A stretch of DNA of 64,000 nucleotides from Leptolyngbya sp. FACHB-261 (GCF_014696065.1 NZ_JACJPL010000026.1:682001-746000), one strand, 5' to 3'; counted from the first letter of the stretch, positions 1-64,000 are shown. Notes: generated from the letters alone by a model not told the origin. Made by a program: numbers and translations.

Positions 1-148
1 CCAGAACCCGCCACTACGGTTATCTGACATCGTGCATGTCTCTCTCGATGAGGTGAACCTTGAGGTGAACTCTGAAGTGGGTGAACCTTGAAGTGATACA
101 AGGTGAGCTACTGCCAACCCAGTTGTCAACGGCTCATCAACCATTGGC

Positions 149-466
149 TCAAGCGCGGACCTTACGAGTGCGGGAACGTAGGACTCTGTTGCCTACCCCT
201 ACCACCCGCAGTGCTTGCTGAGCCTGTTGCAGTTGTGGTGCGAGCTGAGCATAACGCTCCCGCAATTGAACCATTCCCATCTGGCCTTTGAGAATGGCAT
301 CCGGCGCACCATGGAGCAGGCCGTGGGTGCTGCGCTCAACATTATTCAACGTATCAGCAAGCTTGCCCAAAGTGCGCCGCAGTTTCCAGACCTGCCACGC
401 TGACAATAGACAGATCAAGGTGAGAAGGGCATTGAGCACCAGCACTATCGTCAGCATCGCACGCAC
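149..466 (-). CDS. Small single-pass membrane protein, unknown function
   Basis: This 105-residue protein starts with one hydrophobic segment (about residues 4-24, rich in Leu/Val/Ile). A helical, charged stretch follows, with a likely coiled coil around residues 30-90 that is rich in Leu, Gln and Arg. The C-terminus is very basic (RSRTRKVRA). I do not recognise a named family. The layout, a membrane anchor plus a cytoplasmic helix, is common among short conserved cyanobacterial proteins. It is transcribed divergently from the glycosyltransferase at 678. The function is unknown. Coding is inferred only from the composition and the plausible membrane topology. Confidence 0.6.
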   Translation of the reverse strand: MRAMLTIVLVLNALLTLICLLSAWQVWKLRRTLGKLADTLNNVERSTHGLLHGAPDAILKGQMGMVQLRERYAQLAPQLQQAQQALRVVGVGNRVLRSRTRKVRA

Positions 467-677
467 GTCTCCAGACGCTCTTCAAAGGGAGCACAAAGGG
501 CACAAAGTCTAGAATCATCGGGCTAGAAACAAGGCAACATTCCTTGCATTCGTTGCTGTTATGCTAACGTGAAACCCCAAATTTCAACTGGTTTAAGCCG
601 TTCGCTGAGCGAATTGCAGAGTAACTCAGAGGTCGTGATTTTCGAGGGTTCTCCCGCCGTTCTAGGCAGTCGGAGAT

Positions 678-1388
678 ATGGCGCAAACTTCGATCTCCAT
701 TGTCATTCCCACTTACGAAGAAGCGCTGAGCCTACCTGTAACCCTTAAGAGCTTAAGCCAGCAAGCACTGCCTTTTGAGGTGTTTGTCGCTGATGGGGGT
801 TCGAGCGATGGCACGCTGGAAGTTGCCCAACAGCTCACCTCGGTTTTGCCTTTTTCTCTACAGGCGGGGATCAGTCCTGAGCGGGGACGGGCTGCTCAGA
901 TGAACTGGGGAGCCGCCCAGACCCGTGCAGAAATTTTGCTATTTCTGCACGCTGACACGCATTTGCCGCAAAGGGCTTTAGAACGCTTACGGGGCGCCTT
1001 GCGTGATCCCGGTGTCGTGGGGGGGCGCTTTGCTCTGGCTCTCGATGCTCAGGATTGGCCCTATCCACTGATTGCCTGGAGTAGCAACTGGCGCACTCGC
1101 CTGACTGGCATTTGCACTGGCGACATGGCGATCTTTGTGCGGCGCTCTGTTTTTGAGCAGTTAGGTGGTTATCCCCAGCAACCCTTGATGGAGGATTTGG
1201 AACTTTCGCGTCGCTTGCGCAAACTGGGGCGTTTGACTTGGCTCGACCTACCGGTGGTAACTTCTGCTCGTCGCTGGCAGCAGTATGGTCCTTGGCGCAC
1301 AATCGCGCTGATGCAAACCTTGCGCTACGCCTACTGGGTGGGAGTTGAACCGGAGCAGCTGGCCCGATGGTACCGGCAGGTGCGGTGA
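678..1388 (+). CDS. Family 2 glycosyltransferase (TIGR04283-like)
   Basis: This 236-residue protein opens with the GT-A nucleotide-sugar fold: an IVIPTYEE strand, then VADGGSSDGT at about residues 38-47, and the metal-binding HADTHLP at about 91-97. The later GDMAIFVRR and MEDLELSRRL segments match the acceptor side of GT2 enzymes. The length and motif spacing agree with the short TIGR04283 family, often found with arsenosugar or lipid-linked functions. No arsenic gene lies nearby, so the substrate is unknown. The start ATG follows a GGAG ribosome-binding site a few bases upstream. It is not obviously co-transcribed with the HEAT protein 70 bp downstream, though both are on the same strand. 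Confidence 0.85.
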   Translation: MAQTSISIVIPTYEEALSLPVTLKSLSQQALPFEVFVADGGSSDGTLEVAQQLTSVLPFSLQAGISPERGRAAQMNWGAAQTRAEILLFLHADTHLPQRALERLRGALRDPGVVGGRFALALDAQDWPYPLIAWSSNWRTRLTGICTGDMAIFVRRSVFEQLGGYPQQPLMEDLELSRRLRKLGRLTWLDLPVVTSARRWQQYGPWRTIALMQTLRYAYWVGVEPEQLARWYRQVR

Positions 1389-1459
1389 GCACTTGCGCAA
1401 CCTTGGGTTAGGCTGCTGATATCTTGGCTAAGCGCAGGCAGCTCTCTGGAATGTGTGAC

Positions 1460-1918
1460 ATGTCTGAGTCTCCTTTAGAGCTAGCCCGGGCTGCGCTCGC
1501 GTCTCAAGCTTGGGCTGAGGCTCTGGATCATCTGCGTCCACTCCTGACTGAGCCAGACCCGACTCTGGCTCACCAAGCCACACGGCTAATCGCTCAAGTG
1601 CCCCATCCCCTCTCGGTATCGGCCTTAGTCGGTGCGCTCGACCATTCAGAGGCCCCGATCCGGCTAACAGCCGCTGAAGGACTGGCCCAACTGGGAGACC
1701 GCTCTGCCCTCGATCCCCTACTACAAGCCCTTGACGATCCAGAGCCTGCAGTTCGGCAGCAAGTTGTGACCACCTTGAAGGCGCTGGATGCCGAAGCTGC
1801 CCGTGCTCAAATCACCGAACTACTAAGCTGGGAGCGATTGCCAGACCAGTTGCGGTTAGGGCTAACGGAGGCTTTGGCGGGGTGGGAAGAATCCGGTACA
1901 GTTGAAGTCCAGTCGTGA
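1460..1918 (+). CDS. HEAT-repeat protein
   Basis: The protein has about 152 residues from the ATG at 1460 (ATGTCTGAG). A longer TTG-initiated form from 1424 is possible but adds an unlikely basic leader. The body is made of Leu/Ala-rich helical pairs with the signature of HEAT/PBS-lyase repeats: 'VGALDHSEAPIRLTAAEGL', 'ALDDPEPAVRQQVVTTLKAL'. Such cyanobacterial proteins often act as scaffolds or as phycobilin lyase relatives. This one is short, and I see no lyase-specific residue, so only a protein-interaction role is inferred. Its stop codon directly abuts the GTG start of the ABC permease, which indicates translational coupling. Confidence 0.75.
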   Translation: MSESPLELARAALASQAWAEALDHLRPLLTEPDPTLAHQATRLIAQVPHPLSVSALVGALDHSEAPIRLTAAEGLAQLGDRSALDPLLQALDDPEPAVRQQVVTTLKALDAEAARAQITELLSWERLPDQLRLGLTEALAGWEESGTVEVQS

Positions 1919-2785
1919 GTGCAAAGTTCTGTGGCACCAGCCCAATCTCTCCGTCCTTCTCAGCGCCTTTGGGCCACCTTGGGCTTGTACTTGCTGCTAG
2001 GGATTATTGCTCTGGCCATGCTGCTGCCCCTGATTTGGCTGGTGAGCACCTCATTTAAGTCTTCGGCTGAGAACATTTTCCAGTTCCCACCACGTCTTTT
2101 GCCAGAGCAAGCCACTCTCAGTAATTACATTCGAGTTTGGCAAAGCAACCCGTTCGGTCGTTACCTATGGAACAGTACGGTAGTGGCGGTGCTGACTGTA
2201 GGGCTGAATTTACTGTTATGTTCCTTGGCTGCTTATCCTCTAGCCCGTTTGGATTTTCGAGGGCGCAATTTCTTATTCGCGCTGGTCATTGGCACGATTA
2301 TGATCCCGTTTCAGATCACGATGATTCCGCTATATATCCTGGCGGTCAAGTTGGGGCTGACCAATAGTTATCTAGGCCTGATTTTGCCTTATATCACTTC
2401 AGCATTTGGCATTTTTCTGCTGCGTCAAGCTTTTCTAGGAGTTCCTAAAGAACTGGAAGAAGCTGCCCGTATGGATGGCTGCTCCGAGTTGGGGATTTGG
2501 TGGCATGTGATGATGCCCAGTGTTCGCCCAGCCCTAGTTACGCTGGCGATTTTTGTCTTTGTTGGTTCTTGGGGTGAGTTTCTATGGCCGCTGATTTTAC
2601 TCAACCAATCTGAAGAGCTTTATACCCTGCCTTTGGGCGTGGCCAAATTATCGGGTGCCTTCTCAGAGGACTGGCGTTTGATTGCCGCTGGCTCTGTGAT
2701 TTCTATTGTGCCAACCCTACTAGTTTTCTTAGGAATGCAGCGCTATATTATCCCCTCTGAAGCAGGCAGTGGGTTAAAGGGCTGA
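1919..2785 (+). CDS. Carbohydrate ABC transporter permease, MalG/UgpE type
   Basis: This inner-membrane permease of 288 residues has six predicted membrane helices. It carries the cytoplasmic EAA loop 'EEAARMDGCSELGIWWHV' at about residues 180-197, which docks on the ATPase. The family (MalG, UgpE, AraQ) imports sugars or glycerol-3-phosphate together with a second permease, an ATPase and a binding protein. None of these partners is visible in the neighbourhood. The GTG start lies immediately after the stop of the HEAT-repeat gene and is chosen because the next Met is inside the first membrane helix. The subunit presumably works with components encoded elsewhere; the substrate cannot be read from the sequence. 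Confidence 0.88.
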   Translation: MQSSVAPAQSLRPSQRLWATLGLYLLLGIIALAMLLPLIWLVSTSFKSSAENIFQFPPRLLPEQATLSNYIRVWQSNPFGRYLWNSTVVAVLTVGLNLLLCSLAAYPLARLDFRGRNFLFALVIGTIMIPFQITMIPLYILAVKLGLTNSYLGLILPYITSAFGIFLLRQAFLGVPKELEEAARMDGCSELGIWWHVMMPSVRPALVTLAIFVFVGSWGEFLWPLILLNQSEELYTLPLGVAKLSGAFSEDWRLIAAGSVISIVPTLLVFLGMQRYIIPSEAGSGLKG

Positions 2786-3071
2786 ACACTGGTTGAAGTG
2801 CTAATTGCATTGGTTAATTCAAGTCAATTTGAGCCAATTCGAGGCACTCTTTTTGTCTTTAAATGCCTGCAAATATGCATTTTGTTACCTTAGTCTGATT
2901 TAGAAATAGCTAGAGCCTAGATATAGTTAAAACTTAAAACAGTTAGAACAGGCGGGAGCATAAGCCACCCGAGTCTGCTTCTTTACAAACCTTTTGTAGA
3001 AATTTAAGTTTGATTGCCGAGACCATCTCTCAAATCATACTGACTACCCTACAGCTCAGTTCTCGCTAAGA

Positions 3072-4805
3072 TTGAGAGAGTTTAGTTTGGGAGCCAGCAC
3101 GGAGCTGGCAGCGCTTATCGACACGATTTATGGGAACCTGGATGGCCTAAAGCCTAGCCAGATCAAAGCGCTCAAACGCCTCTACAGCCAGCGTCTACCA
3201 GGTAGTAGCCTGGTGACTTCCGAGTTCGCTCAACGCTTGGGGGCGATCAGCAGTGAGATTCAGCAGCCTCTCTGCACTTATATCAACCGCCGAGGACAGG
3301 TGATTCGGGTGGGTGTGGGCACGCCACGACAAACCCAAATTCCACCCCTGGAATTGCCTCGCTACGGGGCTGAACGCTTGAGCGGTATTCGCTGTCTGGC
3401 GACCCAACTTAAAAACGAATCTCCCAGCGAAGCAGCCTTAACCGCGATGACGCTACAGCGGTTGGATGCCTTGGTGCTTTTGAGCGTCACTGGTGAAGGT
3501 TTCGAGCGACGAGGCGGTGGAGCCACCGGCTACATTAATGCCACCTATCTGGCCCATTTGATCCCCGATGGCGGCCAGACTCACATTTACTGGACCGTGT
3601 CGCCAGCGCAAAGCTTAGACGTGCTGTCCCAGCAGGATCTCTTAGCCTTGGTTGAGGGACTGGAAGCAGAATTTCGACGGGAGTATCGAGCGCAGCAGGT
3701 TGACCAAGACACCGACCGGGTGGTTCTGGTCGGGCTGTTGACCGATCGCCGCTACGAGCAGCAGTTTCAAGATTCGATTGAGGAGCTGGAGCGCTTAGTT
3801 GATAGTGCAGGGGGCGAGGTGTTGGAGGTGCTCCAGCAGAAACGGGAACATGTCCATCCACAAACTGTAGTCGGCGAAGGCAAGATTCAGGAAATTGCTC
3901 TGAGCGCTCAAACCCTAGGGGCCAATCTTGTCGTCTTCGATCAGGATCTGTCGCCGGCGCAGGTGCGCAATCTGGAAACCAAAATTGGTGTGCGCGTTGT
4001 TGATCGCACCGAGGTCATCCTCGATATCTTTGCGCAACGTGCCCGGTCTCAGGCCGGTAAGCTTCAGGTGGAACTAGCTCAGCTCGAATACATGCTGCCG
4101 CGTCTGACTGGACGTGGTACAGCTTTGTCTCGTTTGGGCGGTGGCATCGGTACGCGAGGACCGGGCGAAACCAAGCTTGAAACGGAACGTCGTGCCATCA
4201 AGCGTCGGATCAGCCGTTTGGAACAGGAGGTGAATCAGCTCCAGGCCCACCGTTCCCGGCTACGTCAACGGCGCCAGCACCAAGCTGTACCTACGGTGGC
4301 GGTAGTGGGCTACACCAACGCAGGCAAGTCAACTCTGCTCAATGTCTTGACCAAAGCCGAAGTTTACACAGCGGACCAGCTCTTTGCCACGCTGGATCCA
4401 ACCACGCGACGGCTGCTTTTACCCAATGGCCACACAATTTTGCTCACGGATACGGTGGGGTTCATTCACGAACTGCCACCACCTCTAGTCAATGCCTTTA
4501 GGGCCACTCTGGAGGAAGTCACCGAAGCTGATGGGCTTCTGCATGTAGTGGATTTATCGCACCCGGCCTGGCTAACTCACATTGAGTCGGTAAAAGACCT
4601 GCTGAGTGATATGGAAGTTACACCGGGCCCTAGTCTCCTGGCTTTCAACAAGCTTGACGAAGCAGCCCCTGAGCAGATTGAACAGGCGCAGGCCCGTTTT
4701 CCCAACGCTCTGTTCATCTCGGCAGTGGAGCGTCAGGGTCTTGAGCAGTTGTGCGAGAGTTTGGCGCAGTTAGTGCGTTATGCCACTGGTAGCTCTGGAG
4801 TTTAG
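3072..4805 (+). CDS. hflX: GTPase HflX, ribosome-associated
   Basis: HflX binds the 50S subunit and splits stalled or stressed ribosomes in other bacteria. This copy has 577 residues, longer than E. coli HflX (about 426), because of an N-terminal extension of about 210 residues that cyanobacterial homologues also carry. The HflX-specific domain covers about residues 215-405, with the glycine-rich GGGIGTRGPGETKLETERR. The G domain follows: G1 GYTNAGKS at 413-420, G3 DTVGF at 460-464, G4 NKLD at 526-529. The TTG start at 3072 is the first usable start and has only a weak ribosome-binding site, so the N-terminus is uncertain. It appears monocistronic. Confidence 0.93.
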   Translation: MREFSLGASTELAALIDTIYGNLDGLKPSQIKALKRLYSQRLPGSSLVTSEFAQRLGAISSEIQQPLCTYINRRGQVIRVGVGTPRQTQIPPLELPRYGAERLSGIRCLATQLKNESPSEAALTAMTLQRLDALVLLSVTGEGFERRGGGATGYINATYLAHLIPDGGQTHIYWTVSPAQSLDVLSQQDLLALVEGLEAEFRREYRAQQVDQDTDRVVLVGLLTDRRYEQQFQDSIEELERLVDSAGGEVLEVLQQKREHVHPQTVVGEGKIQEIALSAQTLGANLVVFDQDLSPAQVRNLETKIGVRVVDRTEVILDIFAQRARSQAGKLQVELAQLEYMLPRLTGRGTALSRLGGGIGTRGPGETKLETERRAIKRRISRLEQEVNQLQAHRSRLRQRRQHQAVPTVAVVGYTNAGKSTLLNVLTKAEVYTADQLFATLDPTTRRLLLPNGHTILLTDTVGFIHELPPPLVNAFRATLEEVTEADGLLHVVDLSHPAWLTHIESVKDLLSDMEVTPGPSLLAFNKLDEAAPEQIEQAQARFPNALFISAVERQGLEQLCESLAQLVRYATGSSGV

Positions 4806-4851
4806 GTTAGTTACCTCTAACATTTGGGTTAGGCAATCCTTCATAGCGCAG

Positions 4852-4882
4852 CTGAGATCTTGTGTTCGAGCAGTGATCTCAG
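4852..4882 (+). terminator. Inverted repeat downstream of hflX
   Basis: A perfect 8-bp stem (CTGAGATC / GATCTCAG) with a 15-base loop lies 47 bp after the hflX stop. There is no T-run behind it, so it is only a weak candidate for a transcription end or an mRNA-stabilising hairpin. Confidence 0.35.
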
Positions 4883-4955
4883 TCAGTACCCGAACGATTT
4901 AGTGTGCCAGAGTGCAGCAGAAACCTCCAGACAGCTCTCTCAGGGCTAGCGCATC

Positions 4956-5375
4956 ATGGGATTCTACGCACTCCGGTCAGTCTCGCTTCGCAAGATTTTA
5001 CTGGGCTTAGGAGCGGCTGTCTGCCTTATCATCCTGCTTCTGAGTAGCCAGTTGCTGGGCATAACTCTGATTCCCACTGCCCTACTGCAAGACCTCGCCC
5101 TTGTCATTGCTGCCGCCACAGCCCTAGTGATTCTGTTGCTGGAGTGGTTGCTGATCACTACTTACATTCCTGCGCGCAATCCACCTAACGTTCGTTCTCT
5201 GTTTCGGGGGCTTGGCGTCGTTGCGCTGGCTATCGCTGTGACGGTTGAGCTAGTTGCAGTTTTGTCGCTTATCCTTCTAAACTTGATCCCACTGTCACTG
5301 GGCTTGTTTGCGATCGCCGTTCTACTCATGCTGGTCGCTACAGCTGTTGCAGGCTATTACTGGGTACGAGTCTAA
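4956..5375 (+). CDS. Small integral membrane protein, unknown
   Basis: This 139-residue, very hydrophobic protein has about four membrane segments: residues 12-32, 37-61, 79-102 and 108-137. A short basic start precedes them (MGFYALRSVSLRK). No catalytic motif or named family is recognised. It stands alone between hflX and the convergent TIR-domain gene. The ATG is chosen because the basic leader fits the positive-inside rule. Confidence 0.6.
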   Translation: MGFYALRSVSLRKILLGLGAAVCLIILLLSSQLLGITLIPTALLQDLALVIAAATALVILLLEWLLITTYIPARNPPNVRSLFRGLGVVALAIAVTVELVAVLSLILLNLIPLSLGLFAIAVLLMLVATAVAGYYWVRV

Positions 5376-5432
5376 GTTTATGGCGAACTGCACTAAGAGC
5401 TTAGAAACTAAAAGTTTAAGAACTAAGGGTAA

Positions 5433-6428
5433 CTAAGAGCGATTCTGCCGTAGCAACCAGAACATAGTCGCGCCGACCATGGAACCGGCTACAAACAGCA
5501 AAACCCCTCCATCTTGCCCACTGATGGTGCCATTGCTAATCGCCCTGCCAATAACACCGCCTCCTACAACAGCACCGCCTACGGTCCAAGCCAGAATCCA
5601 GGTCCAACTAGGCAGTAGAGCTTGCCGCAAGTGAGACGGCGTTGCCCACTTCAAGAAATACTCCACGATGAAACCGTTGATGATGCCACCAACGGCTCCT
5701 GCCAGCGCCATACTGCCGCTGTAGCTCCAGTCGGTTTGACTTGAGAGGGCCATCTGACCGATCAGCATCGCTAGTAACCAACCCCCTCCGATCCAGCTCA
5801 ACGGCGCAATTAGAGGCACTGCTTGAGACTTCGCTCTGGGTTTAGAAGGTGGGCTTGGGACTCTAGAAGGCGTGGAGGGCGTAGCGACGCGCTTGGATAT
5901 CGGGGTGGCAGAGGGGCGTTCAGTCGGAGCGGCAGGCTTGCGACCAGACAGGTTGGGATCAGAGCGTCGCTTGCTTGCTAATTCTTTTACTGCTAATTCA
6001 ATGCCCTGAGCAACATTCAAAAAGGCTGCATCCTGGTTCTGCCAGGTAGTGACCGGTTGAGCATCCTTGGGCAGGGGTCTGAGTTTGCTAAAGGGTGCGC
6101 CGCGCCAGTCTACTGGACGCAATACAACTGGGATCACACGAGCTTCTCCTGTTCGGTGACGTTCCATTGCCCGCTTCACTTCAACGTCGTGGCAGTAGTC
6201 TGAATCAATGAAATCGGGGCTAACCAGTAGCAAAATTACCTGGGCTGTATTCAGGTGCTCGTCAATTTCGTTGGCATATTCAGCGCCTGGGCTAATCTGC
6301 CGGTCATACCAGGCTGAGATAATGCCCTGACGCTGCAAGCTTCGCAGGTGTTTAGCTAATTCATCGCGCAGTTTTTCATCCGGATGGGCATAAGAGAAAA
6401 AGACTTTGATCGCTCCTGCTGCCAACAT
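5433..6428 (-). CDS. TIR-domain protein with C-terminal membrane domain
   Basis: This 331-residue protein has an N-terminal TIR_2-type domain, about residues 6-150. It begins KVFFSYAHPDEK and contains ILLLVSPDFIDSDYCHDVEV. Glu83 in the CHDVEVKRAME segment sits where the catalytic glutamate of bacterial TIR NADases lies. A Pro/Ser/Arg-rich linker (about 155-205) leads to a C-terminal region of about four membrane segments (208-325), one of them glycine-rich (AWTVGGAVVGGGVIG). Bacterial TIR domains act in NAD cleavage, nucleotide signalling or protein scaffolding, often in phage defence. Fusion to a multi-helix membrane domain suggests a membrane-bound sensor or effector. No partner gene is adjacent. 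The fold is clear; the function is inferred. Confidence 0.82.
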   Translation of the reverse strand: MLAAGAIKVFFSYAHPDEKLRDELAKHLRSLQRQGIISAWYDRQISPGAEYANEIDEHLNTAQVILLLVSPDFIDSDYCHDVEVKRAMERHRTGEARVIPVVLRPVDWRGAPFSKLRPLPKDAQPVTTWQNQDAAFLNVAQGIELAVKELASKRRSDPNLSGRKPAAPTERPSATPISKRVATPSTPSRVPSPPSKPRAKSQAVPLIAPLSWIGGGWLLAMLIGQMALSSQTDWSYSGSMALAGAVGGIINGFIVEYFLKWATPSHLRQALLPSWTWILAWTVGGAVVGGGVIGRAISNGTISGQDGGVLLFVAGSMVGATMFWLLRQNRS

Positions 6429-7037
6429 GGATTCTCTGCACCTCTGAATCTCAACCTGCCTAGCCTCAACTTGCTCGGTTCTTCACGGGGCATTGGGGTT
6501 CAGCACAACACCTTTACTCTCAGTTACAACAGGTCAGAGCGCAACATCAAGTTCTGCCAGTGATCTTAGTGATCTTCAAGGGGTCTTCAACCCACTCTCT
6601 GCCAGACTGCTCATACTTTACGCGATAGCTCGGTCACTTCACAAAGGCCTGTCAGCAGCTTCTCAAACGGAGTCACTACAGCCCTCTAGAACTCCTCAAG
6701 TTTTCGTGTACAATCATTTCACCGAACTCGGGCTCTGCATAAAATGTCTTCACTGGCCCTAAGTTGAAGTTAGCTCAAGAACAACCTTCCAGTTTTGGAA
6801 AGACATTTTATAGTTCCGAATTAACCTGGCTTTTAATAATCTTGAAGCGAGGTCATGAACCAGAGTCATGAACCAGAGCCATGTAGCCTTGAATACCTTC
6901 ACTCTAAAACAGCACAACAAGTGTCAGTAGTGATTAGGCTAAACAACCTGACCCTTCTCGGCATTTATTGTCGGTAGCGATTGCCCAAAGCCGCGTCATT
7001 CTCACCCTAAAATAGTCGCGATGACAGGAAGCCCCGC
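6429..7037. other. 609-bp intergenic region without a convincing gene
   Basis: This region separates the divergent TIR-protein gene and the protease-FHA gene. It must hold both promoters. Open frames here have no recognisable protein features. A short direct repeat (catgaaccagagtcatgaaccagagccatg, read in two halves around 6855-6883) is visible. I see no terminator, RNA gene or mobile element. Confidence 0.5.
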
Positions 7038-8711
7038 ATGTATCTAAACCTGCTAACGTCGCTTGTTGCCCCTGCCCTACTTGTAGCTCAGCTTCCCTTC
7101 AGCCAACAGCCACAGCCCAGTGCCGATAAGCGTCTGGCTATGTATGCCAAGCCAGCAGTTGTCCGTATTGTCGCTGGTTGTTATGGCACTTACAGTGATG
7201 GATCTAAATCTTATCCCTTATCTAACGCAGGCTTAGGCTCTGGCTACTTTATCAATCCCAATGGCTACATTGTCACCAATGCACATGTCGTAGAGGCTAC
7301 AAGAGAGGGCGAACAAGGCTGCAAAAAGCGTTTGTTTCAAAAGCTGGTCGTGAAGCTAACTGGCATTAAAAATATAAACGATGTTCCTCAGACAAGACAA
7401 GCCGCTATTGAGGAACGCTTTAAGTTAGACTCTGCTAGCTTCGATTATGTTCAGAGAGTGGTTTTGCCCAATACTGATGGCAATTTCCCAAGGTATGAAA
7501 TTAAATCCTTTGGGACAGCTGGCTCTGGCGGCAGCGGCAAAGATATTGCGGTGATCAAGATTGAGGTTAAAAACGCGCCCGCTTTGCCTTTAGGAGACTC
7601 AGACAAAGTTGAGCTTCAAGACAATGTAATGGTCTTGGGTTATCCCGGTGCTGCTGATAGCTTCCGTGACTTCAGTAAGAAGTCGGTTTATGAAGCAACG
7701 GTGGTGAAGGGAGCTGTTTCTAGCTCTAACAAAACCCTGGCAGATGATGCTCCGGTATTACAACTGGATGCACTGGTTACCTATGGCAGTTCTGGCGGAC
7801 CAGTGCTTAATGAGCGGGGTGAAGTCGTTGGCATGATCACCTTCGGTGGGCGTGACGAAGACGGCGCGGTGAAGATCCCCTTTGCAGTGACTACTAGTAC
7901 AATTCAAGAGTTCATTGGGCAGTCGGGTACTGCTAATGAAAAAGGCGTCATTGATGACCTTTATCGCAAGGGGTTAGAGCTTTACTGGCAGGGAGATTAC
8001 CGTCAGGCTAAAGCAAAGTTTGAGGCTGTCAAAGGTTTATTCCCACAGCATTCAGACATCAATCGCTTACTGGGGGAATGCGACCAAAAGCTAGCCGATG
8101 GTTGGAAGAATGGTGATCCCTTTTTCTGGCTCTTGCTAACCGCGGTTCTGGTTGCTGTGCCTAGCCTGGGCTACTTCCTACTCAATCGCAATGCAATGCC
8201 GCGTTTCAGTGCTGTCGGCGGACATAGTAACGTCGAGTTAGATGAGTCTAATGAGCAATCTTTCAGCCCACCCATTGGCGTACCTAATAGCAGTCATCGC
8301 TACCCGTTACAACAGCCTACGATCACCTCAGTTGCCCCTCAGCTGAAACTGAACCGCCAGGGTAAAACGCTGCAATTCGCGTTGGACCAGGAGGTTTACC
8401 ACTTGGGTCGTGAGCGTGGCTGGTCAGATTTCGAAATCCCGGATGCAGGCTGGGAGGTGATCTCTAGACGTCACGCTGTCCTGCGCCGAGAGGGTGACAA
8501 CTATCGGATCTACGATGGCGATGGTCAGACACCCAGCCGCAATGGCATCTTCGTTGATCAGGTTCAGATTGATGGGACGAAGGGCTACCTCTTGAACCAC
8601 GGCTGTCAGATCAAACTTGGGCAGAATCCTGCAACGCTTGTGACCCTAACCTACTCCAACCCTGCTAGCCAGCAGACTGCTGCCGCTCCTACCAACGTCG
8701 ACATGAGTTAA
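7038..8711 (+). CDS. Membrane-spanning trypsin-like protease with TPR and FHA domains
   Basis: This 557-residue protein runs in this order. A signal-peptide-like N-terminus (1-25) comes first. A trypsin/HtrA-type protease domain follows (about 38-295), with His83 in TNAHVV, Asp169 in GKDIAVIKI and Ser252 in TYGSSGGPV. A TPR-like pair covers 306-350, and one membrane helix lies at about 361-382. A linker leads to a C-terminal FHA domain (about 436-540) with the phosphothreonine-pocket signature HLGRE..SRRHA..RNGIFVD. If the signal is functional, the protease is periplasmic and the FHA domain cytoplasmic. The FHA domain would let a Thr-phosphorylated partner control or recruit the protease. A Ser/Thr kinase is encoded 5.6 kb downstream. 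There is no PDZ domain, unlike DegP/HtrA. Confidence 0.88.
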   Translation: MYLNLLTSLVAPALLVAQLPFSQQPQPSADKRLAMYAKPAVVRIVAGCYGTYSDGSKSYPLSNAGLGSGYFINPNGYIVTNAHVVEATREGEQGCKKRLFQKLVVKLTGIKNINDVPQTRQAAIEERFKLDSASFDYVQRVVLPNTDGNFPRYEIKSFGTAGSGGSGKDIAVIKIEVKNAPALPLGDSDKVELQDNVMVLGYPGAADSFRDFSKKSVYEATVVKGAVSSSNKTLADDAPVLQLDALVTYGSSGGPVLNERGEVVGMITFGGRDEDGAVKIPFAVTTSTIQEFIGQSGTANEKGVIDDLYRKGLELYWQGDYRQAKAKFEAVKGLFPQHSDINRLLGECDQKLADGWKNGDPFFWLLLTAVLVAVPSLGYFLLNRNAMPRFSAVGGHSNVELDESNEQSFSPPIGVPNSSHRYPLQQPTITSVAPQLKLNRQGKTLQFALDQEVYHLGRERGWSDFEIPDAGWEVISRRHAVLRREGDNYRIYDGDGQTPSRNGIFVDQVQIDGTKGYLLNHGCQIKLGQNPATLVTLTYSNPASQQTAAAPTNVDMS

Positions 8712-8738
8712 TTCGAGCAGGTCCAGCCGGTCTCAAGG

Positions 8739-9290
8739 TCAAGGGCGCGGTCGGGCAATCAGCACCACACTATCGCGCCCGTCTGGGTCTTGAAGGTATA
8801 CCTTAACCTGCTCTTCCTGAGCGGTGCGCAGTTGTCGGCCCACAAAATCCGGGTGGATGGGCAAAGCCCTGTGACCGCGATCTACTAATACTGCCAGCCG
8901 AATTAGACGAGGCCTGCCATACTCGGTTACTGCGTTGAGCGCAGCTCGGATGGTGCGACCCCGGTAAATCACGTCGTCCACCAGCACCACGATGCGATCA
9001 GTGAGATCTACCGGAATCTCAGTCCGGGCAGGGGTGCGTAGGCTGATCTGATCGAGGTCGTCGCGGTAGAAGGTAATGTCAACCGCACCCGTCGGCACGT
9101 CAACGCCCTCCAGATTGCGGATCTGCTGGGCCAGTGTTTGCGCGAGCGGGACACCCCGGGTGTAGATGCCCAGCAGCACCAGATTCTCCAGGTTGCCGGA
9201 GCGCTCCACAATTTCCGAGGCTAGCCGGTTCACAGTTCGGCGCACCTCTTCGGGAGATAGAATCTCAATCACCTCGGGCGAGAGGGCCAT
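8739..9290 (-). CDS. pyrR: Bifunctional pyr regulator / uracil phosphoribosyltransferase PyrR
   Basis: From the ATG at 9290 the protein has 183 residues, the usual PyrR length. A longer frame runs back into trpB and is rejected. The PRPP-binding loop [18 protein letters not shown] and the N-terminal [17 protein letters not shown] match PyrR. In Firmicutes PyrR binds pyr mRNA as an attenuator; in cyanobacteria the RNA role is unproven, while the phosphoribosyltransferase activity on uracil is expected. The start lies 2 bp after the trpB stop, so the two are almost certainly co-transcribed. I did not see a pyr attenuator here. Confidence 0.92.
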
Positions 9291-9292
9291 GC

Positions 9293-10552
9293 CTAAGAGT
9301 CCAAATGCTTCGCCACAGTGTGCACGTCTTTGTCGCCACGACCTGAGCAGTTGATCACGATCCGCGTGCCGGGAGTGACCTGAGGACAAAGCGTGTCTAA
9401 GTAGGCAATCGCGTGAGCCGTTTCTAAGGCTGGGATAATGCCCTCTAACTGCGATAGCCGTTGCAGAGCCGTCAGCGCTTCAGCATCAGTAACGCTGTAG
9501 TACTCCGCACGCCCCAGATCCTTTAAGAAGCTATGCTCTGGTCCCACACCGGGATAGTCTAAGCCGGCGCTGATCGAATAGGGCTCGATCACCTGACCTT
9601 CCTCATCCTGCAGCAGATAGCTCATAGCGCCATGTAAAACGCCCACCCGACCCCGTGTGAGGGTTGCCGCATGTTGGTCTGAGCTGATGCCCTTGCCACC
9701 CGCCTCAATGCCGATCAAGCGCACAGTGGGTTCATCAACAAACTCATGGAACAGGCCCATGGCATTAGAACCGCCCCCTACACAAGCCAGCAGAATATCT
9801 GGCAAACCGCCCCATTTTTCGAGTGCCTGCGCCCGCGTTTCGCGACCAATGATTGCCTGAAAGTCACGTACCAGCATGGGATAGGGATGAGGCCCTGCCA
9901 CCGAACCCAGAATGTAGTGGGTGTGCTCCACATTGGTGACCCAATCGCGGATGGCTTCAGAGGTTGCATCTTTGAGGGTGCCTGTCCCTGCCTCAACTGG
10001 CTGCACTTCTGCTCCCATCAGGCGCATGCGGAACACGTTGAGTGCTTGCCGCTCCATGTCATGCACGCCCATGTAGATCACGCACTTCAAGCCAAAACGC
10101 GCGCACACGGTTGCTGTCGCGACCCCATGCTGACCTGCCCCAGTCTCGGCAATAATGCGCTGCTTACCCATGCGCTTTGCCAATAGCACCTGTCCTAGGG
10201 CGTTGTTGATCTTGTGAGCGCCTGTGTGGTTGAGGTCTTCGCGCTTGAGGTAAATTTCAGGACCGCCCTGAGAACCGGCATAGTGGGCAGTCAAGCGTTC
10301 AGCAAAATATAACGGCGAAGGTCTGCCTACATAGTCGCGTAGCAAGCCTGTGAATTCTGCTTCAAACTCCGCATCCTGAGTGTAATGACTGGCTGCCGCC
10401 TCCAGTTCGCTGAGTGCACTCATCAGAGTTTCGGGGACATATTTACCCCCAAACTGGCCGAACCGACCCAAAGCATCAGGTCTTTGGGGGCTGGCAGAAG
10501 CAGCATTGCTATCGGCGTTGGCAGTGTGAGATGAGAGAGGAGTAAGGGTCAC
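9293..10552 (-). CDS. trpB: Tryptophan synthase beta chain
   Basis: This is the 419-residue PLP enzyme that condenses indole with serine. It has the family start [16 protein letters not shown], the PLP lysine K114 in HTGAHKINN, and the cofactor-phosphate loop [11 protein letters not shown] Ser/Ala-rich leader of about 28 residues precedes the conserved core, so a downstream start is conceivable, but no better Met is present. trpA is not adjacent, as is common in cyanobacteria, where trp genes are scattered. pyrR follows with a 2-bp gap. Confidence 0.96.
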
Positions 10553-10735
10553 GGCAGCTTAATGGGTAACGGCTTGAGTGGCGACGTAGAGCTAATTATA
10601 CGTCTGGGTCTTTCCCAAGGATGAGGCTAAGAATCTATCTGAGGAGGCTCAGACAGGCTGGGATCGCTCCGGTACAGTCAAAACGCAAGGAAACGTTCAC
10701 TCTGAACCTCTAACTAAATTAAGCAGGAGCGCCTG

Positions 10736-11104
10736 ATGTCTGAAGTACCCAAGGATTTGCAGACTCCCCGGCCCGATGATGCTCAGCAATTGGCTGAGGA
10801 GATCGCCTCAGGCGAGCAAAAAGCACCAGAGGTCAACTTAGACGATGCGCTAGCGGATGCCAAAGCTTATAGCGTCAGCGAAGTCGATCGTACAGGTGAA
10901 GGTGCTGAGGCTGCCGTAGCGGCTACTGCCCCCAAGCTCGAAGTGCCTAAGGCAGAGCCGACTACGCTAGAAACTGAGCCCACCGGCAACCCAGACCAGT
11001 ACCGAGAAATGGCTAAGGATCTCCATCCCACGCCTGCCGACACGACCAGTGTTAGCGACGATCTGCTACAGAAGGCTCTGGAAAAGGGACAACCCGGCTC
11101 CTGA
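10736..11104 (+). CDS. Acidic low-complexity protein, unknown
   Basis: This 122-residue, highly acidic protein is rich in Ala, Glu, Asp, Pro and Thr. It has no membrane segment or signal and is likely disordered. A good ribosome-binding site (AGGAG, 7 bases before ATG) and coding-like composition support it. It is divergent from trpB, with 183 bp between them. I do not recognise a family and infer no function. Confidence 0.65.
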   Translation: MSEVPKDLQTPRPDDAQQLAEEIASGEQKAPEVNLDDALADAKAYSVSEVDRTGEGAEAAVAATAPKLEVPKAEPTTLETEPTGNPDQYREMAKDLHPTPADTTSVSDDLLQKALEKGQPGS

Positions 11105-11151
11105 AGCAAGTCCAGCTTCTAGACTGAGATCTATCTAAGCCATCGAGACCA

Positions 11152-12468
11152 TTAGTTATGGGGCAGCGTGGAAACTCTGGCAGCAGGACCAGCCCAAGAC
11201 TGCCCCTCACAGCGAGTCAGCTGTTCTAGAGTTGCTTTTTGGGTTTGAGTGCCAGTCCTACGGATTTTCTGGGCCAAGCCGACATTCAGAAGTTCCATTT
11301 GTAGCCGGGTTAGGCGAGCTCGCTGTACTTCGGTGCTGATTTTTTGTCGGTTGAGTTTCTGCAAGTTGTCAGTGAAGGACTGGCGCGAATCAAGACCAAA
11401 GCCACTGCTAAGCGAGCGCAGCACGTAAGCCTGCTCTGGGCGAGCAGCTTGTACCAGGCTAGCGATCGGCTGATTGAGAATCGCTTGGCGTTCGCGCTCG
11501 GTTCCTTGGCGTTGAAGCCAGACCTCCGAGGTCGAAACTGGCAAATCAGTGGTTTGCTCATCCACTTTGGCAAAAGCGTGGGCCTCAGCATAGGACACGC
11601 GGCGATCGTCGTTGTAATCTGCTGAGGTCACGGGCTCACCAGTGCGGCTGCGGCCACTCAGCCCCGCAAAGAAGCTAGAACTGTAGTCCCGGTAATCGGC
11701 CTCGTTGACTTCCGGTGTGCAGCCCACTGAGGGTTGAGTCTTGATTGTGGCGAAAAAGCCGCAACGCGTCTGCAAAGCAACTGAGCTCGACGGGTTGCCC
11801 CCTTGATAGATTAAGTTGGCGAACGAGCCAGAGAAGCACTGAGCCATCACAGCAATGACCGGTGTCTGCTGAGGCAACCGATCTAGGAGCCCAGCAAGTT
11901 CGCGTACGCTCAACTCCTGATCGCCCCAGAGATAAAGCGAGTTGTTCTCGGGATTCTGGCGATTTAGGCCACCATGCCCTGTGAAGTAGAGAAATAAGCT
12001 TCCGGGTTGCTGCACTGCTTGCTGCAAACCCCGCTGCAAGTTGGCCCGAGTAGAAGCGCCATCTAACTCCGGAATCTGGGGAGCACGGAATCGTTCGCGC
12101 CCCTGCTGGTCCACATAACGGACGCTAGCCTGCCCGTCACTGCCATTGGCAAAGAAGATGTCGGCATCACTCGGGTTGAAGCCCAAGTGGCGCAAGGTGC
12201 GCTGAAAGTACAGGACATTTTTCTCTAGCGCTACCTCGTTATACGAGGGAGCTCCCCCACCCGCCAAAACCAAGAAATTTGGCCCTAAGCTTGCCCTGGA
12301 GTTTAAAGCTGAGGGCTGGGGCCTCTGGCAATCTCCCAAGGATTGGTCTTGAGACAAGGGGGAGGTCGGATGCTCGACTGCCTTCAAGCACTGTTGCTGA
12401 AAGCTTAGCCCCAACCCGAGTAACCCCAGAACAACTAGCCAACGCCAGTTCATTGAGAAAACTTGCAT
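11152..12468 (-). CDS. Secreted caspase/legumain-like cysteine peptidase
   Basis: A caspase-fold protein of about 438 residues. A hydrophobic N-terminus (about MNWRWLVVLGLLGLGLS) serves as signal or anchor. The peptidase domain spans roughly residues 65-300. The catalytic dyad is visible as His in LYFTGHGGLN and Cys in IAVMAQCFSGS, each at the end of a beta strand as in clan CD peptidases (C13/C14). An EF-hand-like SADYNDDRRVSYAEA segment lies later and could bind calcium, which many metacaspases need. The frame extends upstream to a TTG at 12492; ATG at 12468 (or 12453) is preferred but neither has a strong ribosome-binding site. Divergent from psaK. Substrate unknown. Confidence 0.75.
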   Translation of the reverse strand: MQVFSMNWRWLVVLGLLGLGLSFQQQCLKAVEHPTSPLSQDQSLGDCQRPQPSALNSRASLGPNFLVLAGGGAPSYNEVALEKNVLYFQRTLRHLGFNPSDADIFFANGSDGQASVRYVDQQGRERFRAPQIPELDGASTRANLQRGLQQAVQQPGSLFLYFTGHGGLNRQNPENNSLYLWGDQELSVRELAGLLDRLPQQTPVIAVMAQCFSGSFANLIYQGGNPSSSVALQTRCGFFATIKTQPSVGCTPEVNEADYRDYSSSFFAGLSGRSRTGEPVTSADYNDDRRVSYAEAHAFAKVDEQTTDLPVSTSEVWLQRQGTERERQAILNQPIASLVQAARPEQAYVLRSLSSGFGLDSRQSFTDNLQKLNRQKISTEVQRARLTRLQMELLNVGLAQKIRRTGTQTQKATLEQLTRCEGQSWAGPAARVSTLPHN

Positions 12469-12630
12469 CAAATTTAGCGTTCGTGAGCGCAATTGCTGCT
12501 TTGGCTATGGTGGCATAAGCCGCACTCAAGTCCCTGCAACATTTCGGAATAAATTGAGACGTTTTGCAGCAAAAAAGCACCACTTCTATGAGTTTTTGTT
12601 TCGAGAGAAAAGTGTTTTTTGAGAAATCCC

Positions 12631-12636
12631 TATAAT
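12631..12636 (+). promoter_or_regulatory. Candidate -10 element of psaK
   Basis: A perfect TATAAT lies 46 bp upstream of the psaK ATG. I see no matching -35 hexamer at 16-19 bp, so activator or extended-type use is possible. Confidence 0.35.
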
Positions 12637-12681
12637 TCCTGAAGCCTTAGATCATTCACAACAGAGCTTGAGGAAACCCTT

Positions 12682-12951
12682 ATGTCTGCCGTCCTGCTTG
12701 CTGTTAGCAATGTGCCCCCGACTCCAGCTTGGTCGCCAACTGTGGCGATTGTGATGCTTGTATGTAACGTGATTGCCTTTGCGCTTTTCGCGCTCACTGC
12801 CAATCAGCGCCCTGCCCCTGCAGCGGGTTCGCCTTCACTACCAGGCCCACTAGCCAGTCTCGGTCTACCGGCGCTGCTAGCTGTTACTAGCTTTGGTCAC
12901 CTACTGGGTGCTGGTGCGATTTTGGGTCTGACCAACTTAGGAGTTATCTAA
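12682..12951 (+). CDS. psaK: Photosystem I reaction centre subunit X (PsaK)
   Basis: This 89-residue thylakoid protein has two membrane helices (about residues 18-40 and 58-88) joined by a short Pro/Ala-rich stromal loop, the PsaK topology. The conserved second helix GLPALLAVTSFGHLLGAG matches the chlorophyll-binding helix of PsaK. The protein sits at the edge of PSI and takes part in antenna coupling. The gene is monocistronic: a TATAAT lies upstream and a strong hairpin terminator follows. Cyanobacteria often have several psaK copies with different light regulation; which one this is cannot be told here. Confidence 0.93.
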   Translation: MSAVLLAVSNVPPTPAWSPTVAIVMLVCNVIAFALFALTANQRPAPAAGSPSLPGPLASLGLPALLAVTSFGHLLGAGAILGLTNLGVI

Positions 12952-12986
12952 TAGCTTTCACTGCTTGAGTCCTTCTCTGGTGTTTT

Positions 12987-13023
12987 GGCTGCACTGACGC
13001 TTGTACAGTGCAGCCATTTCTTA
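12987..13023 (+). terminator. psaK terminator
   Basis: A perfect 10-bp GC-rich stem (GGCTGCACTG / CAGTGCAGCC) with a 9-base loop is followed by ATTTCTTAT. It lies 36 bp after the psaK stop and would also face the convergent PPC-protein gene. Confidence 0.75.
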
Positions 13024-13052
13024 TCTAGGTCTTAGCTTTTAGCAAGCAGAGC

Positions 13053-14207
13053 TTAGTTGACGGTTAACCGATAACGACCCCGACCTGCTTGGTTAGAGGC
13101 ATTCACCACCGCACTGTAGGTACCCGAGCGAGGCAGAGTGACCTCAACTAGCGAATTCAAATCGCCGCCCCCATCATCATCCTGAGCCAGGGGCTTACCA
13201 TCAGGTCCTAGCAGAATTAGATAAGGATCGAAGTCTTCGCTGCTAGCGCGAATTGTCACCCGTTGATTGGCTTCGCCCTGGAACTGAAAGACATTGAAGG
13301 GGCTTCTGTCAGCATTTAGCCGAGCGCTTCGCTCATTCAGTTCCCCCACCTCATCAGCGATAAAGCGGGTGTTATCGCTTAACAAGCCTAGACTGTAGCG
13401 GCCCTGGTCGCCAGGCTGAGCTGTCGCCAGAATCGTATAGGTGCCATTAGCCGGAACCCGGACTAATAACAGCGCATCGCCAATGCGTTGATTAATGCCA
13501 CTGTCGTCGTCCTGACCAATGATCTGGCCGTCGGGTCCTAGCAGGACTAGATAGGGGTCTAGACGCAGATTGCTAGAACGACGAAAATCAGCGCTGCCGA
13601 CCAAGTTAATCAGTAGAGGTCTGCCTTGTTCGCCCTGAAACTGGTAAACATCAACGTATCGGCCATCGGCCAAACGCAGATCCTCCCGTCCTAAGACCCC
13701 TGGAATCACATCGCCATATTTCATATTGGTGGCTCTAGTGCCTGCGGGAATGGCAACCTGGCCTAGGCGGCTTTCCGTGCGAATCGCCTTAATGTCTAAA
13801 TTCTGAGTTGTAGCGACTGGTGTCGATGTTGATGGTCTGGATGCAGGGCTAGAGCCGGAAGCAGCCGGTCTAGAGGCTGTTGTGGGTCTGGTCGCGGGTC
13901 TAGAAGCTGCTGTCGGCCTCGATGAGCTGGCTGCTGGTCTCGATGAGTTAGCCGGTCTTGAGGGCGTGGAGGTGGACGTCGAGCTTGCGGCTGGACGTCT
14001 GGGCTGACGAGTGCTCAACCGCTCTTGCTGTTCTGGGGATGGGGGTGCAGGCTGGCTGGCACGAATCAAATCACTGGCACTTCTTTGAATGTCTGTCTGT
14101 TGAGCATTGGTTGGCAACACTTGGCTGACAACCAATGCGCTTCCTAATAGGCCCGACAAGAGACAGGTCAGGTTGATAGAAGGACGGCTGTGATTATGTT
14201 TGGGCAT
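13053..14207 (-). CDS. Exported protein with two pre-peptidase C-terminal (PPC) domains
   Basis: This 384-residue protein has a signal peptide (about residues 1-36, ending near TNAQQ). A low-complexity Pro/Ser/Arg/Thr linker follows (about 65-135), with repeats of the ASRPA type. Two beta-sandwich PPC domains come next (about 160-275 and 290-383). Each has the hallmark LDPYLVLLGPDG / FDPYLILLGPDG followed by an acidic QDDDSG or QDDDGGG calcium-type loop. PPC domains normally sit behind secreted proteases and are removed during maturation; here there is no protease domain, so the protein is probably a surface or periplasmic binding protein. It is convergent with psaK and lies downstream of the kinase on the same strand. 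Confidence 0.8.
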   Translation of the reverse strand: MPKHNHSRPSINLTCLLSGLLGSALVVSQVLPTNAQQTDIQRSASDLIRASQPAPPSPEQQERLSTRQPRRPAASSTSTSTPSRPANSSRPAASSSRPTAASRPATRPTTASRPAASGSSPASRPSTSTPVATTQNLDIKAIRTESRLGQVAIPAGTRATNMKYGDVIPGVLGREDLRLADGRYVDVYQFQGEQGRPLLINLVGSADFRRSSNLRLDPYLVLLGPDGQIIGQDDDSGINQRIGDALLLVRVPANGTYTILATAQPGDQGRYSLGLLSDNTRFIADEVGELNERSARLNADRSPFNVFQFQGEANQRVTIRASSEDFDPYLILLGPDGKPLAQDDDGGGDLNSLVEVTLPRSGTYSAVVNASNQAGRGRYRLTVN

Positions 14208-14298
14208 AGAACTTTGGATCTGGATAGAGGGCTAAGCCTTATAAGGGCCAGACAAGAGAAAGTTGTTCAAGCAACTGGGGGAGACGAAACGAGATATA

Positions 14299-16461
14299 TC
14301 AGCGGTTGCTTACCTGAAAAAGCTGCTCCTCGGAGATCTTACCGTTTCTAAATTCAGTCCACTGCGTGGCCCAAATAGCAACTTGTTGTTTACCAGTTTG
14401 AGGATAGACTACCAGTTGGTTGAAGTCAGTGTACTTACTGCGCAAGGCATCCATAAAGGCAAGGGCAAGGGTTTTGATACCATCGGTTGCCTGAAGTTGC
14501 GTATTAACAGAGGCGTCATAGGTCACTGTAATCAGATCAGCCTCTACACGGATTTTCGGCTTAATCAGTCCAAAGTCCGGATTGATAGTAACTAGATGCT
14601 CCTGTAGAAGCGTTGCCTGCCAATTGAAGCTTTGCTGTTGCGCCTCAGCATAAACCGGAGAATTAGGCTGAATAGTCTTAGCTGTTTGGATGGCCACTGC
14701 TAAATCGGTTGCCGCGCTGCCCTTTGCCCGAGCCAGCGTTTCCTGGTCCTGAGCCAGTTGCTCTTGTTGGGCCTGCTGAATTTGTTCTTGCGCTGCCTGT
14801 TCTTGCGCCGCCTGCTCCCGCGCTGCCTGTTCCTGCTCCTGTTGAGCCTGCTCCTCTGTTGCCTGCTGCTCAATCTGAGCCTGCTGAGCCTGTGACTGGC
14901 GGCTCATGAACCAGCCGGTCCCCAGCAATAGGACAACGCTGAGAGCGCCGGAGGCAAGCAGCAACTGGGTGCGGGATTTAGCAGGAGCTTCAACCCTGGT
15001 TGTACTACCGAGTTGGCGCGCGCCTGGATGTGGCTCTAAGCCTGAAACAGACAGAACCTGGTCAGAACCAGGATCAGCGACAGTTTTAGCAGACCCATTG
15101 ACCTGGGGTTCAACGATCGTCCCAGCAACAGTGGCTCGAGATGGTTGAGCGCTCTTTCCTGTGGATTCTCTCAGTGGAACCGGCTCGACTAAAGTACGGG
15201 CAACCCCATCCACTTGGTCAGATTGGACGGAGGGTGACAGTACATCTGTTAAGGTCACACTGGAACTTACAGGAGCTTCTACCAACTTCTCTACAGGCAA
15301 CTTCTCGACCGGCGAGGCAGAAATTGGCGAGGAAGAAGGTTGCGGGGTAGAGGTCTTTAGAGCAGAAGGCTGTGGGACGGGGACCGAGACTGGCGTCTCT
15401 GGGATGGGAGCTTCGGAACGGGGGGACGGGGTGCTGGGGATCTGAGAAATTGCGGGTTTCGGCTTTTCAAGTAAGGTTTCCGAAGCCGTGGGTTGGGGCA
15501 AGGGAGGGGGTAAGGGTACTGTTGCGGCAGTGGGTGATACCAAGAACTGCACCGTCGCCTCGGCCGCCTTATCGGTTGTATTAGATGTAGATGTATTAGA
15601 TGAGCTGCAACTAGGAGCTAACTCGCCATCTAACTCGCGCAGCCATTGATCTACTGTTTGTGGTCGCTGCTCAGGTTGGTAAGCTAGCGCTCTCAAAATG
15701 GCCTGATGGACAGTTGGACTGGCTCGCTCAGTTAAACATTGCAGCGAATCTGCATAGTCCGGCTCGTGCAGAAAATTAGCATTGGGTGGTGTTTCTTCTG
15801 TAAATAGAAAATAGAGCGTTGCAGCGAGCGAATAAACATCGGAAGCAGTAGTGCATCGACCACTGTGATGCTCTGGCGAAGCAAAACCAGGGGAATAAGC
15901 AATCGTGTAGGTTTGCGGTGAAAATTCGCGGGCAATGCCAAAGTCGATCAAGATCGCCTGATCGCTTCTTTCATGCACCATGATGTTCTGCGGCTTGACA
16001 TCCCGGTGCAGCAAACCAATGCTGTGAACCTGAAGCAGGGCCGAGCCAATTTGTCGAATATAGGCTAGGGCTTTGTCCTCCGCTAATGCCCCTTCTTCCT
16101 TAACCATCTCCAGCAAATTTTGACCGGGGATGTAGTCCATCACCATGAAGGACATTTTGCCGTCCGGCGTCTCGGTTGGCTCCTCCGATATATCAATCAC
16201 CCGCACAATATTCGGATGTTCACAGCGCGCTAAAAGCTTTGCTTCGCGGCTAAATCTCTCTTCACAAGTTTGCAGGACTCTAGGAAAGCGGCTACGGCCC
16301 ACTTGCTCTCGAATGCCATTGCAATTCAGAGCCTTGATCACGACCTGCTTATTGAGCCTCTGATGCAGCGCCAGATAGGTAATACCAACCCCACCGCGCC
16401 CAAGTTCTCGCTCGATGCAGTATTTACCGTTTTGAAGGGTTTGTCCTGCGGTCCAACTCAT
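14299..16461 (-). CDS. Transmembrane Ser/Thr protein kinase
   Basis: This is a 720-residue Hanks-type kinase. The glycine loop ELGRGGVGITY is at about 19-29, the ATP lysine is K43 (VVIKAL), the catalytic loop HRDVKPQN is at 152-159, and DFG is at 173-175. A long Pro/Ser/Thr-rich linker spans about 290-495, one membrane helix lies at about 500-520, and a Gln/Glu/Ala-rich coiled coil at 525-580. The C-terminal domain of about 140 residues is of unknown type and probably extracytoplasmic. The ATG at 16461 is chosen over one 10 codons upstream because AGGGA lies about 7 bases before it. Targets are unknown; the protease-FHA protein encoded at 7038 is a possible phosphoprotein reader. Confidence 0.9.
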   Translation of the reverse strand: MSWTAGQTLQNGKYCIERELGRGGVGITYLALHQRLNKQVVIKALNCNGIREQVGRSRFPRVLQTCEERFSREAKLLARCEHPNIVRVIDISEEPTETPDGKMSFMVMDYIPGQNLLEMVKEEGALAEDKALAYIRQIGSALLQVHSIGLLHRDVKPQNIMVHERSDQAILIDFGIAREFSPQTYTIAYSPGFASPEHHSGRCTTASDVYSLAATLYFLFTEETPPNANFLHEPDYADSLQCLTERASPTVHQAILRALAYQPEQRPQTVDQWLRELDGELAPSCSSSNTSTSNTTDKAAEATVQFLVSPTAATVPLPPPLPQPTASETLLEKPKPAISQIPSTPSPRSEAPIPETPVSVPVPQPSALKTSTPQPSSSPISASPVEKLPVEKLVEAPVSSSVTLTDVLSPSVQSDQVDGVARTLVEPVPLRESTGKSAQPSRATVAGTIVEPQVNGSAKTVADPGSDQVLSVSGLEPHPGARQLGSTTRVEAPAKSRTQLLLASGALSVVLLLGTGWFMSRQSQAQQAQIEQQATEEQAQQEQEQAAREQAAQEQAAQEQIQQAQQEQLAQDQETLARAKGSAATDLAVAIQTAKTIQPNSPVYAEAQQQSFNWQATLLQEHLVTINPDFGLIKPKIRVEADLITVTYDASVNTQLQATDGIKTLALAFMDALRSKYTDFNQLVVYPQTGKQQVAIWATQWTEFRNGKISEEQLFQVSNR

Positions 16462-16854
16462 CGATCGTCCCTGTTGCAAGTAACTGCTCAACGCGCTTGA
16501 CGAGAATCGGAATGGAAGCCGATCAAAAGCCAGGGCAGAGAAGGTTTGCTGAGCTGCTCAACCACTACTGACTGGTCTTCAACTTGCCCCTCACCTGCCT
16601 CTGCCTAGACATGCTTCCCCTGGATGCTGTCACCCTTGCATGTGGCAAATTGTACTAGGGCTAAAGGGAGTTCGGGCTCCTACAATCGGATGGTCTATAT
16701 CGGTAGAGCGAAAAAATTTATCTTGCAGATTCAGACTGCTCAACCCAGGCAGTCTATGGCCTGAATCAGCTTGTTCGCCGCGAACGGCAACTCGAATGCA
16801 AATCAGATCCTGTCTTAAGGTATACATCCATTACTGAGCGGGAGCGAAAAAGCG
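16462..16854. other. Intergenic region between divergent kinase and YdcF-like genes
   Basis: About 390 bp hold the promoters of both neighbours. No RNA gene, repeat or convincing short gene was seen. A GGGAG ribosome-binding site lies just before the ATG at 16855. Confidence 0.5.
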
Positions 16855-17436
16855 ATGGGAAAGCGATGGCAACTGCGCCGCCTGCTCCTGGCCATAGCCA
16901 CTGCCCTGCTAGCGAGTTGGTTGATCCGGTTCTGGCCCTACCAACCCCTTCCAGGTAAGACGGTGATTTTGGGTTTAGGTTCCTACTCCTACATTGAAGA
17001 GTTGTCAGCTCAAATCGCTCAGACCAATTCCGACCTGAACATCATTATCTCCAGCGGACTCCCAGCTGACGAGTCCCGTCCAATCTTCAAGCGTTTCGGC
17101 ATTTCCAAGAGCCGAGTGACACTAGACAATCAAGCTCAAGACACCCTGACCAATTTCACAACTATCCTGCCATTTCTGGAGCGGCACAAAGTTGCCAACG
17201 CCATTTTGGTCTGTGAAGACTGGCGAGTTGACCGATCCAAAGCTCTGGCTGAAATCGTTCTGGGTGCACGGGGCATCACCTACAGTTTCGCGCCCTACGC
17301 CACCTCGAACAAGAAATATAGTTACAACCGCGAGATCGACCGCAAGAAGATCCTGCGGGACCAAGTGCGCGGCTATCTATGGCTGTTCACAGGTTGGGAT
17401 CCTGCGGGCCAGTTGTCTGGGGAAGGCTACCGCTGA
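16855..17436 (+). CDS. YdcF/SanA-like DUF218 membrane-anchored protein
   Basis: This 193-residue protein has a basic start and a single N-terminal membrane anchor (about 8-28). A DUF218 Rossmann-like domain follows: VILGLGSYSYIEEL, IIISSGLPADESRPIFKRFGI, and the conserved LDNQAQDTLTNF, which corresponds to the E-N/Q-x-A-x-N/D-T segment of YdcF/SanA proteins. The family is linked to envelope integrity and S-adenosylmethionine binding, but its reaction is not settled. A GGGAG site precedes the ATG. The 3' side carries a long structured region ending in a strong terminator. Confidence 0.8.
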   Translation: MGKRWQLRRLLLAIATALLASWLIRFWPYQPLPGKTVILGLGSYSYIEELSAQIAQTNSDLNIIISSGLPADESRPIFKRFGISKSRVTLDNQAQDTLTNFTTILPFLERHKVANAILVCEDWRVDRSKALAEIVLGARGITYSFAPYATSNKKYSYNREIDRKKILRDQVRGYLWLFTGWDPAGQLSGEGYR

Positions 17437-17486
17437 GTTCTGTTGAGTGCTCTGTACCGGACTGCTACCTGGATGCTGACTCTACA

Positions 17487-17710
17487 GGTATCTCATACTG
17501 AGCAAAAACTGAGCACTGATTGGTCTGCTATTGGCCTGGGGGGTTTGAGATACCTGAGACAAACTAGGATTCAAGTACAGCAAACTCTATATAGAAATAG
17601 AAGTGCGCTTTACCTCAAGCTCGGGGTTCTACCCGGTGGCGCTCACGCCACAGAGTAATTGTGTAGGTCCAATCTGGGTGCACGGCTGAGATCAAACAGT
17701 GACATATCTC
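17487..17710 (+). other. Structured 3' region or small-RNA candidate
   Basis: Between the YdcF-like stop and the terminator at 17711 there are several inverted repeats on the same strand. AGGTATCTCA (17487-17496) pairs with TGAGATACCT (about 17546-17555). CGGGG-TTCTA-CCCG is near 17621-17634, and GTGGCG-CTCA-CGCCAC is near 17636-17651. No open frame explains them. It may be a structured 3' UTR or an independent RNA. I cannot assign it to a known family. Confidence 0.35.
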
Positions 17711-17760
17711 AAGGGCAGTAGTGTTTGTCTTGGTCCTGACTAACACACTGCCCTTTTTTT
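17711..17760 (+). terminator. Strong rho-independent terminator
   Basis: AAGGGCAGT pairs with ACTGCCCTT, extended by GTGTTTGT / ACTAACAC with one bulge. The stem is followed directly by seven T residues. It is the clearest intrinsic terminator in the window. Confidence 0.88.
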
Positions 17761-17825
17761 CGTGCGCTCGAGCTGATCTTTTAAGACCAATACCAACACC
17801 AATACTGGCAAGCTAGGTGGGCGGT

Positions 17826-19289
17826 CTAGCAACGGTCACAATGGCCGCAGCGAAACGCCTCTGCCTCGCGCTCAAAGCCAAAGCTGCTCAGCAAAAACCG
17901 CCAGCGACAATCCTGGCTGCTGATATAGGTTTGCATCTGCTGCACTGGCTGAATCTCCACCGGCGGCAAGGGCCCTACACTCTCAAGCAATTCGTAGCAA
18001 AACGGGTCGCGCCAAACTAAGCGTCCAGCAGCCTGTAATTGAGCCAGCGCCAGTGCCGCACCAGGCAAACGTTGGCACAAAGTGCTGAGTTCACCCCGCT
18101 TTGGTAGCTGTGGCAGTAATCGTTGTACTTTCTGGCGCTGACTTTGCTGCTGCGCTAGAAAATAATTGCGTTGCTGCCGGTCACCGGGGTCCAACCAGCC
18201 GGTCGGTTCGCTGACCAGCATTAATGCCTGGGCTGGCTCCCCATCTCGCCCGGCTCGCCCCACTTCCTGAACGTATTCTGCCAGGGTCAGGGGCGGCTGA
18301 AAATGCACGACCCAACGAATTCGGGGATGGTTGAGCCCCATGCCTAGAGCGCAAGTTGCCACGACAAACGCTAGCTCACCACTAAGCCAGGACTGCTCCA
18401 ATTGCCGTCGCTCTTGGGCAATCAGACCCGCATGGTAAGACGCAGTGCGATGCCCCTGTTGTCCGAGCCAGGTTGCTAGCTCCTCCGCGTCGTGACGGCT
18501 ACGCACGTAAACCAGCCCCGCCTGCCCTGGACGCGCTTGGATAAACCGACCGACCTGCTGCCTGCGGTTCCAAGCACTCCAGACAACTTGAATCTTCAAG
18601 TTCAAGTTGGCCCGGTATGGGCTGACGCCAATGCGGGCCGGTTGCCGCAATCCGAGGGCTGAGCAGAGTGCCGCTTGCGTTGTTGGTTCGGCGGTTGCCG
18701 TGAAGGCAGCTAGCCCGATCCGTCCGTGGCTCTTGGGTTTATGACGCAGAAGCGCCGCTCGAACCGCACCTAAACGGCGGTAGTCAGGGCGAAAGTCAGA
18801 TCCCCAAACGGTCAGACAGTGTGCCTCATCGACAATGATGTTGGCCACGGTTAGTTCTGGCTGGGTTAACTGCTCCCAAACCGCAGGGCTCATCAAGGTT
18901 TCTGGGGAGAGATACAGCAGGCGTAACCGGTTTTGCCCCAAGGCCCGTAAAACCCGTCGGCGCAGATCGGCTGGGAGTTCGCTGTGCAAGCTCGCAGCCG
19001 CTGATCCTCGTTGCTGTAGATCCTGGACTTGGTCTTCCATCAACGCTACCAGTGGCGACACCACCAGCGTGACTCCTGTTTGCAGCAGAGCTGGTAGCTG
19101 AAAGCAGATGGATTTGCCGTAGCCGGTGGGCAAGACGACCAGGGCATCTCGCCGCGCCAGCAAACAGCGCACCACTTGTTCTTGGGGCTCTCGCAAGGCT
19201 GCATAGCCCCAGACTCGCTGAAAAGTTTGCTGAATTTGATCGGTGCTAACAGATGTGGGAGACTGCACGAGCTTACGATAAAGCGTCAC
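17826..19289 (-). CDS. recQ: RecQ-family ATP-dependent DNA helicase
   Basis: This 487-residue protein is shorter than E. coli RecQ (about 609) because the HRDC domain is missing. Helicase motifs present: motif I LPTGYGKS (53-60), motif II DEAH (154-157), the RecQ aromatic-rich loop VWGSDFRPDY, motif V ATCALGMGLNHP and motif VI QEVGRAGRDG. The protein ends in the RQC zinc-binding segment with Cys residues in QDCRW and RCGHCDRC, which form the very C-terminus. A winged helix beyond it is lacking, so this is a minimal catalytic-core RecQ. It is divergent from cruF, with 145 bp between. Confidence 0.9.
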   Translation of the reverse strand: MTLYRKLVQSPTSVSTDQIQQTFQRVWGYAALREPQEQVVRCLLARRDALVVLPTGYGKSICFQLPALLQTGVTLVVSPLVALMEDQVQDLQQRGSAAASLHSELPADLRRRVLRALGQNRLRLLYLSPETLMSPAVWEQLTQPELTVANIIVDEAHCLTVWGSDFRPDYRRLGAVRAALLRHKPKSHGRIGLAAFTATAEPTTQAALCSALGLRQPARIGVSPYRANLNLKIQVVWSAWNRRQQVGRFIQARPGQAGLVYVRSRHDAEELATWLGQQGHRTASYHAGLIAQERRQLEQSWLSGELAFVVATCALGMGLNHPRIRWVVHFQPPLTLAEYVQEVGRAGRDGEPAQALMLVSEPTGWLDPGDRQQRNYFLAQQQSQRQKVQRLLPQLPKRGELSTLCQRLPGAALALAQLQAAGRLVWRDPFCYELLESVGPLPPVEIQPVQQMQTYISSQDCRWRFLLSSFGFEREAEAFRCGHCDRC

Positions 19290-19434
19290 CCCTTAGGATT
19301 CCCCTGGGTGACATTGCTGCTCGGTATATTCTTTTAGCTCAGATAGCTTAGATCGATCCAATCGTTTCTAAACATTCGTAAACTGTTTTTATTGTGTCTG
19401 GTGGGATAGCCCCCCTGCGTGGAGTGTCTGCTGT

Positions 19435-20337
19435 ATGAAGCACCTGGCTACCGTCGAGCGCTTTTGCCTTATAGCGCATCTGGTGTCTATGGCCTTTGGT
19501 CTAGCCGGTCTGCTGCTGGTATTGCCCCATCCGGAGTTCGTCGCTGCGCTGCCGCCGATCGGTCAGCAAGCCTTCTCCTGGAGCATGGCTGGGGGCGGCG
19601 TTGTCTATATTCTGTTTGGAGCTGCAGCCGTTGGACTGCATGGCTATCGCATTCTCGGCTTGGGTCGATTGCTAGCGTTTTTGATTCCCTCCGTGGCGTT
19701 GTCTCTGAGCAGTGAACTACTGGGCACCAGCACAGGGTTTCCGTTCGGCGACTATGGCTATTTGAGCGGTTTGGGCTACAAGATTGCTGATCTAGTTCCC
19801 TTCACGATTCCGCTGTCCTGGTTCTATATGGGGTTGGCGTCCTACCTATTGGCCTGTGCCTCTCTGAAGTCAGGGACTCACTTGTTTGCTCGGATTGAGG
19901 CCATTGTGATCGGTGCGCTCTTGCTCACCTCCTGGGACTTTGTCCTGGATCCGGCCATGAGCCAAATGACTGTTGCCTTTTGGCAGTGGAACCAGCCGGG
20001 CGAGTTCTTTGGCATGCCGCTCCAAAACTTTGCGGGTTGGATGGGCACTGGCGTCGTCTTCATGACCGTCGCTGCTCTACTTTGGGGCAAGCGGTTGGCT
20101 GTGCTGGATCGAGCAGAGCTGGCTATGCCGCTGTGGATCTATGTCGGTAACTTTGCCTTTGCAATGATCATGAGCTTGGCCGCAGGAATCACTTTCCCTG
20201 TGTTGCTAGGTATGCTGCTGGGCTTGGGACCTGCGGTAGGTCTGTGGTGGGTTGCACGTCCGGCTCAAGCGGAAGTCCCTTTTCCAGAAACCTTACCTCC
20301 TGCGCCCCAGTTCCCTCTAGAAGTAGCCAGCCGTTAA
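19435..20337 (+). CDS. cruF: Carotenoid 1',2'-hydratase CruF
   Basis: This 300-residue membrane protein has about seven or eight helices and belongs to the bisanhydrobacterioruberin hydratase/CruF family. In cyanobacteria CruF adds water at the 1',2' double bond of the psi end of gamma-carotene derivatives during myxol synthesis. Supporting segments are TGFPFGDYGYLSGLGYK, LTSWDFVLDPAMSQ and QWNQPGEFFGMPLQNFAGW, with the conserved acidic and His/Trp positions. It lies 21 bp upstream of cruG on the same strand, the arrangement known for myxol glycoside biosynthesis, which strengthens both calls. Confidence 0.9.
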   Translation: MKHLATVERFCLIAHLVSMAFGLAGLLLVLPHPEFVAALPPIGQQAFSWSMAGGGVVYILFGAAAVGLHGYRILGLGRLLAFLIPSVALSLSSELLGTSTGFPFGDYGYLSGLGYKIADLVPFTIPLSWFYMGLASYLLACASLKSGTHLFARIEAIVIGALLLTSWDFVLDPAMSQMTVAFWQWNQPGEFFGMPLQNFAGWMGTGVVFMTVAALLWGKRLAVLDRAELAMPLWIYVGNFAFAMIMSLAAGITFPVLLGMLLGLGPAVGLWWVARPAQAEVPFPETLPPAPQFPLEVASR

Positions 20338-20358
20338 TGCTCCATCTTCCCTAGCAAC

Positions 20359-21504
20359 GTGGCTCTACTGCTACTTCTGATTCAAGGTCCGGCGGCAGCA
20401 ATTCTGCTGTCGCGCCTGCTACAGGGACCGGGACGCCGACCGCCACTGCAACCTAAATCGCCCACGCTAGACCTGCTGGGTAAGGTGAGTGTGGTGGTGC
20501 CAACGCTGAACGAGGCGGAGCGCATCGGTCCCTGTCTGGATGGGCTGACCCATCAAAGTTATGAAGTGCGTGAGATCCTCGTGGTTGATAGCCGCTCTGA
20601 GGATGGCACGCCGGAACTAGTCAAGACGGCTCAGCAGAGCGATCCTCGCTTTCGCCTGTTGACTGATGACCCTTTGCCTGCAGGTTGGGTCGGTCGCCCT
20701 TGGGCTTTGCACACTGGCTTCTTGCACACTTCTCCTGCTAGCGAGTGGGTCTTGGGTATTGATGCCGACACGCAGCCGCAACCCGGTTTAGTTGCCAGTC
20801 TGGTTCAAGCCGCAGATCAAGAAGGCCTGGATCTGGTGTCGCTGTCGCCCCGCTTCATCCTCAAATCGGTGGGTGAACAGTTGCTCCAACCGGCGCTCTT
20901 GCTGACTCTGGTCTACCGCTTTGGTCCGGCGGGAGAGCGTAGCAATGGGGCTGAGCGAGTAATGGCTAATGGTCAGTGCTTTTTGGCGCGTCGTGCCTTG
21001 CTCGAACAGTTGGATGGCTACAGCTGTGCTCGTGCTTCGTTCTGTGATGATGTCACTCTGGCTCGGGCAGCGGCGGCATCAGGCGCGAAGGTGGGATTTC
21101 TGGATGGCTGTCAGGTGCTCAAGGTGCGCATGTACGCCTCAGCCTTGGAAACTTGGCACGAGTGGGGCCGCTCCTTGGACCTCAAGGATGCCACTTCTCC
21201 GGCGCAGAAGTGGGGCGACTTGGGATTTTTGTTAGCGGTGCAGGCGTTGCCGTGGCTAGCGTTGCCATTACTGCTGCTGGCTGAGCCGTCTTTGCCGGTT
21301 CAGGTTGCTATTGGCTTGAATGCTAGTCTGCTGCTGACTCGCTTTGCTCTGTTGCTGGCGATTCGTGGCTCTTATGAGCAGGTGGGCTGGGCGTTCTGGC
21401 TGTCGCCCTTGGCTGATCCCTTGGCGGTGCTGCGCATTGCCATATCGACTTTGAGTACACCGAAGCGTTGGCGGGGGCGGGATTATTCGAGTTTCGGTGC
21501 TTAA
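20359..21504 (+). CDS. cruG: 2'-O-glycosyltransferase CruG
   Basis: This 381-residue membrane-associated GT2 enzyme attaches the sugar to the 2'-hydroxyl of myxol, giving myxoxanthophyll-type glycosides. A hydrophobic N-terminus is followed by VVVPTLNEAERIGPCL, the donor-site VVDSRSEDGT, and the metal-binding GIDADTQP. A C-terminal membrane pair (about 285-350) completes it. The GTG at 20359 is the first start and has no strong ribosome-binding site, which fits coupling to cruF 21 bp upstream. The identity rests on the family type plus the cruF neighbour. Confidence 0.88.
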   Translation: MALLLLLIQGPAAAILLSRLLQGPGRRPPLQPKSPTLDLLGKVSVVVPTLNEAERIGPCLDGLTHQSYEVREILVVDSRSEDGTPELVKTAQQSDPRFRLLTDDPLPAGWVGRPWALHTGFLHTSPASEWVLGIDADTQPQPGLVASLVQAADQEGLDLVSLSPRFILKSVGEQLLQPALLLTLVYRFGPAGERSNGAERVMANGQCFLARRALLEQLDGYSCARASFCDDVTLARAAAASGAKVGFLDGCQVLKVRMYASALETWHEWGRSLDLKDATSPAQKWGDLGFLLAVQALPWLALPLLLLAEPSLPVQVAIGLNASLLLTRFALLLAIRGSYEQVGWAFWLSPLADPLAVLRIAISTLSTPKRWRGRDYSSFGA

Positions 21505-21677
21505 GCCTCTGGGTTAAGTCGGTGTGTTGGCAATGCTGGTGATGCCTTTCTCGGTGATGGCGATTGTCGTGGCGATTTTGTAGTCGCTCGTATTAGTCAA
21601 TCGCTCATCACCTTCGAGGCAACTCTGAAGCGCTCGATGATTCTGCTGGATGTGACCAAGCCGAAGTCAGGGCGGTG

Positions 21678-22937
21678 TTATAGGGATGCCATCTTCGCGG
21701 CTGTCTTGAGCAGTTTGCTATTAAGCAGGTTTTTGACTGGTTGTTTGACTAGGTCAATTGTTTTTTTGATCACGTAGAAGTGAAAGATTGAGGCCTGAAT
21801 CGCGGCGAAGTTCTTGCCTCGGCAAAAAATCGCTGCCTTGCTATTCTCGATCTTGCTGGCAAGAGCTTTGACCAGTTTTTTGTCTGCATTAAACTCTTGC
21901 GCTAGCTTCAGGATGGCTTCGGCGTGGGCTAGGTCATGCCGATCGTTAATTTGCAAGATCCTTTGCCAGTTACCGGGCAGTTGGTTGGGAAAAGAGATTG
22001 CCCGCTCTAAGTTGCCAGATATCAACAAAGGCAGCATGGTTCTCACGCATTTAGAGCAGGTGCCGCAATTGGTTTCGCCACCTAGATTATTGGTGCAAAC
22101 CCTCAGGTATTTCATGGCGATGGGGTTCTGGGTTAAGAAGTGAGCGATTTTCTCAACTCTTTGGGTTTCTGAACCGTCATGAACGACATCGGTTGCTTCG
22201 GTGGACCAGAGGTGATCGATCAGTGGGCTGGTTCCCCAGGGGAAGATGTCTTTATAAGAATCGGTTGAAGGAATTAAGACTGATCTCAAGCCTGCGGCCA
22301 GCGACAGCGCAACCGAGGCTAAGCCAGCGCCGTGATAATAAGAGCCCCAGGCTAAGGAGAAATGATCGCGGATGTTGGTTTCGCCCACGATGCAGTCTAC
22401 GCCTGTCTCTTGGGCAACTTCTAGGATTCTTGAGATGACTTCTTTTTCCTGACCATGTTTATAGACATGCAGAGGTCGCTCGATCCCTTTCATGTAGATT
22501 AGATGGGAAAGCGGTAGATGCTGGTTTTGGCGATCTGCGTGTTTTAGCAAGGTGTGAAAAGAATCTACGCCCAGCGAGAAGAAGGCTCCAACTTGGTTGC
22601 TTGGGGTTGCTTGGGCTTGGGTGAGTGAGTTGGCTAGAACTCTAATCTTCTGAAGTTTGCTGGGATACCACTGCTGAAAGATATCTTGGATGACGTTTAA
22701 GTTGCGGAAAAGCTTTTCCGAGATTGGCGGTTCGATGCTTAGGTCTTCGCCTTTATTCATTGCCGGTAGGAGTAGGGCGGGAACGAAGGCATCAGCACTC
22801 TCGCTGACAAAGCTGGCAAAGCGCTCGGGATATTCGAAATAGAGCTCGATTGGTTGGCTCTGGTTGTTAATCTCTACAGAACCAACTAGTCTCACTTTTT
22901 CATCAGTAGTTACTTGCCTAACGCTGAGTAACTTCAT
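21678..22937 (-). CDS. QueC/ExsB-like PP-loop ATPase, unknown substrate
   Basis: This 419-residue protein has an N-terminal beta-rich region of about 100 residues. A nucleotide-hydrolase fold follows, with a PP-loop variant FSLGVDS (about 120-126; the usual loop is SGGxDS) and a zinc-like set Cys281, Cys291, Cys294, Cys297 (C-x9-C-x2-C-x2-C). QueC, which makes 7-cyano-7-deazaguanine, has nearly the same cysteine spacing, but the N- and C-terminal regions differ and no queuosine gene is adjacent. The protein probably adenylates a carboxylate or amide in a special pathway. ATG at 22937 is preferred over 22952 because GGAGAAG lies 9 bases upstream. The function is unresolved. Confidence 0.72.
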   Translation of the reverse strand: MKLLSVRQVTTDEKVRLVGSVEINNQSQPIELYFEYPERFASFVSESADAFVPALLLPAMNKGEDLSIEPPISEKLFRNLNVIQDIFQQWYPSKLQKIRVLANSLTQAQATPSNQVGAFFSLGVDSFHTLLKHADRQNQHLPLSHLIYMKGIERPLHVYKHGQEKEVISRILEVAQETGVDCIVGETNIRDHFSLAWGSYYHGAGLASVALSLAAGLRSVLIPSTDSYKDIFPWGTSPLIDHLWSTEATDVVHDGSETQRVEKIAHFLTQNPIAMKYLRVCTNNLGGETNCGTCSKCVRTMLPLLISGNLERAISFPNQLPGNWQRILQINDRHDLAHAEAILKLAQEFNADKKLVKALASKIENSKAAIFCRGKNFAAIQASIFHFYVIKKTIDLVKQPVKNLLNSKLLKTAAKMASL

Positions 22938-23408
22938 ATAGGTCTTCTCCATGGATCGAGGGGCATCTTGAGGCTGATGCTAGAGACGATCCGGAGCCGT
23001 CCAATAAAGATCAGATAAAAAAACCTGCGTTTTTCGTAAAGAGACAATAGAGTAACAATAAATTTATTTAGAGTTATTACGTATATTAGTCGCACTAGTT
23101 TGTAAGCCCTAATTTGCGTGGCTCATAAACTAGAGAAAACTAATCTTGTAATATCTCTAAAGATTTATTTGCTTACTCAGCAGTGTTCGTTAGCAGCAGA
23201 TCGATGTGTTGCTTCTAACAGGTTATTGTCTCACGCTTTACTTGTCTATGTCTAGTTTCTGACACTAGCGCAACAGCGGTTACTGCTTAGTGTTCCCAGC
23301 CTTAACCTTAGCGATAACAGACGATAACAACAGTAATCTGGGATTCACTTCAGCCGTGGGGCATAGAGTTTGAGTTGCCCCACGCAGGTTTTATGACCGC
23401 TATGCAGA
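22938..23408. other. AT-rich intergenic stretch with one hairpin
   Basis: About 470 bp with no convincing gene; clearly more AT-rich than its surroundings (22990-23180). It contains the promoter of the PP-loop gene. A 9-bp stem hairpin (CGTGGGGCA / TGCCCCACG, 23355-23384) lies just beyond the end of the winged-helix gene and may be its transcript end. Confidence 0.45.
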
Positions 23409-23747
23409 TTAGGGGTCGGGTTGCTGTTGTAGGGCCAGACGCAGCAGTTGGGCGGAGAGGTTGTAGAGGGTGATGGATCGCTGCTCGGCCTCGGCGGGCA
23501 CGAGGATCTTTTCGACCCAACCGCTGGTTTCGAGGACAGCCATTTGCCGGTTTACGTCGGAGTGGTGCAGGCCGCTTTTGAGCACGATGAGCGAGAGGGG
23601 GATACGGGCGGTGCGGCTGCGGGGATTGGTGAAGTTGGCGATGATCAGCAGGATCAGTTTGGATACGGATTGCAGGTTGAGATCGCGGGTGATGGTGTCC
23701 CAGAGAGCAAGGCGGATCTGGGCAGGCGTCAGGTTGGTGGTTTTCAT
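23409..23747 (-). CDS. Putative winged-helix DNA-binding protein
   Basis: This 112-residue protein resembles a winged helix-turn-helix unit. One helix (SKLILLIIANF) leads to a turn and a recognition-like helix (LSLIVLKSGLHHSDVNRQM), then a wing (LETSGWVEKILVPAEAEQRSITLYNL). Similar folds occur in plasmid replication initiators and MarR-type regulators; I cannot choose between them. The ATG overlaps the stop of the upstream gene (ATGA), so the two are translationally coupled. Codons end very often in C, unlike most genes nearby. Confidence 0.6.
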   Translation of the reverse strand: MKTTNLTPAQIRLALWDTITRDLNLQSVSKLILLIIANFTNPRSRTARIPLSLIVLKSGLHHSDVNRQMAVLETSGWVEKILVPAEAEQRSITLYNLSAQLLRLALQQQPDP

Positions 23748-24130
23748 TGGGGGTTGGGGGTGTAGAAGCTGCGTAGGTTGAGGTCGAGATCGAGGCGGGC
23801 TTTTTGCTGCTGCCAGAGTTGGCGCAGGTAGGCGATGATGTCGGCGGGATAGGCGAAGCGTTGGAATTCAGCTTTGAAGATTTGACCGAGTTCTTGCAGG
23901 TTTTGGTGGGTTTTGCAGTGGTGGATGGCTTGGATGCAGGCTTGCAGCCATTGCCTGAGTTGGCGATAGCTGATGAATTGGCCGCCGCGATCTTGGCGAT
24001 GAACAAACAGGACGTTGGCCCATTGTTCGAAGCGCAAAATGAGGTTGGCTGGAATGCCTAAGTAGCTGGCGATATCGCTGAGCTGAAGCTGGAATTGGTG
24101 CGGATTAATGGTGTGCAAAAGTTGGCGCAT
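23744..24130 (-). CDS. Putative MerR-like helix-turn-helix protein
   Basis: This 128-residue, Gln/Leu-rich helical protein has an N-terminal half that reads like a MerR-type domain: LSDIASYLGIPANLILRFEQ, then a short wing and FISYRQLRQWLQACIQ. The second half is helical and could dimerise. Its TGA overlaps the ATG of the winged-helix gene, forming a two-gene unit. It lies about 500 bp downstream of the NACHT gene on the same strand, with two palindromic repeats between. The family is not recognised with certainty. Confidence 0.55.
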   Translation of the reverse strand: MRQLLHTINPHQFQLQLSDIASYLGIPANLILRFEQWANVLFVHRQDRGGQFISYRQLRQWLQACIQAIHHCKTHQNLQELGQIFKAEFQRFAYPADIIAYLRQLWQQQKARLDLDLNLRSFYTPNPQ

Positions 24131-24197
24131 GGGGATGCGAGTTGTAGTGAAGTTGTGGTGTTTCGCTGGGCTAATGTTTCACGGCTAATGTTTCACT

Positions 24198-24222
24198 GGG
24201 CAGGGAAACCCTGCCCCTACGG
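24198..24222 (+). repeat. Palindromic interspersed repeat, copy 1
   Basis: GGGCAGGG-AAA-CCCTGCCC followed by CTACGG. One of five related elements found only in the 24-29 kb region of this window. Confidence 0.75.
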
Positions 24223-24266
24223 AATTCGTGGTTGAAATCAAGGGGTTCAAAATTCTGCGGTCGTGG

Positions 24267-24300
24267 GTAGGGGCGAGGTTGCCTCGCCCTTACCGGGTGT
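24267..24300 (+). repeat. Palindromic interspersed repeat, copy 2
   Basis: GGTAGGGGCGAGG-TTG-CCTCGCCC followed by TTACCGGGTG. The tail matches the other copies, and the left end carries the same tail in reverse orientation, so this copy is close to symmetric. Confidence 0.75.
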
Positions 24301-24318
24301 TACCGCCAAATAAGGTTT

Positions 24319-24356
24319 AGCCACCCTGATGATTTGCATTGCAAGTCGGGGTGGCT
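24319..24356. repeat. Long imperfect hairpin in the gap downstream of the NACHT gene
   Basis: AGCCACCC pairs with GGGTGGCT around an inner imperfect palindrome (GATTTGCA / TTGCAAGTC). It lies within a 502-bp gene-free gap (24131-24632) that also holds repeat copies 1 and 2. It is not followed by a T-run on the minus strand, so terminator function is unclear. Confidence 0.5.
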
Positions 24357-24632
24357 ATGGGGGTGTTAAAATCACCCGTTAGCCGCCTGACTGGCGTAAT
24401 TCCAGTTGGGGGGTTAGCTATCCAGAGGTTGCTCAGTATCCTTTGGGTAGCGCTAAGTTTTTATGTTTGCTGTCTGATCGTCGTAAGGCAGAAGCTCCGC
24501 ATCTGGAGAATGGCATTTACCTTATCAGAGCCTTGAGTTTTAGGCAACGGGGTGAGGGAGATTTCTATAGGTAATTGATTCCTGGGAGCTTTAGCACTGC
24601 TCAATACTTCTAGGTAGCAGAATTCTTCTGGT

Positions 24633-27600
24633 TTAGTTTTTCGAAAGAAGGTGAGCGATGGGTTCCACTTTCTTCGAGACAGCTAATGCAATGCCAATGT
24701 TAGCTTTCTCGGCTGTCAGGTTCATTAGAGATGTCCATGCTCGGTGCTTCTCTACAGCTTGTAGGTTCTCAGGCAGGACATGCCCGTTCTTATCAAGCTT
24801 GACTCCTTTAAGGATCATCCCCCCAAGATACGCCCCTTCAAGATTCGCCCCTGCAAGATTTGCATCTTCAAGATCTGCCCCTTCAAGATACGCCCCTTCA
24901 AGATTCGCCCCTGCAAGATCTGCCCCTTCAAGATCTGCCCCTTCAAGATTCGCCCCTTCAAGATTCGCATCTTCAAGATTCGCCCCTTCAAGATTCGCAT
25001 CTTCAAGATACGCCCCTTCAAGATACGCCCCTTCAAGATTCGCCCCTTCAAGATTCGCCCCTGTAAGATTCGCCTCTATAAGAATCGCCCCTGCAAGAAT
25101 CGCCCCTTCAAGATCCGCCCCTTCAAGATTCGCCCCTGCAAGATTCGCCCCTTCAAGATCTGCCCCTTCAAGATTTGCATCTTCAAGATCTGCCCCTTCA
25201 AGAATCGCCCCTTCAAGATTCGCCTTTTTAAGAATCGCCCCTTCAAGATTCGCCTTTTTAAGATTCGCCCTTGCAAGATTCGCCCTTGCAAGATTCGCCC
25301 TTGCAAGATTCGCCCCTTCAAGATTCGCCGCTCCAAGATTCGCCTCTCTAAGATTCGCCTTTCTAAGATTCACCTCAACAAAATCTCTCAAAAATAGAAT
25401 GCATCCTGATAAATTCAGAAAGCTGAGGCAGTTTAAGGCTAGTACATCAGCAAGAACTCTCTGCCCATGTAGCCTTGAAAGCCATTCACCAAAAGCGACA
25501 GGGGAAGGCCAATCAATCTCTGAAACAATCTGTGTTTGGATAGCACAGGCATTGAGCATAACCAGTAATGCCTCCTCTGCGTTACGAGCTTGGCGATTTG
25601 CTTCGTAAAAAGTGGGGATTGTGGAAATCAAAGTTTCCATTGGCATCCCATTTTGAAGCATGTACCTGATTAGACAGCATAAAACCTGTTGCCAGTGCCT
25701 CACTTCCTCGGGCTGCTGGGTATAAGCTAGGTGGACTTCGTCTCGAACAAACCTTAACAGGTCAAAATCGATAGCTGTAGGACCGCATAGACGTACCCAT
25801 ATCTGAAGCAATTCTTGCTCACTCCGACCTTGACGCGGATTTCGTCGATAGCGTTTTAGTTCCTCACAAATATTTTCAACTTCACCAACAATCTTCCTTG
25901 TTGTTAGATATTCGCCGAAACTCTTGTGTGTGAATTCAAAAGTATTCTCCCCCTGCTCAGAGGAACCACTGCGCCTGAAGTAAAAGGCTATCAAGAGATT
26001 AGTGACTCCTGACTCCGCACTTTGGCTAAATGCTTCCAGAGAATCAGCTAGTTTACACTCTTTTAAACGTTTTTGAATCTCTTGTAGAGTTGCTGTTCTC
26101 CCATTACCATGCCAAACAGTCAAACCGATCTCCTCAAGCACCTGTGTAAATTCTTCCTCAGATATCTTGTCAAGAGTAGGATGTTGCTCGTCAGTCCAGA
26201 CTCGCTTATAGATTGACTGGAGCAAGCCCCCGTAGATTCCGTTCAGGTTAATCTCTCCAGTCAGATTTAATTCGCCACGATTGAAAGCCAGGGCGACTAG
26301 ATAGTTAAGTAGAGGTTGAGACGTAATCTCTGTGAGATCGTCTCGATTAAGCTCTGATGGCAGTGCTGCATAGTCCTTGCCATTAGCTTTGCCGTAAAGC
26401 TCCCACCAAGATTGACGCTGATCTTGCCCTAAAAGGCTATTCAAATCAATAAATCTTTCTCTCTCATTCTTGGGAAGAAAATAAGGTAGAACATGGAGGA
26501 TCTGTCCCAGCCTTTTCAGCTTCCTCTCATGGTCTTGAATGACCAGATCGCGGCTACTAATCAAAACTTGTAGCCGAGTTTTGTCTCTATTAAGGCTCAG
26601 CAACTGATTGCAGACTTCATCGATAAACTGTTGAGCTGCTTCCGTCACTGCCTTGCCCTGCATTGCTAACTCATCTAAGCCGTCAAAGATGATTAACAGT
26701 CGAGATTCACCATGCTCATGATCTAAAGGATTGCGGCTAAGGAAATGCTCAGAGCGCACAAACTTGCCAACTGCCTCAACTAAATCATCAGAGATCTTAA
26801 AACGGTGTAAGGGAATCAGTAAGACTGGAATTTGGGCTTTCTCTGCCTGTTTTGCAGCAAAAGCTTTAGTGAATGAAGACTTTCCAGATCCCGGCCCACC
26901 GCTAATGACCCGAATCCAATCCTTGGGAGCAGCCTTCCCTAACCAAGCTTCTAACTCACGCTCCAAATCAACAACGACTTTCTCAAATTTTGCCTTTTCA
27001 AGGCTGGAACGCGGTTCTTGCTCCCCCTGACCTTTTTCTCTTTCGTAATAAGCTCTTGGCGCTATATAGACCTGACTCAAGCTAAAAGCTTCAGTAAGGA
27101 GCGGCTTGTCGATCTCTTTTTGCAGCCAAGCTGAGTAAGATCTCCAACCCTGCTCCTGCTTAGCTGAGTCAGTAAATGGTGTCTGCGATGGTTTTAAACA
27201 GGCATAAACCTCAGGATGCTCAGCCCACTCCTCGTCTAAAGCACAGGTAAAATAGCTGGGGAACCGCGCTGCGATTGTATTAGCCTCAGACTGAGACAAA
27301 CCAAACGCCCGCAGCCATTGAACAAAAGGCTTCTGTATCGTCTTTGTTAGCGCTGACGCCTTGGGATTATCAAAAAACTGTGGATCAATTACTATTCCAC
27401 GCATCTCTAAAGTCGAAGCCAATTCCTCGCAGACCCCTTCAAAATCCTTGGTCTGATGAGTCTGTGACGTTGGTCTTTCCTGCATTAAGTCACGCATTGC
27501 TCGAAACAGAGAACGTGCAACTAGAGCCCAAGCAACTTCTTCGGGCTTTTTATCAAGACCCAGTGCTGCCGCTGCATCAATTAAGTTATCTGGAACACTC

Positions 27601-27731
27601 TCTAGCTTGTTGGTAGTAACATTAACTGCCGTCTTTGTTAATGCTTTGAAGAGTTCTTTAAAGTCTAATTTGACAGGTTTGTATAGGAACGAGACTGGCT
27701 GCTTGATGGGAGTGCTGTCACTGCTGCTCAT
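24633..27731 (-). CDS. NACHT-type STAND NTPase with C-terminal pentapeptide repeats
   Basis: This is a 1032-residue NLR-like protein. The N-terminal helical region (about 20-90) resembles helical effector or adaptor domains that precede bacterial NACHT modules; 100-270 is helical and unassigned. The NTPase has Walker A GGPGSGKSS (278-286), Walker B LLIIFDGLDEL (345-355) and sensor-like ISSRD (391-395). A winged-helix segment has the family motif FEFTHKSFGEYL (598-609). About 38 pentapeptide repeats of A(N/D)LEG type form a quadrilateral beta-helix (787-978), and a basic tail ends it. Known bacterial NACHT proteins can act in phage defence, with the C-terminal repeats as sensor. No nuclease, protease or TIR effector domain is obvious. 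Third codon positions are AT-richer than in the flanking genes, which suggests separate acquisition. Confidence 0.88.
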   Translation of the reverse strand: MSSSDSTPIKQPVSFLYKPVKLDFKELFKALTKTAVNVTTNKLESVPDNLIDAAAALGLDKKPEEVAWALVARSLFRAMRDLMQERPTSQTHQTKDFEGVCEELASTLEMRGIVIDPQFFDNPKASALTKTIQKPFVQWLRAFGLSQSEANTIAARFPSYFTCALDEEWAEHPEVYACLKPSQTPFTDSAKQEQGWRSYSAWLQKEIDKPLLTEAFSLSQVYIAPRAYYEREKGQGEQEPRSSLEKAKFEKVVVDLERELEAWLGKAAPKDWIRVISGGPGSGKSSFTKAFAAKQAEKAQIPVLLIPLHRFKISDDLVEAVGKFVRSEHFLSRNPLDHEHGESRLLIIFDGLDELAMQGKAVTEAAQQFIDEVCNQLLSLNRDKTRLQVLISSRDLVIQDHERKLKRLGQILHVLPYFLPKNERERFIDLNSLLGQDQRQSWWELYGKANGKDYAALPSELNRDDLTEITSQPLLNYLVALAFNRGELNLTGEINLNGIYGGLLQSIYKRVWTDEQHPTLDKISEEEFTQVLEEIGLTVWHGNGRTATLQEIQKRLKECKLADSLEAFSQSAESGVTNLLIAFYFRRSGSSEQGENTFEFTHKSFGEYLTTRKIVGEVENICEELKRYRRNPRQGRSEQELLQIWVRLCGPTAIDFDLLRFVRDEVHLAYTQQPEEVRHWQQVLCCLIRYMLQNGMPMETLISTIPTFYEANRQARNAEEALLVMLNACAIQTQIVSEIDWPSPVAFGEWLSRLHGQRVLADVLALNCLSFLNLSGCILFLRDFVEVNLRKANLREANLGAANLEGANLARANLARANLARANLKKANLEGAILKKANLEGAILEGADLEDANLEGADLEGANLAGANLEGADLEGAILAGAILIEANLTGANLEGANLEGAYLEGAYLEDANLEGANLEDANLEGANLEGADLEGADLAGANLEGAYLEGADLEDANLAGANLEGAYLGGMILKGVKLDKNGHVLPENLQAVEKHRAWTSLMNLTAEKANIGIALAVSKKVEPIAHLLSKN
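24798..25373 (-). repeat. 15-bp tandem array encoding pentapeptide repeats
   Basis: About 38 tandem 15-bp units (top strand close to GATTCGCCCCTTCAA) cover the pentapeptide region of the NACHT gene. Units are nearly identical even at silent positions, and all six frames stay open over long stretches, so frames on the other strand here are by-products of the repeat. Confidence 0.92.
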
Positions 27732-28158
27732 GGTCCGTTCCTACTGACAATTCACCCTTTTCTAACAAAGCATTTGGCAAACCACCAGGATGTCTTTAAA
27801 GACCGGCCCAACCGCACTCGCAGCACCCCAATTGACCAACCAGCGCAGCACGTTTTGAAACTCAAGGCTGAATAGCCAACCATCATAGGCAGCCCCAATC
27901 TCAGCCACCACTCACACGGCATTAGCTCCTGCGCTGAACCTCTCCTGCGCAAGGACTGCATCAGGGCATGGAGACCATGCCCCTACCGGGTGGTTTGTGT
28001 TTGTGGGGGTGGGGTTTCTGTGCCCGGAGGCCCTGGGATGCTCCGCAAAATCCCCGAACTTCATCTCAGCTTGAAACTTCAGCCGCCAAGCTGGGGCACT
28101 TTGGCAATCAGCGTTATCCAGTCATCGGAGTCTGCTGCTCAACCGGAGCTGCTTGCCT
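27732..28158. other. Gap upstream of the NACHT gene; possible 48-49 residue peptide
   Basis: This region separates the divergent NACHT gene and the gene at 28373. On the minus strand a GTG-initiated frame from about 27908 to 27762 reads VVAEIGAAYDGWLFSLEF and onward, a hydrophobic peptide that looks like a fragment of a membrane protein. There is no clear ribosome-binding site for it. An overlapping 69-residue frame (27752-27961) looks non-coding. Neither is annotated as a gene. Palindromic repeat copy 3 lies at 27964-27993. Confidence 0.3.
27964..27993 (+). repeat. Palindromic interspersed repeat, copy 3
   Basis: GGGCATGG-AGA-CCATGCCC followed by CTACCGGGTGG. It has the same architecture as the other copies but a different arm sequence, meaning the stem is conserved by compensation rather than by identity. 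Confidence 0.75.
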
Positions 28159-28339
28159 CCCCAGTTGAGCGCCTTGCTCCCCGACCGGAGATAACGCTGC
28201 CCCAAATTGAGCCCCTATCTCCCCTCTATTTCCCCCAGTGAAATCAGTGGAGATAGACCACCCCCAAGTTGAGCGCTTTGCTCCCCAACTGGAGATTGTT
28301 TCTTCCCAGGTTGAGCGCCTAACTCCCCAGCCCGCGATA
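28159..28339 (+). repeat. Degenerate tandem repeats of about 40-50 bp
   Basis: Four imperfect units each carry a block close to CCCCAGTTGAGCGCCTTG followed by CTCCCC and GGAGAT: 28159, 28200, 28261 and 28305. Read on the + strand they encode Pro-rich units such as VERLAPRPEI and VERFAPQLEI, but in two different frames that overlap at GTGA (28238-28241). Together with the lack of a good start, this suggests repeat DNA upstream of the gene at 28373, not protein. Confidence 0.6.
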
Positions 28340-28372
28340 CCCCGTAAACCCATAATCAACAGGGATAGCTCA

Positions 28373-29074
28373 ATGAAAACTACCGGCCTCAACCGCTCCG
28401 AAGAAGCACTCCTAGAAGAAGCCAAAACCAAGCTAGACATCGCCCGCGAACGCATCAGCGACCTTGCCTACATGGGCATCACCGAGCAGTGGCTCGACCA
28501 ATTCCAGGCCAGCATCACCGCCTACGAAGCCCAGCCCAACCCCGCAACCATGCTCAGGCACCAGAAAGCCTTCACAGCGCTCAAAGACACCCTTCTTCAA
28601 CAAGCCGCTGACTGGGGCGACACCCTGCGCGACCGCTGCCATCTCGCCTTCAGCAGCAGCCCCCACGATCCCTTTCCTCACAGCGGCTTCCGCGCCGCTC
28701 GGCACAACGAGTCCAAAATGCTGATGGTCCTGCCCGCGCTGATTGACCTGGCCAGCGACCATGCCAGCACCCTGATCCGCTTCGGCCAACCCAGCGATTA
28801 CGCCGCCAAAGGTCAGGCCCTACGCGACCGCCTCGATAGCCTCAACCGCGAACAAGAAAAAGCCAAACTCAAGCGCAAGAACACAACCGCCAATCGCCGC
28901 CAAGCGATCCAAGACGTCCACGCCAACCTGCGCTACCTCAACCGCGCTGGCCTCGCCACCTACCGCAAACAGCCAAACGAGCGCGCCCTCTTCCGTAGCC
29001 TCGCCTCCCGCACCAGCCCCAACGCCGTCAGCCCAGCCAGCACCGACAACAACAGCCAAGCCGCCTCGGCCTGA
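28373..29074 (+). CDS. Helical protein of unknown function, C-rich codon use
   Basis: This 233-residue protein is predicted mainly alpha-helical and begins MKTTGLNRSEEALLEEAK. A central basic heptad-like stretch (REQEKAKLKRKNTTANRRQA, about 163-182) may bind nucleic acid. The C-terminus is Ser/Ala/Asn-rich and likely disordered. ATG at 28373 is chosen over an upstream GTG because AGGGA lies 9 bases before it and the upstream part is repeat DNA. Codons end strongly in C, as in the pair at 23409-24130, which also starts MKTT. I do not recognise a family. Confidence 0.65.
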   Translation: MKTTGLNRSEEALLEEAKTKLDIARERISDLAYMGITEQWLDQFQASITAYEAQPNPATMLRHQKAFTALKDTLLQQAADWGDTLRDRCHLAFSSSPHDPFPHSGFRAARHNESKMLMVLPALIDLASDHASTLIRFGQPSDYAAKGQALRDRLDSLNREQEKAKLKRKNTTANRRQAIQDVHANLRYLNRAGLATYRKQPNERALFRSLASRTSPNAVSPASTDNNSQAASA

Positions 29075-29090
29075 ACGCGCTCAAGCTCAA

Positions 29091-29170
29091 GGGCGGGGGA
29101 AACCCGCCCCTACCGGGTGGGCGAAGGATTAAGGGCGGGGAGAACCCGCCCCTACCGGGTGGGCGAAGGG
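29091..29170 (+). repeat. Two tandem palindromic repeats, copies 4 and 5
   Basis: Two head-to-tail units (29091-29132 and 29133-29170) each read GGGCGGG, a short AA-containing loop, CCCGCCC, then CTACCGGGTGGGCGAAGG. They are nearly identical, which points to a recent local duplication. They lie directly after the stop of the unknown helical protein. Confidence 0.85.
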
Positions 29171-29266
29171 AGAGAACTTTTCTGCCTCAGACCCTTCACA
29201 TGTCTCCCCCTTCTCTCGCAGGCCTCCCTCTTCCCTATGTAGGCAAAAGGGCCAGAGGGTTAGGTC

Positions 29267-30154
29267 CTAGCCCACCAGCTCAACTTCTGGCATCGCCAAG
29301 GGCCGAGTCACCTGACGCAGCAACACTGCATCCAGGCGATTATCCGCCACCCGCGCGGCCTCCAACTCCAATTCCCCCCACACCAGCCGCTCGCCCTGCT
29401 GTGGCACACGACCCAACTCGTGAATCATGAAGCCTGCTAGCGTGCGGTAGGCCGGGTTCGAGGGCAGCGTCAGCCCCAAAGTTTCATTCAACATCGTCAG
29501 CTCTAGCACCCCCGAAACCATGACCGAATGCGGATCGGCCTGAAGCACGGGAGCCTGAGCGGGCGTCAATTCTGGCAGCGCATTCTGCCGCCGCTTCAGC
29601 CAGCCGGTGAGCAGACTCACGGTGCCATCCAGGACGACCAGCAACGGCCAGAACAGATAGGCGCAAATCTGGAGCGGACGGATCAGCAGCAGGGCTGTGC
29701 GCTCAGGCGCATTGGCTGCCAACACCTTCGGCACCAACTCCCCCAGCGAAATCTCAACATAAGTTACCAGCAAAAAAGCCAGCGCTACGGCAATCGTATG
29801 CGTGCTCACCATTGACCCCACCGGACCTAACGGCAGATGCGAGGTCCAGGGCTCAATCCAATGCACGGTTGCATCCTCCCCCAGCCAGCCCAACAACAAA
29901 CTGCCCGCGGTCGTGCCCGTCTGCGTGACTGACAGATAGCGCTCCAAATGATTCTGAGCGTATTGAACCCGTTGTGCTGCCTCATTGGCCTGACCCTGGT
30001 TCTCAGCCAGACGAGCAATTTGCTGCCGCGATGCCGAAACCAGTGCCAGCTCCGCTGCCACAAAAAAAGCAATCACCAGCGTCAGCAGAAACAGCCCTGC
30101 CAGCCGCAGCAGTGTCTCTGCGACTTCAATCTCTAGTGCTTGCAGACTACTCAA
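29267..30154 (-). CDS. CNNM/HlyC-CorC family membrane protein lacking CBS domains
   Basis: This 295-residue protein has an N-terminal CNNM-type membrane domain (about residues 12-190): FFVAAELALVSASRQQI, then the conserved GTTAGSLLLGWLGEDA and LLVTYVEISLGELVPKVLA. It jumps straight to the C-terminal CorC/HlyC (transporter-associated) domain, about 205-285 (SVMVSGVLELTMLNETLGL ... LGRVPQQGERLVW). The CBS pair normally between them, which binds Mg-ATP, is absent, and the protein is about 130-150 residues shorter than usual. No frameshift is needed, so this is a clean internal loss. The family is linked to Mg2+ or Co2+ efflux. The TTG start follows AGTAAGG. It lies 34 bp after folK on the same strand. 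Confidence 0.8.
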   Translation of the reverse strand: MSSLQALEIEVAETLLRLAGLFLLTLVIAFFVAAELALVSASRQQIARLAENQGQANEAAQRVQYAQNHLERYLSVTQTGTTAGSLLLGWLGEDATVHWIEPWTSHLPLGPVGSMVSTHTIAVALAFLLVTYVEISLGELVPKVLAANAPERTALLLIRPLQICAYLFWPLLVVLDGTVSLLTGWLKRRQNALPELTPAQAPVLQADPHSVMVSGVLELTMLNETLGLTLPSNPAYRTLAGFMIHELGRVPQQGERLVWGELELEAARVADNRLDAVLLRQVTRPLAMPEVELVG

Positions 30155-30188
30155 CCTTACTTTCCCCGTGCCCAGTGCTACTTCAATC

Positions 30189-30644
30189 TCAACACACCGG
30201 CGCTCTGCGGCTAACCCCTAAACGGTCAATCTGGGTTGCTAATTGCGCCACAGTCTGCTTCAAGACCGGGTGAACCCAATCCGGCGCGATATCGGCCAGA
30301 GGCACCAGCACAAAACCCCGCTGATGCATACGCGGATGGGGCACGGTTAGCTCCGGCGTCTCCAGCACCAGCGAGCCATACAGCAACAAGTCCAAATCCA
30401 AAGTGCGGGGTCCGTTGCGCTCCAGCCGTACCCGTCCGGCCTGCTGCTCTATAGCCAGCAGCGTTTGCAACAGGGGCAGCGGCTCTAGAGTCGTATCTAG
30501 CAACGCACAGCAATTGAGATAGTCAGGTTGGGGCGGCCCAACCGGTACGGTTTCATAAACATCAGAAACCCGCAGCAGCGATAACCCCGGAGTCAATTCC
30601 AGAGCGCGCAATGCCTGCTTGAGGATTGCAGCAGAATCGCCCAA
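30189..30644 (-). CDS. folK: 6-hydroxymethyl-dihydropterin pyrophosphokinase (HPPK)
   Basis: HPPK transfers pyrophosphate from ATP to 6-hydroxymethyl-dihydropterin in folate synthesis. The conserved blocks QPDYLNCCALLDTTL, RNGPRTLDLDLLLYG and VPHPRMHQRGFVLVPL are present. The first canonical start codon (TTG at 30644) falls inside the conserved N-terminal motif. The same frame continues upstream as ALALGGNLGDS, which matches the family's A(L/I)GSNLG strand. No ATG, GTG or TTG exists between that segment and an in-frame TAG at about 30705-30707, so translation probably begins at a non-canonical codon such as CTG at 30680. The given coordinates are therefore a minimum. Confidence 0.85.
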   Translation of the reverse strand: MGDSAAILKQALRALELTPGLSLLRVSDVYETVPVGPPQPDYLNCCALLDTTLEPLPLLQTLLAIEQQAGRVRLERNGPRTLDLDLLLYGSLVLETPELTVPHPRMHQRGFVLVPLADIAPDWVHPVLKQTVAQLATQIDRLGVSRRAPVC

Positions 30645-30795
30645 GTTACCGCCCAGAGCGAGGGCAAACGGCGTGTTCAGGGTAAGGTCGTAGGCCAGTG
30701 AGAGCTATACTGTAGCCTAGGTTCACGACCTAGAACATTCTGGATGTCTCTCCTGTTTCAGGGGGAGCAGCCAGACGCAATGCCCAGTAAAGCGA

Positions 30796-31647
30796 GTGGA
30801 TTTAGCGCAAATTTTCAGAACACCTAACCCGGTGATTGGGGTCGTCCATTTGTCCCCTCTGCCCACATCACCTCGTTGGGGCGGTAGCCTACAGGCGGTC
30901 ATTAATCGAGCCGAACAAGAAGCCACTGCCCTAGCAGCAGGCGGCGTCAACGGCATCATTGTTGAAAACTTCTTTGACGCCCCCTTTCCCAAGGACCAGG
31001 TTGATCCGGCAGTGGTCAGCGCCATGAGCCTAGTTATCCAGCGGCTCAAGCATCTGATCACGCTGCCGCTAGGCGTGAATGTCTTGCGCAACGATGCCCA
31101 CAGTGCCTTGGCAATTGCTGCCTGTGTGGGCGCAGAGTTCATTCGGGTCAATGTGCTCACCGGCGTCATGGCCACCGACCAGGGCTTGATCGAAGGGCAG
31201 GCGCACCAGTTGCATCGCTACCGCCGCGAGCTGGGAGCCGATGTCAAGATTTTTGCCGATGTCTTAGTGAAGCACGCCCGTCCCCTAGGCACTCCCAACC
31301 TCACCACCGCAGTTCAAGAAACGATCGAGCGCGGTCTGGCTGATGCCGTAATTTTGTCGGGCTGGGCCACCGGTAGCCCGCCAAGCCTTGAAGACCTGGA
31401 ACTGGCCAGTGCCGCCGCTGGCTCAACGCCAGTATTCATCGGTTCTGGAGCCGACTGGGAGAACATCGGTAGTCTAATTCGGGCCGCTGATGGCGTAATT
31501 GTCTCCAGCGCTCTCAAGCGCCACGGTCAAATTCAGCAAACCATTGACCCAACGCGGGTTAGCCGCTTTGTCGAGGCGATGCGCCGAGGGCTGCAAGCCC
31601 GGACTCAAACTCAGGGCACAAGCCAGTCAATGAAGGTGCGCTACTGA
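30796..31647 (+). CDS. btpA: Photosystem I biogenesis protein BtpA
   Basis: This 283-residue TIM-barrel protein of the BtpA/SgcQ family includes GVVHLSPLPTSPRWGG, GGVNGIIVENFFDAPF, the strand NVLRNDAHSAL and IGSGADWENI. In Synechocystis BtpA is needed for stable accumulation of photosystem I reaction-centre proteins and is peripherally attached to thylakoids. The GTG at 30796 is the first start compatible with the family N-terminus; an ATG at 30780 is out of frame. The gene is divergent from folK, and the short intergenic region must serve both. Confidence 0.9.
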   Translation: MDLAQIFRTPNPVIGVVHLSPLPTSPRWGGSLQAVINRAEQEATALAAGGVNGIIVENFFDAPFPKDQVDPAVVSAMSLVIQRLKHLITLPLGVNVLRNDAHSALAIAACVGAEFIRVNVLTGVMATDQGLIEGQAHQLHRYRRELGADVKIFADVLVKHARPLGTPNLTTAVQETIERGLADAVILSGWATGSPPSLEDLELASAAAGSTPVFIGSGADWENIGSLIRAADGVIVSSALKRHGQIQQTIDPTRVSRFVEAMRRGLQARTQTQGTSQSMKVRY

Positions 31648-31844
31648 TCGCTCAAAATCAAGTTAAAAACCTTGAAACCCTTGTCTCGATTGGGATTGTG
31701 CTTCTGAATTTCGAGTAAATCCGAGGTGTAATGGGCTTGGCCTCAGTTACAGTTGGGGTGATGCAGCGCGACCTCTGTAGGGCACGCTGATTGCACTGGA
31801 TCGAAGTTATCTAGGAAACTCTCACCACAGACTTTCATCGCACA

Positions 31845-32768
31845 ATGGGTCGTCGAAGCCGTCAAACCCCCTGGATTCACCGCTGGTCCCGTCCGATCAT
31901 TGCGGTTATTGCTGCCTGTGGCGCACTGCTCACTGCCTACTTAACGATCACGCACTTCACCGGAACGCAAGTTGCCCTCTGCACCGAGAAGGGAAGCGGC
32001 TGCGACGTAGTGCTCAGCAGCCCCTACGCTCGCTTGTTTGGTATCCCCCTGACAATCTTTGGCTGCCTGGGATACCTGGGCTTGGGTGCGCTGGCAGTTG
32101 CGCCCCTACTCGTGAAGCCCGAGCAGAACAAAGACCTACACCAAAAGCTCGAAGACATCACCTGGCCGCTCCTGCTGGCCGGGGCCACAGCCACTGTGAT
32201 CTTCAGTGCCTACTTGATGACCTTGCTGGTCTTTGTCTTCAAGACCCCCTGCCTCTACTGCATCAGCTCCGCCCTCTTCATGACCAGCATCTTCTTGCTG
32301 ACTATCTTTGGGCGCTACTGGCAAGACGTCGGCCAGGTCTTATTCACCAGTTCCTTGGTCGGTGTGGTGGCGCTGATGGGCGTGTTTGGCTTTCATGCTG
32401 CCGCTAGCCAGGGCAGTATGGTTGCCAGTGGCAGCACATACCCGGCGCAGTTAGCGCAACATCTCACGCAGACGGGTGCCAAGATGTACGGTGCTTACTG
32501 GTGTCCCCACTGTCTGGAGCAGAAAGCTCTGTTTGGCGAAGCCGCTAAGCAGCTGGACTACGTAGAGTGTGACCCGAACGGTGAAAACCCTCGGCCCCAG
32601 CTTTGTCAGGCCAAGAACATCCAGGGCTATCCCACATGGGAAATCAAAGGTCAGATGATCGAAGGTTCTCAACCTCTAGATAAACTCGCCGACCTCTCCA
32701 ACTACTCTGGTCCCCGCACTGGATCTCAGACCGCGACACCAGCCGCAGTGCCAGTGCCAACCCCTTAG
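31845..32768 (+). CDS. VKOR-thioredoxin fusion, disulfide-bond formation
   Basis: This 307-residue protein has a VKOR membrane domain with four or five helices (about 15-190) fused to a periplasmic thioredoxin-like domain (about 200-285). Active-site cysteines: the loop pair Cys46 and Cys53 (CTEKGSGC), the helix pair Cys136-x2-Cys139 (CLYC), and thioredoxin-type WCPHC at Cys220/Cys223. The enzyme oxidises lumenal or periplasmic thiols and passes electrons to quinone. In cyanobacteria it supports photosystem assembly (LtoA homologue in plants). A Pro/Ala tail follows. Monocistronic, with a strong inverted repeat behind it. Confidence 0.95.
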   Translation: MGRRSRQTPWIHRWSRPIIAVIAACGALLTAYLTITHFTGTQVALCTEKGSGCDVVLSSPYARLFGIPLTIFGCLGYLGLGALAVAPLLVKPEQNKDLHQKLEDITWPLLLAGATATVIFSAYLMTLLVFVFKTPCLYCISSALFMTSIFLLTIFGRYWQDVGQVLFTSSLVGVVALMGVFGFHAAASQGSMVASGSTYPAQLAQHLTQTGAKMYGAYWCPHCLEQKALFGEAAKQLDYVECDPNGENPRPQLCQAKNIQGYPTWEIKGQMIEGSQPLDKLADLSNYSGPRTGSQTATPAAVPVPTP

Positions 32769-32796
32769 TCTTGAGCGCTATTTCAACGATCAATCC

Positions 32797-32846
32797 CAAA
32801 TCATCAACCCCCCTGAGCGCGTGGCTTAGGGGGGTTGATGATTTGG
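32797..32846. terminator. Bidirectional hairpin between VKOR and gatA
   Basis: A stem of about 22 bp with one mismatch (AAATCATCAACCCCCCT pairing with AGGGGGGTTGATGATTT) lies between convergent genes. On the + strand a T5 run follows 6 bases later. It probably ends both transcripts. Confidence 0.75.
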
Positions 32847-32885
32847 ACTAGTTTTTAGAAAACCAGTTCTAGACCAGCAATATAC

Positions 32886-34334
32886 CTACAGCTTCGGCGA
32901 GCGGGTGTGCCACTCAGTTGCTTGCTCATAAGCGTAGGCCGTCTGGAGCAACACGTCTTCGCGCAACACGCCAGAAATCAGTTGCAAGCCAATCGGCAAC
33001 CCTCTGGAATCAAAACCGCAAGGCAAGCTCAAACCCGGTAGACCCGCTAAGTTCACCGGAATCGTCATCAGGTCCGACAGATACATGCTCAGCGGATCAG
33101 CAGTCTTTTCGCCTGCTTGGAAGGCAGTGGTCGGACAAGTTGGGGAAACCAGCACCTCTACTTGCTCGAAGGCGGCTTCGAAGTCCTGTTTGATCAGCGT
33201 GCGTACCTTCTGCGCCTTGAGGTAATAGGCATCGTAGTAGCCTGCCGATAGGGCATAGGTGCCGATCATGATGCGGCGCTTCACCTCCGCACCAAAACCC
33301 TGATCGCGAGTCCGGGCATACATGTTGAGCAGATTATCGGCCTCTTCATTACGGAAGCCATACCTGACGCCGTCGTAGCGAGCCAAGTTCGCAGAAGCCT
33401 CTGAGGGCGCAATGATGTAGTAGGTCGGCAGGCCGTAGCGGAAGCTGGGACAAGAGATTTCTTGGACCTCGGCCCCCAGTTCTTCAAAGGTTTTGATCGC
33501 AGCTCGCACTGCTGCTTCTACTTCCGCCTCCAAACCTTCCCCAAAGGTTTCACGAATCACCCCAATCTTGCGACCTTTGAGGTCAGGGGTGAGGCCAGCA
33601 GTGTAATTGGGAATCGGCACGTTCAGGCTAGTGGAGTCTTGCGGATCATGACCGGCAATCGCCTGCAAGAGAATCGCTGCATCCTCAACCGTGCGGGCAA
33701 AGGGGCCGATCTGATCTAGAGAAGAGGCAAAGGCAACCAGACCAAATCGAGAAACCAGACCATAGGTCGGCTTCATGCCCACCACGCCGCAAAAGGCCGC
33801 AGGCTGACGAATCGAACCGCCAGTATCTGAGCCCAAAGACACCACGCATTCTTCTGCAGCGACTGCCGCCGCAGACCCACCAGACGAACCTCCCGGCACA
33901 CGGGAGAGATCCCAGGGATTCGCTGTGAGCTGGAAGGCTGAGTTCTCGGTGGAGCTGCCCATCGCAAACTCATCCAGGTTGGTTTTGCCAACCATCACGG
34001 CACCAGCCTCGTCCAACTTGCGCGTCACTGTGGACTCATAGGGCGCAACGAAAGACTTGAGGATCTGGGAGCCACAAGTGGTTGGCGTCCCTACCATGCA
34101 CAGGTTGTCTTTGATGCCAATTGGAATGCCAGCCAGTGGGCTAATCTCTTCACCCCGTGCGATCTGCTCATCGACTCGTTTGGCTTGGGCTAAAGCCCGG
34201 TCGGCCATGATATGCAGAAAGCTCTTGAGTCGGGGTTCTAGCTGCTCAATCCGCTGCAACGCTTCCTGCGCCAGTTCGATCGCCGAGCGTTCCTTGTGGA
34301 TGAGCTGGGTGTGCAGATCTCGGATGGAGGGCAT
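32886..34334 (-). CDS. gatA: Glutamyl-tRNA(Gln)/aspartyl-tRNA(Asn) amidotransferase subunit A
   Basis: GatA is the amidase that releases ammonia from glutamine for Glu-tRNA(Gln) transamidation. The amidase signature has the catalytic lysine in [17 protein letters not shown] and the Ser-cisSer pair in [15 protein letters not shown], followed by [12 protein letters not shown]. The start is set at ATG 34334 (MPSIRDLH, the family start), giving 482 residues; a longer frame adds 15 unlikely residues. gatB and gatC are not adjacent, as is usual in cyanobacteria. Confidence 0.95.
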
Positions 34335-34889
34335 GGATACCGCGTTGAAATGATGACAGACTAGGCATCCAGCATACACTCTAGGCCCCTGCTCTATTAC
34401 TCAAGCAGGCCGCTGTTACCAATCCAAAACATAAGCAAATTAAGTTTGAGGCTTAGCCTGAGCTAGAAAACAGCCACACTCACTTACTCGCTCAACTTGC
34501 CGCACTCAACATAAGGTCAAAGCAAAAAGCTCAAAGCAAGAAGCTCAAAGCAAGTTCAGCCTGAGCATTGCTTTGTCATCGATTCTGAAGACTCAGGATC
34601 TAAGACCAGACATTTGATTGGCAGGACTCCTGTAGTGTGTTTCTTGAGCAACGCGCCTGCCTTTAGATGTCTATAGATACCGCAGATATCGCGCAGATAT
34701 CGCTATAGATACCGCAGCTACGGCATAAATCCAATTGGTTAGAGCTAACAAGCTTGAAGCTAGCAACCTTGGGCGACGTAGAGCCTATTCGTGTAATCAG
34801 TAGGCAAAGAGCACTGCAAGGCTACAGCGGAACCGCGGCTGCATCAGGTTAGGTGTATTGCAACTGCCACGCGAGAGGAGAACAGGGCT
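34335..34889. other. Intergenic region with short direct repeats
   Basis: About 555 bp between divergent gatA and the GT-C gene. It contains AAGCTCAAAGCAAG-type direct repeats (34515-34555) and a duplicated CTATAGATACCGCAG (about 34671 and 34702) enclosing two GCAGATATCGC copies. No gene or RNA is recognised. Promoters for both neighbours must lie here. Confidence 0.5.
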
Positions 34890-36527
34890 GTGACGACTTC
34901 GTCGAGATCATTTCAGAAATTCAGCCTAATACCGGATCGCCTTCTCGTTGGGCTCCTGGTAATCACGCTTGCGCTGGGCGTGGGCTTTCGCCTCTTCGAA
35001 CTAGACCGGAAAGTTTACTGGCACGATGAGGTCTACACCACCATGCGGGCCGCTGGTTGGACACGAGGTGAAATCGATCAGGAGCTATTTCAGAACCGTC
35101 AATTCACGGTTGGCCAGTTGCAGAAGTTTCAGCAGCCAAAACCAGGCAGCACGGTTGCAGATACAGTTCAGTCGCTGGCAGTTGAGGATCCGCAGCATCC
35201 ACCCTTCTACTTTTTAATGTCCCGTGTCTGGATGCAGCTGTTTGGCAGTTCCCTCACCGCCTCTCGTAGTTTACCTGCCCTGCTGAGTTTGCTGAGCTTG
35301 CCCCTGATTGCAGTTCTGGCCTGGGAACTGTTTAATTCACACTTGGCAGCCTTACTGGCAGCGGCCTTGCTGGCTCTATCCCCCTTCGATGTGTTGTTCG
35401 CACAAACAGCACGGCAATATGGTTTGCTCACGACAACGGTGATTGCTAGCAGTTGGTTGCTGTTGCGGGCGCTGCGGTTGCAAACCTGGAGCAGTTGGGG
35501 GCTGTACACGCTGGCCTGCACCCTGGGCTTCTATACCCATCCTTTTTTTGGACTCACCTTGGCGGGGCAAGTGGCCTACGTCCTGCTGATGCTCTGGGGC
35601 AATCTCAAGCGGTGGCAACAGGTCACTCTCAGGCCCCTTCTGGCTGTAGGCGCAGCCTTGTTGCTCTACGCTCCCTGGTTGGTCGTGCTGATCGGCAACC
35701 GTCAGCGCATGATGGCAACCACTGACTGGGCCAGAATCACGGTTGATGTTTTGTACCTGGTGAAGCTGTGGATCCTGAGCTTTACGGCTCTATTTCTCGA
35801 TCTAGATTTTGGCTTCACCAACGTTTGGACTTACTATCTGCGTCTACCCATCGTTGCCGTTATTGCAGTGGCGCTGTATGCGGTTTGTCGTCAGACCAAA
35901 CGGAGCACCTGGCTGTTCATTCTGACCTCGATTGTGGTGCCCTTCGCCCTGTTGGTCCTGCCGGATTTACTGATGGGTGGCAAGCGCTCGGCGGTGAGTC
36001 GCTATCTGCTCTCCTGCTTTCCAGGGGTGCAGTTGGCAGTTGCTTATCTGTTGTCTACCAAACTCCTCTCAGCCAAGCTCTTTTCAACCAAACCTGGGGG
36101 CGAGCAGTGGCTCTGGCGCGGCGTCCTGGCGCTACTGCTGAGTGCTAGCGTTGCCTCCTGCACGGTCAGTGCCTTAGCTGATACCTGGTGGAGCAAGGAT
36201 CTCAGTTACTCCAATGCCGAAGTTGCTCGCATCCTTAACGCCAGACCCAATCCCCTGATCGTTAGTGACATTGGCGATGACTTCACGACGACCGGTGACT
36301 TGATTTCCCTTAGCTACCGGTTGCGGCCTGAGTTGCGGCTCCTACTGCTCAGCCGGTCTCCCGACTTCAGCCTAGTTAAGGGCGAAACCGATGTGATTGT
36401 CTTTCGGCCTTCTGACGTTGTTCGGAAGGCTGTACAGCAACAGGGCTGGACGCTGAAGCTGATTTACAGTCCAGGCCGTTTGTGGCAACTGGAGCTAAAT
36501 CCGACAAAAAATGTCGGGTTTGTTTGA
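34890..36527 (+). CDS. GT-C glycosyltransferase, family 39-like
   Basis: This 545-residue polytopic protein has about 11-13 membrane helices. It belongs to the PMT/ArnT type that uses polyprenyl-phosphate sugars. Key features are the first-loop catalytic WHDEVYTTMR (DE pair at about residues 46-47) and the second-loop EDPQHPPFYFL, both typical of GT39/PMT_2 enzymes. A soluble C-terminal region (about 430-545) follows. GTG 34890 is preceded by GAGAGGAG. Acceptor and sugar are unknown. The gene ends within a small hairpin. Confidence 0.85.
   Translation: MTTSSRSFQKFSLIPDRLLVGLLVITLALGVGFRLFELDRKVYWHDEVYTTMRAAGWTRGEIDQELFQNRQFTVGQLQKFQQPKPGSTVADTVQSLAVEDPQHPPFYFLMSRVWMQLFGSSLTASRSLPALLSLLSLPLIAVLAWELFNSHLAALLAAALLALSPFDVLFAQTARQYGLLTTTVIASSWLLLRALRLQTWSSWGLYTLACTLGFYTHPFFGLTLAGQVAYVLLMLWGNLKRWQQVTLRPLLAVGAALLLYAPWLVVLIGNRQRMMATTDWARITVDVLYLVKLWILSFTALFLDLDFGFTNVWTYYLRLPIVAVIAVALYAVCRQTKRSTWLFILTSIVVPFALLVLPDLLMGGKRSAVSRYLLSCFPGVQLAVAYLLSTKLLSAKLFSTKPGGEQWLWRGVLALLLSASVASCTVSALADTWWSKDLSYSNAEVARILNARPNPLIVSDIGDDFTTTGDLISLSYRLRPELRLLLLSRSPDFSLVKGETDVIVFRPSDVVRKAVQQQGWTLKLIYSPGRLWQLELNPTKNVGFV
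36500..36524 (+). terminator. Small hairpin at the end of the GT-C gene
   Basis: CCGACA-AAAAA-TGTCGG followed by GTTTGTTT, overlapping the last codons of the gene. The stem is only 6 bp, so it is a weak terminator candidate. Confidence 0.4.
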
Positions 36528-36592
36528 CGGGTTTTGAAGCTCATGTTATCGTTCCAAAAGTTTAGAAGCGCCCGTTTTAGGAACTCAACGTC

Positions 36593-37888
36593 ATGGCCCA
36601 CACGCTTTCAACCTCTACCACTGCCACATTCAGCGCCTTGAAATGTAAGGAGTGCGGTGCGGAGTACGAACTGAAGGCAATGCATGTGTGCGAGTTCTGC
36701 TTCGGGCCTTTGGAAGTGGCTTATGACTATGAAGCGCTGCGGCGCCAGGTGACGCGTGAGAGCATCCAGGCCGGTCCGCATTCGATCTGGCGCTATCGGG
36801 CTTTCCTGCCTGTAGAGTCAGACAACCTAATTGATGTCGGCACAGGCATGACCCCCCTGGTGAAGTCCAACCGTCTAGCCCGCCGCTTAGGTCTGTCGAA
36901 CCTCTATATCAAAAACGACGCCGTCAACATGCCCACCCTCAGCTTCAAAGATCGGGTGGTGTCGGTGGCGCTGACCCGAGCACGGGAATTGGGCTTCACG
37001 ACAGTTTCTTGTGCCAGCACTGGCAACCTGGCGAACTCGACCGCAGCGCTTGCCGCTCATGCTGGTCTTGACTGTTGCGTTTTCATTCCTTCTGACTTGG
37101 AAGCCGGTAAGGTGCTGGGCACCCTGATTTACAGCCCGACCGTAATGGCTGTTCATGGCAACTACGACCAGGTGAACCGGCTGTGCTCGGAAGTGGCAAA
37201 CACCCACAAATGGGGCTTCGTCAACATTAATCTGCGCCCCTACTACTCTGAGGGTTCCAAAACGTTGGGCTTCGAGGTTGCTGAACAACTGGGCTGGGAA
37301 CTACCCGACCACATTGTGGCTCCTCTGGCTTCTGGCTCTCTGTTCACCAAGATCTACAAAGGCTTCCAAGAATTCATTAAGGTTGGCCTGGTTCCAGAAA
37401 AGGCGGTGCGTTTCAGCGGCGCTCAGGCTGAAGGTTGCTCGCCAATTGCTCAGGCCTACCGCGAAAACCGCGATTTCATCACCCCGGTTAAGCCCAACAC
37501 GGTCGCTAAATCGATTGCGATTGGCAACCCGGCAGATGGTGTCTACGCCATGGACATCGCTCGCAAGACCAACGGCAATATTGAATCGGTAACTGACGCT
37601 GAGATCATCGCGGGTATCCAGCTGCTAGCCGAAACCGAAGGTATCTTCACTGAAACCGCAGGCGGCACCACGGTTGCTGTGCTCAAGAAATTGGTGGAAG
37701 CGGGCAAAATTAACCCTGACGAAAAAACCGTGGTTTACATCACTGGCAACGGCCTCAAGACCCAAGAAGCAGTTCAGGGCTATGTCGGTGAGCCTCTAAC
37801 AATTGAGCCCAAGCTTGATAGCTTTGAGCGGGCACTAGAGCGCTCCCGCACCCTAGAGCGTTTGGAGTGGCAACAGGTTCTGGTTTAG
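36593..37888 (+). CDS. thrC: Threonine synthase
   Basis: This 431-residue PLP enzyme converts O-phosphohomoserine to threonine. An N-terminal zinc ribbon (Cys18, Cys21, Cys33, Cys36) precedes the catalytic domain; the PLP lysine is K119 in LSFKDRVV, and the phosphate loop is SCASTGNLANSTAAL. The fold type and the ribbon match the short bacterial/plant ThrC branch. A MoaD/ThiS-like gene and a membrane protein follow on the same strand. Confidence 0.95.
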   Translation: MAHTLSTSTTATFSALKCKECGAEYELKAMHVCEFCFGPLEVAYDYEALRRQVTRESIQAGPHSIWRYRAFLPVESDNLIDVGTGMTPLVKSNRLARRLGLSNLYIKNDAVNMPTLSFKDRVVSVALTRARELGFTTVSCASTGNLANSTAALAAHAGLDCCVFIPSDLEAGKVLGTLIYSPTVMAVHGNYDQVNRLCSEVANTHKWGFVNINLRPYYSEGSKTLGFEVAEQLGWELPDHIVAPLASGSLFTKIYKGFQEFIKVGLVPEKAVRFSGAQAEGCSPIAQAYRENRDFITPVKPNTVAKSIAIGNPADGVYAMDIARKTNGNIESVTDAEIIAGIQLLAETEGIFTETAGGTTVAVLKKLVEAGKINPDEKTVVYITGNGLKTQEAVQGYVGEPLTIEPKLDSFERALERSRTLERLEWQQVLV

Positions 37889-38012
37889 TCCAGCGCTTAA
37901 CCCCTATCCTCTAACCCCTCCATCTAGCCTCTGAGTCCAGGAAGCTGATCCAGGAAATAGACCTAACAAGTAGACCTCGACCGATACTCGACCAATAGAT
38001 TAAGAGACAGAA

Positions 38013-38288
38013 ATGGCCGTTACCGTTCTAATTCCCACCCCCCTGCAAAAACTCACCCGTGATCAAGCCACCGTGCAGTGCAATGGCAGCACGGTTGCCG
38101 AACTCCTAGAATCCTTAGAGCAGAATTGTCCTGGCATCAAAGCACGCCTTTGCGATGAGCAGGGACAACTGCGTCGCTTCGTCAACTTCTACGTCAACAG
38201 CGAGGACATCCGCTTCCTAGAGGGCCCAGCGACCAGCCTGAAGGACGGCGATGAAGTTAGCATTATCCCAGCCATAGCAGGAGGCTAA
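38013..38288 (+). CDS. MoaD/ThiS-family sulfur carrier protein
   Basis: This 91-residue ubiquitin-like protein ends in the free Gly-Gly tail IIPAIAGG, which is adenylated and thiocarboxylated in this family. The length and the [18 protein letters not shown] core resemble CysO-type or 'small archaeal modifier'-type carriers more than MoaD itself. It lies 124 bp after thrC and 1 bp before the next gene. No moaE, thiG or mec gene is adjacent, so the sulfur acceptor (cysteine, methionine, thiamin or molybdopterin route) is not set by the context. Confidence 0.85.
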
Positions 38289-38289
38289 C

Positions 38290-38712
38290 GTGGGCTCTTG
38301 GCAACGCCTTCGGTATCTGCCTTGGAAGGAGTTAGGGCTCTGCTCTGCTCTAACCCTGCTGTGTGTGCTGGTACTCGAAGGCGCTTTGCGTCTCGCGTTT
38401 CAAACGTTTCCACTGGTGCGCTGGCTGCTCATTCAAGCGTTTTCTGCACCAATCGTGGCTATGTGTCTGGGCTTCGCTGCCTATCTAGGTTTAGGCGCGC
38501 TGGCCGTATATCTGCTTGAACGAGTCTGGCCTCAACTGGTGCTGAGCACAGGTAGCTTGTGGGCCCTAATCCTGTGTTTATTGGTGGCCCTGTTGCTCAG
38601 AGCTTTCATTCCCGTGCCTGCTTTTCTAATCGGTGGTGTAGACCAAATTAGTATGGCTGCAGTCGTGGTTGGTGTGTTTTGGAAAGGGCGGCCTTACTGG
38701 CAGCGCTACTAA
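38290..38712 (+). CDS. Membrane protein of unknown function
   Basis: This 140-residue protein has about four membrane helices (18-38, 48-70, 82-104, 112-132) and a basic C-terminus (FWKGRPYWQRY). The GTG start is one base after the stop of the sulfur-carrier gene, so the pair is almost certainly co-translated. No family or active-site motif is recognised. Confidence 0.65.
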   Translation: MGSWQRLRYLPWKELGLCSALTLLCVLVLEGALRLAFQTFPLVRWLLIQAFSAPIVAMCLGFAAYLGLGALAVYLLERVWPQLVLSTGSLWALILCLLVALLLRAFIPVPAFLIGGVDQISMAAVVVGVFWKGRPYWQRY

Positions 38713-38765
38713 AAATCTGCGATTCTAGGGGCTATTGGTTTGTACTATTGCACTAGGATGCAGGC

Positions 38766-39305
38766 ATGCCTCCGATGTTTCTTCATCAACGGCGTTACCT
38801 TAACGCTACCATTTACATAGTTGCAGTTCTAGCTGCCAATTACACGGCAACCTGGTTCATACCTCTGCCAATTTTCGGGCAGGTTGCTGTTGGGACTTTT
38901 ATCTTTGGCGTTACCTTTACCCAACGTGATCGAATGCACATGTCTGGTAGACGATTCGTCTATCAGGTGATTGCATTGACAGCGTTGCTTTGCTTACTGG
39001 AATCGCTGCTGCTCAAGGTGCCGTCCCGAATTATTTTTGCCTCCCTAACTGGGATTGTGCTGAGCGAAATCGCCGATACTGAAGTGTACCAACGGTTGCT
39101 CAAACGCTCCTGGGTGCTGAGGGTGGCAGGCTCTAATGCTGTGTCAATTCCTATCGACACTTTGCTGTTTAATGTCCTCGCCTTTGCGGGTGTTTTTCCG
39201 CTCGCCCAGTTAATCGGCATCATGTGGGGCGAATTACTAGTCAAAGCCATCTCTAGCACAGTTGCTACTGCGTGGAGAGTTCGAGAGTTCTCTCAAGTCC
39301 AGTAG
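38766..39305 (+). CDS. VUT/YhhQ-family transporter
   Basis: This 179-residue membrane protein of about six helices has the VUT/DUF165 signatures GTFIFGVTFTQRDRMH, an interior RIIFASLTGIVLSEIADTEVY, and IPIDTLLFNVLAFAG. YhhQ relatives take up queuosine precursors, and other members are proposed vitamin transporters. No preQ1 riboswitch is visible in the 53-bp leader. It could belong to the transcript starting at thrC. The substrate is inferred only at family level. Confidence 0.82.
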   Translation: MPPMFLHQRRYLNATIYIVAVLAANYTATWFIPLPIFGQVAVGTFIFGVTFTQRDRMHMSGRRFVYQVIALTALLCLLESLLLKVPSRIIFASLTGIVLSEIADTEVYQRLLKRSWVLRVAGSNAVSIPIDTLLFNVLAFAGVFPLAQLIGIMWGELLVKAISSTVATAWRVREFSQVQ

Positions 39306-39489
39306 TTTTTTCTGATCTGAATTCGCTTTAAGTTTCTGCTTAAACTCTCCGCCGGAGCCTCTGCTGCACCCCTGTGTGTAAGCAATGGCACGGAGTTTTT
39401 TTGTATTTTCTACTACTTACGGTCTTCCTCTATGGCTGGCTCACCCCCCGAAGAATCTGACACGGATGGGCTTGTTTTTCTAATCTATC

Positions 39490-39550
39490 CGTGACATACT
39501 CCTGCTTATCTCTAAAAATAGCGGTATCTCGCCCAATTTACCGTAGATTT
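39490..39550 (+). promoter_or_regulatory. Duplicated upstream block, distal copy
   Basis: This block shares CGTG-NN-ATACTCCTG, then a 17-base gap, then CGGTA-NN-TCG and a final GATT with the block at 39811, at identical spacing. It lies in the 607-bp gene-free region upstream of the sulfonate cluster. Confidence 0.5.
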
Positions 39551-39810
39551 CAAGAAGTGTTGAGTTAGCACCAAGGAGTAATGGGCAAGATGACTGCTCA
39601 CTGCGGCTAGTGAGGTTAACAATGCCATGGAGCGCGAGTTCAGGTTCGAGTCATGAGTGAAGAGTGCTATGTGACCCTGCCTGAATCTTGGTTTCCCACG
39701 CTTAAAGCCTCCTGAGATCAAGCGTTAATAGCTTGGTGCAGAGTGCAGCTGCTCTTAGCGACTCCGAGTTGGTTCGCTGGTCATAACCGAGCTTGCCTTT
39801 GGAGCTAGCT

Positions 39811-39870
39811 CGTGTAATACTCCTGTCTGATTTGATAAACACCGGTAAGTCGAGCAAAATTAAGCTGATT
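39811..39870 (+). promoter_or_regulatory. Duplicated upstream block, proximal copy
   Basis: Same ordered blocks as at 39490, about 37 of 60 positions identical, ending 42 bp before the binding-protein start. The conserved spacing between blocks suggests a bound regulator or a repeated promoter. The regulator is unknown. Confidence 0.5.
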
Positions 39871-39912
39871 GCCGAAGGCTCAGCAGGTTTGTGAAATTTG
39901 AAGGAGACGATT

Positions 39913-40968
39913 TTGTTAGTCCAGTCAAAACAAGGTAGCCCAGAACCCTTTCTGAAGCGACTGTTCAGAGCTTTCCAACAGCGCTCTATTAAAGTGTTTT
40001 CTCTGCTTTTCGCAGTGGGCTTGGGTTTGAGCCTGGCAATCTCTGCCTGTACACCGAGTAACTCTGCCAGCAGCAGTTCTGCCCCTGCAGCTACGCCGGC
40101 GAAGAGTGTGGTTCGGGTTGGCTATCAGAAATATGGCACGGTCAATATTCTCAAAGCCCAAGGGGGTTTGGAAAAGCGATTAGAGTCCTTGGGAGTTTCT
40201 GTTGAGTGGACAGAGTTTCCAGGTGGACCGCAATTGCTAGAAGCTCTGAATGTGGGCAGCATTGACTTTGGCCATACAGGCGAAGCACCGCCCATTTTCG
40301 CGCAAGCTGCAGGGGCCCCCTTGGTCTATGTTGCGAATGAGCCGGCTAGTCCCGCTAGTGAAGCAATTTTGGTCGCCAAAGATTCTCCTATCAAGAGCGT
40401 AGCTGATCTCAAGGGCAAAAAAGTAGCTCTTAATAAGGGCTCCAACGTGCATTACTTGTTAGTTCAAGCTCTTGCTGCCGCAGGTTTAAAGTACAACGAA
40501 ATTCAACCTGTTTATTTACCTCCATCGGATGGTCGGGTAGCTTTTCAGCAAGGCAAAGTTGATGCTTGGGTGATTTGGGATCCCTTCTTTGGCGCAGCGC
40601 AGAAAGCAACAGAAGCGCGTATTTTGGCTGATGGTAAAGATTTAGTTGCCAATCGAGAGTTTTACCTGGCTGAACGCAAATTTGCTGACCAGCATGCCGA
40701 CTTGATTCAGGCATTAATTGAAGAAATTCAGAAAATTGATGCCTGGGCTGCTGACAAGCCAACCGAAGTGGCTAAGTTGCTTTCACCCCAGTTGGGAATC
40801 GAAGTGCCAGTCCTGGAGCAAGTTGCCCGCCGCCGCAACTATGGAGCCCAACTGATTCAACCGGATGTGGTGGCCTATCAACAAAAGGTAGCTGATACCT
40901 TCTTTGAGCTAGGGCTGATTCCCAAAAAGCTGACGGTGCAAGAGGCGGTCTGGACGCCAAAAGCGTAA
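39913..40968 (+). CDS. ssuA: Sulfonate ABC transporter substrate-binding lipoprotein
   Basis: This protein of about 351 residues is chosen to start at TTG 39913, because AAGGAG lies 6 bases upstream (39901-39906); the longer frame begins before that site. A lipoprotein signal ends LAISAC, followed by a Ser/Ala linker. The mature part is an SsuA/NrtA-type periplasmic binding fold: RVGYQKYGTVNILKAQ, GSIDFGHTGEAPPIFAQA and NKGSNVHYLLVQAL. It captures aliphatic sulfonates for the SsuBC importer encoded downstream. It leads the cluster. Confidence 0.9.
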   Translation: MLVQSKQGSPEPFLKRLFRAFQQRSIKVFSLLFAVGLGLSLAISACTPSNSASSSSAPAATPAKSVVRVGYQKYGTVNILKAQGGLEKRLESLGVSVEWTEFPGGPQLLEALNVGSIDFGHTGEAPPIFAQAAGAPLVYVANEPASPASEAILVAKDSPIKSVADLKGKKVALNKGSNVHYLLVQALAAAGLKYNEIQPVYLPPSDGRVAFQQGKVDAWVIWDPFFGAAQKATEARILADGKDLVANREFYLAERKFADQHADLIQALIEEIQKIDAWAADKPTEVAKLLSPQLGIEVPVLEQVARRRNYGAQLIQPDVVAYQQKVADTFFELGLIPKKLTVQEAVWTPKA

Positions 40969-41040
40969 CGAAAGCATAATTCGCTTCACATATCTCAGGT
41001 CAAACATTCCAGGACGAAGTCGGCAAGGAGAGCAGGGAAC

Positions 41041-42207
41041 ATGCAAGTCTTTTGGTTCATTCCAACCCACGGCGACGGTCGCTACCTAGGGACTGCCATT
41101 GGTGGACGAGCCACGACCTTTGACTACTTACGCCAAATAGCCCAAGCTGTGGATCACTTGGGCTATAGCGGTGCCTTGCTACCCACGGGTCGCTCTTGCG
41201 AGGATGCCTGGATTGTGGCAACTTCCCTGATGTCGTCCACTCAGCGCATGCGCTTTCTGGTCGCCATTCGCCCAGGCTTGGTTTCGCCTCTGGTTGCTGC
41301 TCGGATGGCAGCAAGCTTCGACCGCCTATCCAACGGTCGTCTGCTGATCAACGTGGTCACGGGTGGTGATCCAGTCGAACTCGCCGGTGACGGTTTACAT
41401 CTAAGCCATCACGATCGCTACGAATTGACTGACGAATTCTTGAGTGTCTGGCGTCAGGCTGTCAGCGGCGAAGACGTTGATTTCGAGGGCAAATATTTGC
41501 AAATTAAGGGCGGGAAGTTAATGTTTCCGCCCGTGCAAACCCCCTACCCGCCACTGTGGTTTGGCGGTTCATCAACCATTGCCCAACAGATTGCCGCTAA
41601 GCACATTGACGTTTATCTCACCTGGGGTGAACCGCCGCAGCAAGTGGCCGAGAAAATCGCGCAGGTCCGCAAGCTTGCAGATGAACAAGGCCGCACTGTC
41701 CGCTTTGGCATTCGGTTGCATGTGATTGTGCGTGAAACCGAGCAGGAAGCCTGGGATGCAGCCGATCGGTTGCTGCGCTACGTGAGCGATGACACAATCG
41801 CTGCTGCCCAAAAAGTGTACGCCCGCCTAGACTCCGAGGGCCAGCGTCGCATGACTCAGTTGCACGGTGGCAACCGCGAGTCGCTAGAAATTAGCCCGAA
41901 TCTCTGGGCAGGAATTGGCTTAGTGCGCGGCGGTGCTGGAACTGCCTTGGTGGGCGATCCTGAAACCGTGGCAGCCCGCATGCTCGAATATACAGAACTG
42001 GGAATTGAAACCTTTATCCTCTCTGGCTATCCCCACTTAGAAGAAGCCTATCGAGTGGCGGAATTGCTTTTTCCCCTTCTGCCACTCGAAAATCTGCCGA
42101 CTACAACGGCTACTCCCATGCTGAGCCCCTTCGGCGAAATTGTAGCCAATCAAAGTTTCCCACAGCAGGACAAGCTAGAGCAATTGGCCGCTCGAGGAGC
42201 GTCATGA
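41041..42207 (+). CDS. ssuD: FMNH2-dependent alkanesulfonate monooxygenase
   Basis: SsuD cleaves the C-S bond of alkanesulfonates with FMNH2 and O2, releasing sulfite and an aldehyde. This 388-residue luciferase-fold protein carries the family start [17 protein letters not shown], the [20 protein letters not shown] strand, and the C-terminal [26 protein letters not shown] lies before the ATG. No ssuE flavin reductase is nearby, so reduced flavin must come from elsewhere. The stop overlaps ssuC by ATGA. Confidence 0.95.
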
Positions 42208-43004
42208 GGCACAAGCAAAGGCTAGTCAGCCCCTCAGTAAAGCGCCAACTGGATCAGCTCATTCCCTGGGCAGTGCCAATTTTGTTGTTGCTCCTTTGGC
42301 AAGTCTTAGTGCAAGTGGGCTGGCTCTCCACTAGAGTTTTACCGGCCCCAACAGCAGTGGTGCGTGCTGGGATTAGCTTAACCCTTTCTGGCGAATTGCT
42401 ACGGCATATCGAAATCAGTGCTTGGCGAGCCATTGTAGGCTTTTTAATTGGCGGCGGGATTGGCTTTGTCTTGGGGTTACTCAATGGCACCTTACGGATT
42501 GCAGAAGAGTTTCTAGACACGTCAGTTCAGATGTTGAGAAACATCCCGCACTTAGCCTTGATCCCTCTGGTGATTCTGTGGTTTGGGATCGGTGAGGAGG
42601 CCAAGATATTTCTAGTGGCGCTGGGGGTTTTATTCCCTATCTATCTCAATACCTTCCACGGTATCCGCACGGTTGATTCCGGTCTGATTGAGATGGGTAA
42701 AATCTATGGCCTGAGCAGTTGGTCTTTGTTCTGGCAGATTATTTTGCCAGGTGCAATGCCATCGATCTTAGTGGGTGTGCGCTATGCGTTGGGGGTTATG
42801 TGGCTGACGCTGATTGTGGCTGAAACTATAGCGGGTGGCTCAGGTATCGGTTATATGGCAATGAACGCACGCGAATTCATGCAAACTGATGTCGTCGTTC
42901 TCAGCATTTTGCTCTATGCCGTTCTGGGCAAACTTGCCGACACCGGCGCCAAACTTTTAGAGGCCCGTTGGTTACAGTGGCACCCTAACTATCAGCAGGC
43001 TTAG
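42204..43004 (+). CDS. ssuC: Sulfonate ABC transporter permease
   Basis: This 266-residue permease has about six helices and belongs to the SsuC/TauC/NrtB family. The ATPase-docking loop corresponds to [25 protein letters not shown]. It overlaps ssuD by 4 bases (ATGA), so translation is coupled. It forms the membrane channel with SsuB. Confidence 0.95.
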
Positions 43005-43119
43005 TGCCAGTCCATCGCCAGCCCATTGCCAGTTCATTAAGCACTAGCGAACCTAGATTTAGTGACCGGCTTAGAGGAAAAGTAAAGATACTTAAATAAA
43101 TTTTGGGGAGACATTCCGC

Positions 43120-43893
43120 GTGGATTCAACTGCTTTTGGTACCCACCTCAGCCTCCGAAATCTCAGCAAAACATATAGCAGCCTACCTGTTTTAAAAGCC
43201 ATTGATTTGGAGGTTAAACCCGGCGAGTTTGTCGCCATTGTTGGACGGAGCGGCTGCGGCAAAAGCACATTGCTTCGTCTGATTGCTGGGCTAGAAACAG
43301 CGAGTGACGGCGAGGTATTTCTCGATGGCGAGATCCTAAAAGGACTGAACACAACTACAGCTGTGCGCGTCATGTTCCAGGATGCGCGTTTGCTGCCTTG
43401 GAAGCAAGTAATTGAGAACGTGCAGCTAGGACTACCGGGTGGACGCAGAAAGAGTGCTGAATATGCACTGCAACAAGTCGGTCTTTTAGATAGGGCTGGC
43501 GAGTGGCCTGCTATTCTCTCGGGTGGTCAACGCCAGCGGGTTGCTCTAGCCCGTGCCCTGGCCAGTCAACCGCGCTTGCTGCTATTAGATGAACCTTTAG
43601 GAGCCCTAGACGCACTGACCCGGATCGAAATGCAACGGTTAATTGAATCGCTGTGGCAAGAACAGCAGTTTACGACGTTACTGATTACCCATGACGTGGA
43701 AGAGGCCGTTGCCCTGGCAGATCGAGTGATTCTGATTGAAGCCGGTCGAATCGCTATGGATCTGCCCGTTTCCTTGCCACGCCCTCGACGGCGAGGCAAT
43801 GCGACGTTTGCCGCCCTGGTTGAGCAAGTTCTTGATCGGGTTGTAGGCCGCCGAGAGGGAGTAGCTGACTTAGTACATGCTGCTGAGAAATAG
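43120..43893 (+). CDS. ssuB: Sulfonate ABC transporter ATPase
   Basis: This 257-residue ABC ATPase has Walker [10 protein letters not shown] (42-50), signature LSGGQRQR (133-140) and Walker B LLLLDEP (153-159) followed by the D-loop GALD. The GTG start follows TTGGGGAG. It powers SsuC. It lies 115 bp after ssuC and is probably in the same transcript. Confidence 0.94.
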
Positions 43894-44072
43894 GGGGGCT
43901 TATCTTACAAGAGTCAGCCTTGGCGCTGCTGGGTTAAGCCAAAGTTCAACCAAAACTTTAATTGAGGCTTCAATCAAGACTTCGACTTAAGGAGGCGTTG
44001 TCGTAACTTCAGATACCTTCTAGTTGAATCGAAGGCAGATACGATGACGCGAAAGAATAAGGAGCTGAGTTT

Positions 44073-45518
44073 ATGGAGGAAGTGACCTCCGAGCTTGATC
44101 TAATCAAAAGTGGTTTGGTCCCGAGTAATTTAGCTCAGGATTACTCGGACCAGGTAGATTTAGCCCAGATGGATCTAGAGAGTCTGTGGCATCCACTGGT
44201 ACAGCATCAAGCCCTCGCCGGTAAACCCCCCAAATGTATGACCAAGGGGGTTGGCTGCTATGTTACCGATGAACAAGGGAAGGAATATTTAGACGGTATC
44301 TCTAGTTTATGGTGCGTCAATATTGGCTACGGGCGTCAGGAACTGGCGGAGGTTGCCTACCAGCAAACCCTGGAATTAGCCTACTTTCCCTTGACCATGA
44401 GCCATCCGCCTGCCATTCGCCTGGCTCACAAACTACTGGAACTTTTAGGCTTTGAGGGAAAGGTTTTTTTCTCCAATAGTGGCTCTGAAGCTAACGAAGT
44501 CGCCTTTAAAATCGCCCGTCAATATCACGCTCAGGCCAGCCCTACAAGCACAGGTCCTCGCTACAAAATCATCTCCCGCTACCGTGGCTACCACGGCAAT
44601 ACGATGGGAGCACTGAGTGCCACAGCAGTGGCTGAGCGCAAACTAAGTTATGAACCTTTAGCACCTGGCTTTATTCATATTCAGCCGCCCTATTGCTACC
44701 GTTGTCCTTTTGGTAAAACCTACGGCGCTTGCAATATCGAGTGTGCCACTACGTTGGAGAGCACCATTCAATATGAAGGCGCGCAGAGCGTCGCTGCTGT
44801 GATTGTGGAGCCAATTGTTGCAGGGGGTGGCCTTATTGTGCCACCAGATGAATATTTACCCCTAGTTCGGGCCATTTGCGACCGCTACGGCGTTCTGTTG
44901 ATCTTCGATGAGGTTGTCAACGGGTTTGGCCGCACTGGCAAAATGTTTGGGCATGAGCACTGGGGGGTGCAGCCGGATCTGATCACACTGGCCAAAGGCA
45001 TTACTAGTGGCTATATGCCTTTATCAGCGACGGCTGTAAAACAACCCATCTTCGAAGCCTTCCTTGATCAACCAGGCAGCACCTCTCATTTTCGCCATGT
45101 GAATACCTATGGTGGTCATCCGGTTGCTACTGCGGTTGCTGAGCGCAACATCGAAATTTTGGTTGCAGAACAGTTAACTGCTCAAGCTGCGAAAACGGGC
45201 AATTACCTGCTCAATGAGCTTAAAACTTGTCTGGACCATCCCTGGATTGGAGATATTCGCGGTAAGGGACTGTTTATTGGTCTTGAACTAGTGTCAGACC
45301 GTCAGACCAAAGCTCCTTTGGCCGAAGGTCAAGTTGCGGCAGTGATTAGCCACTGTCTGACTAATGGTGTCATCGTAGGTCGCAATACGAATACGGTACC
45401 TGGCTTTTCTAACGTGTTGATTTTGGCACCACCCTTAATTCTGACGTTTGACCAGGCAGACCAACTGGTATCTGTTCTTAAGGGTGCTTTAGAGGCCACT
45501 TATAAGTCGAGCTCTTAA
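44073..45518 (+). CDS. Class III aminotransferase, taurine-pyruvate type
   Basis: This 481-residue PLP enzyme has NSGSEAN (135-141) and the Schiff-base lysine K308 in LITLAKGITSG. The substrate region SSLWCVNIGYGRQEL and a Cys-rich segment (CYRCPFGKTYGACNIECA, about 208-225) are like taurine:pyruvate and beta-alanine:pyruvate aminotransferases. Placed between ssuB and a TauA-like binding protein, it likely deaminates taurine or another aminosulfonate to an aldehyde. No xsc (sulfoacetaldehyde acetyltransferase) is visible. AAGGAG precedes the ATG, and a 12-codon upstream frame (44044) overlaps the start. The exact substrate is inferred. Confidence 0.82.
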   Translation: MEEVTSELDLIKSGLVPSNLAQDYSDQVDLAQMDLESLWHPLVQHQALAGKPPKCMTKGVGCYVTDEQGKEYLDGISSLWCVNIGYGRQELAEVAYQQTLELAYFPLTMSHPPAIRLAHKLLELLGFEGKVFFSNSGSEANEVAFKIARQYHAQASPTSTGPRYKIISRYRGYHGNTMGALSATAVAERKLSYEPLAPGFIHIQPPYCYRCPFGKTYGACNIECATTLESTIQYEGAQSVAAVIVEPIVAGGGLIVPPDEYLPLVRAICDRYGVLLIFDEVVNGFGRTGKMFGHEHWGVQPDLITLAKGITSGYMPLSATAVKQPIFEAFLDQPGSTSHFRHVNTYGGHPVATAVAERNIEILVAEQLTAQAAKTGNYLLNELKTCLDHPWIGDIRGKGLFIGLELVSDRQTKAPLAEGQVAAVISHCLTNGVIVGRNTNTVPGFSNVLILAPPLILTFDQADQLVSVLKGALEATYKSSS

Positions 45519-45562
45519 AGGATCCAGCTGACTTGGATCGATTACAGATTGAGGAGATCAAA

Positions 45563-46645
45563 GTGATATTGAAACCAGAAATTAGCTTCAATAAAGCCGT
45601 TGGTTTGTTAGCCTTGTGCCTGACCTTAACGGTTTCGGCCTGTGCAGGGAGTTCTTCAAGCCCCACCAACCAGGCTGCGACTCCACAGGCAGCAGAGCAG
45701 CCCTCAGCAGCAGATCCCAAAGCCATTCGGGTTGGCTTTCAAGTCATTCCTAATGCTGAACTTCTAGCCAAGGCAATGGGCGCTGTTGAGAAGGAATTTC
45801 CTAACAGTAAAGTTACCTGGATCCAGTTTGATTCAGGCCGAGATGTCAATACGGCGATGGCTTCTGGTGGCATTGATTTCGGTCTGATTGGTTCAACCGG
45901 AACTTCAACCGGAATTGCCCGTGGTTTGCCCTATCAGGTTTACTTCATCCATGACGTTATTGGAGATAATGAGGCCCTAGTCGTCCGTAAAGATGCAGGC
46001 ATCCAATCTTTAAAAGATGTCAAAGGTAAAAAGATTGCTGTTCCCTTCGGCTCAACCACTCATTTCAGCTTGCTATCCGCTTTGAAAGCTGAAGGTTTAG
46101 ATGCCTCAGCTTTGACTATTCTCGACATGCAGCCGCCAGACATGCTAGCAGCTTGGCAACGCAAAGATATTGATGGTGGCTTTGTTTGGCAACCGAGTCT
46201 AACCAAGATGACCAGCGATGGCGGCACCGTTTTACTGACCGCGAAAAAGCTGTCAGAGCAGGGTATTGTAACTGCGGATGTTGGTATTGTTCGCAAGGAG
46301 TTTGCCGACCAGTATCCAGAGGCAGTCAGACGCTATGTGACGGTTTTAGATGAGGCCGTGCAGTTCTATCGAGATAAACCCGAAGATGCCGCGGCAACGC
46401 TGGCGCCACAACTAGGCCTATCTAAGCAAGAGAGCTTAGCTGTCATGAATGAATTGGTCTGGCTCAATGCTTCTGAACAGGCAGATGGCAAATTTCTGGG
46501 TACACCCAACAGCGCTGGTGCCTTTGCACAGGTGCTCAAGGAGTCAGCCGATTTTATGGTTGCCCAAAAAGCGATTCCCTCTGCACCCGATCTAGCAACC
46601 TATCAGCAGGCTATTCGCAACGAGTTTCTACAACCCGAAAAATAG
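45563..46645 (+). CDS. Taurine/sulfonate ABC substrate-binding lipoprotein
   Basis: This protein of about 360 residues is set to start at GTG 45563, with GAGGAG 6 bases upstream; a TTG 10 codons earlier has no such site. The lipoprotein signal ends TVSAC. The mature part follows the TauA/SsuA fold: IRVGFQVIPNAELLAKAMG, ASGGIDFGLIGSTGTSTGIA and AVPFGSTTHFSLLSAL. It resembles TauA more than the first binding protein of this cluster, so the two probably bring different sulfonates to one SsuBC channel. It lies 45 bp after the aminotransferase. Confidence 0.88.
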   Translation: MILKPEISFNKAVGLLALCLTLTVSACAGSSSSPTNQAATPQAAEQPSAADPKAIRVGFQVIPNAELLAKAMGAVEKEFPNSKVTWIQFDSGRDVNTAMASGGIDFGLIGSTGTSTGIARGLPYQVYFIHDVIGDNEALVVRKDAGIQSLKDVKGKKIAVPFGSTTHFSLLSALKAEGLDASALTILDMQPPDMLAAWQRKDIDGGFVWQPSLTKMTSDGGTVLLTAKKLSEQGIVTADVGIVRKEFADQYPEAVRRYVTVLDEAVQFYRDKPEDAAATLAPQLGLSKQESLAVMNELVWLNASEQADGKFLGTPNSAGAFAQVLKESADFMVAQKAIPSAPDLATYQQAIRNEFLQPEK

Positions 46646-46660
46646 AGGTTGAGTTAACTT

Positions 46661-46698
46661 CTATTCGGCTATTCGGCTATTCGGCTATTCGGCTATTG
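46661..46698 (+). repeat. Octanucleotide tandem repeat
   Basis: Four perfect copies of CTATTCGG and one degenerate copy lie just after the taurine-binding protein gene. They are short and non-coding. Confidence 0.8.
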
Positions 46699-46738
46699 GT
46701 AGCACCTAATCCCTATTGCATTAATGCTTAGATTACTG

Positions 46739-46767
46739 GAATGCGAGAGCCCAAAGCTCTCGCATTC
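46739..46767. terminator. Bidirectional hairpin
   Basis: A perfect 12-bp stem (GAATGCGAGAGC / GCTCTCGCATTC) with loop CCAAA lies between the convergent binding-protein and NmrA-family genes. No T-run follows. Confidence 0.6.
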
Positions 46768-46777
46768 AGCCTGCTGT

Positions 46778-47695
46778 CTAAATTCCTAAGCACCGCCGTA
46801 GAAAATGCTCTAGGCTCTCCGGCTGGAAGCCAAAGGTTGTTTCTAGCAGAGCTACTTCAGCAGGTGTAACCAGATACTCATTAGCGAGCAGGGCTCGCAG
46901 TGTGCCTAACGATTCACTTACGCTAGGGCTCACCAACCCCACAGCACCCCGCAAACCATCGAACAGTAGCAGTGGTGGGTTGATGATGATTGGTTCTCGG
47001 TTAAAAATGCGGCCAAAAATTTTGGGAATTTGGTCACGGCTGAGGGCCTCCGGTCCACCGATATTGAAAACTCGGTTGCGGGCAGCATCCAGCGAGGCCG
47101 AAGCAACTGCTATGCGAGCCAGGTCATCAGTTGAGACAATTGAAGTGCGATTCTGCGGCTCCCCGATCAACAGATAGATGCCTGTCTGTCGAAAGCGTTC
47201 GGCCAAGGGCAAAAGATTGGAGGCAAAGCCGGAGGGACGCAAGATCGTGTAGCCCAAACCATCGGCCTGCTGTTGCAGGTACTTCTCTACTTCCCGCTTT
47301 GCCTTAAAGACCGGAGCATCTTCATAGCCCCGATCAGCGCCCAGCACCGATGTAAATACAAAATGCTCAGCGCCTTGGGCCTTGGCCTGATCGATGAGTT
47401 CAATGTTGGCGCGGTAGTCAATCGATTGTGCGTCCCCTTCGCCAGTCGCGTTGGCACCGTGGGCACTAATCACAACCCGGACCCCACGACAGGCCTTCTC
47501 AATATCGCGATCGTTCAATAAATTGCCCACAAAAATCTCAGCGCCCCGTTGCTCTAACTCGCTATATCGGGCGTTGAGGCGTACGAAAGCGCGAACTGGC
47601 AGATTTTGTTCGCGTAGTTGCCGCACAATTCGGCGACCTAGACCACCGGTTGCTCCTGTCACCAAAAACATGCACTGAATCTCCGCACTGAACAT
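46778..47695 (-). CDS. NmrA-like NAD(P)-binding protein
   Basis: This atypical short-chain dehydrogenase has about 305 residues. The Rossmann glycine motif is TGATGGLG near the N-terminus, and GARNRVFNIGGPEALS-type NmrA features occur late. The longest frame begins 33 residues earlier with an unlikely segment; ATG at 47695 or 47671 is preferred, and GGAG lies before the latter. Chloroplast and cyanobacterial relatives (HCF173, HCF244/Ycf39) act in photosystem II assembly and D1 translation. It is divergent from a PsbP-like gene with about 90 bp between, which would fit such a role. Specific identity is not proved. Confidence 0.8.
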   Translation of the reverse strand: MFSAEIQCMFLVTGATGGLGRRIVRQLREQNLPVRAFVRLNARYSELEQRGAEIFVGNLLNDRDIEKACRGVRVVISAHGANATGEGDAQSIDYRANIELIDQAKAQGAEHFVFTSVLGADRGYEDAPVFKAKREVEKYLQQQADGLGYTILRPSGFASNLLPLAERFRQTGIYLLIGEPQNRTSIVSTDDLARIAVASASLDAARNRVFNIGGPEALSRDQIPKIFGRIFNREPIIINPPLLLFDGLRGAVGLVSPSVSESLGTLRALLANEYLVTPAEVALLETTFGFQPESLEHFLRRCLGI

Positions 47696-47786
47696 TGCCG
47701 CTTCTTCAAACTCTAGCAACGCAGGCAAGGTGAGAAGATAAAAGCTGTATATTACACAACACCCTAGGGGGCCAAGGGAGCCTGTC

Positions 47787-48326
47787 ATGTTCAAACGTTT
47801 GTTAGTCCTATTGACCCTGGCTTTGACCCTGAGCAGCTGTGTGACTCAGGCCACTGCTGGCCTGAACTCCTTTGTGGATGGCCAGGACGGCTATGAGTTT
47901 CTATACCCCCTAGGTTGGGTGCAAACCCAACTTGCTAATGGCCCTGATGTTCTGTTTCGAGACTTCATTGAGCAGACTGAGAACGTCAGTGTCGTCATCG
48001 GCGATTTGAGCGACCCACAGGCCAGCCTAAGTGACTTGGGCAGTCCTACAGATGTTGGCCAACGCATGTCTCAGAAAGTCATCGCGCCTCCTGGTTCAGA
48101 TCGCCAGGCAGAGCTGATCAGTGCCCGTCAGCACACCAACGGCAACCATGACTACTATGTGTTGGAATATGCAGTCAACGCTCGTGGCCAACAACGCCAC
48201 GAACTGGTAAGTGTTGTCACTAGCCGAGGCAAGCTGTTTACGTTCAGCGCCTCCACCTTAGAGCGTCGCTGGCCCAAGATTCAGGAGTTATTAGGTCGTG
48301 TAGTCGAGTCCTTCACGGTTTATTAA
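47787..48326 (+). CDS. psbP: PsbP-like lipoprotein (CyanoP)
   Basis: This 179-residue lumenal lipoprotein has signal and lipobox TLSSC (about residues 14-18). The PsbP fold follows, beginning DGYEFLYPLGWVQ with PDVLFRDFIEQTENVSVVI and ending VVTSRGKLFTFSAST. CyanoP binds photosystem II during early assembly. AAGGGAG lies 6 bases before the ATG. The sequence TATATT upstream (about 47747) could be a -10 element. Divergent from the NmrA-like gene. Confidence 0.93.
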   Translation: MFKRLLVLLTLALTLSSCVTQATAGLNSFVDGQDGYEFLYPLGWVQTQLANGPDVLFRDFIEQTENVSVVIGDLSDPQASLSDLGSPTDVGQRMSQKVIAPPGSDRQAELISARQHTNGNHDYYVLEYAVNARGQQRHELVSVVTSRGKLFTFSASTLERRWPKIQELLGRVVESFTVY

Positions 48327-48486
48327 GCCTTCAGGGTTGACCAAGTAAGTTTATTGAGCTGACAAAGCTGCGCAGCCTTGCTGCTGGGGACAGAGCCATA
48401 GGGACTCTAAAGCAGGAACCCTTCTCAACCCCGTGGCTCAGCAGCTTTGTTGTTGGTTTAGCTGTTGGTTCGGCTGTTATGCCGGT

Positions 48487-48837
48487 TTAGCCAAACCAGC
48501 TTGAAGGAACCGCTTCAGCTTTAAACTTGTGGGGAATGTGGTTACTGACCCACTCACAGTTGCGCTCCAAGATACATTGAATGCCATCGTGTACTGCCTC
48601 GCGCAGCCGCTGCTGCACAGGATGGGGGACCAACACCCGATTCTCCTCTAGGGGAGAACTCTGCTCCACCAAGCCGTAACAGACTGGCACTCGGTTAAGC
48701 ACATAACTCGCCAACTGAACTCGTAAGTCGGGATTAGCGAAGGCTTCGTGATAAGGGTGGGATGGGTAAGTATCTAACGCTTTTTCAATCTCTTGGTTAA
48801 CCAAAGGTAAAACGAGATTCTCAATGCTCTTTGTCAT
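48487..48837 (-). CDS. ComFB-like protein
   Basis: This 116-residue protein starts at ATG 48837, chosen because GGAGG lies 5 bases upstream. It resembles the late-competence ComFB family: ENLVLPLVNQEIEKAL at the start, the ASYVLNRVPVCYGLVE core, and a helical HPVQQRLREAVHDGIQCIL end. Cyanobacterial ComFB proteins bind cyclic di-nucleotides and affect motility and cell size. This is a moderate match, and key binding residues cannot be checked. It lies near the GTPase/DUF4388 genes on the same strand. Confidence 0.6.
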   Translation of the reverse strand: MTKSIENLVLPLVNQEIEKALDTYPSHPYHEAFANPDLRVQLASYVLNRVPVCYGLVEQSSPLEENRVLVPHPVQQRLREAVHDGIQCILERNCEWVSNHIPHKFKAEAVPSSWFG

Positions 48838-49089
48838 AGCTGCCTCCAATGGAAAATCCTAATGGGCAGAACCTCTAATGCTGTTTCTGATTGTGAAATT
48901 CAGCAAACAAGATGAGAGGTGGAAAGGGGGATCGCCCACCTGGAGCCTGTTCCCGCCTTCTAATTTTCCACCTTCAGGATACAGCGCTCTGATTGTTCGT
49001 GATGAACTTATAACCGTTCTTTACAAGCAGTGTGAGGGAGCAAATGCCATGTTCTATACAGCACAAGGATTTAATGCCTCAGAACAAAC

Positions 49090-49626
49090 TTATGCCCGAA
49101 CTTGAACACTCATCATATGTTGCAGTAAAGTAACCAGAGCTTCGCTCACTGAACTACTGTTATTAGCATCGACAGGGATAATTGGTGGATAGTCGCTGCC
49201 GTAGCCTAGGGCTAGAGTCAGGTCTTCTGCAGACCAAGCTCCCTCACAATCCATGTGGGTCATGCCAATCACGAGAGGAATACTGGCTCGTTGGCTCATG
49301 AAGTTCAGGATACTGCGAGCAGCCCGAAATTCAGCTGGACGGTGCGCAGCGACCAACAGGACATAAGCGTGGGCACGGCGGATCAATATATCCCACATGA
49401 AATCAAAGCGAGTTTGTCCAGGTGTTCCATAGACATGCAGAGCCATCTCTGGACCGAAGCTCAACCGGCCGAAGTCAAAGGCCACTGTGGTTTTGCGCTT
49501 TAGTTGAGCAGTTTCATCAGTTGCCCGTTCGTCGGTGTCAACGACCTCAATCTCACTGATGGAGCGGATGAAGGTAGATTTGCCTGCCCCGACCGGCCCA
49601 GTCACGACAATCCGCAGAATTTCCAT
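49090..49626 (-). CDS. Ras-like small GTPase (MglA-related)
   Basis: This 178-residue P-loop GTPase has G1 GPVGAGKST (10-18), a switch-I-like region with the Thr pair in KRKTTVAFDFG (43-53), G3 GTPGQTRFDF (67-76, PGQ in place of AGQ/GGQ) and G4 THMD (123-126). Close relatives include MglA-type polarity switches and GTPases beside roadblock proteins. Its ATG overlaps the last base of the DUF4388 stop (TAATG), so the two are coupled. An MglB-type roadblock gene is encoded 2 kb upstream on the same strand. Confidence 0.88.
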   Translation of the reverse strand: MEILRIVVTGPVGAGKSTFIRSISEIEVVDTDERATDETAQLKRKTTVAFDFGRLSFGPEMALHVYGTPGQTRFDFMWDILIRRAHAYVLLVAAHRPAEFRAARSILNFMSQRASIPLVIGMTHMDCEGAWSAEDLTLALGYGSDYPPIIPVDANNSSSVSEALVTLLQHMMSVQVRA

Positions 49627-50504
49627 TAGCCGCGTCCTCCTTTGAGAAAGCCAACCAAGCTAGAGAGAAAGGCATTGCTGGGTGCTGGGGAACCAGAGTT
49701 AGGTTCAGCGGTTCGGGCAGCAGGAGTAACGGCAGGCAAGGGCTCGATGGTGTTGAGCACAGGTTCAGCCATCGCGGTTGGAATTTCATCCACCAGTCCG
49801 ACTGCCATCAAACGGAAAGCTGCCTGTTGGAGCTTGGCTAAAGACGTATTGAGTTGCGCTGCAATTGCCTCTATCGTGTGGCTGCTGTCAGCAAACTCCC
49901 ACACCTGCCATTCCAATGCCTCCAGTTTGAGGTTGGGCTTACCGACACTGCGCAAAGTAGAGGTGGGGGCAGGCAGCTTAGCCTCCAGCATGGCCCAGTC
50001 TTGCACCCAACGTAGGCCATTGAGAGCAGCTTCACCTGCACGAATGCTTAAACCTGTCATTAGGCTATAGTTGAGTGCAGTTGAAGTCTCTAAACAGAAG
50101 CGTCCATCTGGTACCTGAAAAAGCTTATAGACTCCCTGGCGCAGCTGAAGCTTAAACAGAGCGGTTAGCTGATCCGCTTGTAGAGCACCTTGAGATTTGA
50201 GGCATAAGCCCAAAGGTGAATTGACTGCACAACGGGCACCCAACTTCTCAATACTACGGTCACTAATCCAACCACGTTGAGCCAGTAAATCAGTCAACGG
50301 TGGCACTTCACTGGCAACTTCTACTGCAACGATACGGCCTTGGTATAGCCAAATTTTATGGACTTGCAACTGAGTTGAGGCTCGAAAATCTAACAGGCTA
50401 TCCAGCATGGGCTGAATAGTTAGCAAACCTGTCTTATGACCTTGGTCGACTAATTGTAATAACTCTGGCAGTGAAAAATCAGCGAGCGAACCACTTAGCG
50501 CCAT
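49626..50504 (-). CDS. DUF4388 (PATAN-type) protein
   Basis: This protein of about 292 residues starts at ATG 50504 (MALSGSLADFSLPELLQL, the typical DUF4388 start), with GGGAG about 7 bases before; an upstream Met is less likely. The DUF4388 domain covers roughly residues 1-130. A middle part resembles a winged-helix segment (AIAAQLNTSLAKLQQAAFRLMAVGLVDE), and a Pro/Ala linker ends in a hydrophobic C-terminus. PATAN/DUF4388 domains in cyanobacteria contact type IV pilus motors or GTPases. It is translationally coupled to the small GTPase. Confidence 0.85.
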   Translation of the reverse strand: MALSGSLADFSLPELLQLVDQGHKTGLLTIQPMLDSLLDFRASTQLQVHKIWLYQGRIVAVEVASEVPPLTDLLAQRGWISDRSIEKLGARCAVNSPLGLCLKSQGALQADQLTALFKLQLRQGVYKLFQVPDGRFCLETSTALNYSLMTGLSIRAGEAALNGLRWVQDWAMLEAKLPAPTSTLRSVGKPNLKLEALEWQVWEFADSSHTIEAIAAQLNTSLAKLQQAAFRLMAVGLVDEIPTAMAEPVLNTIEPLPAVTPAARTAEPNSGSPAPSNAFLSSLVGFLKGGRG

Positions 50505-50735
50505 CTCAAATCTCCCGTACAACCAGCCCTTAGGTAATCCATCAACATAGATAAAAACAAGTATTCCGCTTACTTTTGATCTTTTTCCTGCACTTGTATG
50601 TCCTCATGCTCTCAGACTGATTCAGCCTTGCTTCTCTTGAATGCAGCCTTTGTTCGGTGACAAGTTTGTCCCAGGTCTTCAAAAGCTCTTTCAATACTCC
50701 ATTGAAATTCTAGAAGACCCATAGGAGCCTCTGCC

Positions 50736-50755
50736 CCGATGCTTTTACGGAGTTT
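50736..50755 (-). promoter_or_regulatory. Shared upstream box, copy 1
   Basis: On the minus strand: AAACTCCGTAAAAGCATCGG. It lies 232 bp upstream of the DUF4388 start and matches 19 of 20 positions with the box at 52172 before the roadblock gene. It is probably a shared promoter or activator site. Confidence 0.6.
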
Positions 50756-50879
50756 TAGGGTTTTGAACAAGCCGAGTTGTTTCAAATTATTGCTGGCCTG
50801 CGTACTGCAAAATAAACTACAGACTTGTTGTTTATGTCTGAAATCGAAGTGGCACGCTGACAGTTTGATGACTCATATT

Positions 50880-50928
50880 TTGATAGCCCATGCGTTCCTA
50901 AAAATTCCTAGGAATGCATGGGCTATCA
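50880..50928. terminator. Long hairpin downstream of the globin gene
   Basis: A stem of about 20 bp with one mismatch (TGATAGCCCATGC-TTCCTA / TAGGAA-GCATGGGCTATCA). It lies 82 bp after the globin stop on the minus strand. No T-run follows, so it may stabilise or end the roadblock-globin transcript. Confidence 0.55.
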
Positions 50929-51010
50929 AGGCTACCTCTGGTTTTAGTAGCGATTACGGTAGATAAAAACTAAGAGGCTTCCCAACCCATGAAGAGTGTC
51001 AGGTTAGGTT

Positions 51011-51565
51011 CTATAGGGTAGACGCACCAGTAGAGACCAAACGCTTGAACAGACCTTCTGTCCAACCTGTTTCTTTCTGAACTGCGTTATAAGCCACTTC
51101 CATGTAGGCCTGTTCGATGAACGCTAGGTCGATCATGGCAATGGTTCCTAAGGCTTCGCGAAGTGCTTCTGGCTTCTCAGCTTGCAGCAAACGCTTGCCG
51201 AACTCTTGGACAACGATAGCCATAGCAGGCACAACATGCTGAGGGCCAATGCCAATCTGCACATGGACTAAGCCTACACGCCAACGACGCTCAGCATAGG
51301 CCTCTCCCCAGTTGTCCATGCCAGTGAACATTTCATGGAACCACTGAACAAAGGTGCTGTGCAGACGATGCATCGAGCCTTCTTTCTTGTTTAGAACTGA
51401 ATTCATCTCGGGATCCCGACCCAGATATTCATAAAAATGGTTGGCCATATCGGGAGCGAGGGCCAGAGCCCAATCGGTGTTCTCCTTCAGAAGAGCCTGA
51501 TGGTCGGCAGAGAAACCAGTGCGGGTCTTCAGTGCAATCAATAGAGTTTGAGCATCAATGGACAT
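51011..51565 (-). CDS. Single-domain sensor globin (protoglobin type)
   Basis: This 184-residue protein is built like the globin domain of globin-coupled sensors. A helical N-terminus is followed by ERRWRVGLVHVQIGIGPQHVVPAM, in which His101 fits the proximal heme ligand position of the GxVHxxIGL motif. There is no transmitter or cyclase domain, so it must act on a partner. It sits 94 bp downstream of the roadblock gene and upstream of the DUF4388/GTPase pair, all on the minus strand. A role as an oxygen, NO or redox input to that switch is inferred. Heme binding is not shown. Confidence 0.82.
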   Translation of the reverse strand: MSIDAQTLLIALKTRTGFSADHQALLKENTDWALALAPDMANHFYEYLGRDPEMNSVLNKKEGSMHRLHSTFVQWFHEMFTGMDNWGEAYAERRWRVGLVHVQIGIGPQHVVPAMAIVVQEFGKRLLQAEKPEALREALGTIAMIDLAFIEQAYMEVAYNAVQKETGWTEGLFKRLVSTGASTL

Positions 51566-51659
51566 AGTAAATCCTTGGTGGCGCCTTAGCCGACTAGTAG
51601 ATCAAGAAACTTCAGTGACGTCAGTTGAAATGGGATGGAATAGAGAAATGTCGCTTTAT

Positions 51660-52028
51660 CTAGCCGAGCAGAGCCGTAATTTCTCCAACAACCCGCTTGA
51701 TTTCTAAAAAGACCAATCCCTGCTTAGCAGCTGCACTAGCCAGCACTAGCAGTACTGCATCCGCATTGCACCCGACCAGAATGCCGTAGCCCTTCTCCCC
51801 TTGCACAAACACTCGGTCAATTTCTCCACGAGCCAGTTCTGCACAGATGCGCTCACCCAAGGAGAGCATGGCAGCAGACATAGCGGAGGTTCGCTCCTCA
51901 TCCATACCGCCAGGCAGAGCAGCAGCTAGAGAGAGGCCATCGGGTGAAACTAGAATTGAGCCTTGAATATCAGGTGTACTGCTGACGAAGTTTTGCAGCA
52001 CCGTTGTCAGTGCATTAATGTTAACCAT
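51660..52028 (-). CDS. Roadblock/LC7 domain protein (MglB-like)
   Basis: This 122-residue protein is essentially one roadblock/LC7 domain: LQNFVSSTPDIQGSILVSPDGLSLAAALP, then EERTSAMSAAMLSLGERICAEL and a beta strand RVFVQGEKGYGILVGC. Stand-alone bacterial roadblock proteins such as MglB dimerise and act as GTPase-activating partners of MglA-type GTPases. A small GTPase is encoded 2 kb downstream on the same strand. The 20-bp box at 52172 lies 144 bp upstream. Confidence 0.88.
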   Translation of the reverse strand: MVNINALTTVLQNFVSSTPDIQGSILVSPDGLSLAAALPGGMDEERTSAMSAAMLSLGERICAELARGEIDRVFVQGEKGYGILVGCNADAVLLVLASAAAKQGLVFLEIKRVVGEITALLG

Positions 52029-52171
52029 GCTCGTAGATCCTTAGGTCCTCAGATTTATTGAGCCTTGCTTCTGTTGATAAAGCGTTTACCTGGCTAAGTC
52101 AGGTTTCAAAGCGTTTAGTGCAATCAGCTAAGCTACGTTTGAATCGTAGTAAGTTAATGAGAAGAATCACA

Positions 52172-52191
52172 CCGATGCTTCTACGGAGTTT
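52172..52191 (-). promoter_or_regulatory. Shared upstream box, copy 2
   Basis: On the minus strand: AAACTCCGTAGAAGCATCGG, upstream of the roadblock gene. It differs at one position from the box upstream of the DUF4388 gene. Confidence 0.6.
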
Positions 52192-52411
52192 CCAAAATTC
52201 TTTCCCTACAAAGTATTTCGAACTGTGTTCTTTCTTGTCAGAAGAATGCGGGCGTAAACTTTCGCAAAACCAACTTGCGATCTGTCTGTAATGTCTCTCC
52301 CTATGTTGGGAATAATGGCCAGCTTCGTAACCCACGGTCCAGCAAACACCTAATTTTTTGCAGAAAAATTGTATAAATACCCAGCTCAATTGTTTATGCT
52401 TAGAATCTTGA

Positions 52412-52839
52412 TTAAGTATTAAGCCATTGCTGGGATGGTAGAAGTGCCTTCTGGATCAGCGCAAAGCCACAGTCTTCAGCAGTTTCTGCGCACTCTGTTT
52501 TAGCTTTTTGACCAACTTCTGTATCAATTGCCTGTGAGTCATTGAGACAACTGAGCGTATTTACTGAACCAGCTAGGTTTATATCTATCGTTACACCTGT
52601 TTCAGCGCGTTTTAGTAACAAACCTCAATAGTGGTAATTTCTAGTTTGTGATACTCATGAGCCTCCGGTTGTTTGGTTTGGGGAGATAGCTCAGGCATGG
52701 CCAGGGCCCGAGCATCGATAGGGTCAGTTATGTTGGTCTGCTGCGAAGAAGACATCGCCTGAACTGTCAGGCTATTCGCCTCAATAGCGGCGAATAGCTC
52801 AGGGAAGGACTGAGTTGCAGGTCTTCCCTGCCAGAACAT
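52412..52839 (-). other. Two overlapping short frames of doubtful coding value
   Basis: Within the 866-bp gap before pheS (52029-52894), a 75-codon frame (52839-52612) and a 69-codon TTG frame (52621-52412) overlap on the minus strand in different phases. Neither has a good ribosome-binding site or a known domain. If joined by a frameshift they would give a 140-residue protein. The evidence is too weak to call a gene. Nothing else was seen in the gap apart from the shared box. Confidence 0.2.
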
Positions 52840-52894
52840 CCAGGATTCGCGTCATACTAGCTAGAGAAGACTTGCTACTCGTCCGTGTCCTCCC

Positions 52895-53896
52895 ATGACC
52901 TCTGCCCCTCTTAGCCTCGACGCTCAGTTACAGGCACTCCGTGCCGGTGCCCTGGATGCCGTGGAGCAAGCTAGTTCTCTTGATCAATTGGAGCAACTGC
53001 GAGTTAGCTACCTGGGTAAAAAGGGTCAGCTTTCCGCTGTGCTTGGTGGCATGGGCAAACTTTCCGCTGAGGAACGTCCTCGCATTGGTGCCCTCGCCAA
53101 TGATGTTAAGGAGGCCGTTCAGGCAGCTCTAGAACAACGCCGCACTAGCTTAGAGCAGGCGCAAGTTCAGGCTCAGCTGGAAGCTGAAACTCTAGATGTC
53201 ACTATGCCGGGTCCTTACCGACCCCAAGGTCAGCTTCATCCCCTCAATAGCACCCTGGATCGCATCCTTGATATCTTCGTGGGCTTGGGCTACACGGTGG
53301 CGGCGGGTCCAGAAATTGAGACGGATTACTACAACTTCGAGGCACTGAATACCCCTGCCGACCACCCAGCACGGGATATGCAGGACACGTTCTACTTATC
53401 CGACGGCCACCTGCTGCGGACACAGACCTCGGCCATGCAGATTCACTACATGGAGGAGAATGAGCCGCCGCTTCGGGTGGTTCTGCCTGGTCGTACCTAC
53501 CGCCGAGATACTGTTGATGCCACCCACTCAGCGATTTTCCATCAGGTTGAAATCCTTGCTGTTGATGAAGGGCTAACTTTCACAGACCTGAAGGGCACGG
53601 TTAAAACCTTTCTCGAAGAGATTTTTGGCGAGCGCCCGATCCGCTTCCGTGCCAGCTACTTTCCTTTCACCGAACCCTCGGCTGAGGTGGACGTGGAGTG
53701 GAAGGGCCGCTGGTTAGAGGTGATGGGCTGTGGCATGGTTGACCCCAATGTTCTGAAGGTGGTGGGCTATGACCCGGAGCAGGTTACTGGCTTTGCCGCT
53801 GGCTTGGGTCTAGAGCGACTGGCTATGGTCCTACACGAAATAGATGACATCCGTCGCCTCTACACCAGTGACTTGCGCTTCCTGCGGCAGTTCTAG
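52895..53896 (+). CDS. pheS: Phenylalanyl-tRNA synthetase alpha subunit
   Basis: PheS is the catalytic subunit that charges tRNA(Phe). This 333-residue protein has an N-terminal coiled coil (about 1-95), motif 2 ([23 protein letters not shown] segment) and motif 3 ([14 protein letters not shown]). It starts at ATG 52895. pheT is not adjacent, as is common in cyanobacteria. A 14-bp inverted repeat follows. Confidence 0.96.
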
Positions 53897-53925
53897 CTCT
53901 TCTTATTTCGAGTTCTTTTGATCTG

Positions 53926-53961
53926 CAGAATCCTCAACCGGGTCACTGGTTGAGGATTCTG
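53926..53961 (+). terminator. Hairpin downstream of pheS
   Basis: A perfect 14-bp stem (CAGAATCCTCAACC / GGTTGAGGATTCTG) with an 8-base loop lies 30 bp after the pheS stop, with no T-run. A second hairpin (AGATTCCTT / AAGGAATCT) at about 54039-54058 is followed by TTGTT. Confidence 0.6.
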
Positions 53962-54210
53962 AAATATCCATACCCCAATTGCCTCGAATGCCCCGAATGC
54001 CTCAAGTTAAGCGAGCAGTTGCACTGCCTGTGTTCTCAAGATTCCTTTGAAGGAATCTTTGTTGGGCATTAGGTGTGGATGCAATTATGGATGCAACTAA
54101 TGGGCTTAATGACCCAGAGTGAGCAAAAAACACTTGCTTGTTAAGGCATAGCCACACTTTGAGAAGTTAGGAGAACTTAACAGACAGATTCGCTTGTCTT
54201 GAAGGGGGAG

Positions 54211-54254
54211 TGGTAGGCTCCTATTAAACAAGCTAGGTAGTAAAATGCCTACCA
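54211..54254 (+). promoter_or_regulatory. Inverted repeat in the mscL leader
   Basis: TGGTAGGC (54211-54218) pairs with GCCTACCA (54247-54254) across 28 bases, 29 bp before the mscL ATG. It could be an operator or an RNA hairpin. Nothing more can be said from sequence. Confidence 0.4.
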
Positions 54255-54283
54255 TCCTTTGACCAAACAATTAAACAGACACT

Positions 54284-54703
54284 ATGACGACTTTTAGAAG
54301 GGGCAGAACTGCAACTGTTGGTTTCTTAAGAGAGTTTCAGGATTTTGCACTCAAAGGCAATGTCGTTGATTTGGCTATTGCGGTTATTATTGGCGGTGCT
54401 TTCGGCAAAATTGTCAGCTCCTTTGTTGCTGATGTCGTCATGCCGAGCATCAACCCACTTATTCCCGGTGGAGACTGGCGAGAATTTACTATTCCACCTG
54501 AAATTAAAATTGGTGCTTTCTTAGGTTCTGTTGTTGACTTTATAATTATTGCGCTGGTTCTGTTCTTCGTTATTCGTACTCTGGCAAAGTTCAAACGAGG
54601 CGAGACGGCAGCTCCTCCTTCAGCCAAAGATTGCCCCTATTGCCTAGAAAGCATTCCCATCGCAGCAACTCGATGCCGCGCCTGCACATCTGAGCAGCCC
54701 TAG
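54284..54703 (+). CDS. mscL: Large-conductance mechanosensitive channel with zinc-ribbon tail
   Basis: MscL opens under membrane tension to release solutes on osmotic downshock. This 139-residue protein has the MscL N-terminus EFQDFALKGNVVDLAIAVIIG, TM1 and TM2 (about 26-55 and 77-100). It ends in a zinc-ribbon-like tail with Cys117, Cys120, Cys131 and Cys134. The tail replaces the usual helical bundle end and is likely cytoplasmic. The leader carries an inverted repeat. Confidence 0.94.
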   Translation: MTTFRRGRTATVGFLREFQDFALKGNVVDLAIAVIIGGAFGKIVSSFVADVVMPSINPLIPGGDWREFTIPPEIKIGAFLGSVVDFIIIALVLFFVIRTLAKFKRGETAAPPSAKDCPYCLESIPIAATRCRACTSEQP

Positions 54704-54744
54704 CGTTAGTGTTAAAAACCTGAATTAAGGTCAGACCAAAAACC

Positions 54745-54775
54745 GTGGGATAGAGCTATGGCTTGCCTATCCCAC
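54745..54775 (-). terminator. Terminator of leuS
   Basis: A 9-bp stem (GTGGGATAG / CTATCCCAC) between convergent mscL and leuS. Read on the minus strand, the stem is followed by GGTTTTTGG, which fits leuS transcript termination. Confidence 0.65.
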
Positions 54776-54814
54776 AGATATTCTCCTTAATGACTAGTGC
54801 GCTCAGGTCGGGGT

Positions 54815-57367
54815 TTACCCGACCACAAAATTCACCAGCTTATTGGGCACAACGACCACTTTCTTGATCTCCTTGCCCTCAAGGTGTTTCTGAGCAGCTT
54901 CAGAGGCACGAGCCTGTTGCTCCTGCGCTGCCTTATCTAGGCCGGATGGAATCTGGATCGTGCCCCGGTTTTTGCTGTTGATTTGAATGACCAATGTGAC
55001 CTCATCAACTGCCAGAGCCGAAACATCAACTCCAGGCCAAGATTGGTGATGAATTGAGTTCGTGTTGCCCAGCAAATGCCAGAGTTCCTCAGCAATGTGG
55101 GGGGCAAAAGGGGCCAACAATTTGACTAGAGTGGTGACGCCTTCCGCGTAAACCGAAGCAGTTTTGTCAGCAAAGTCGTTTAGGGCATTGCTGAGTTTCA
55201 TGAACTCTGAAATCGCCGTATTAAACTGATAGCCCTGCTGCATATCCTCAGTGGCTTCTTTGATTGCCGTGTGAATGGCGCGGCGCAGATCTTTTTCCGC
55301 TTTGCTGAAGCTTTCGGGTGCTGAAGCGACTTCTGTGCCCACAAACTCTGTCACCAGTCGCCACACTCGATTGAGGAAGCGAAACTGGCCTTCTACATCG
55401 GCATCGTCCCATTCCAGATCTTTTTCTGGTGGTGCTTTGAACAGAATAAACATCCGCGCCGTGTCAGCCCCGTACTTGGCAAGTACTTGCTCCGGATCCA
55501 CACCGTTGTACTTCGACTTGGACATCTTCTCATAGAAGACCTCCAGTTTCTCTCCCGTTTCTGGATCGCGGGGATCATTGAGATCCGCAATTTGGAAAGT
55601 AGGGACGTACTTGCCAGTGTTGGTGTTCTTGTAGGTCATGCCCTGCACCATGCCCTGAGTCAGCAAGCGAGAGAAGGGCTCATCAAATTTGAGCAAGCCC
55701 TGATCGCGCAAGAACTTGGTAAAGAAGCGCGAGTAGAGCAGGTGTAAGATCGCGTGCTCAATGCCGCCAACGTACTGGTCTACGGGCATCCAGTCATTTG
55801 TCTTGGCTGGATCAAACGCTTGTTGGTCGTTGCGAGCGTCTGGATAGCGCAAGAAATACCAGGACGAATCGATGAACGTGTCCATCGTGTCTGTTTCTCG
55901 TCGCGCAGCTGCCCCACACGTTGGACAAGGTACTTCCACCCAATATTCGAGCTTAGCCAGGGGAGAGGGACCTCGTCCGCTGAACTCTACACTGTCCGGC
56001 AACTTCACCGGCAACTGGTCTTCTGGCACCGGCACGACCCCGCACTGTTGGCAGTGGATCACAGGAATCGGCGCCCCCCAATAGCGCTGACGCGAAATCA
56101 ACCAGTCCCGCAGACGGTACTGGATCTGAGCCTTGCCCCAGCCCTTGGTTTGGGCGTGTTCAATAATGCGGGTTTTGGCAGTGGCTGAATCGAGGCCGTC
56201 AAAGGGACCAGAGTTTATCAACTTGCCCGGCTCGGTGTAGGCCGCTTCTAATTCCTGAATGGGTTCTCCATCCGGCGTAATGACCACCTTGATCGGCAAG
56301 CCCTTCTTGGTAGCGAACTCGAAGTCCCGCACGTCGTGCGCTGGCACCCCCATCACTGCCCCTGTGCCGTACTCGTAAAGCACATAATCAGCAATCAGGA
56401 TGGGAATCTTCTCGCCTGTGAAGGGATTGATCGCCTCACCACCCGTGGGAATGCCTCGCTTGGGTTTATCTTCGGCGGTACGCTCGATCTCGCTCTCGGC
56501 ACTGACCTCAGCAATGAACTGCTCGACTGCAGCTTTTTGCTCAGGCGTCGTGACTTGCAAGGTCAAGGGGTGCTCAGGGGCTAGGACTACATAAGTCACG
56601 CCATAGACCGTATCTGGCCGAGTGGTGAACACGGCGATCTTTTGGTCTGAACCCATAATGGGAAACTCTAAGTGAGCCCCAACCGACCGACCGATCCAGT
56701 GCTCTTGCATCAGCTTGACCCGCTCAGGCCAGCCCGACAGCTTGTCTAAATCGTTGAGTAGCTGCTCAGCGTAGTCAGTAATCTTGAGGAACCACTGCCG
56801 CAACAAGCGCTTCTCAACCAAAGCACCTGAGCGCCAGGATTTGCCCTCGCTATCGACCTGCTCGTTAGCGAGTACCGTTTGGTCAATTGGATCCCAATTG
56901 ACTGTGGCTTCTCTTTGGTAGGCTAAGCCCGCTTTTAGAAATTGCAAGAACAACCACTGCGTCCAGCGATAGTACTCGGGTGAGCAAGTGGCAACCTCGC
57001 GCTTCCAGTCGTAGGACAGCCCTAAGCGCTGGAGCTGGGCCCGCATATTGTCAATATTTTCGTAGGTCCACTTTGAGGGGGGGACACCCCGGTCGATGGC
57101 TGCGTTCTCAGCAGGCAGGCCAAAAGCATCCCAACCCATCGGATGCAGTACCCGGTAGCCTCGCATCCGGTGGACTCGAGCAATTACATCGGTAATGGTG
57201 TAGTTACGCACATGCCCCATGTGCAGGTTCCCCGAGGGATAGGGGAACATTGAGAGCGCATAAAACTTGGGCAGGTCGCGCACATTCGAAGTCTCGTCTA
57301 GCTTTTGCTCAGTCCAGACTTGCTGCCACTTCGGTTCAATTGCGGCGGGGTTGTAGCGCGACTCCAC
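54815..57367 (-). CDS. leuS: Leucyl-tRNA synthetase
   Basis: This is an 850-residue class I synthetase. The HIGH motif is HMGH (49-52) in [14 protein letters not shown], the KMSKS loop is KMSKSKYNG, the editing domain lies in the middle, and the anticodon-binding domain is at the C-terminus. The zinc-type Cys in [15 protein letters not shown] and [11 protein letters not shown] are present. The start codon is GTG at 57367, in place of ATG. Divergent from the YbhN-like gene. Confidence 0.97.
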
Positions 57368-57528
57368 GCTGATTTCTCCAGAGTACCTGTCTTAACGAGT
57401 CTAGCTGGAGAACTGACCGCCTGTGTCGCCTTCTAGATTCTTCAGTTCCGTGGACTTTGTCGGATCTGACTTTAGGTTGGCGGAAGCTGTATGGGTAAGC
57501 TCGGATGGAGCCAGACTTCGGGAGTGGT

Positions 57529-58491
57529 ATGCAGAAACTGATCAAAGCTGGGCAATCGTTGACTAAAGCTCCCGCCTTTAAGCCACTGCTGAAGCTGGCG
57601 GTGATGGTCATAACCTTGGCCTTCTTAGCCTGGACCCTATTAAGTCGCTGGTCCGAACTTGACGAAATTGACCTCACCAAAATCAATATTGGTTGGCTGC
57701 TCGTCTCAACCGGCCTGACTCTGCTGGGTCACGCTTGCAACGGCTTAGCTTGGGGAGCAGCCCTACGGGCACTGGGTGCTAGAGTCTCCGGAGCCTGGTC
57801 GGTTCGGGTCTATCTACAAACCAACATCGCCAAATACACCCCCGGCAAGGTCTGGCACTTCTATGGGCGTATTCTGGCCGGAGAGAAGGTGGGCATTGGG
57901 CGAGGCACAATTCTGGTTAGCGTACTGATCGAGTCGGTGCAATTAGCGATTATTGCCTCAGTGCTAGGGTTTGGCTTATTCCTGGGTGGCGCGCAAACCA
58001 ATCTGGGACCACTCCAGGGCTTGGCCTTGGTGGGGGTTGCTGTTCTAGGTGGCCTGAGCCTAAATCCAGCTGTTCTGAATCGTGGCCTAGGGCTGCTGAG
58101 CAAGCTGCGTAAAAGCGATGAGCCGTCTACTCGCGAACCTGTAGCCCTCCGGTCTTCACTGTTGCCTGCCTATCTCGGCACCCTGGCGTTTGTGGTTATT
58201 CGCGGGCTGGGCATGTACGCTGGCTTTTTAGCCTTTACACCAGCGCCGTTAGCAACCTTCCCTGGCATTTTGGGTGCCTTTAGTCTGGCCTGGGTGATTG
58301 GGTTTGTGGTGCCCGGTCCTCCCGCTGGTATCGGCGTATTCGAGAGCGCCATGGTGTTACTTGTAGGTGATCGTTTTGGCAGCGCCATCGTATTGACCGT
58401 AGTTGCGGTGTACCGCCTGACCAGTACAGCTGCCGAGGCAATAGGCGCTCTCTTGGTTAGCCTGCCGGTGCGGCGTCTCAAGCTCCGGTAA
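57529..58491 (+). CDS. YbhN/UPF0104-type flippase-like membrane protein
   Basis: This 320-residue protein has about eight membrane helices and belongs to the lysylphosphatidylglycerol synthetase TM family (UPF0104). Segments QTNIAKYTPGKVWHFYGRI and GFVVPGPPAGIGVFESAMVLLVG are characteristic. The family includes putative lipid flippases. ATG 57529 is preferred over 57505 because GGGAG is 5 bases upstream. It lies about 100 bp before the nucleoside ABC genes on the same strand, but no functional link is evident. Confidence 0.82.
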   Translation: MQKLIKAGQSLTKAPAFKPLLKLAVMVITLAFLAWTLLSRWSELDEIDLTKINIGWLLVSTGLTLLGHACNGLAWGAALRALGARVSGAWSVRVYLQTNIAKYTPGKVWHFYGRILAGEKVGIGRGTILVSVLIESVQLAIIASVLGFGLFLGGAQTNLGPLQGLALVGVAVLGGLSLNPAVLNRGLGLLSKLRKSDEPSTREPVALRSSLLPAYLGTLAFVVIRGLGMYAGFLAFTPAPLATFPGILGAFSLAWVIGFVVPGPPAGIGVFESAMVLLVGDRFGSAIVLTVVAVYRLTSTAAEAIGALLVSLPVRRLKLR

Positions 58492-58589
58492 CTTAGGTTA
58501 CAAATCCTGAGTTCAAGGCAGGACTAATCTACAGCTTTAGCGGTTGGCCCGCTATCTGTTGAGAGTCCCGGAGCCAAAAGACGAGCACC

Positions 58590-60170
58590 ATGACCCTAGC
58601 CAGCAACGACTCCCCTCTGGTGCAATTGCGAGGTATTTGTAAGCACTTCGGCAATTTCTGGGCCAACCGCAATGTGGATTTGGATCTGTATGCTGGCGAG
58701 ATCCATGCCTTAGTCGGGGAAAACGGGGCAGGCAAAAGCACCCTCATGAAGATTCTCTACGGATTTTACCGAGCGGATGGCGGTGAAACCCGCCTGGCAG
58801 GTAAGCCCGTTCACTTCCACTCGCCACGCGATGCTCAAGCTGCAGGCGTTGGCATGGTGTTCCAGCACTTTTCGCTGTGTCCCTCCCTCACGGTGGCTGA
58901 AAACACGATTGTGGGGCAGGGCTCTTGGCTGGATCAATTGAACTTAAAGCGCGTTGAGGCTCAACTTCGCACTCTCATCGAGCGTTACCATCTACAACTG
59001 GATCCCAAAGCCCGGATCAAAGACCTCTCAATGGGCGAGCGGCAGCGGGTCGAGATCCTCAAGTTGCTCTACCGGGGTGCAGAAGTCTTGATCCTGGATG
59101 AGCCAACTTCTGTGCTCTCGCCGCCTGAGGTAGATGTGCTGCTGCAAACCTTGCGGCAACTGGCCGAGCAAGGTAAAGCGCTATTATTTGTGTCTCACAA
59201 GCTCAACGAGGTGCTGCGCTGCTCGGATCGGGTGAGTGTTCTCCGGCGTGGCGAGATCGTGGCCCACTGCAATACTTCAGAGATTAAACAGACCGAACTC
59301 TCCCGCTTGATGGTCGGCTCTGAAGTTGCGGACCAACTGGCTACCAACACCGTTGCCCCCGCTCCCCAACGCTCTGCTCAGCCCATTCTGCGGGTGCAGA
59401 ACCTGTACGTGAAGGGCACACTGGCCCACGGTACACAAATGGCCGTCCGCGACGTCTCGTTTGAACTGCACGGTGGCGAGGTGCTGGGAATTGCTGGGGT
59501 TGCTGGCAACGGGCAGCGCGAGTTGGCTGAAGCTTTAGCTGGGATTATTGCACCAGCAGCCGGTCAGGTTTGGCTCCGAGACGCTAATCTCACCCATGCA
59601 ACGCCTAACCGTCGGGTTCGTCTGGGTATGGCCTACGTTCCCGAAGACCCATTGCACAATGGCATGGCTCCCAACCAAGGCATTGCTGCAAACCTGATTT
59701 TGCGCCGTCATCAGCGTAAGCCGTACGCGATGGCAGGCTGCTTGAACTGGCGAGCGATTCGGCGGAGCACGCGGGAGCCCGTTTCTTTGTTTGACGTGCG
59801 CTCTCCATCCCCTGACTCTCTAGCTCGTCATCTTTCTGGGGGCAACTTGCAAAAATTGGTCATGGCGCGTGAGTTGTGGCAGGAGCCGGATCTGCTCATT
59901 GCTGCTCATCCGACTGTTGGTCTGGATATTGCCGCTACAGCTGCCATTCATACGGAGCTTCTAGCGCAACGGGACCGTGGGGGAGCGGTTTTGCTGGTTT
60001 CGGAAGACCTCGATGAGTTGCTCAAGCTCTGCGACTGGATCGCGGTCCTCTACGATGGCAAGCTAATGGGTATTGTGCCGCCAAGGGCTGGCAAGTCCGT
60101 GATTGGGCCGTTGATGGCCGGACAAGCAACCGCCGAGGTCCAGCCCAAAATCGAGAGTGCTGTTCCATGA
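58590..60170 (+). CDS. Nucleoside-type ABC transporter ATPase (two ABC domains)
   Basis: This 526-residue protein has two ABC units. The first has Walker A GENGAGKST, signature LSMGERQR and Walker B VLILDEPTSVLSPPE. The second has a degenerate Walker A (GVAGNGQREL) and signature LSGGNLQK, as in NupO/YufO and RbsA-type ATPases. Members of this group energise import of purine nucleosides or autoinducer-like sugars. Its stop overlaps the next gene by ATGA. No BMP-type binding protein is nearby. Confidence 0.92.
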   Translation: MTLASNDSPLVQLRGICKHFGNFWANRNVDLDLYAGEIHALVGENGAGKSTLMKILYGFYRADGGETRLAGKPVHFHSPRDAQAAGVGMVFQHFSLCPSLTVAENTIVGQGSWLDQLNLKRVEAQLRTLIERYHLQLDPKARIKDLSMGERQRVEILKLLYRGAEVLILDEPTSVLSPPEVDVLLQTLRQLAEQGKALLFVSHKLNEVLRCSDRVSVLRRGEIVAHCNTSEIKQTELSRLMVGSEVADQLATNTVAPAPQRSAQPILRVQNLYVKGTLAHGTQMAVRDVSFELHGGEVLGIAGVAGNGQRELAEALAGIIAPAAGQVWLRDANLTHATPNRRVRLGMAYVPEDPLHNGMAPNQGIAANLILRRHQRKPYAMAGCLNWRAIRRSTREPVSLFDVRSPSPDSLARHLSGGNLQKLVMARELWQEPDLLIAAHPTVGLDIAATAAIHTELLAQRDRGGAVLLVSEDLDELLKLCDWIAVLYDGKLMGIVPPRAGKSVIGPLMAGQATAEVQPKIESAVP

Positions 60171-61279
60171 ACAGCTTGCTACAGCGCTTTCCTGCCCTTA
60201 AGCCGGTCGTCTTACTCGTTCTGACGCTGGCCTCGATTGTGGCGGCTCTGGTACTGGTGGCCCTATTCTTGCTGATGCTGGGCAAGGATCCTTTGGCGGC
60301 CTACGGCGAGATGTACAAGGCAGCTTTCGGGGACTGGTTTGGCTTCTCGGAAACCCTGGTCGTGGCCATTCCGGTGTTGCTATGTGCCTGCGCTGTAGCT
60401 CTGCCAGCCCGCTTAGGTTTGTTCAACGTTGGCGCAGAGGGCCAGCTGTATTTAGGTGCGATTTGTGCAACGGCAGCTGACCGCTACTTTCAGCACCTGC
60501 CTGGAACTCTACCGCTGGTTTCAGTCGTGGTTTGCAGCTTTCTAGGAGGTGCTTTGTGGGGCTTTATTCCAGGGGCTTTGCGGGTTTGGTTTCGAGTCAA
60601 TGAAACCATTTCCACGCTGATGCTGAATTTTGTGGCAATCAACCTGTCCAACTACTTTGTATTTGGACCTTGGCGTGACCAGAGTAGCGGCAATTTTGTG
60701 CTCACAGCGGCCTTTGCGACTGTCTCTCGCTTCCCAATGATTCCGGGCACCCGCATTCACCTTGGCCTGGTGCTGGGCTTGCTGGCAGGCTTGACGCTGT
60801 TTCTGGTGCTGCGCTTCACCGTCTGGGGCTATCGCATTCGCATGATTGGAGACAACCCTAAGGTGGGTCGCTATGCCGGTTTCAACGTCAACTGGACCGT
60901 GTTGCTAGTCATGGCTGTAGCTGGCGGCATTGCTGGTTGGGCTGGTGGCGGTGAGGTTGCCGCGATTCAGGGTCGCCTGCGCCCTGGCATATCACCCGGG
61001 TTTGGCTATACAGGTTTCCTGGTGGCTTGGCTGGCCCGACACAACGAGCTAGCCATTCCGGCCTACGCCGTGTTGGTCGGCGGTCTGTTGCTGGGTGGGG
61101 ACGTGCTTCAAATTTCCCTGGGCTTACCGCAGGCAACCGTGAACATTGTGCAGGGCGTGGTGTTTTTCTTCATCCTGGGTAGCGAATGGTGGTTGCAACG
61201 GCGGGTGCTCGATCACATTCCTGCCCAACCTGAGCCTTTGTCGTCCACAGCCCCTCAGTCCCCTGGAGCCGCAGCATGA
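60167..61279 (+). CDS. Nucleoside-type ABC permease 1
   Basis: This 370-residue permease of the NupP/YufP (RbsC-like) family has about eight to ten helices. FNVGAEGQLYLGAICATAAD, WGFIPGALRVWFRVNETIST and GMNPKV-type GDNPKVGRYAGFNVNW match the family. It overlaps the ATPase upstream and the second permease downstream by ATGA, so three genes form one operon. Confidence 0.92.
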   Translation: MNSLLQRFPALKPVVLLVLTLASIVAALVLVALFLLMLGKDPLAAYGEMYKAAFGDWFGFSETLVVAIPVLLCACAVALPARLGLFNVGAEGQLYLGAICATAADRYFQHLPGTLPLVSVVVCSFLGGALWGFIPGALRVWFRVNETISTLMLNFVAINLSNYFVFGPWRDQSSGNFVLTAAFATVSRFPMIPGTRIHLGLVLGLLAGLTLFLVLRFTVWGYRIRMIGDNPKVGRYAGFNVNWTVLLVMAVAGGIAGWAGGGEVAAIQGRLRPGISPGFGYTGFLVAWLARHNELAIPAYAVLVGGLLLGGDVLQISLGLPQATVNIVQGVVFFFILGSEWWLQRRVLDHIPAQPEPLSSTAPQSPGAAA

Positions 61280-62220
61280 GCGCAGATGCACAAGGTCTTT
61301 TATCGTCAACCTTCTGGATCTCGGTGCTCTCAGGCGCAGTCCGCTCTGGTACACCAGTCCTGCTCGCGGGTCTAGGGGAAGTGCTGGCAGAGCGCTCCGG
61401 CATCCTTAATCTGGGGGTGGAAGGGGCAATGGTGATGGGTGCGGCGGTAGGGTTCATCGCCACTGCACAAACGGGAACGGTGCTAGTAGGGCTGGTTGCT
61501 GCTGCTTTAGCAGGCCTTGCGATTTCTGCGATTCATGCTCTACTGTGCGTGCCCTTACGGGCAAATCAAGTCGGCAGTGGGATTGCAGTGACCATCTTTG
61601 GTTTGGGTGTGAGTGCCTTTATTGGTCGCCCTTTCAACGGTAGGCAGGTTGAAACACTGCACCCCATTGCCTTGCCAGTGCTGTCAAAAATCCCAGTTCT
61701 AGGAACGGTTCTGTTTGAGCACAACGGGTTGGTCTACTTCACCTATTTATTGGTGCCCGTCATTTGGTTTCTGCTTTACAAAACTCACTTCGGCTTGAGT
61801 CTACGCATGGTGGGTGAGAGCCCGGAGGCCGCTGATGCCATGGGCCTACCCGTAGACCGCTTGCGTTTTGTGGCTGTCCTACTGGGTGGGGCTCTGGCCG
61901 GTGTGGGTGGAGCCTATCTCTCGCTAGTGTTGGCTGGCAACTGGGTCGATGGCATGTCGGCTGGCAATGGCTGGATTGCCGTAGCACTGGTCATTTTCGC
62001 TGCCTGGGATCCCCTGCGAGCCGTGTTAGGGTCCTATCTGTTTGGTGGTGTTCTGGCTTTTACCCAACGGGTGCAGGCTGTAGGCATTGGCATCTCTCCC
62101 TTTCTACTGGGAATGGCACCCTATGTGTTCACACTGCTCGTGCTCGTTATCTCTATGCGTCGGGCGGAGAAGATGACGGGAGTTCCTGCAGCCTTGGGTG
62201 CGCTTTATAGCCGGGAGTAA
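61276..62220 (+). CDS. Nucleoside-type ABC permease 2
   Basis: This 314-residue permease of the NupQ/YufQ family has segments GEVLAERSGILNLGVEGAM, VTIFGLGVSAFIGRPFNG and GESPEAADAMGLPVDRLR. It pairs with permease 1. ATGA overlap with it shows coupling. The cluster lacks a substrate-binding gene in this window, so one must come from elsewhere. Confidence 0.92.
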   Translation: MSADAQGLLSSTFWISVLSGAVRSGTPVLLAGLGEVLAERSGILNLGVEGAMVMGAAVGFIATAQTGTVLVGLVAAALAGLAISAIHALLCVPLRANQVGSGIAVTIFGLGVSAFIGRPFNGRQVETLHPIALPVLSKIPVLGTVLFEHNGLVYFTYLLVPVIWFLLYKTHFGLSLRMVGESPEAADAMGLPVDRLRFVAVLLGGALAGVGGAYLSLVLAGNWVDGMSAGNGWIAVALVIFAAWDPLRAVLGSYLFGGVLAFTQRVQAVGIGISPFLLGMAPYVFTLLVLVISMRRAEKMTGVPAALGALYSRE

Positions 62221-62296
62221 GGCCTATGGGATAGACCTATTCTTGCTTCTTCGCTCTAGCTCTAATGCAGCACTGGAAAAGGCTCTATACAGTTTT

Positions 62297-62869
62297 TTAC
62301 CGCATTGGTACAGGTTTCCATTCCGAGTAATTTGCTAAGTGTCCCCAGTAGGCTAAGGCTCCAGTAAAGGCCCAAATTAAAGCAGCGATTACTAATACAG
62401 CCACACCTGTTAGCCTTAAAGCTCTGTTGTTCTTTAGATAAAGCGCTGGCGCCGAGCAGACCCCAGCCAAACCTGTCAAAATGAAACCAATGCCTGCCAC
62501 TAAAGGTCTTTGCGTTAAGCCTAGATTAATAATGCGTAGACCAACTAGGATTGAAACTAGACCAGCAAAAAAGGCATAAACCGCTACTGTAAACAGGTCC
62601 CACCCGTTAGCTAAGGCAATGGACGCTCCGATAAATAGCATGCCGAACATAACAGAGGTTTCGCCATAAGCGATGTTGTAACTACCTGTGACTGGCCAAG
62701 TCCAGATCATGTGCAAACCTGTGACCAGTGCAATGGCTCCACTTATACCGAAACCTGGAACCCAACGCTTTTGGTCAGGACTATCGAGACCCTGATACAC
62801 GTAGAGAGCTAGAAGAGATAGCCCAGCTACCAGGTTGACGAGCATGAGCGTGATGTAATTGACAAACAA
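62297..62869 (-). CDS. DUF981 family membrane protein
   Basis: This 190-residue protein has about six or seven membrane helices and belongs to DUF981: GISGAIALVTGLHMIWTWP, YGETSVMFGMLFIGASIAL and ILTGLAGVCSAPALY. The TTG start at 62869 has AGGTGG three bases before it. Function unknown. It is convergent with the nucleoside ABC genes. Confidence 0.8.
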   Translation of the reverse strand: MFVNYITLMLVNLVAGLSLLALYVYQGLDSPDQKRWVPGFGISGAIALVTGLHMIWTWPVTGSYNIAYGETSVMFGMLFIGASIALANGWDLFTVAVYAFFAGLVSILVGLRIINLGLTQRPLVAGIGFILTGLAGVCSAPALYLKNNRALRLTGVAVLVIAALIWAFTGALAYWGHLANYSEWKPVPMR

Positions 62870-63092
62870 GATCCACCTCAGATTAGCCTCAAGTTACGGC
62901 ACCATTATTGCCCACATTGCCAATTTGGGCTGCTTCTGGCCCAACCAGAGTGCATCAAGCCACGTATCCTTTCAAACCTGCAAGGATGCAGATCTATCTA
63001 TACGGACTGAGGCAAAAGCAGAATCTTAAAACTATATTCGAGAATAGAATCAGCGACCGCAACTCAATGCCTCAATGCCTGGTTTAGCCCTC

Positions 63093-63230
63093 ATGAATCT
63101 GAATCATTGGATCTCTCTAGTGATTGGCTGCTTTGTGCTAGTCGATCTATTGGTTGGCAAGCCTAATTGGGTCACTTATGCCTTTGCAATTATTTCAGCT
63201 TATAACTTCACGCTTGCTTTTAATCTCTAA
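63093..63230 (+). CDS. Candidate 45-residue membrane peptide
   Basis: A short ATG frame in the 516-bp gap (62870-63385) encodes a hydrophobic peptide beginning MNLNHWISLVIGC, with one or two membrane segments. It is followed by a polar end (YAFAIISAYNFTLAFNL). No clear ribosome-binding site is seen, so coding rests on the hydrophobic pattern only. Nothing else was found in this gap. Confidence 0.35.
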   Translation: MNLNHWISLVIGCFVLVDLLVGKPNWVTYAFAIISAYNFTLAFNL

Positions 63231-63418
63231 CTTCTAAACTCCTCACTGAGACAGCTGCACTAGTCTCTCAAAAGGTCGGTCACTCACAAGTCCAAGACGA
63301 ACCCAAGCTTTGCTAAGACTTAGTGAGTCGCCTACGATACATTCAACCGTAGGGTAGATGACCTTCGCAACCCGTTTCAGAGAACTTGAGGAGTATAAAA
63401 TCTTCTCACTTCAATCGG

Positions 63419-63616
63419 ATGATTAATATTCACTACATCGTCTCAAAAGCGCTGTCAACTCAGCAGCTTTCCGACTGGGCAGAGTGGCGCATTAACGATC
63501 TCCTCAGTCACCAGAAATATACACCGGTTGATTTGCATAGTCTTGACCGCCTGATCAAAGCTCTGGAGCAAGGAGACGTAGTTCGTCGCCAGACAGCGTC
63601 TCAGCCGTTGCTCTAG
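63419..63616 (+). CDS. Small unknown protein
   Basis: The frame reads MINIHYIVSKALSTQQLSD and continues with helical, polar sequence: 65 residues from ATG 63419, or 76 from TTG 63386. GAGGAG lies between the two starts, 28 bases before the ATG, so it serves neither well. No domain is recognised. The composition is plausible for a real small gene. Confidence 0.4.
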   Translation: MINIHYIVSKALSTQQLSDWAEWRINDLLSHQKYTPVDLHSLDRLIKALEQGDVVRRQTASQPLL

Positions 63617-63707
63617 CTGAGAGGCGATAACCTCTGTCGTGTGGCGGTTGAAGTGGCCTGCAAGCCTCGGTATCAGTGTGAATACCGATACAAGTAGGAG
63701 AAACGAA

Positions 63708-63977
63708 ATGATCGTTGCCAAAGCAGAGGGACTGTTCAAAGACGGGGAGCCAGTTGAGCGGCTGAACTTGCGGTCAAAGTATGGCGAATCAAACGCCTAT
63801 CTCAGTTACGAGCAAGCCTCGAAGGCAGTTCAGGCTGATGGGCTAGCGATGACTCAAGACCTCTACAACGCTCTGCATTTAGCCCGAGAAGCGACTGAAA
63901 GAGCCTTGTCCAGCAACTCTGAGGAGCGCATCGACGAAATTCTAGAGCAAGGCGGTTGGGTGGTTCTGCAATCCTAG
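63708..63977 (+). CDS. Small unknown soluble protein
   Basis: This 89-residue protein starts at ATG 63708, with AGGAG 7 bases upstream; a longer frame from 63639 lacks a site. Its sequence is helical and mildly acidic (EGLFKDGEPVERLNLRSKYG, then LYNALHLAREATERALSS). No named family is recognised. It follows the small gene at 63419 on the same strand. Confidence 0.55.
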   Translation: MIVAKAEGLFKDGEPVERLNLRSKYGESNAYLSYEQASKAVQADGLAMTQDLYNALHLAREATERALSSNSEERIDEILEQGGWVVLQS

Positions 63978-64000
63978 ATTGCTCCTAAGCTAAGAGGGAC

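Follow-up and report, generated by a model that had tools for sequence, protein, structure and literature searches.

The DNA analysed here, a window of 64,000 nucleotides from Leptolyngbya sp. FACHB-261, carries between positions 49,090 and 52,028 four minus-strand genes in the order roadblock/LC7 protein, globin, DUF4388 protein and small GTPase. A sequence-only reading of the window had described this arrangement, and gene calls and Pfam matches bear it out in each particular. The last two genes overlap, with TAATG serving both to end the DUF4388 frame and to begin that of the GTPase, and the cluster is split by a gap of approximately 500 bp between its roadblock-globin and DUF4388-GTPase halves, with an inverted repeat inside the gap (Table 1). 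We refer to the four genes together as the cassette.

Table 1. Features of the cassette, with the fifth gene that accompanies it in other genomes; positions are those of the window unless a locus is named.
Feature	Position	Strand	Basis or remark
Roadblock/LC7 protein, 122 aa	51660..52028	-	PF03259 E 2e-14; CvnB/MglB-like
Single-domain protoglobin, 184 aa, predicted heme sensor	51011..51565	-	PF11563 E 2e-20; 8h17 E 4e-72
Globin C-terminal tail past the Pfam domain, residues 157-184	51011..51097	-	Carries motif TGxSxxLFxRL; may be a docking segment
DUF4388 (PATAN-like) protein, 292 aa	49626..50504	-	PF14332 E 4e-25
Winged-helix segment of DUF4388 protein, residues 196-241	49782..49919	-	AlphaFold2 model, hhalign; faint resemblance to CvnC; may take part in nucleotide exchange
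Conserved C-terminal amphipathic helix of DUF4388 protein, SxSFLxxLVxFLxxK	49641..49676	-	Alignment, model
Ras-like small GTPase, 178 aa, MglA Groups 2-5 type	49090..49626	-	P-loop, TTV, GTPGQ, THxD; PF03029 and Ras matches
Upstream region of roadblock	52030..52191	-	Homologous to DUF4388 upstream region
Upstream region of the DUF4388-GTPase half	50593..50755	-	Homologous to roadblock upstream region
Inverted repeat in the globin-DUF4388 gap, with 21-nt arms around an 8-nt loop	50880..50929	.	
Fifth gene, ~160 aa	L028:8682-9173, L024:6534-7037, L068:7957-8439		Sequence SELGDFSSIVCFKAVVVG...GEKAAAIALIAAGRxRGK

The DUF4388 gene most likely starts at the ATG at 50504, since its homologues begin there and align with this start better than with the TTG at 50522. 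The regions upstream of the roadblock and DUF4388 genes are homologous to one another (48 nt at 77% and 20 nt at 95% identity, at offsets of 1437 and 1436, in one register), and the two halves of the cluster may therefore be co-regulated through these two copies. The roadblock-type leader is absent from the other roadblock copies of this genome. The inverted repeat was considered as a terminator, and dropped when a terminator scan made no such call. A ComFB-like protein is encoded directly downstream of the cassette (48487-48849); it was rejected as a cassette member, its Pfam match being below the cut-off and cassette loci having no counterpart, and it is not conserved at that place. Elsewhere in the window, positions 24633-27731 encode an NTPase-like protein with a long pentapeptide-repeat stretch, with repeat-derived open frames on the opposite strand.

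The globin matches the protoglobin family PF11563 with 73.8 bits, against a cut-off of 25. The proximal-type His101 picked out in the sequence-only reading is present and invariant in 20/20 homologues, and Tyr45, which we take to occupy the position of the distal Tyr in known O2 sensors such as AfGcHK, is likewise invariant in the alignment of all 20 cyanobacterial globins. The closest solved structure is that of an orthologue, Tlr1989 of Thermosynechococcus (PDB 8H17); the globin of the matching genome, G089, is identical to Tlr1989 over the aligned part and lies inside a four-gene cassette. Our search found no functional paper on Tlr1989 and none linking it to its neighbours. Past the Pfam domain the globin ends in a tail whose motif keeps its Gly and Leu in 24 of 24 cassette globins from five phyla, and which is missing from three non-cassette globins of the phylum. 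When the globin profile was compared with solved globins only 8H17 matched through the tail, the others stopping at column 159 or before. We regard the tail as a candidate docking segment. One cassette globin, from Caldiserica (L151:4855-5427), lacks the proximal His and may be heme-free, so that heme may not be universal among cassette globins.

The GTPase has the P-loop GPVGAGKS, and its GTPGQ and TTV motifs are invariant in 19/19. Its G4 motif is THxD, with T/S-H/Y-x-D across all aligned rows and not the [NT]KxD of MglA Group 5. The marks of classical Group 1 MglA, TVPGQ and an intrinsic Arg finger, are absent, with GTPGQ and Thr found instead. As MglA Groups 2-5 have GTPGQ in G3 and a Thr replacing the Group 1 Arg in G2 (PMC4316618), these residues support placing the GTPase in Groups 2-5; the MglA/MglB-type assignment made earlier thus stands at that level and falls for classical Group 1 MglA. 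A model of the GTPase (pLDDT 81) resembles the folds of Arf, Rab and MglA at a TM score of approximately 0.7. An MglB homologue lies within four genes of it, the roadblock gene being three genes away, and the two are linked in all cassette loci. The roadblock profile matches Robl_LC7 chains in the PDB and CvnB5 (3leq, E 4e-14), and its Asp30-Gly31 is invariant in 18/18. Such an Asp-Gly pair marks the roadblock partners of Group 2-5 MglA (PMC4316618), and the roadblock protein is predicted to be the GTPase-activating partner.

The DUF4388 protein matches PF14332 with 88.8 bits (cut-off 25), and its AlphaFold2 model (pLDDT 83) has an N-terminal PATAN-like domain, a winged helix, a disordered linker and a short C-terminal helix; relatives from Chloroflexota and Aquificota likewise end in helices. 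Alignment of the winged helix to CvnC with hhalign gave a probability of 13% with the cyanobacterial rows and of 45% and 65% with wider sets, with 0.1% for a reversed control. Winged helices are common, and the resemblance to CvnC is faint and serves as a lead only. Pfam gave no DUF742 match in this protein, a Foldseek search with the model returned nothing better than E 0.02, and comparison of its profile with solved structures gave no useful match. SopA of M. xanthus was considered as a parallel for the DUF4388 protein and dropped on reading the literature.

The sequence-only reading had proposed a search for co-occurrence of the four families, and this brought out a conserved neighbourhood. 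Across a sample of 194 genomes of the phylum, globin matches occur in 18 and GTPase matches in 19, and every one of the 18 globin genomes has the GTPase. This co-occurrence covers nine cyanobacterial families, and its hypergeometric P values (approximately 2e-24 by genome and 2e-14 by genus) overstate independence because the sampled genomes are related. Strong roadblock matches fall in the globin/GTPase genomes, and DUF4388 matches occur in 20/194. In 18/18 globin genomes all four genes lie together (the window and 17 further loci), spanning 2.4 to 3.4 kb. Because of this near-perfect co-occurrence, and linkage within 3.4 kb, across 194 genomes, the four genes are one conserved unit and not a chance assembly. 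Eight gene orders are found among 19 loci, loci of other phyla included; with the order shuffled and the set intact, a functional bond is favoured over plain inheritance of a block. Within the class, every above-cut-off match to the Pfam protoglobin model sits in the 18 cassette genomes, and the 3 further genomes with such matches belong to other classes and encode large fused proteins. A protoglobin match in G121 was rejected (20.9 bits, an internal stop and no cassette). Most of the 194 sampled genomes are without the cassette.

Several related arrangements accompany this pattern. Modules without the globin exist in G091, as a second copy in G060, and at a second locus of the window's own genome (L066, G000:C27:584000-603000), where divergent DUF4388-GTPase and roadblock-GTPase pairs are found; the third roadblock gene of this genome is solitary on contig C18. 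Stand-alone second globins that keep the tail occur in the cassette genomes G072, G153, G048, G064 and G074 (L038-L040, L069, L070). Many cassettes contain or adjoin a fifth gene that has no Pfam match; its product of ~160 aa is found in 13/194 genomes, 11 of which also carry the GTPase (P ~2e-11), and in the window genome it is encoded on another contig (G000:C24:168548-169012). Hydrogenase-maturation-like genes adjoin the cassette in L027 (1414-8891), and a hypB-like gene lies near another cassette (L175:8308-9162).

Beyond the phylum, a GTDB genome scan with the GTPase was used to list the best 80 loci. Among these, the order DUF4388-GTPase-roadblock-globin is found in two Pseudoxanthomonas, in Pseudomonas citronellolis and in one WOR-3 MAG; a Caldiserica MAG has DUF4388-GTPase-globin, its contig ending there, and two methanotrophs have GTPase, roadblock and globin together. 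Pfam confirms 5 of the 7 non-cyanobacterial cassette globins. In the same 80 loci Chloroflexota as a rule pair DUF4388 with the GTPase and have no globin, and the roadblock and GTPase of Actinomycetota are those of the conservon. A plasmid collection yielded distant globin-coupled sensors only and no cassettes. In beta- and gammaproteobacteria a small Aer-like PAS protein adjoins a roadblock-GTPase pair (L123, L141, L143, L148, L149, L150, L158, L159, L168), another single-domain candidate redox sensor in the globin's place; the two methanotrophs have both PAS protein and globin.

The cyanobacterium G054 appears to have replaced its own globin with a pseudomonad-type protoglobin of the same cassette type while keeping its own GTPase. 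Its globin is 50-53% identical to the cassette globins of Pseudoxanthomonas and P. citronellolis and approximately 29% identical to cyanobacterial ones, whereas its GTPase stands closer to cyanobacterial GTPases (53-68% identity) than to those of the pseudomonads (40-43%); a tree agrees with the globin exchange at moderate support. This apparent exchange is, in our judgement, the single best evidence that the slot would need a globin. Loss of the neighbourhood in related genomes, which the sequence-only reading had named first among the results that would count against it, is not what we see: the set recurs across families and phyla, and a different protoglobin can take the place of the globin.

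The cassette shares features with several known systems. In MglA Group 5 with PATAN neighbours (Wuichet and Sogaard-Andersen, PMC4316618), the GTPase likewise has GTPGQ and a Thr in G2, the roadblock protein has the Asp-Gly pair, a PATAN protein is sometimes near, and the group is present in Cyanobacteria and Chloroflexota; proximity of MglA-type GTPases to PATAN proteins has thus already been noted. Globins are, however, mentioned 0 times in that paper, its Group 5 has [NT]KxD in G4 where the proteins described here have THxD, and here the set of four is near-invariant. The actinobacterial conservon (CvnA-D; MfpB-E) is likewise a set of four proteins encoded together: a sensor that is a protein of its own, a roadblock GAP, a GTPase, and a winged-helix-like partner directly before the GTPase. 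Its sensor is a histidine kinase, in contrast to the predicted heme globin here, and the partner here, which does not match DUF742, has a DUF4388 domain preceding its winged helix. No kinase corresponding to CvnA is present among the genes at 48300-52900, and the cassette, though conservon-like in its proposed working, is consequently no conservon. In HGbRL of Methylacidiphilum (PMC4476040) a heme globin is joined to a Roadblock/LC7 domain and a role in signalling has been proposed, but the protein is a two-domain fusion known from one genus only, with a globin of the flavohemoglobin lineage as opposed to a protoglobin. Globin-coupled sensors such as HemAT, AfGcHK and DosC share the branch of the globin superfamily and the heme-pocket residues, but carry globin and output domain in one fused protein, whereas the single-domain globin here has its partners encoded next door. 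The sequence-only reading knew of no described system with exactly this set, and this holds for the open-access papers searched, among which we found none on a protoglobin with roadblock, DUF4388 and GTPase; the partial precedents are MglA/PATAN (PMC4316618) and HGbRL (PMC4476040).

We consider it probable that the cassette forms one signalling module, a conservon-like G-protein relay with the heme globin as its input. Gas binding or a redox change at the globin heme would alter the C-terminal tail, which would contact the roadblock dimer, the DUF4388 protein or both. The roadblock protein would speed GTP hydrolysis, as MglB and MfpD do, and the DUF4388 protein, which would carry a PATAN-like output surface, would promote nucleotide exchange through its winged helix in the manner of MfpC; in mycobacteria the CvnB homologue MfpD is reported to be a GAP and the CvnC homologue MfpC a GEF. 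The GTPase would be the switch. In cyanobacteria the relay would most likely act on cell polarity or on the motor of the type IV pilus, so that movement would be tuned by oxygen or redox state. We give the type IV pilus as output approximately even chances, and hold the case for oxygen as the ligand to be similarly balanced.

The context of globin-less relatives bears on the output. In G091 a roadblock-GTPase-DUF4388 module without globin is followed by genes for a DUF4388/PATAN-REC protein, a REC protein, CheW, a GAF-MCP and a 1212-aa CheA-like protein with Hpt. A PATAN-REC gene of the same family adjoins a second DUF4388 and roadblock pair in G072 and a lone DUF4388 gene in G078, and the window genome encodes several PATAN-REC proteins elsewhere. 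In Synechocystis the pilus motor is bound by proteins of the PATAN-REC type, as cited in PMC9090330. The link to pili or polarity made in the sequence-only reading accordingly has circumstantial backing from these relatives and none from the window cassette, beside which there is no pilus or taxis gene; since every motility link involves copies without the globin, it is plausible, and no more than that, that the globin cassette controls pili. The same globin-GTPase relay might instead act on gene expression, exopolysaccharide or a metabolic target, for example, and we regard such an output as possible if somewhat doubtful. Conservon outputs are diverse, including development, drug tolerance and secondary metabolism, no pilus gene adjoins the window cassette, and that of L027 borders the hydrogenase-maturation-like genes. 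To our knowledge type IV pili are near-universal in cyanobacteria; the absence of the cassette from most sampled cyanobacteria also favours an output other than motility, against which stand the PATAN-REC genes that adjoin globin-less copies in three genomes, with a complete taxis operon in one of the three.

The nature of the globin leaves room for two further readings. The module could work as proposed with a globin that senses NO, CO or redox state, or that in some lineages is a heme-free interaction domain, for which RsbR is a precedent (PMC4476040). The Caldiserica member without the proximal His fits the latter, but with the proximal His and distal-type Tyr invariant in 20/20 cyanobacterial rows we judge this reading rather unlikely. 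It is very improbable, in our view, that the globin is an enzyme or scavenger acting in NO or O2 chemistry and merely co-inherited or co-regulated with a self-standing GTPase module, even though protoglobins such as MaPgb have enzymatic activities (PMC4020757) and the globin-less modules show that the other genes occur in its absence. Within the class no above-cut-off protoglobin lies outside the cassette genomes, the sensor of G054 seems to have been exchanged, the pairing recurs in other phyla, the tail is conserved, and the cluster is without a reductase partner, all of which count against such a role.

Control of a bacterial Ras-like GTPase by a gas-binding heme protein that is separate from it is not known to us from any other system. 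Tentatively, and with more doubt than confidence, the cassette could represent a widespread and so far undescribed class of bacterial heme-sensing G-protein systems, in which a stand-alone globin would directly set the nucleotide state of the GTPase by way of the roadblock protein as GAP and the winged helix of the DUF4388 protein as exchange factor. Lineages could exchange the sensor, and the system would steer pilus-driven movement along oxygen gradients. Thermosynechococcus, which has been used in phototaxis work (PMC9090330), carries the cassette. The sensory inputs of MglA- and conservon-type systems have been called largely unexplored (PMC13343842); if the proposal is true, the globin would be a new type of input for them, the orphan solved globin 8H17 would gain a function, and oxygen-producing cells would have a route by which to tune their behaviour to oxygen.
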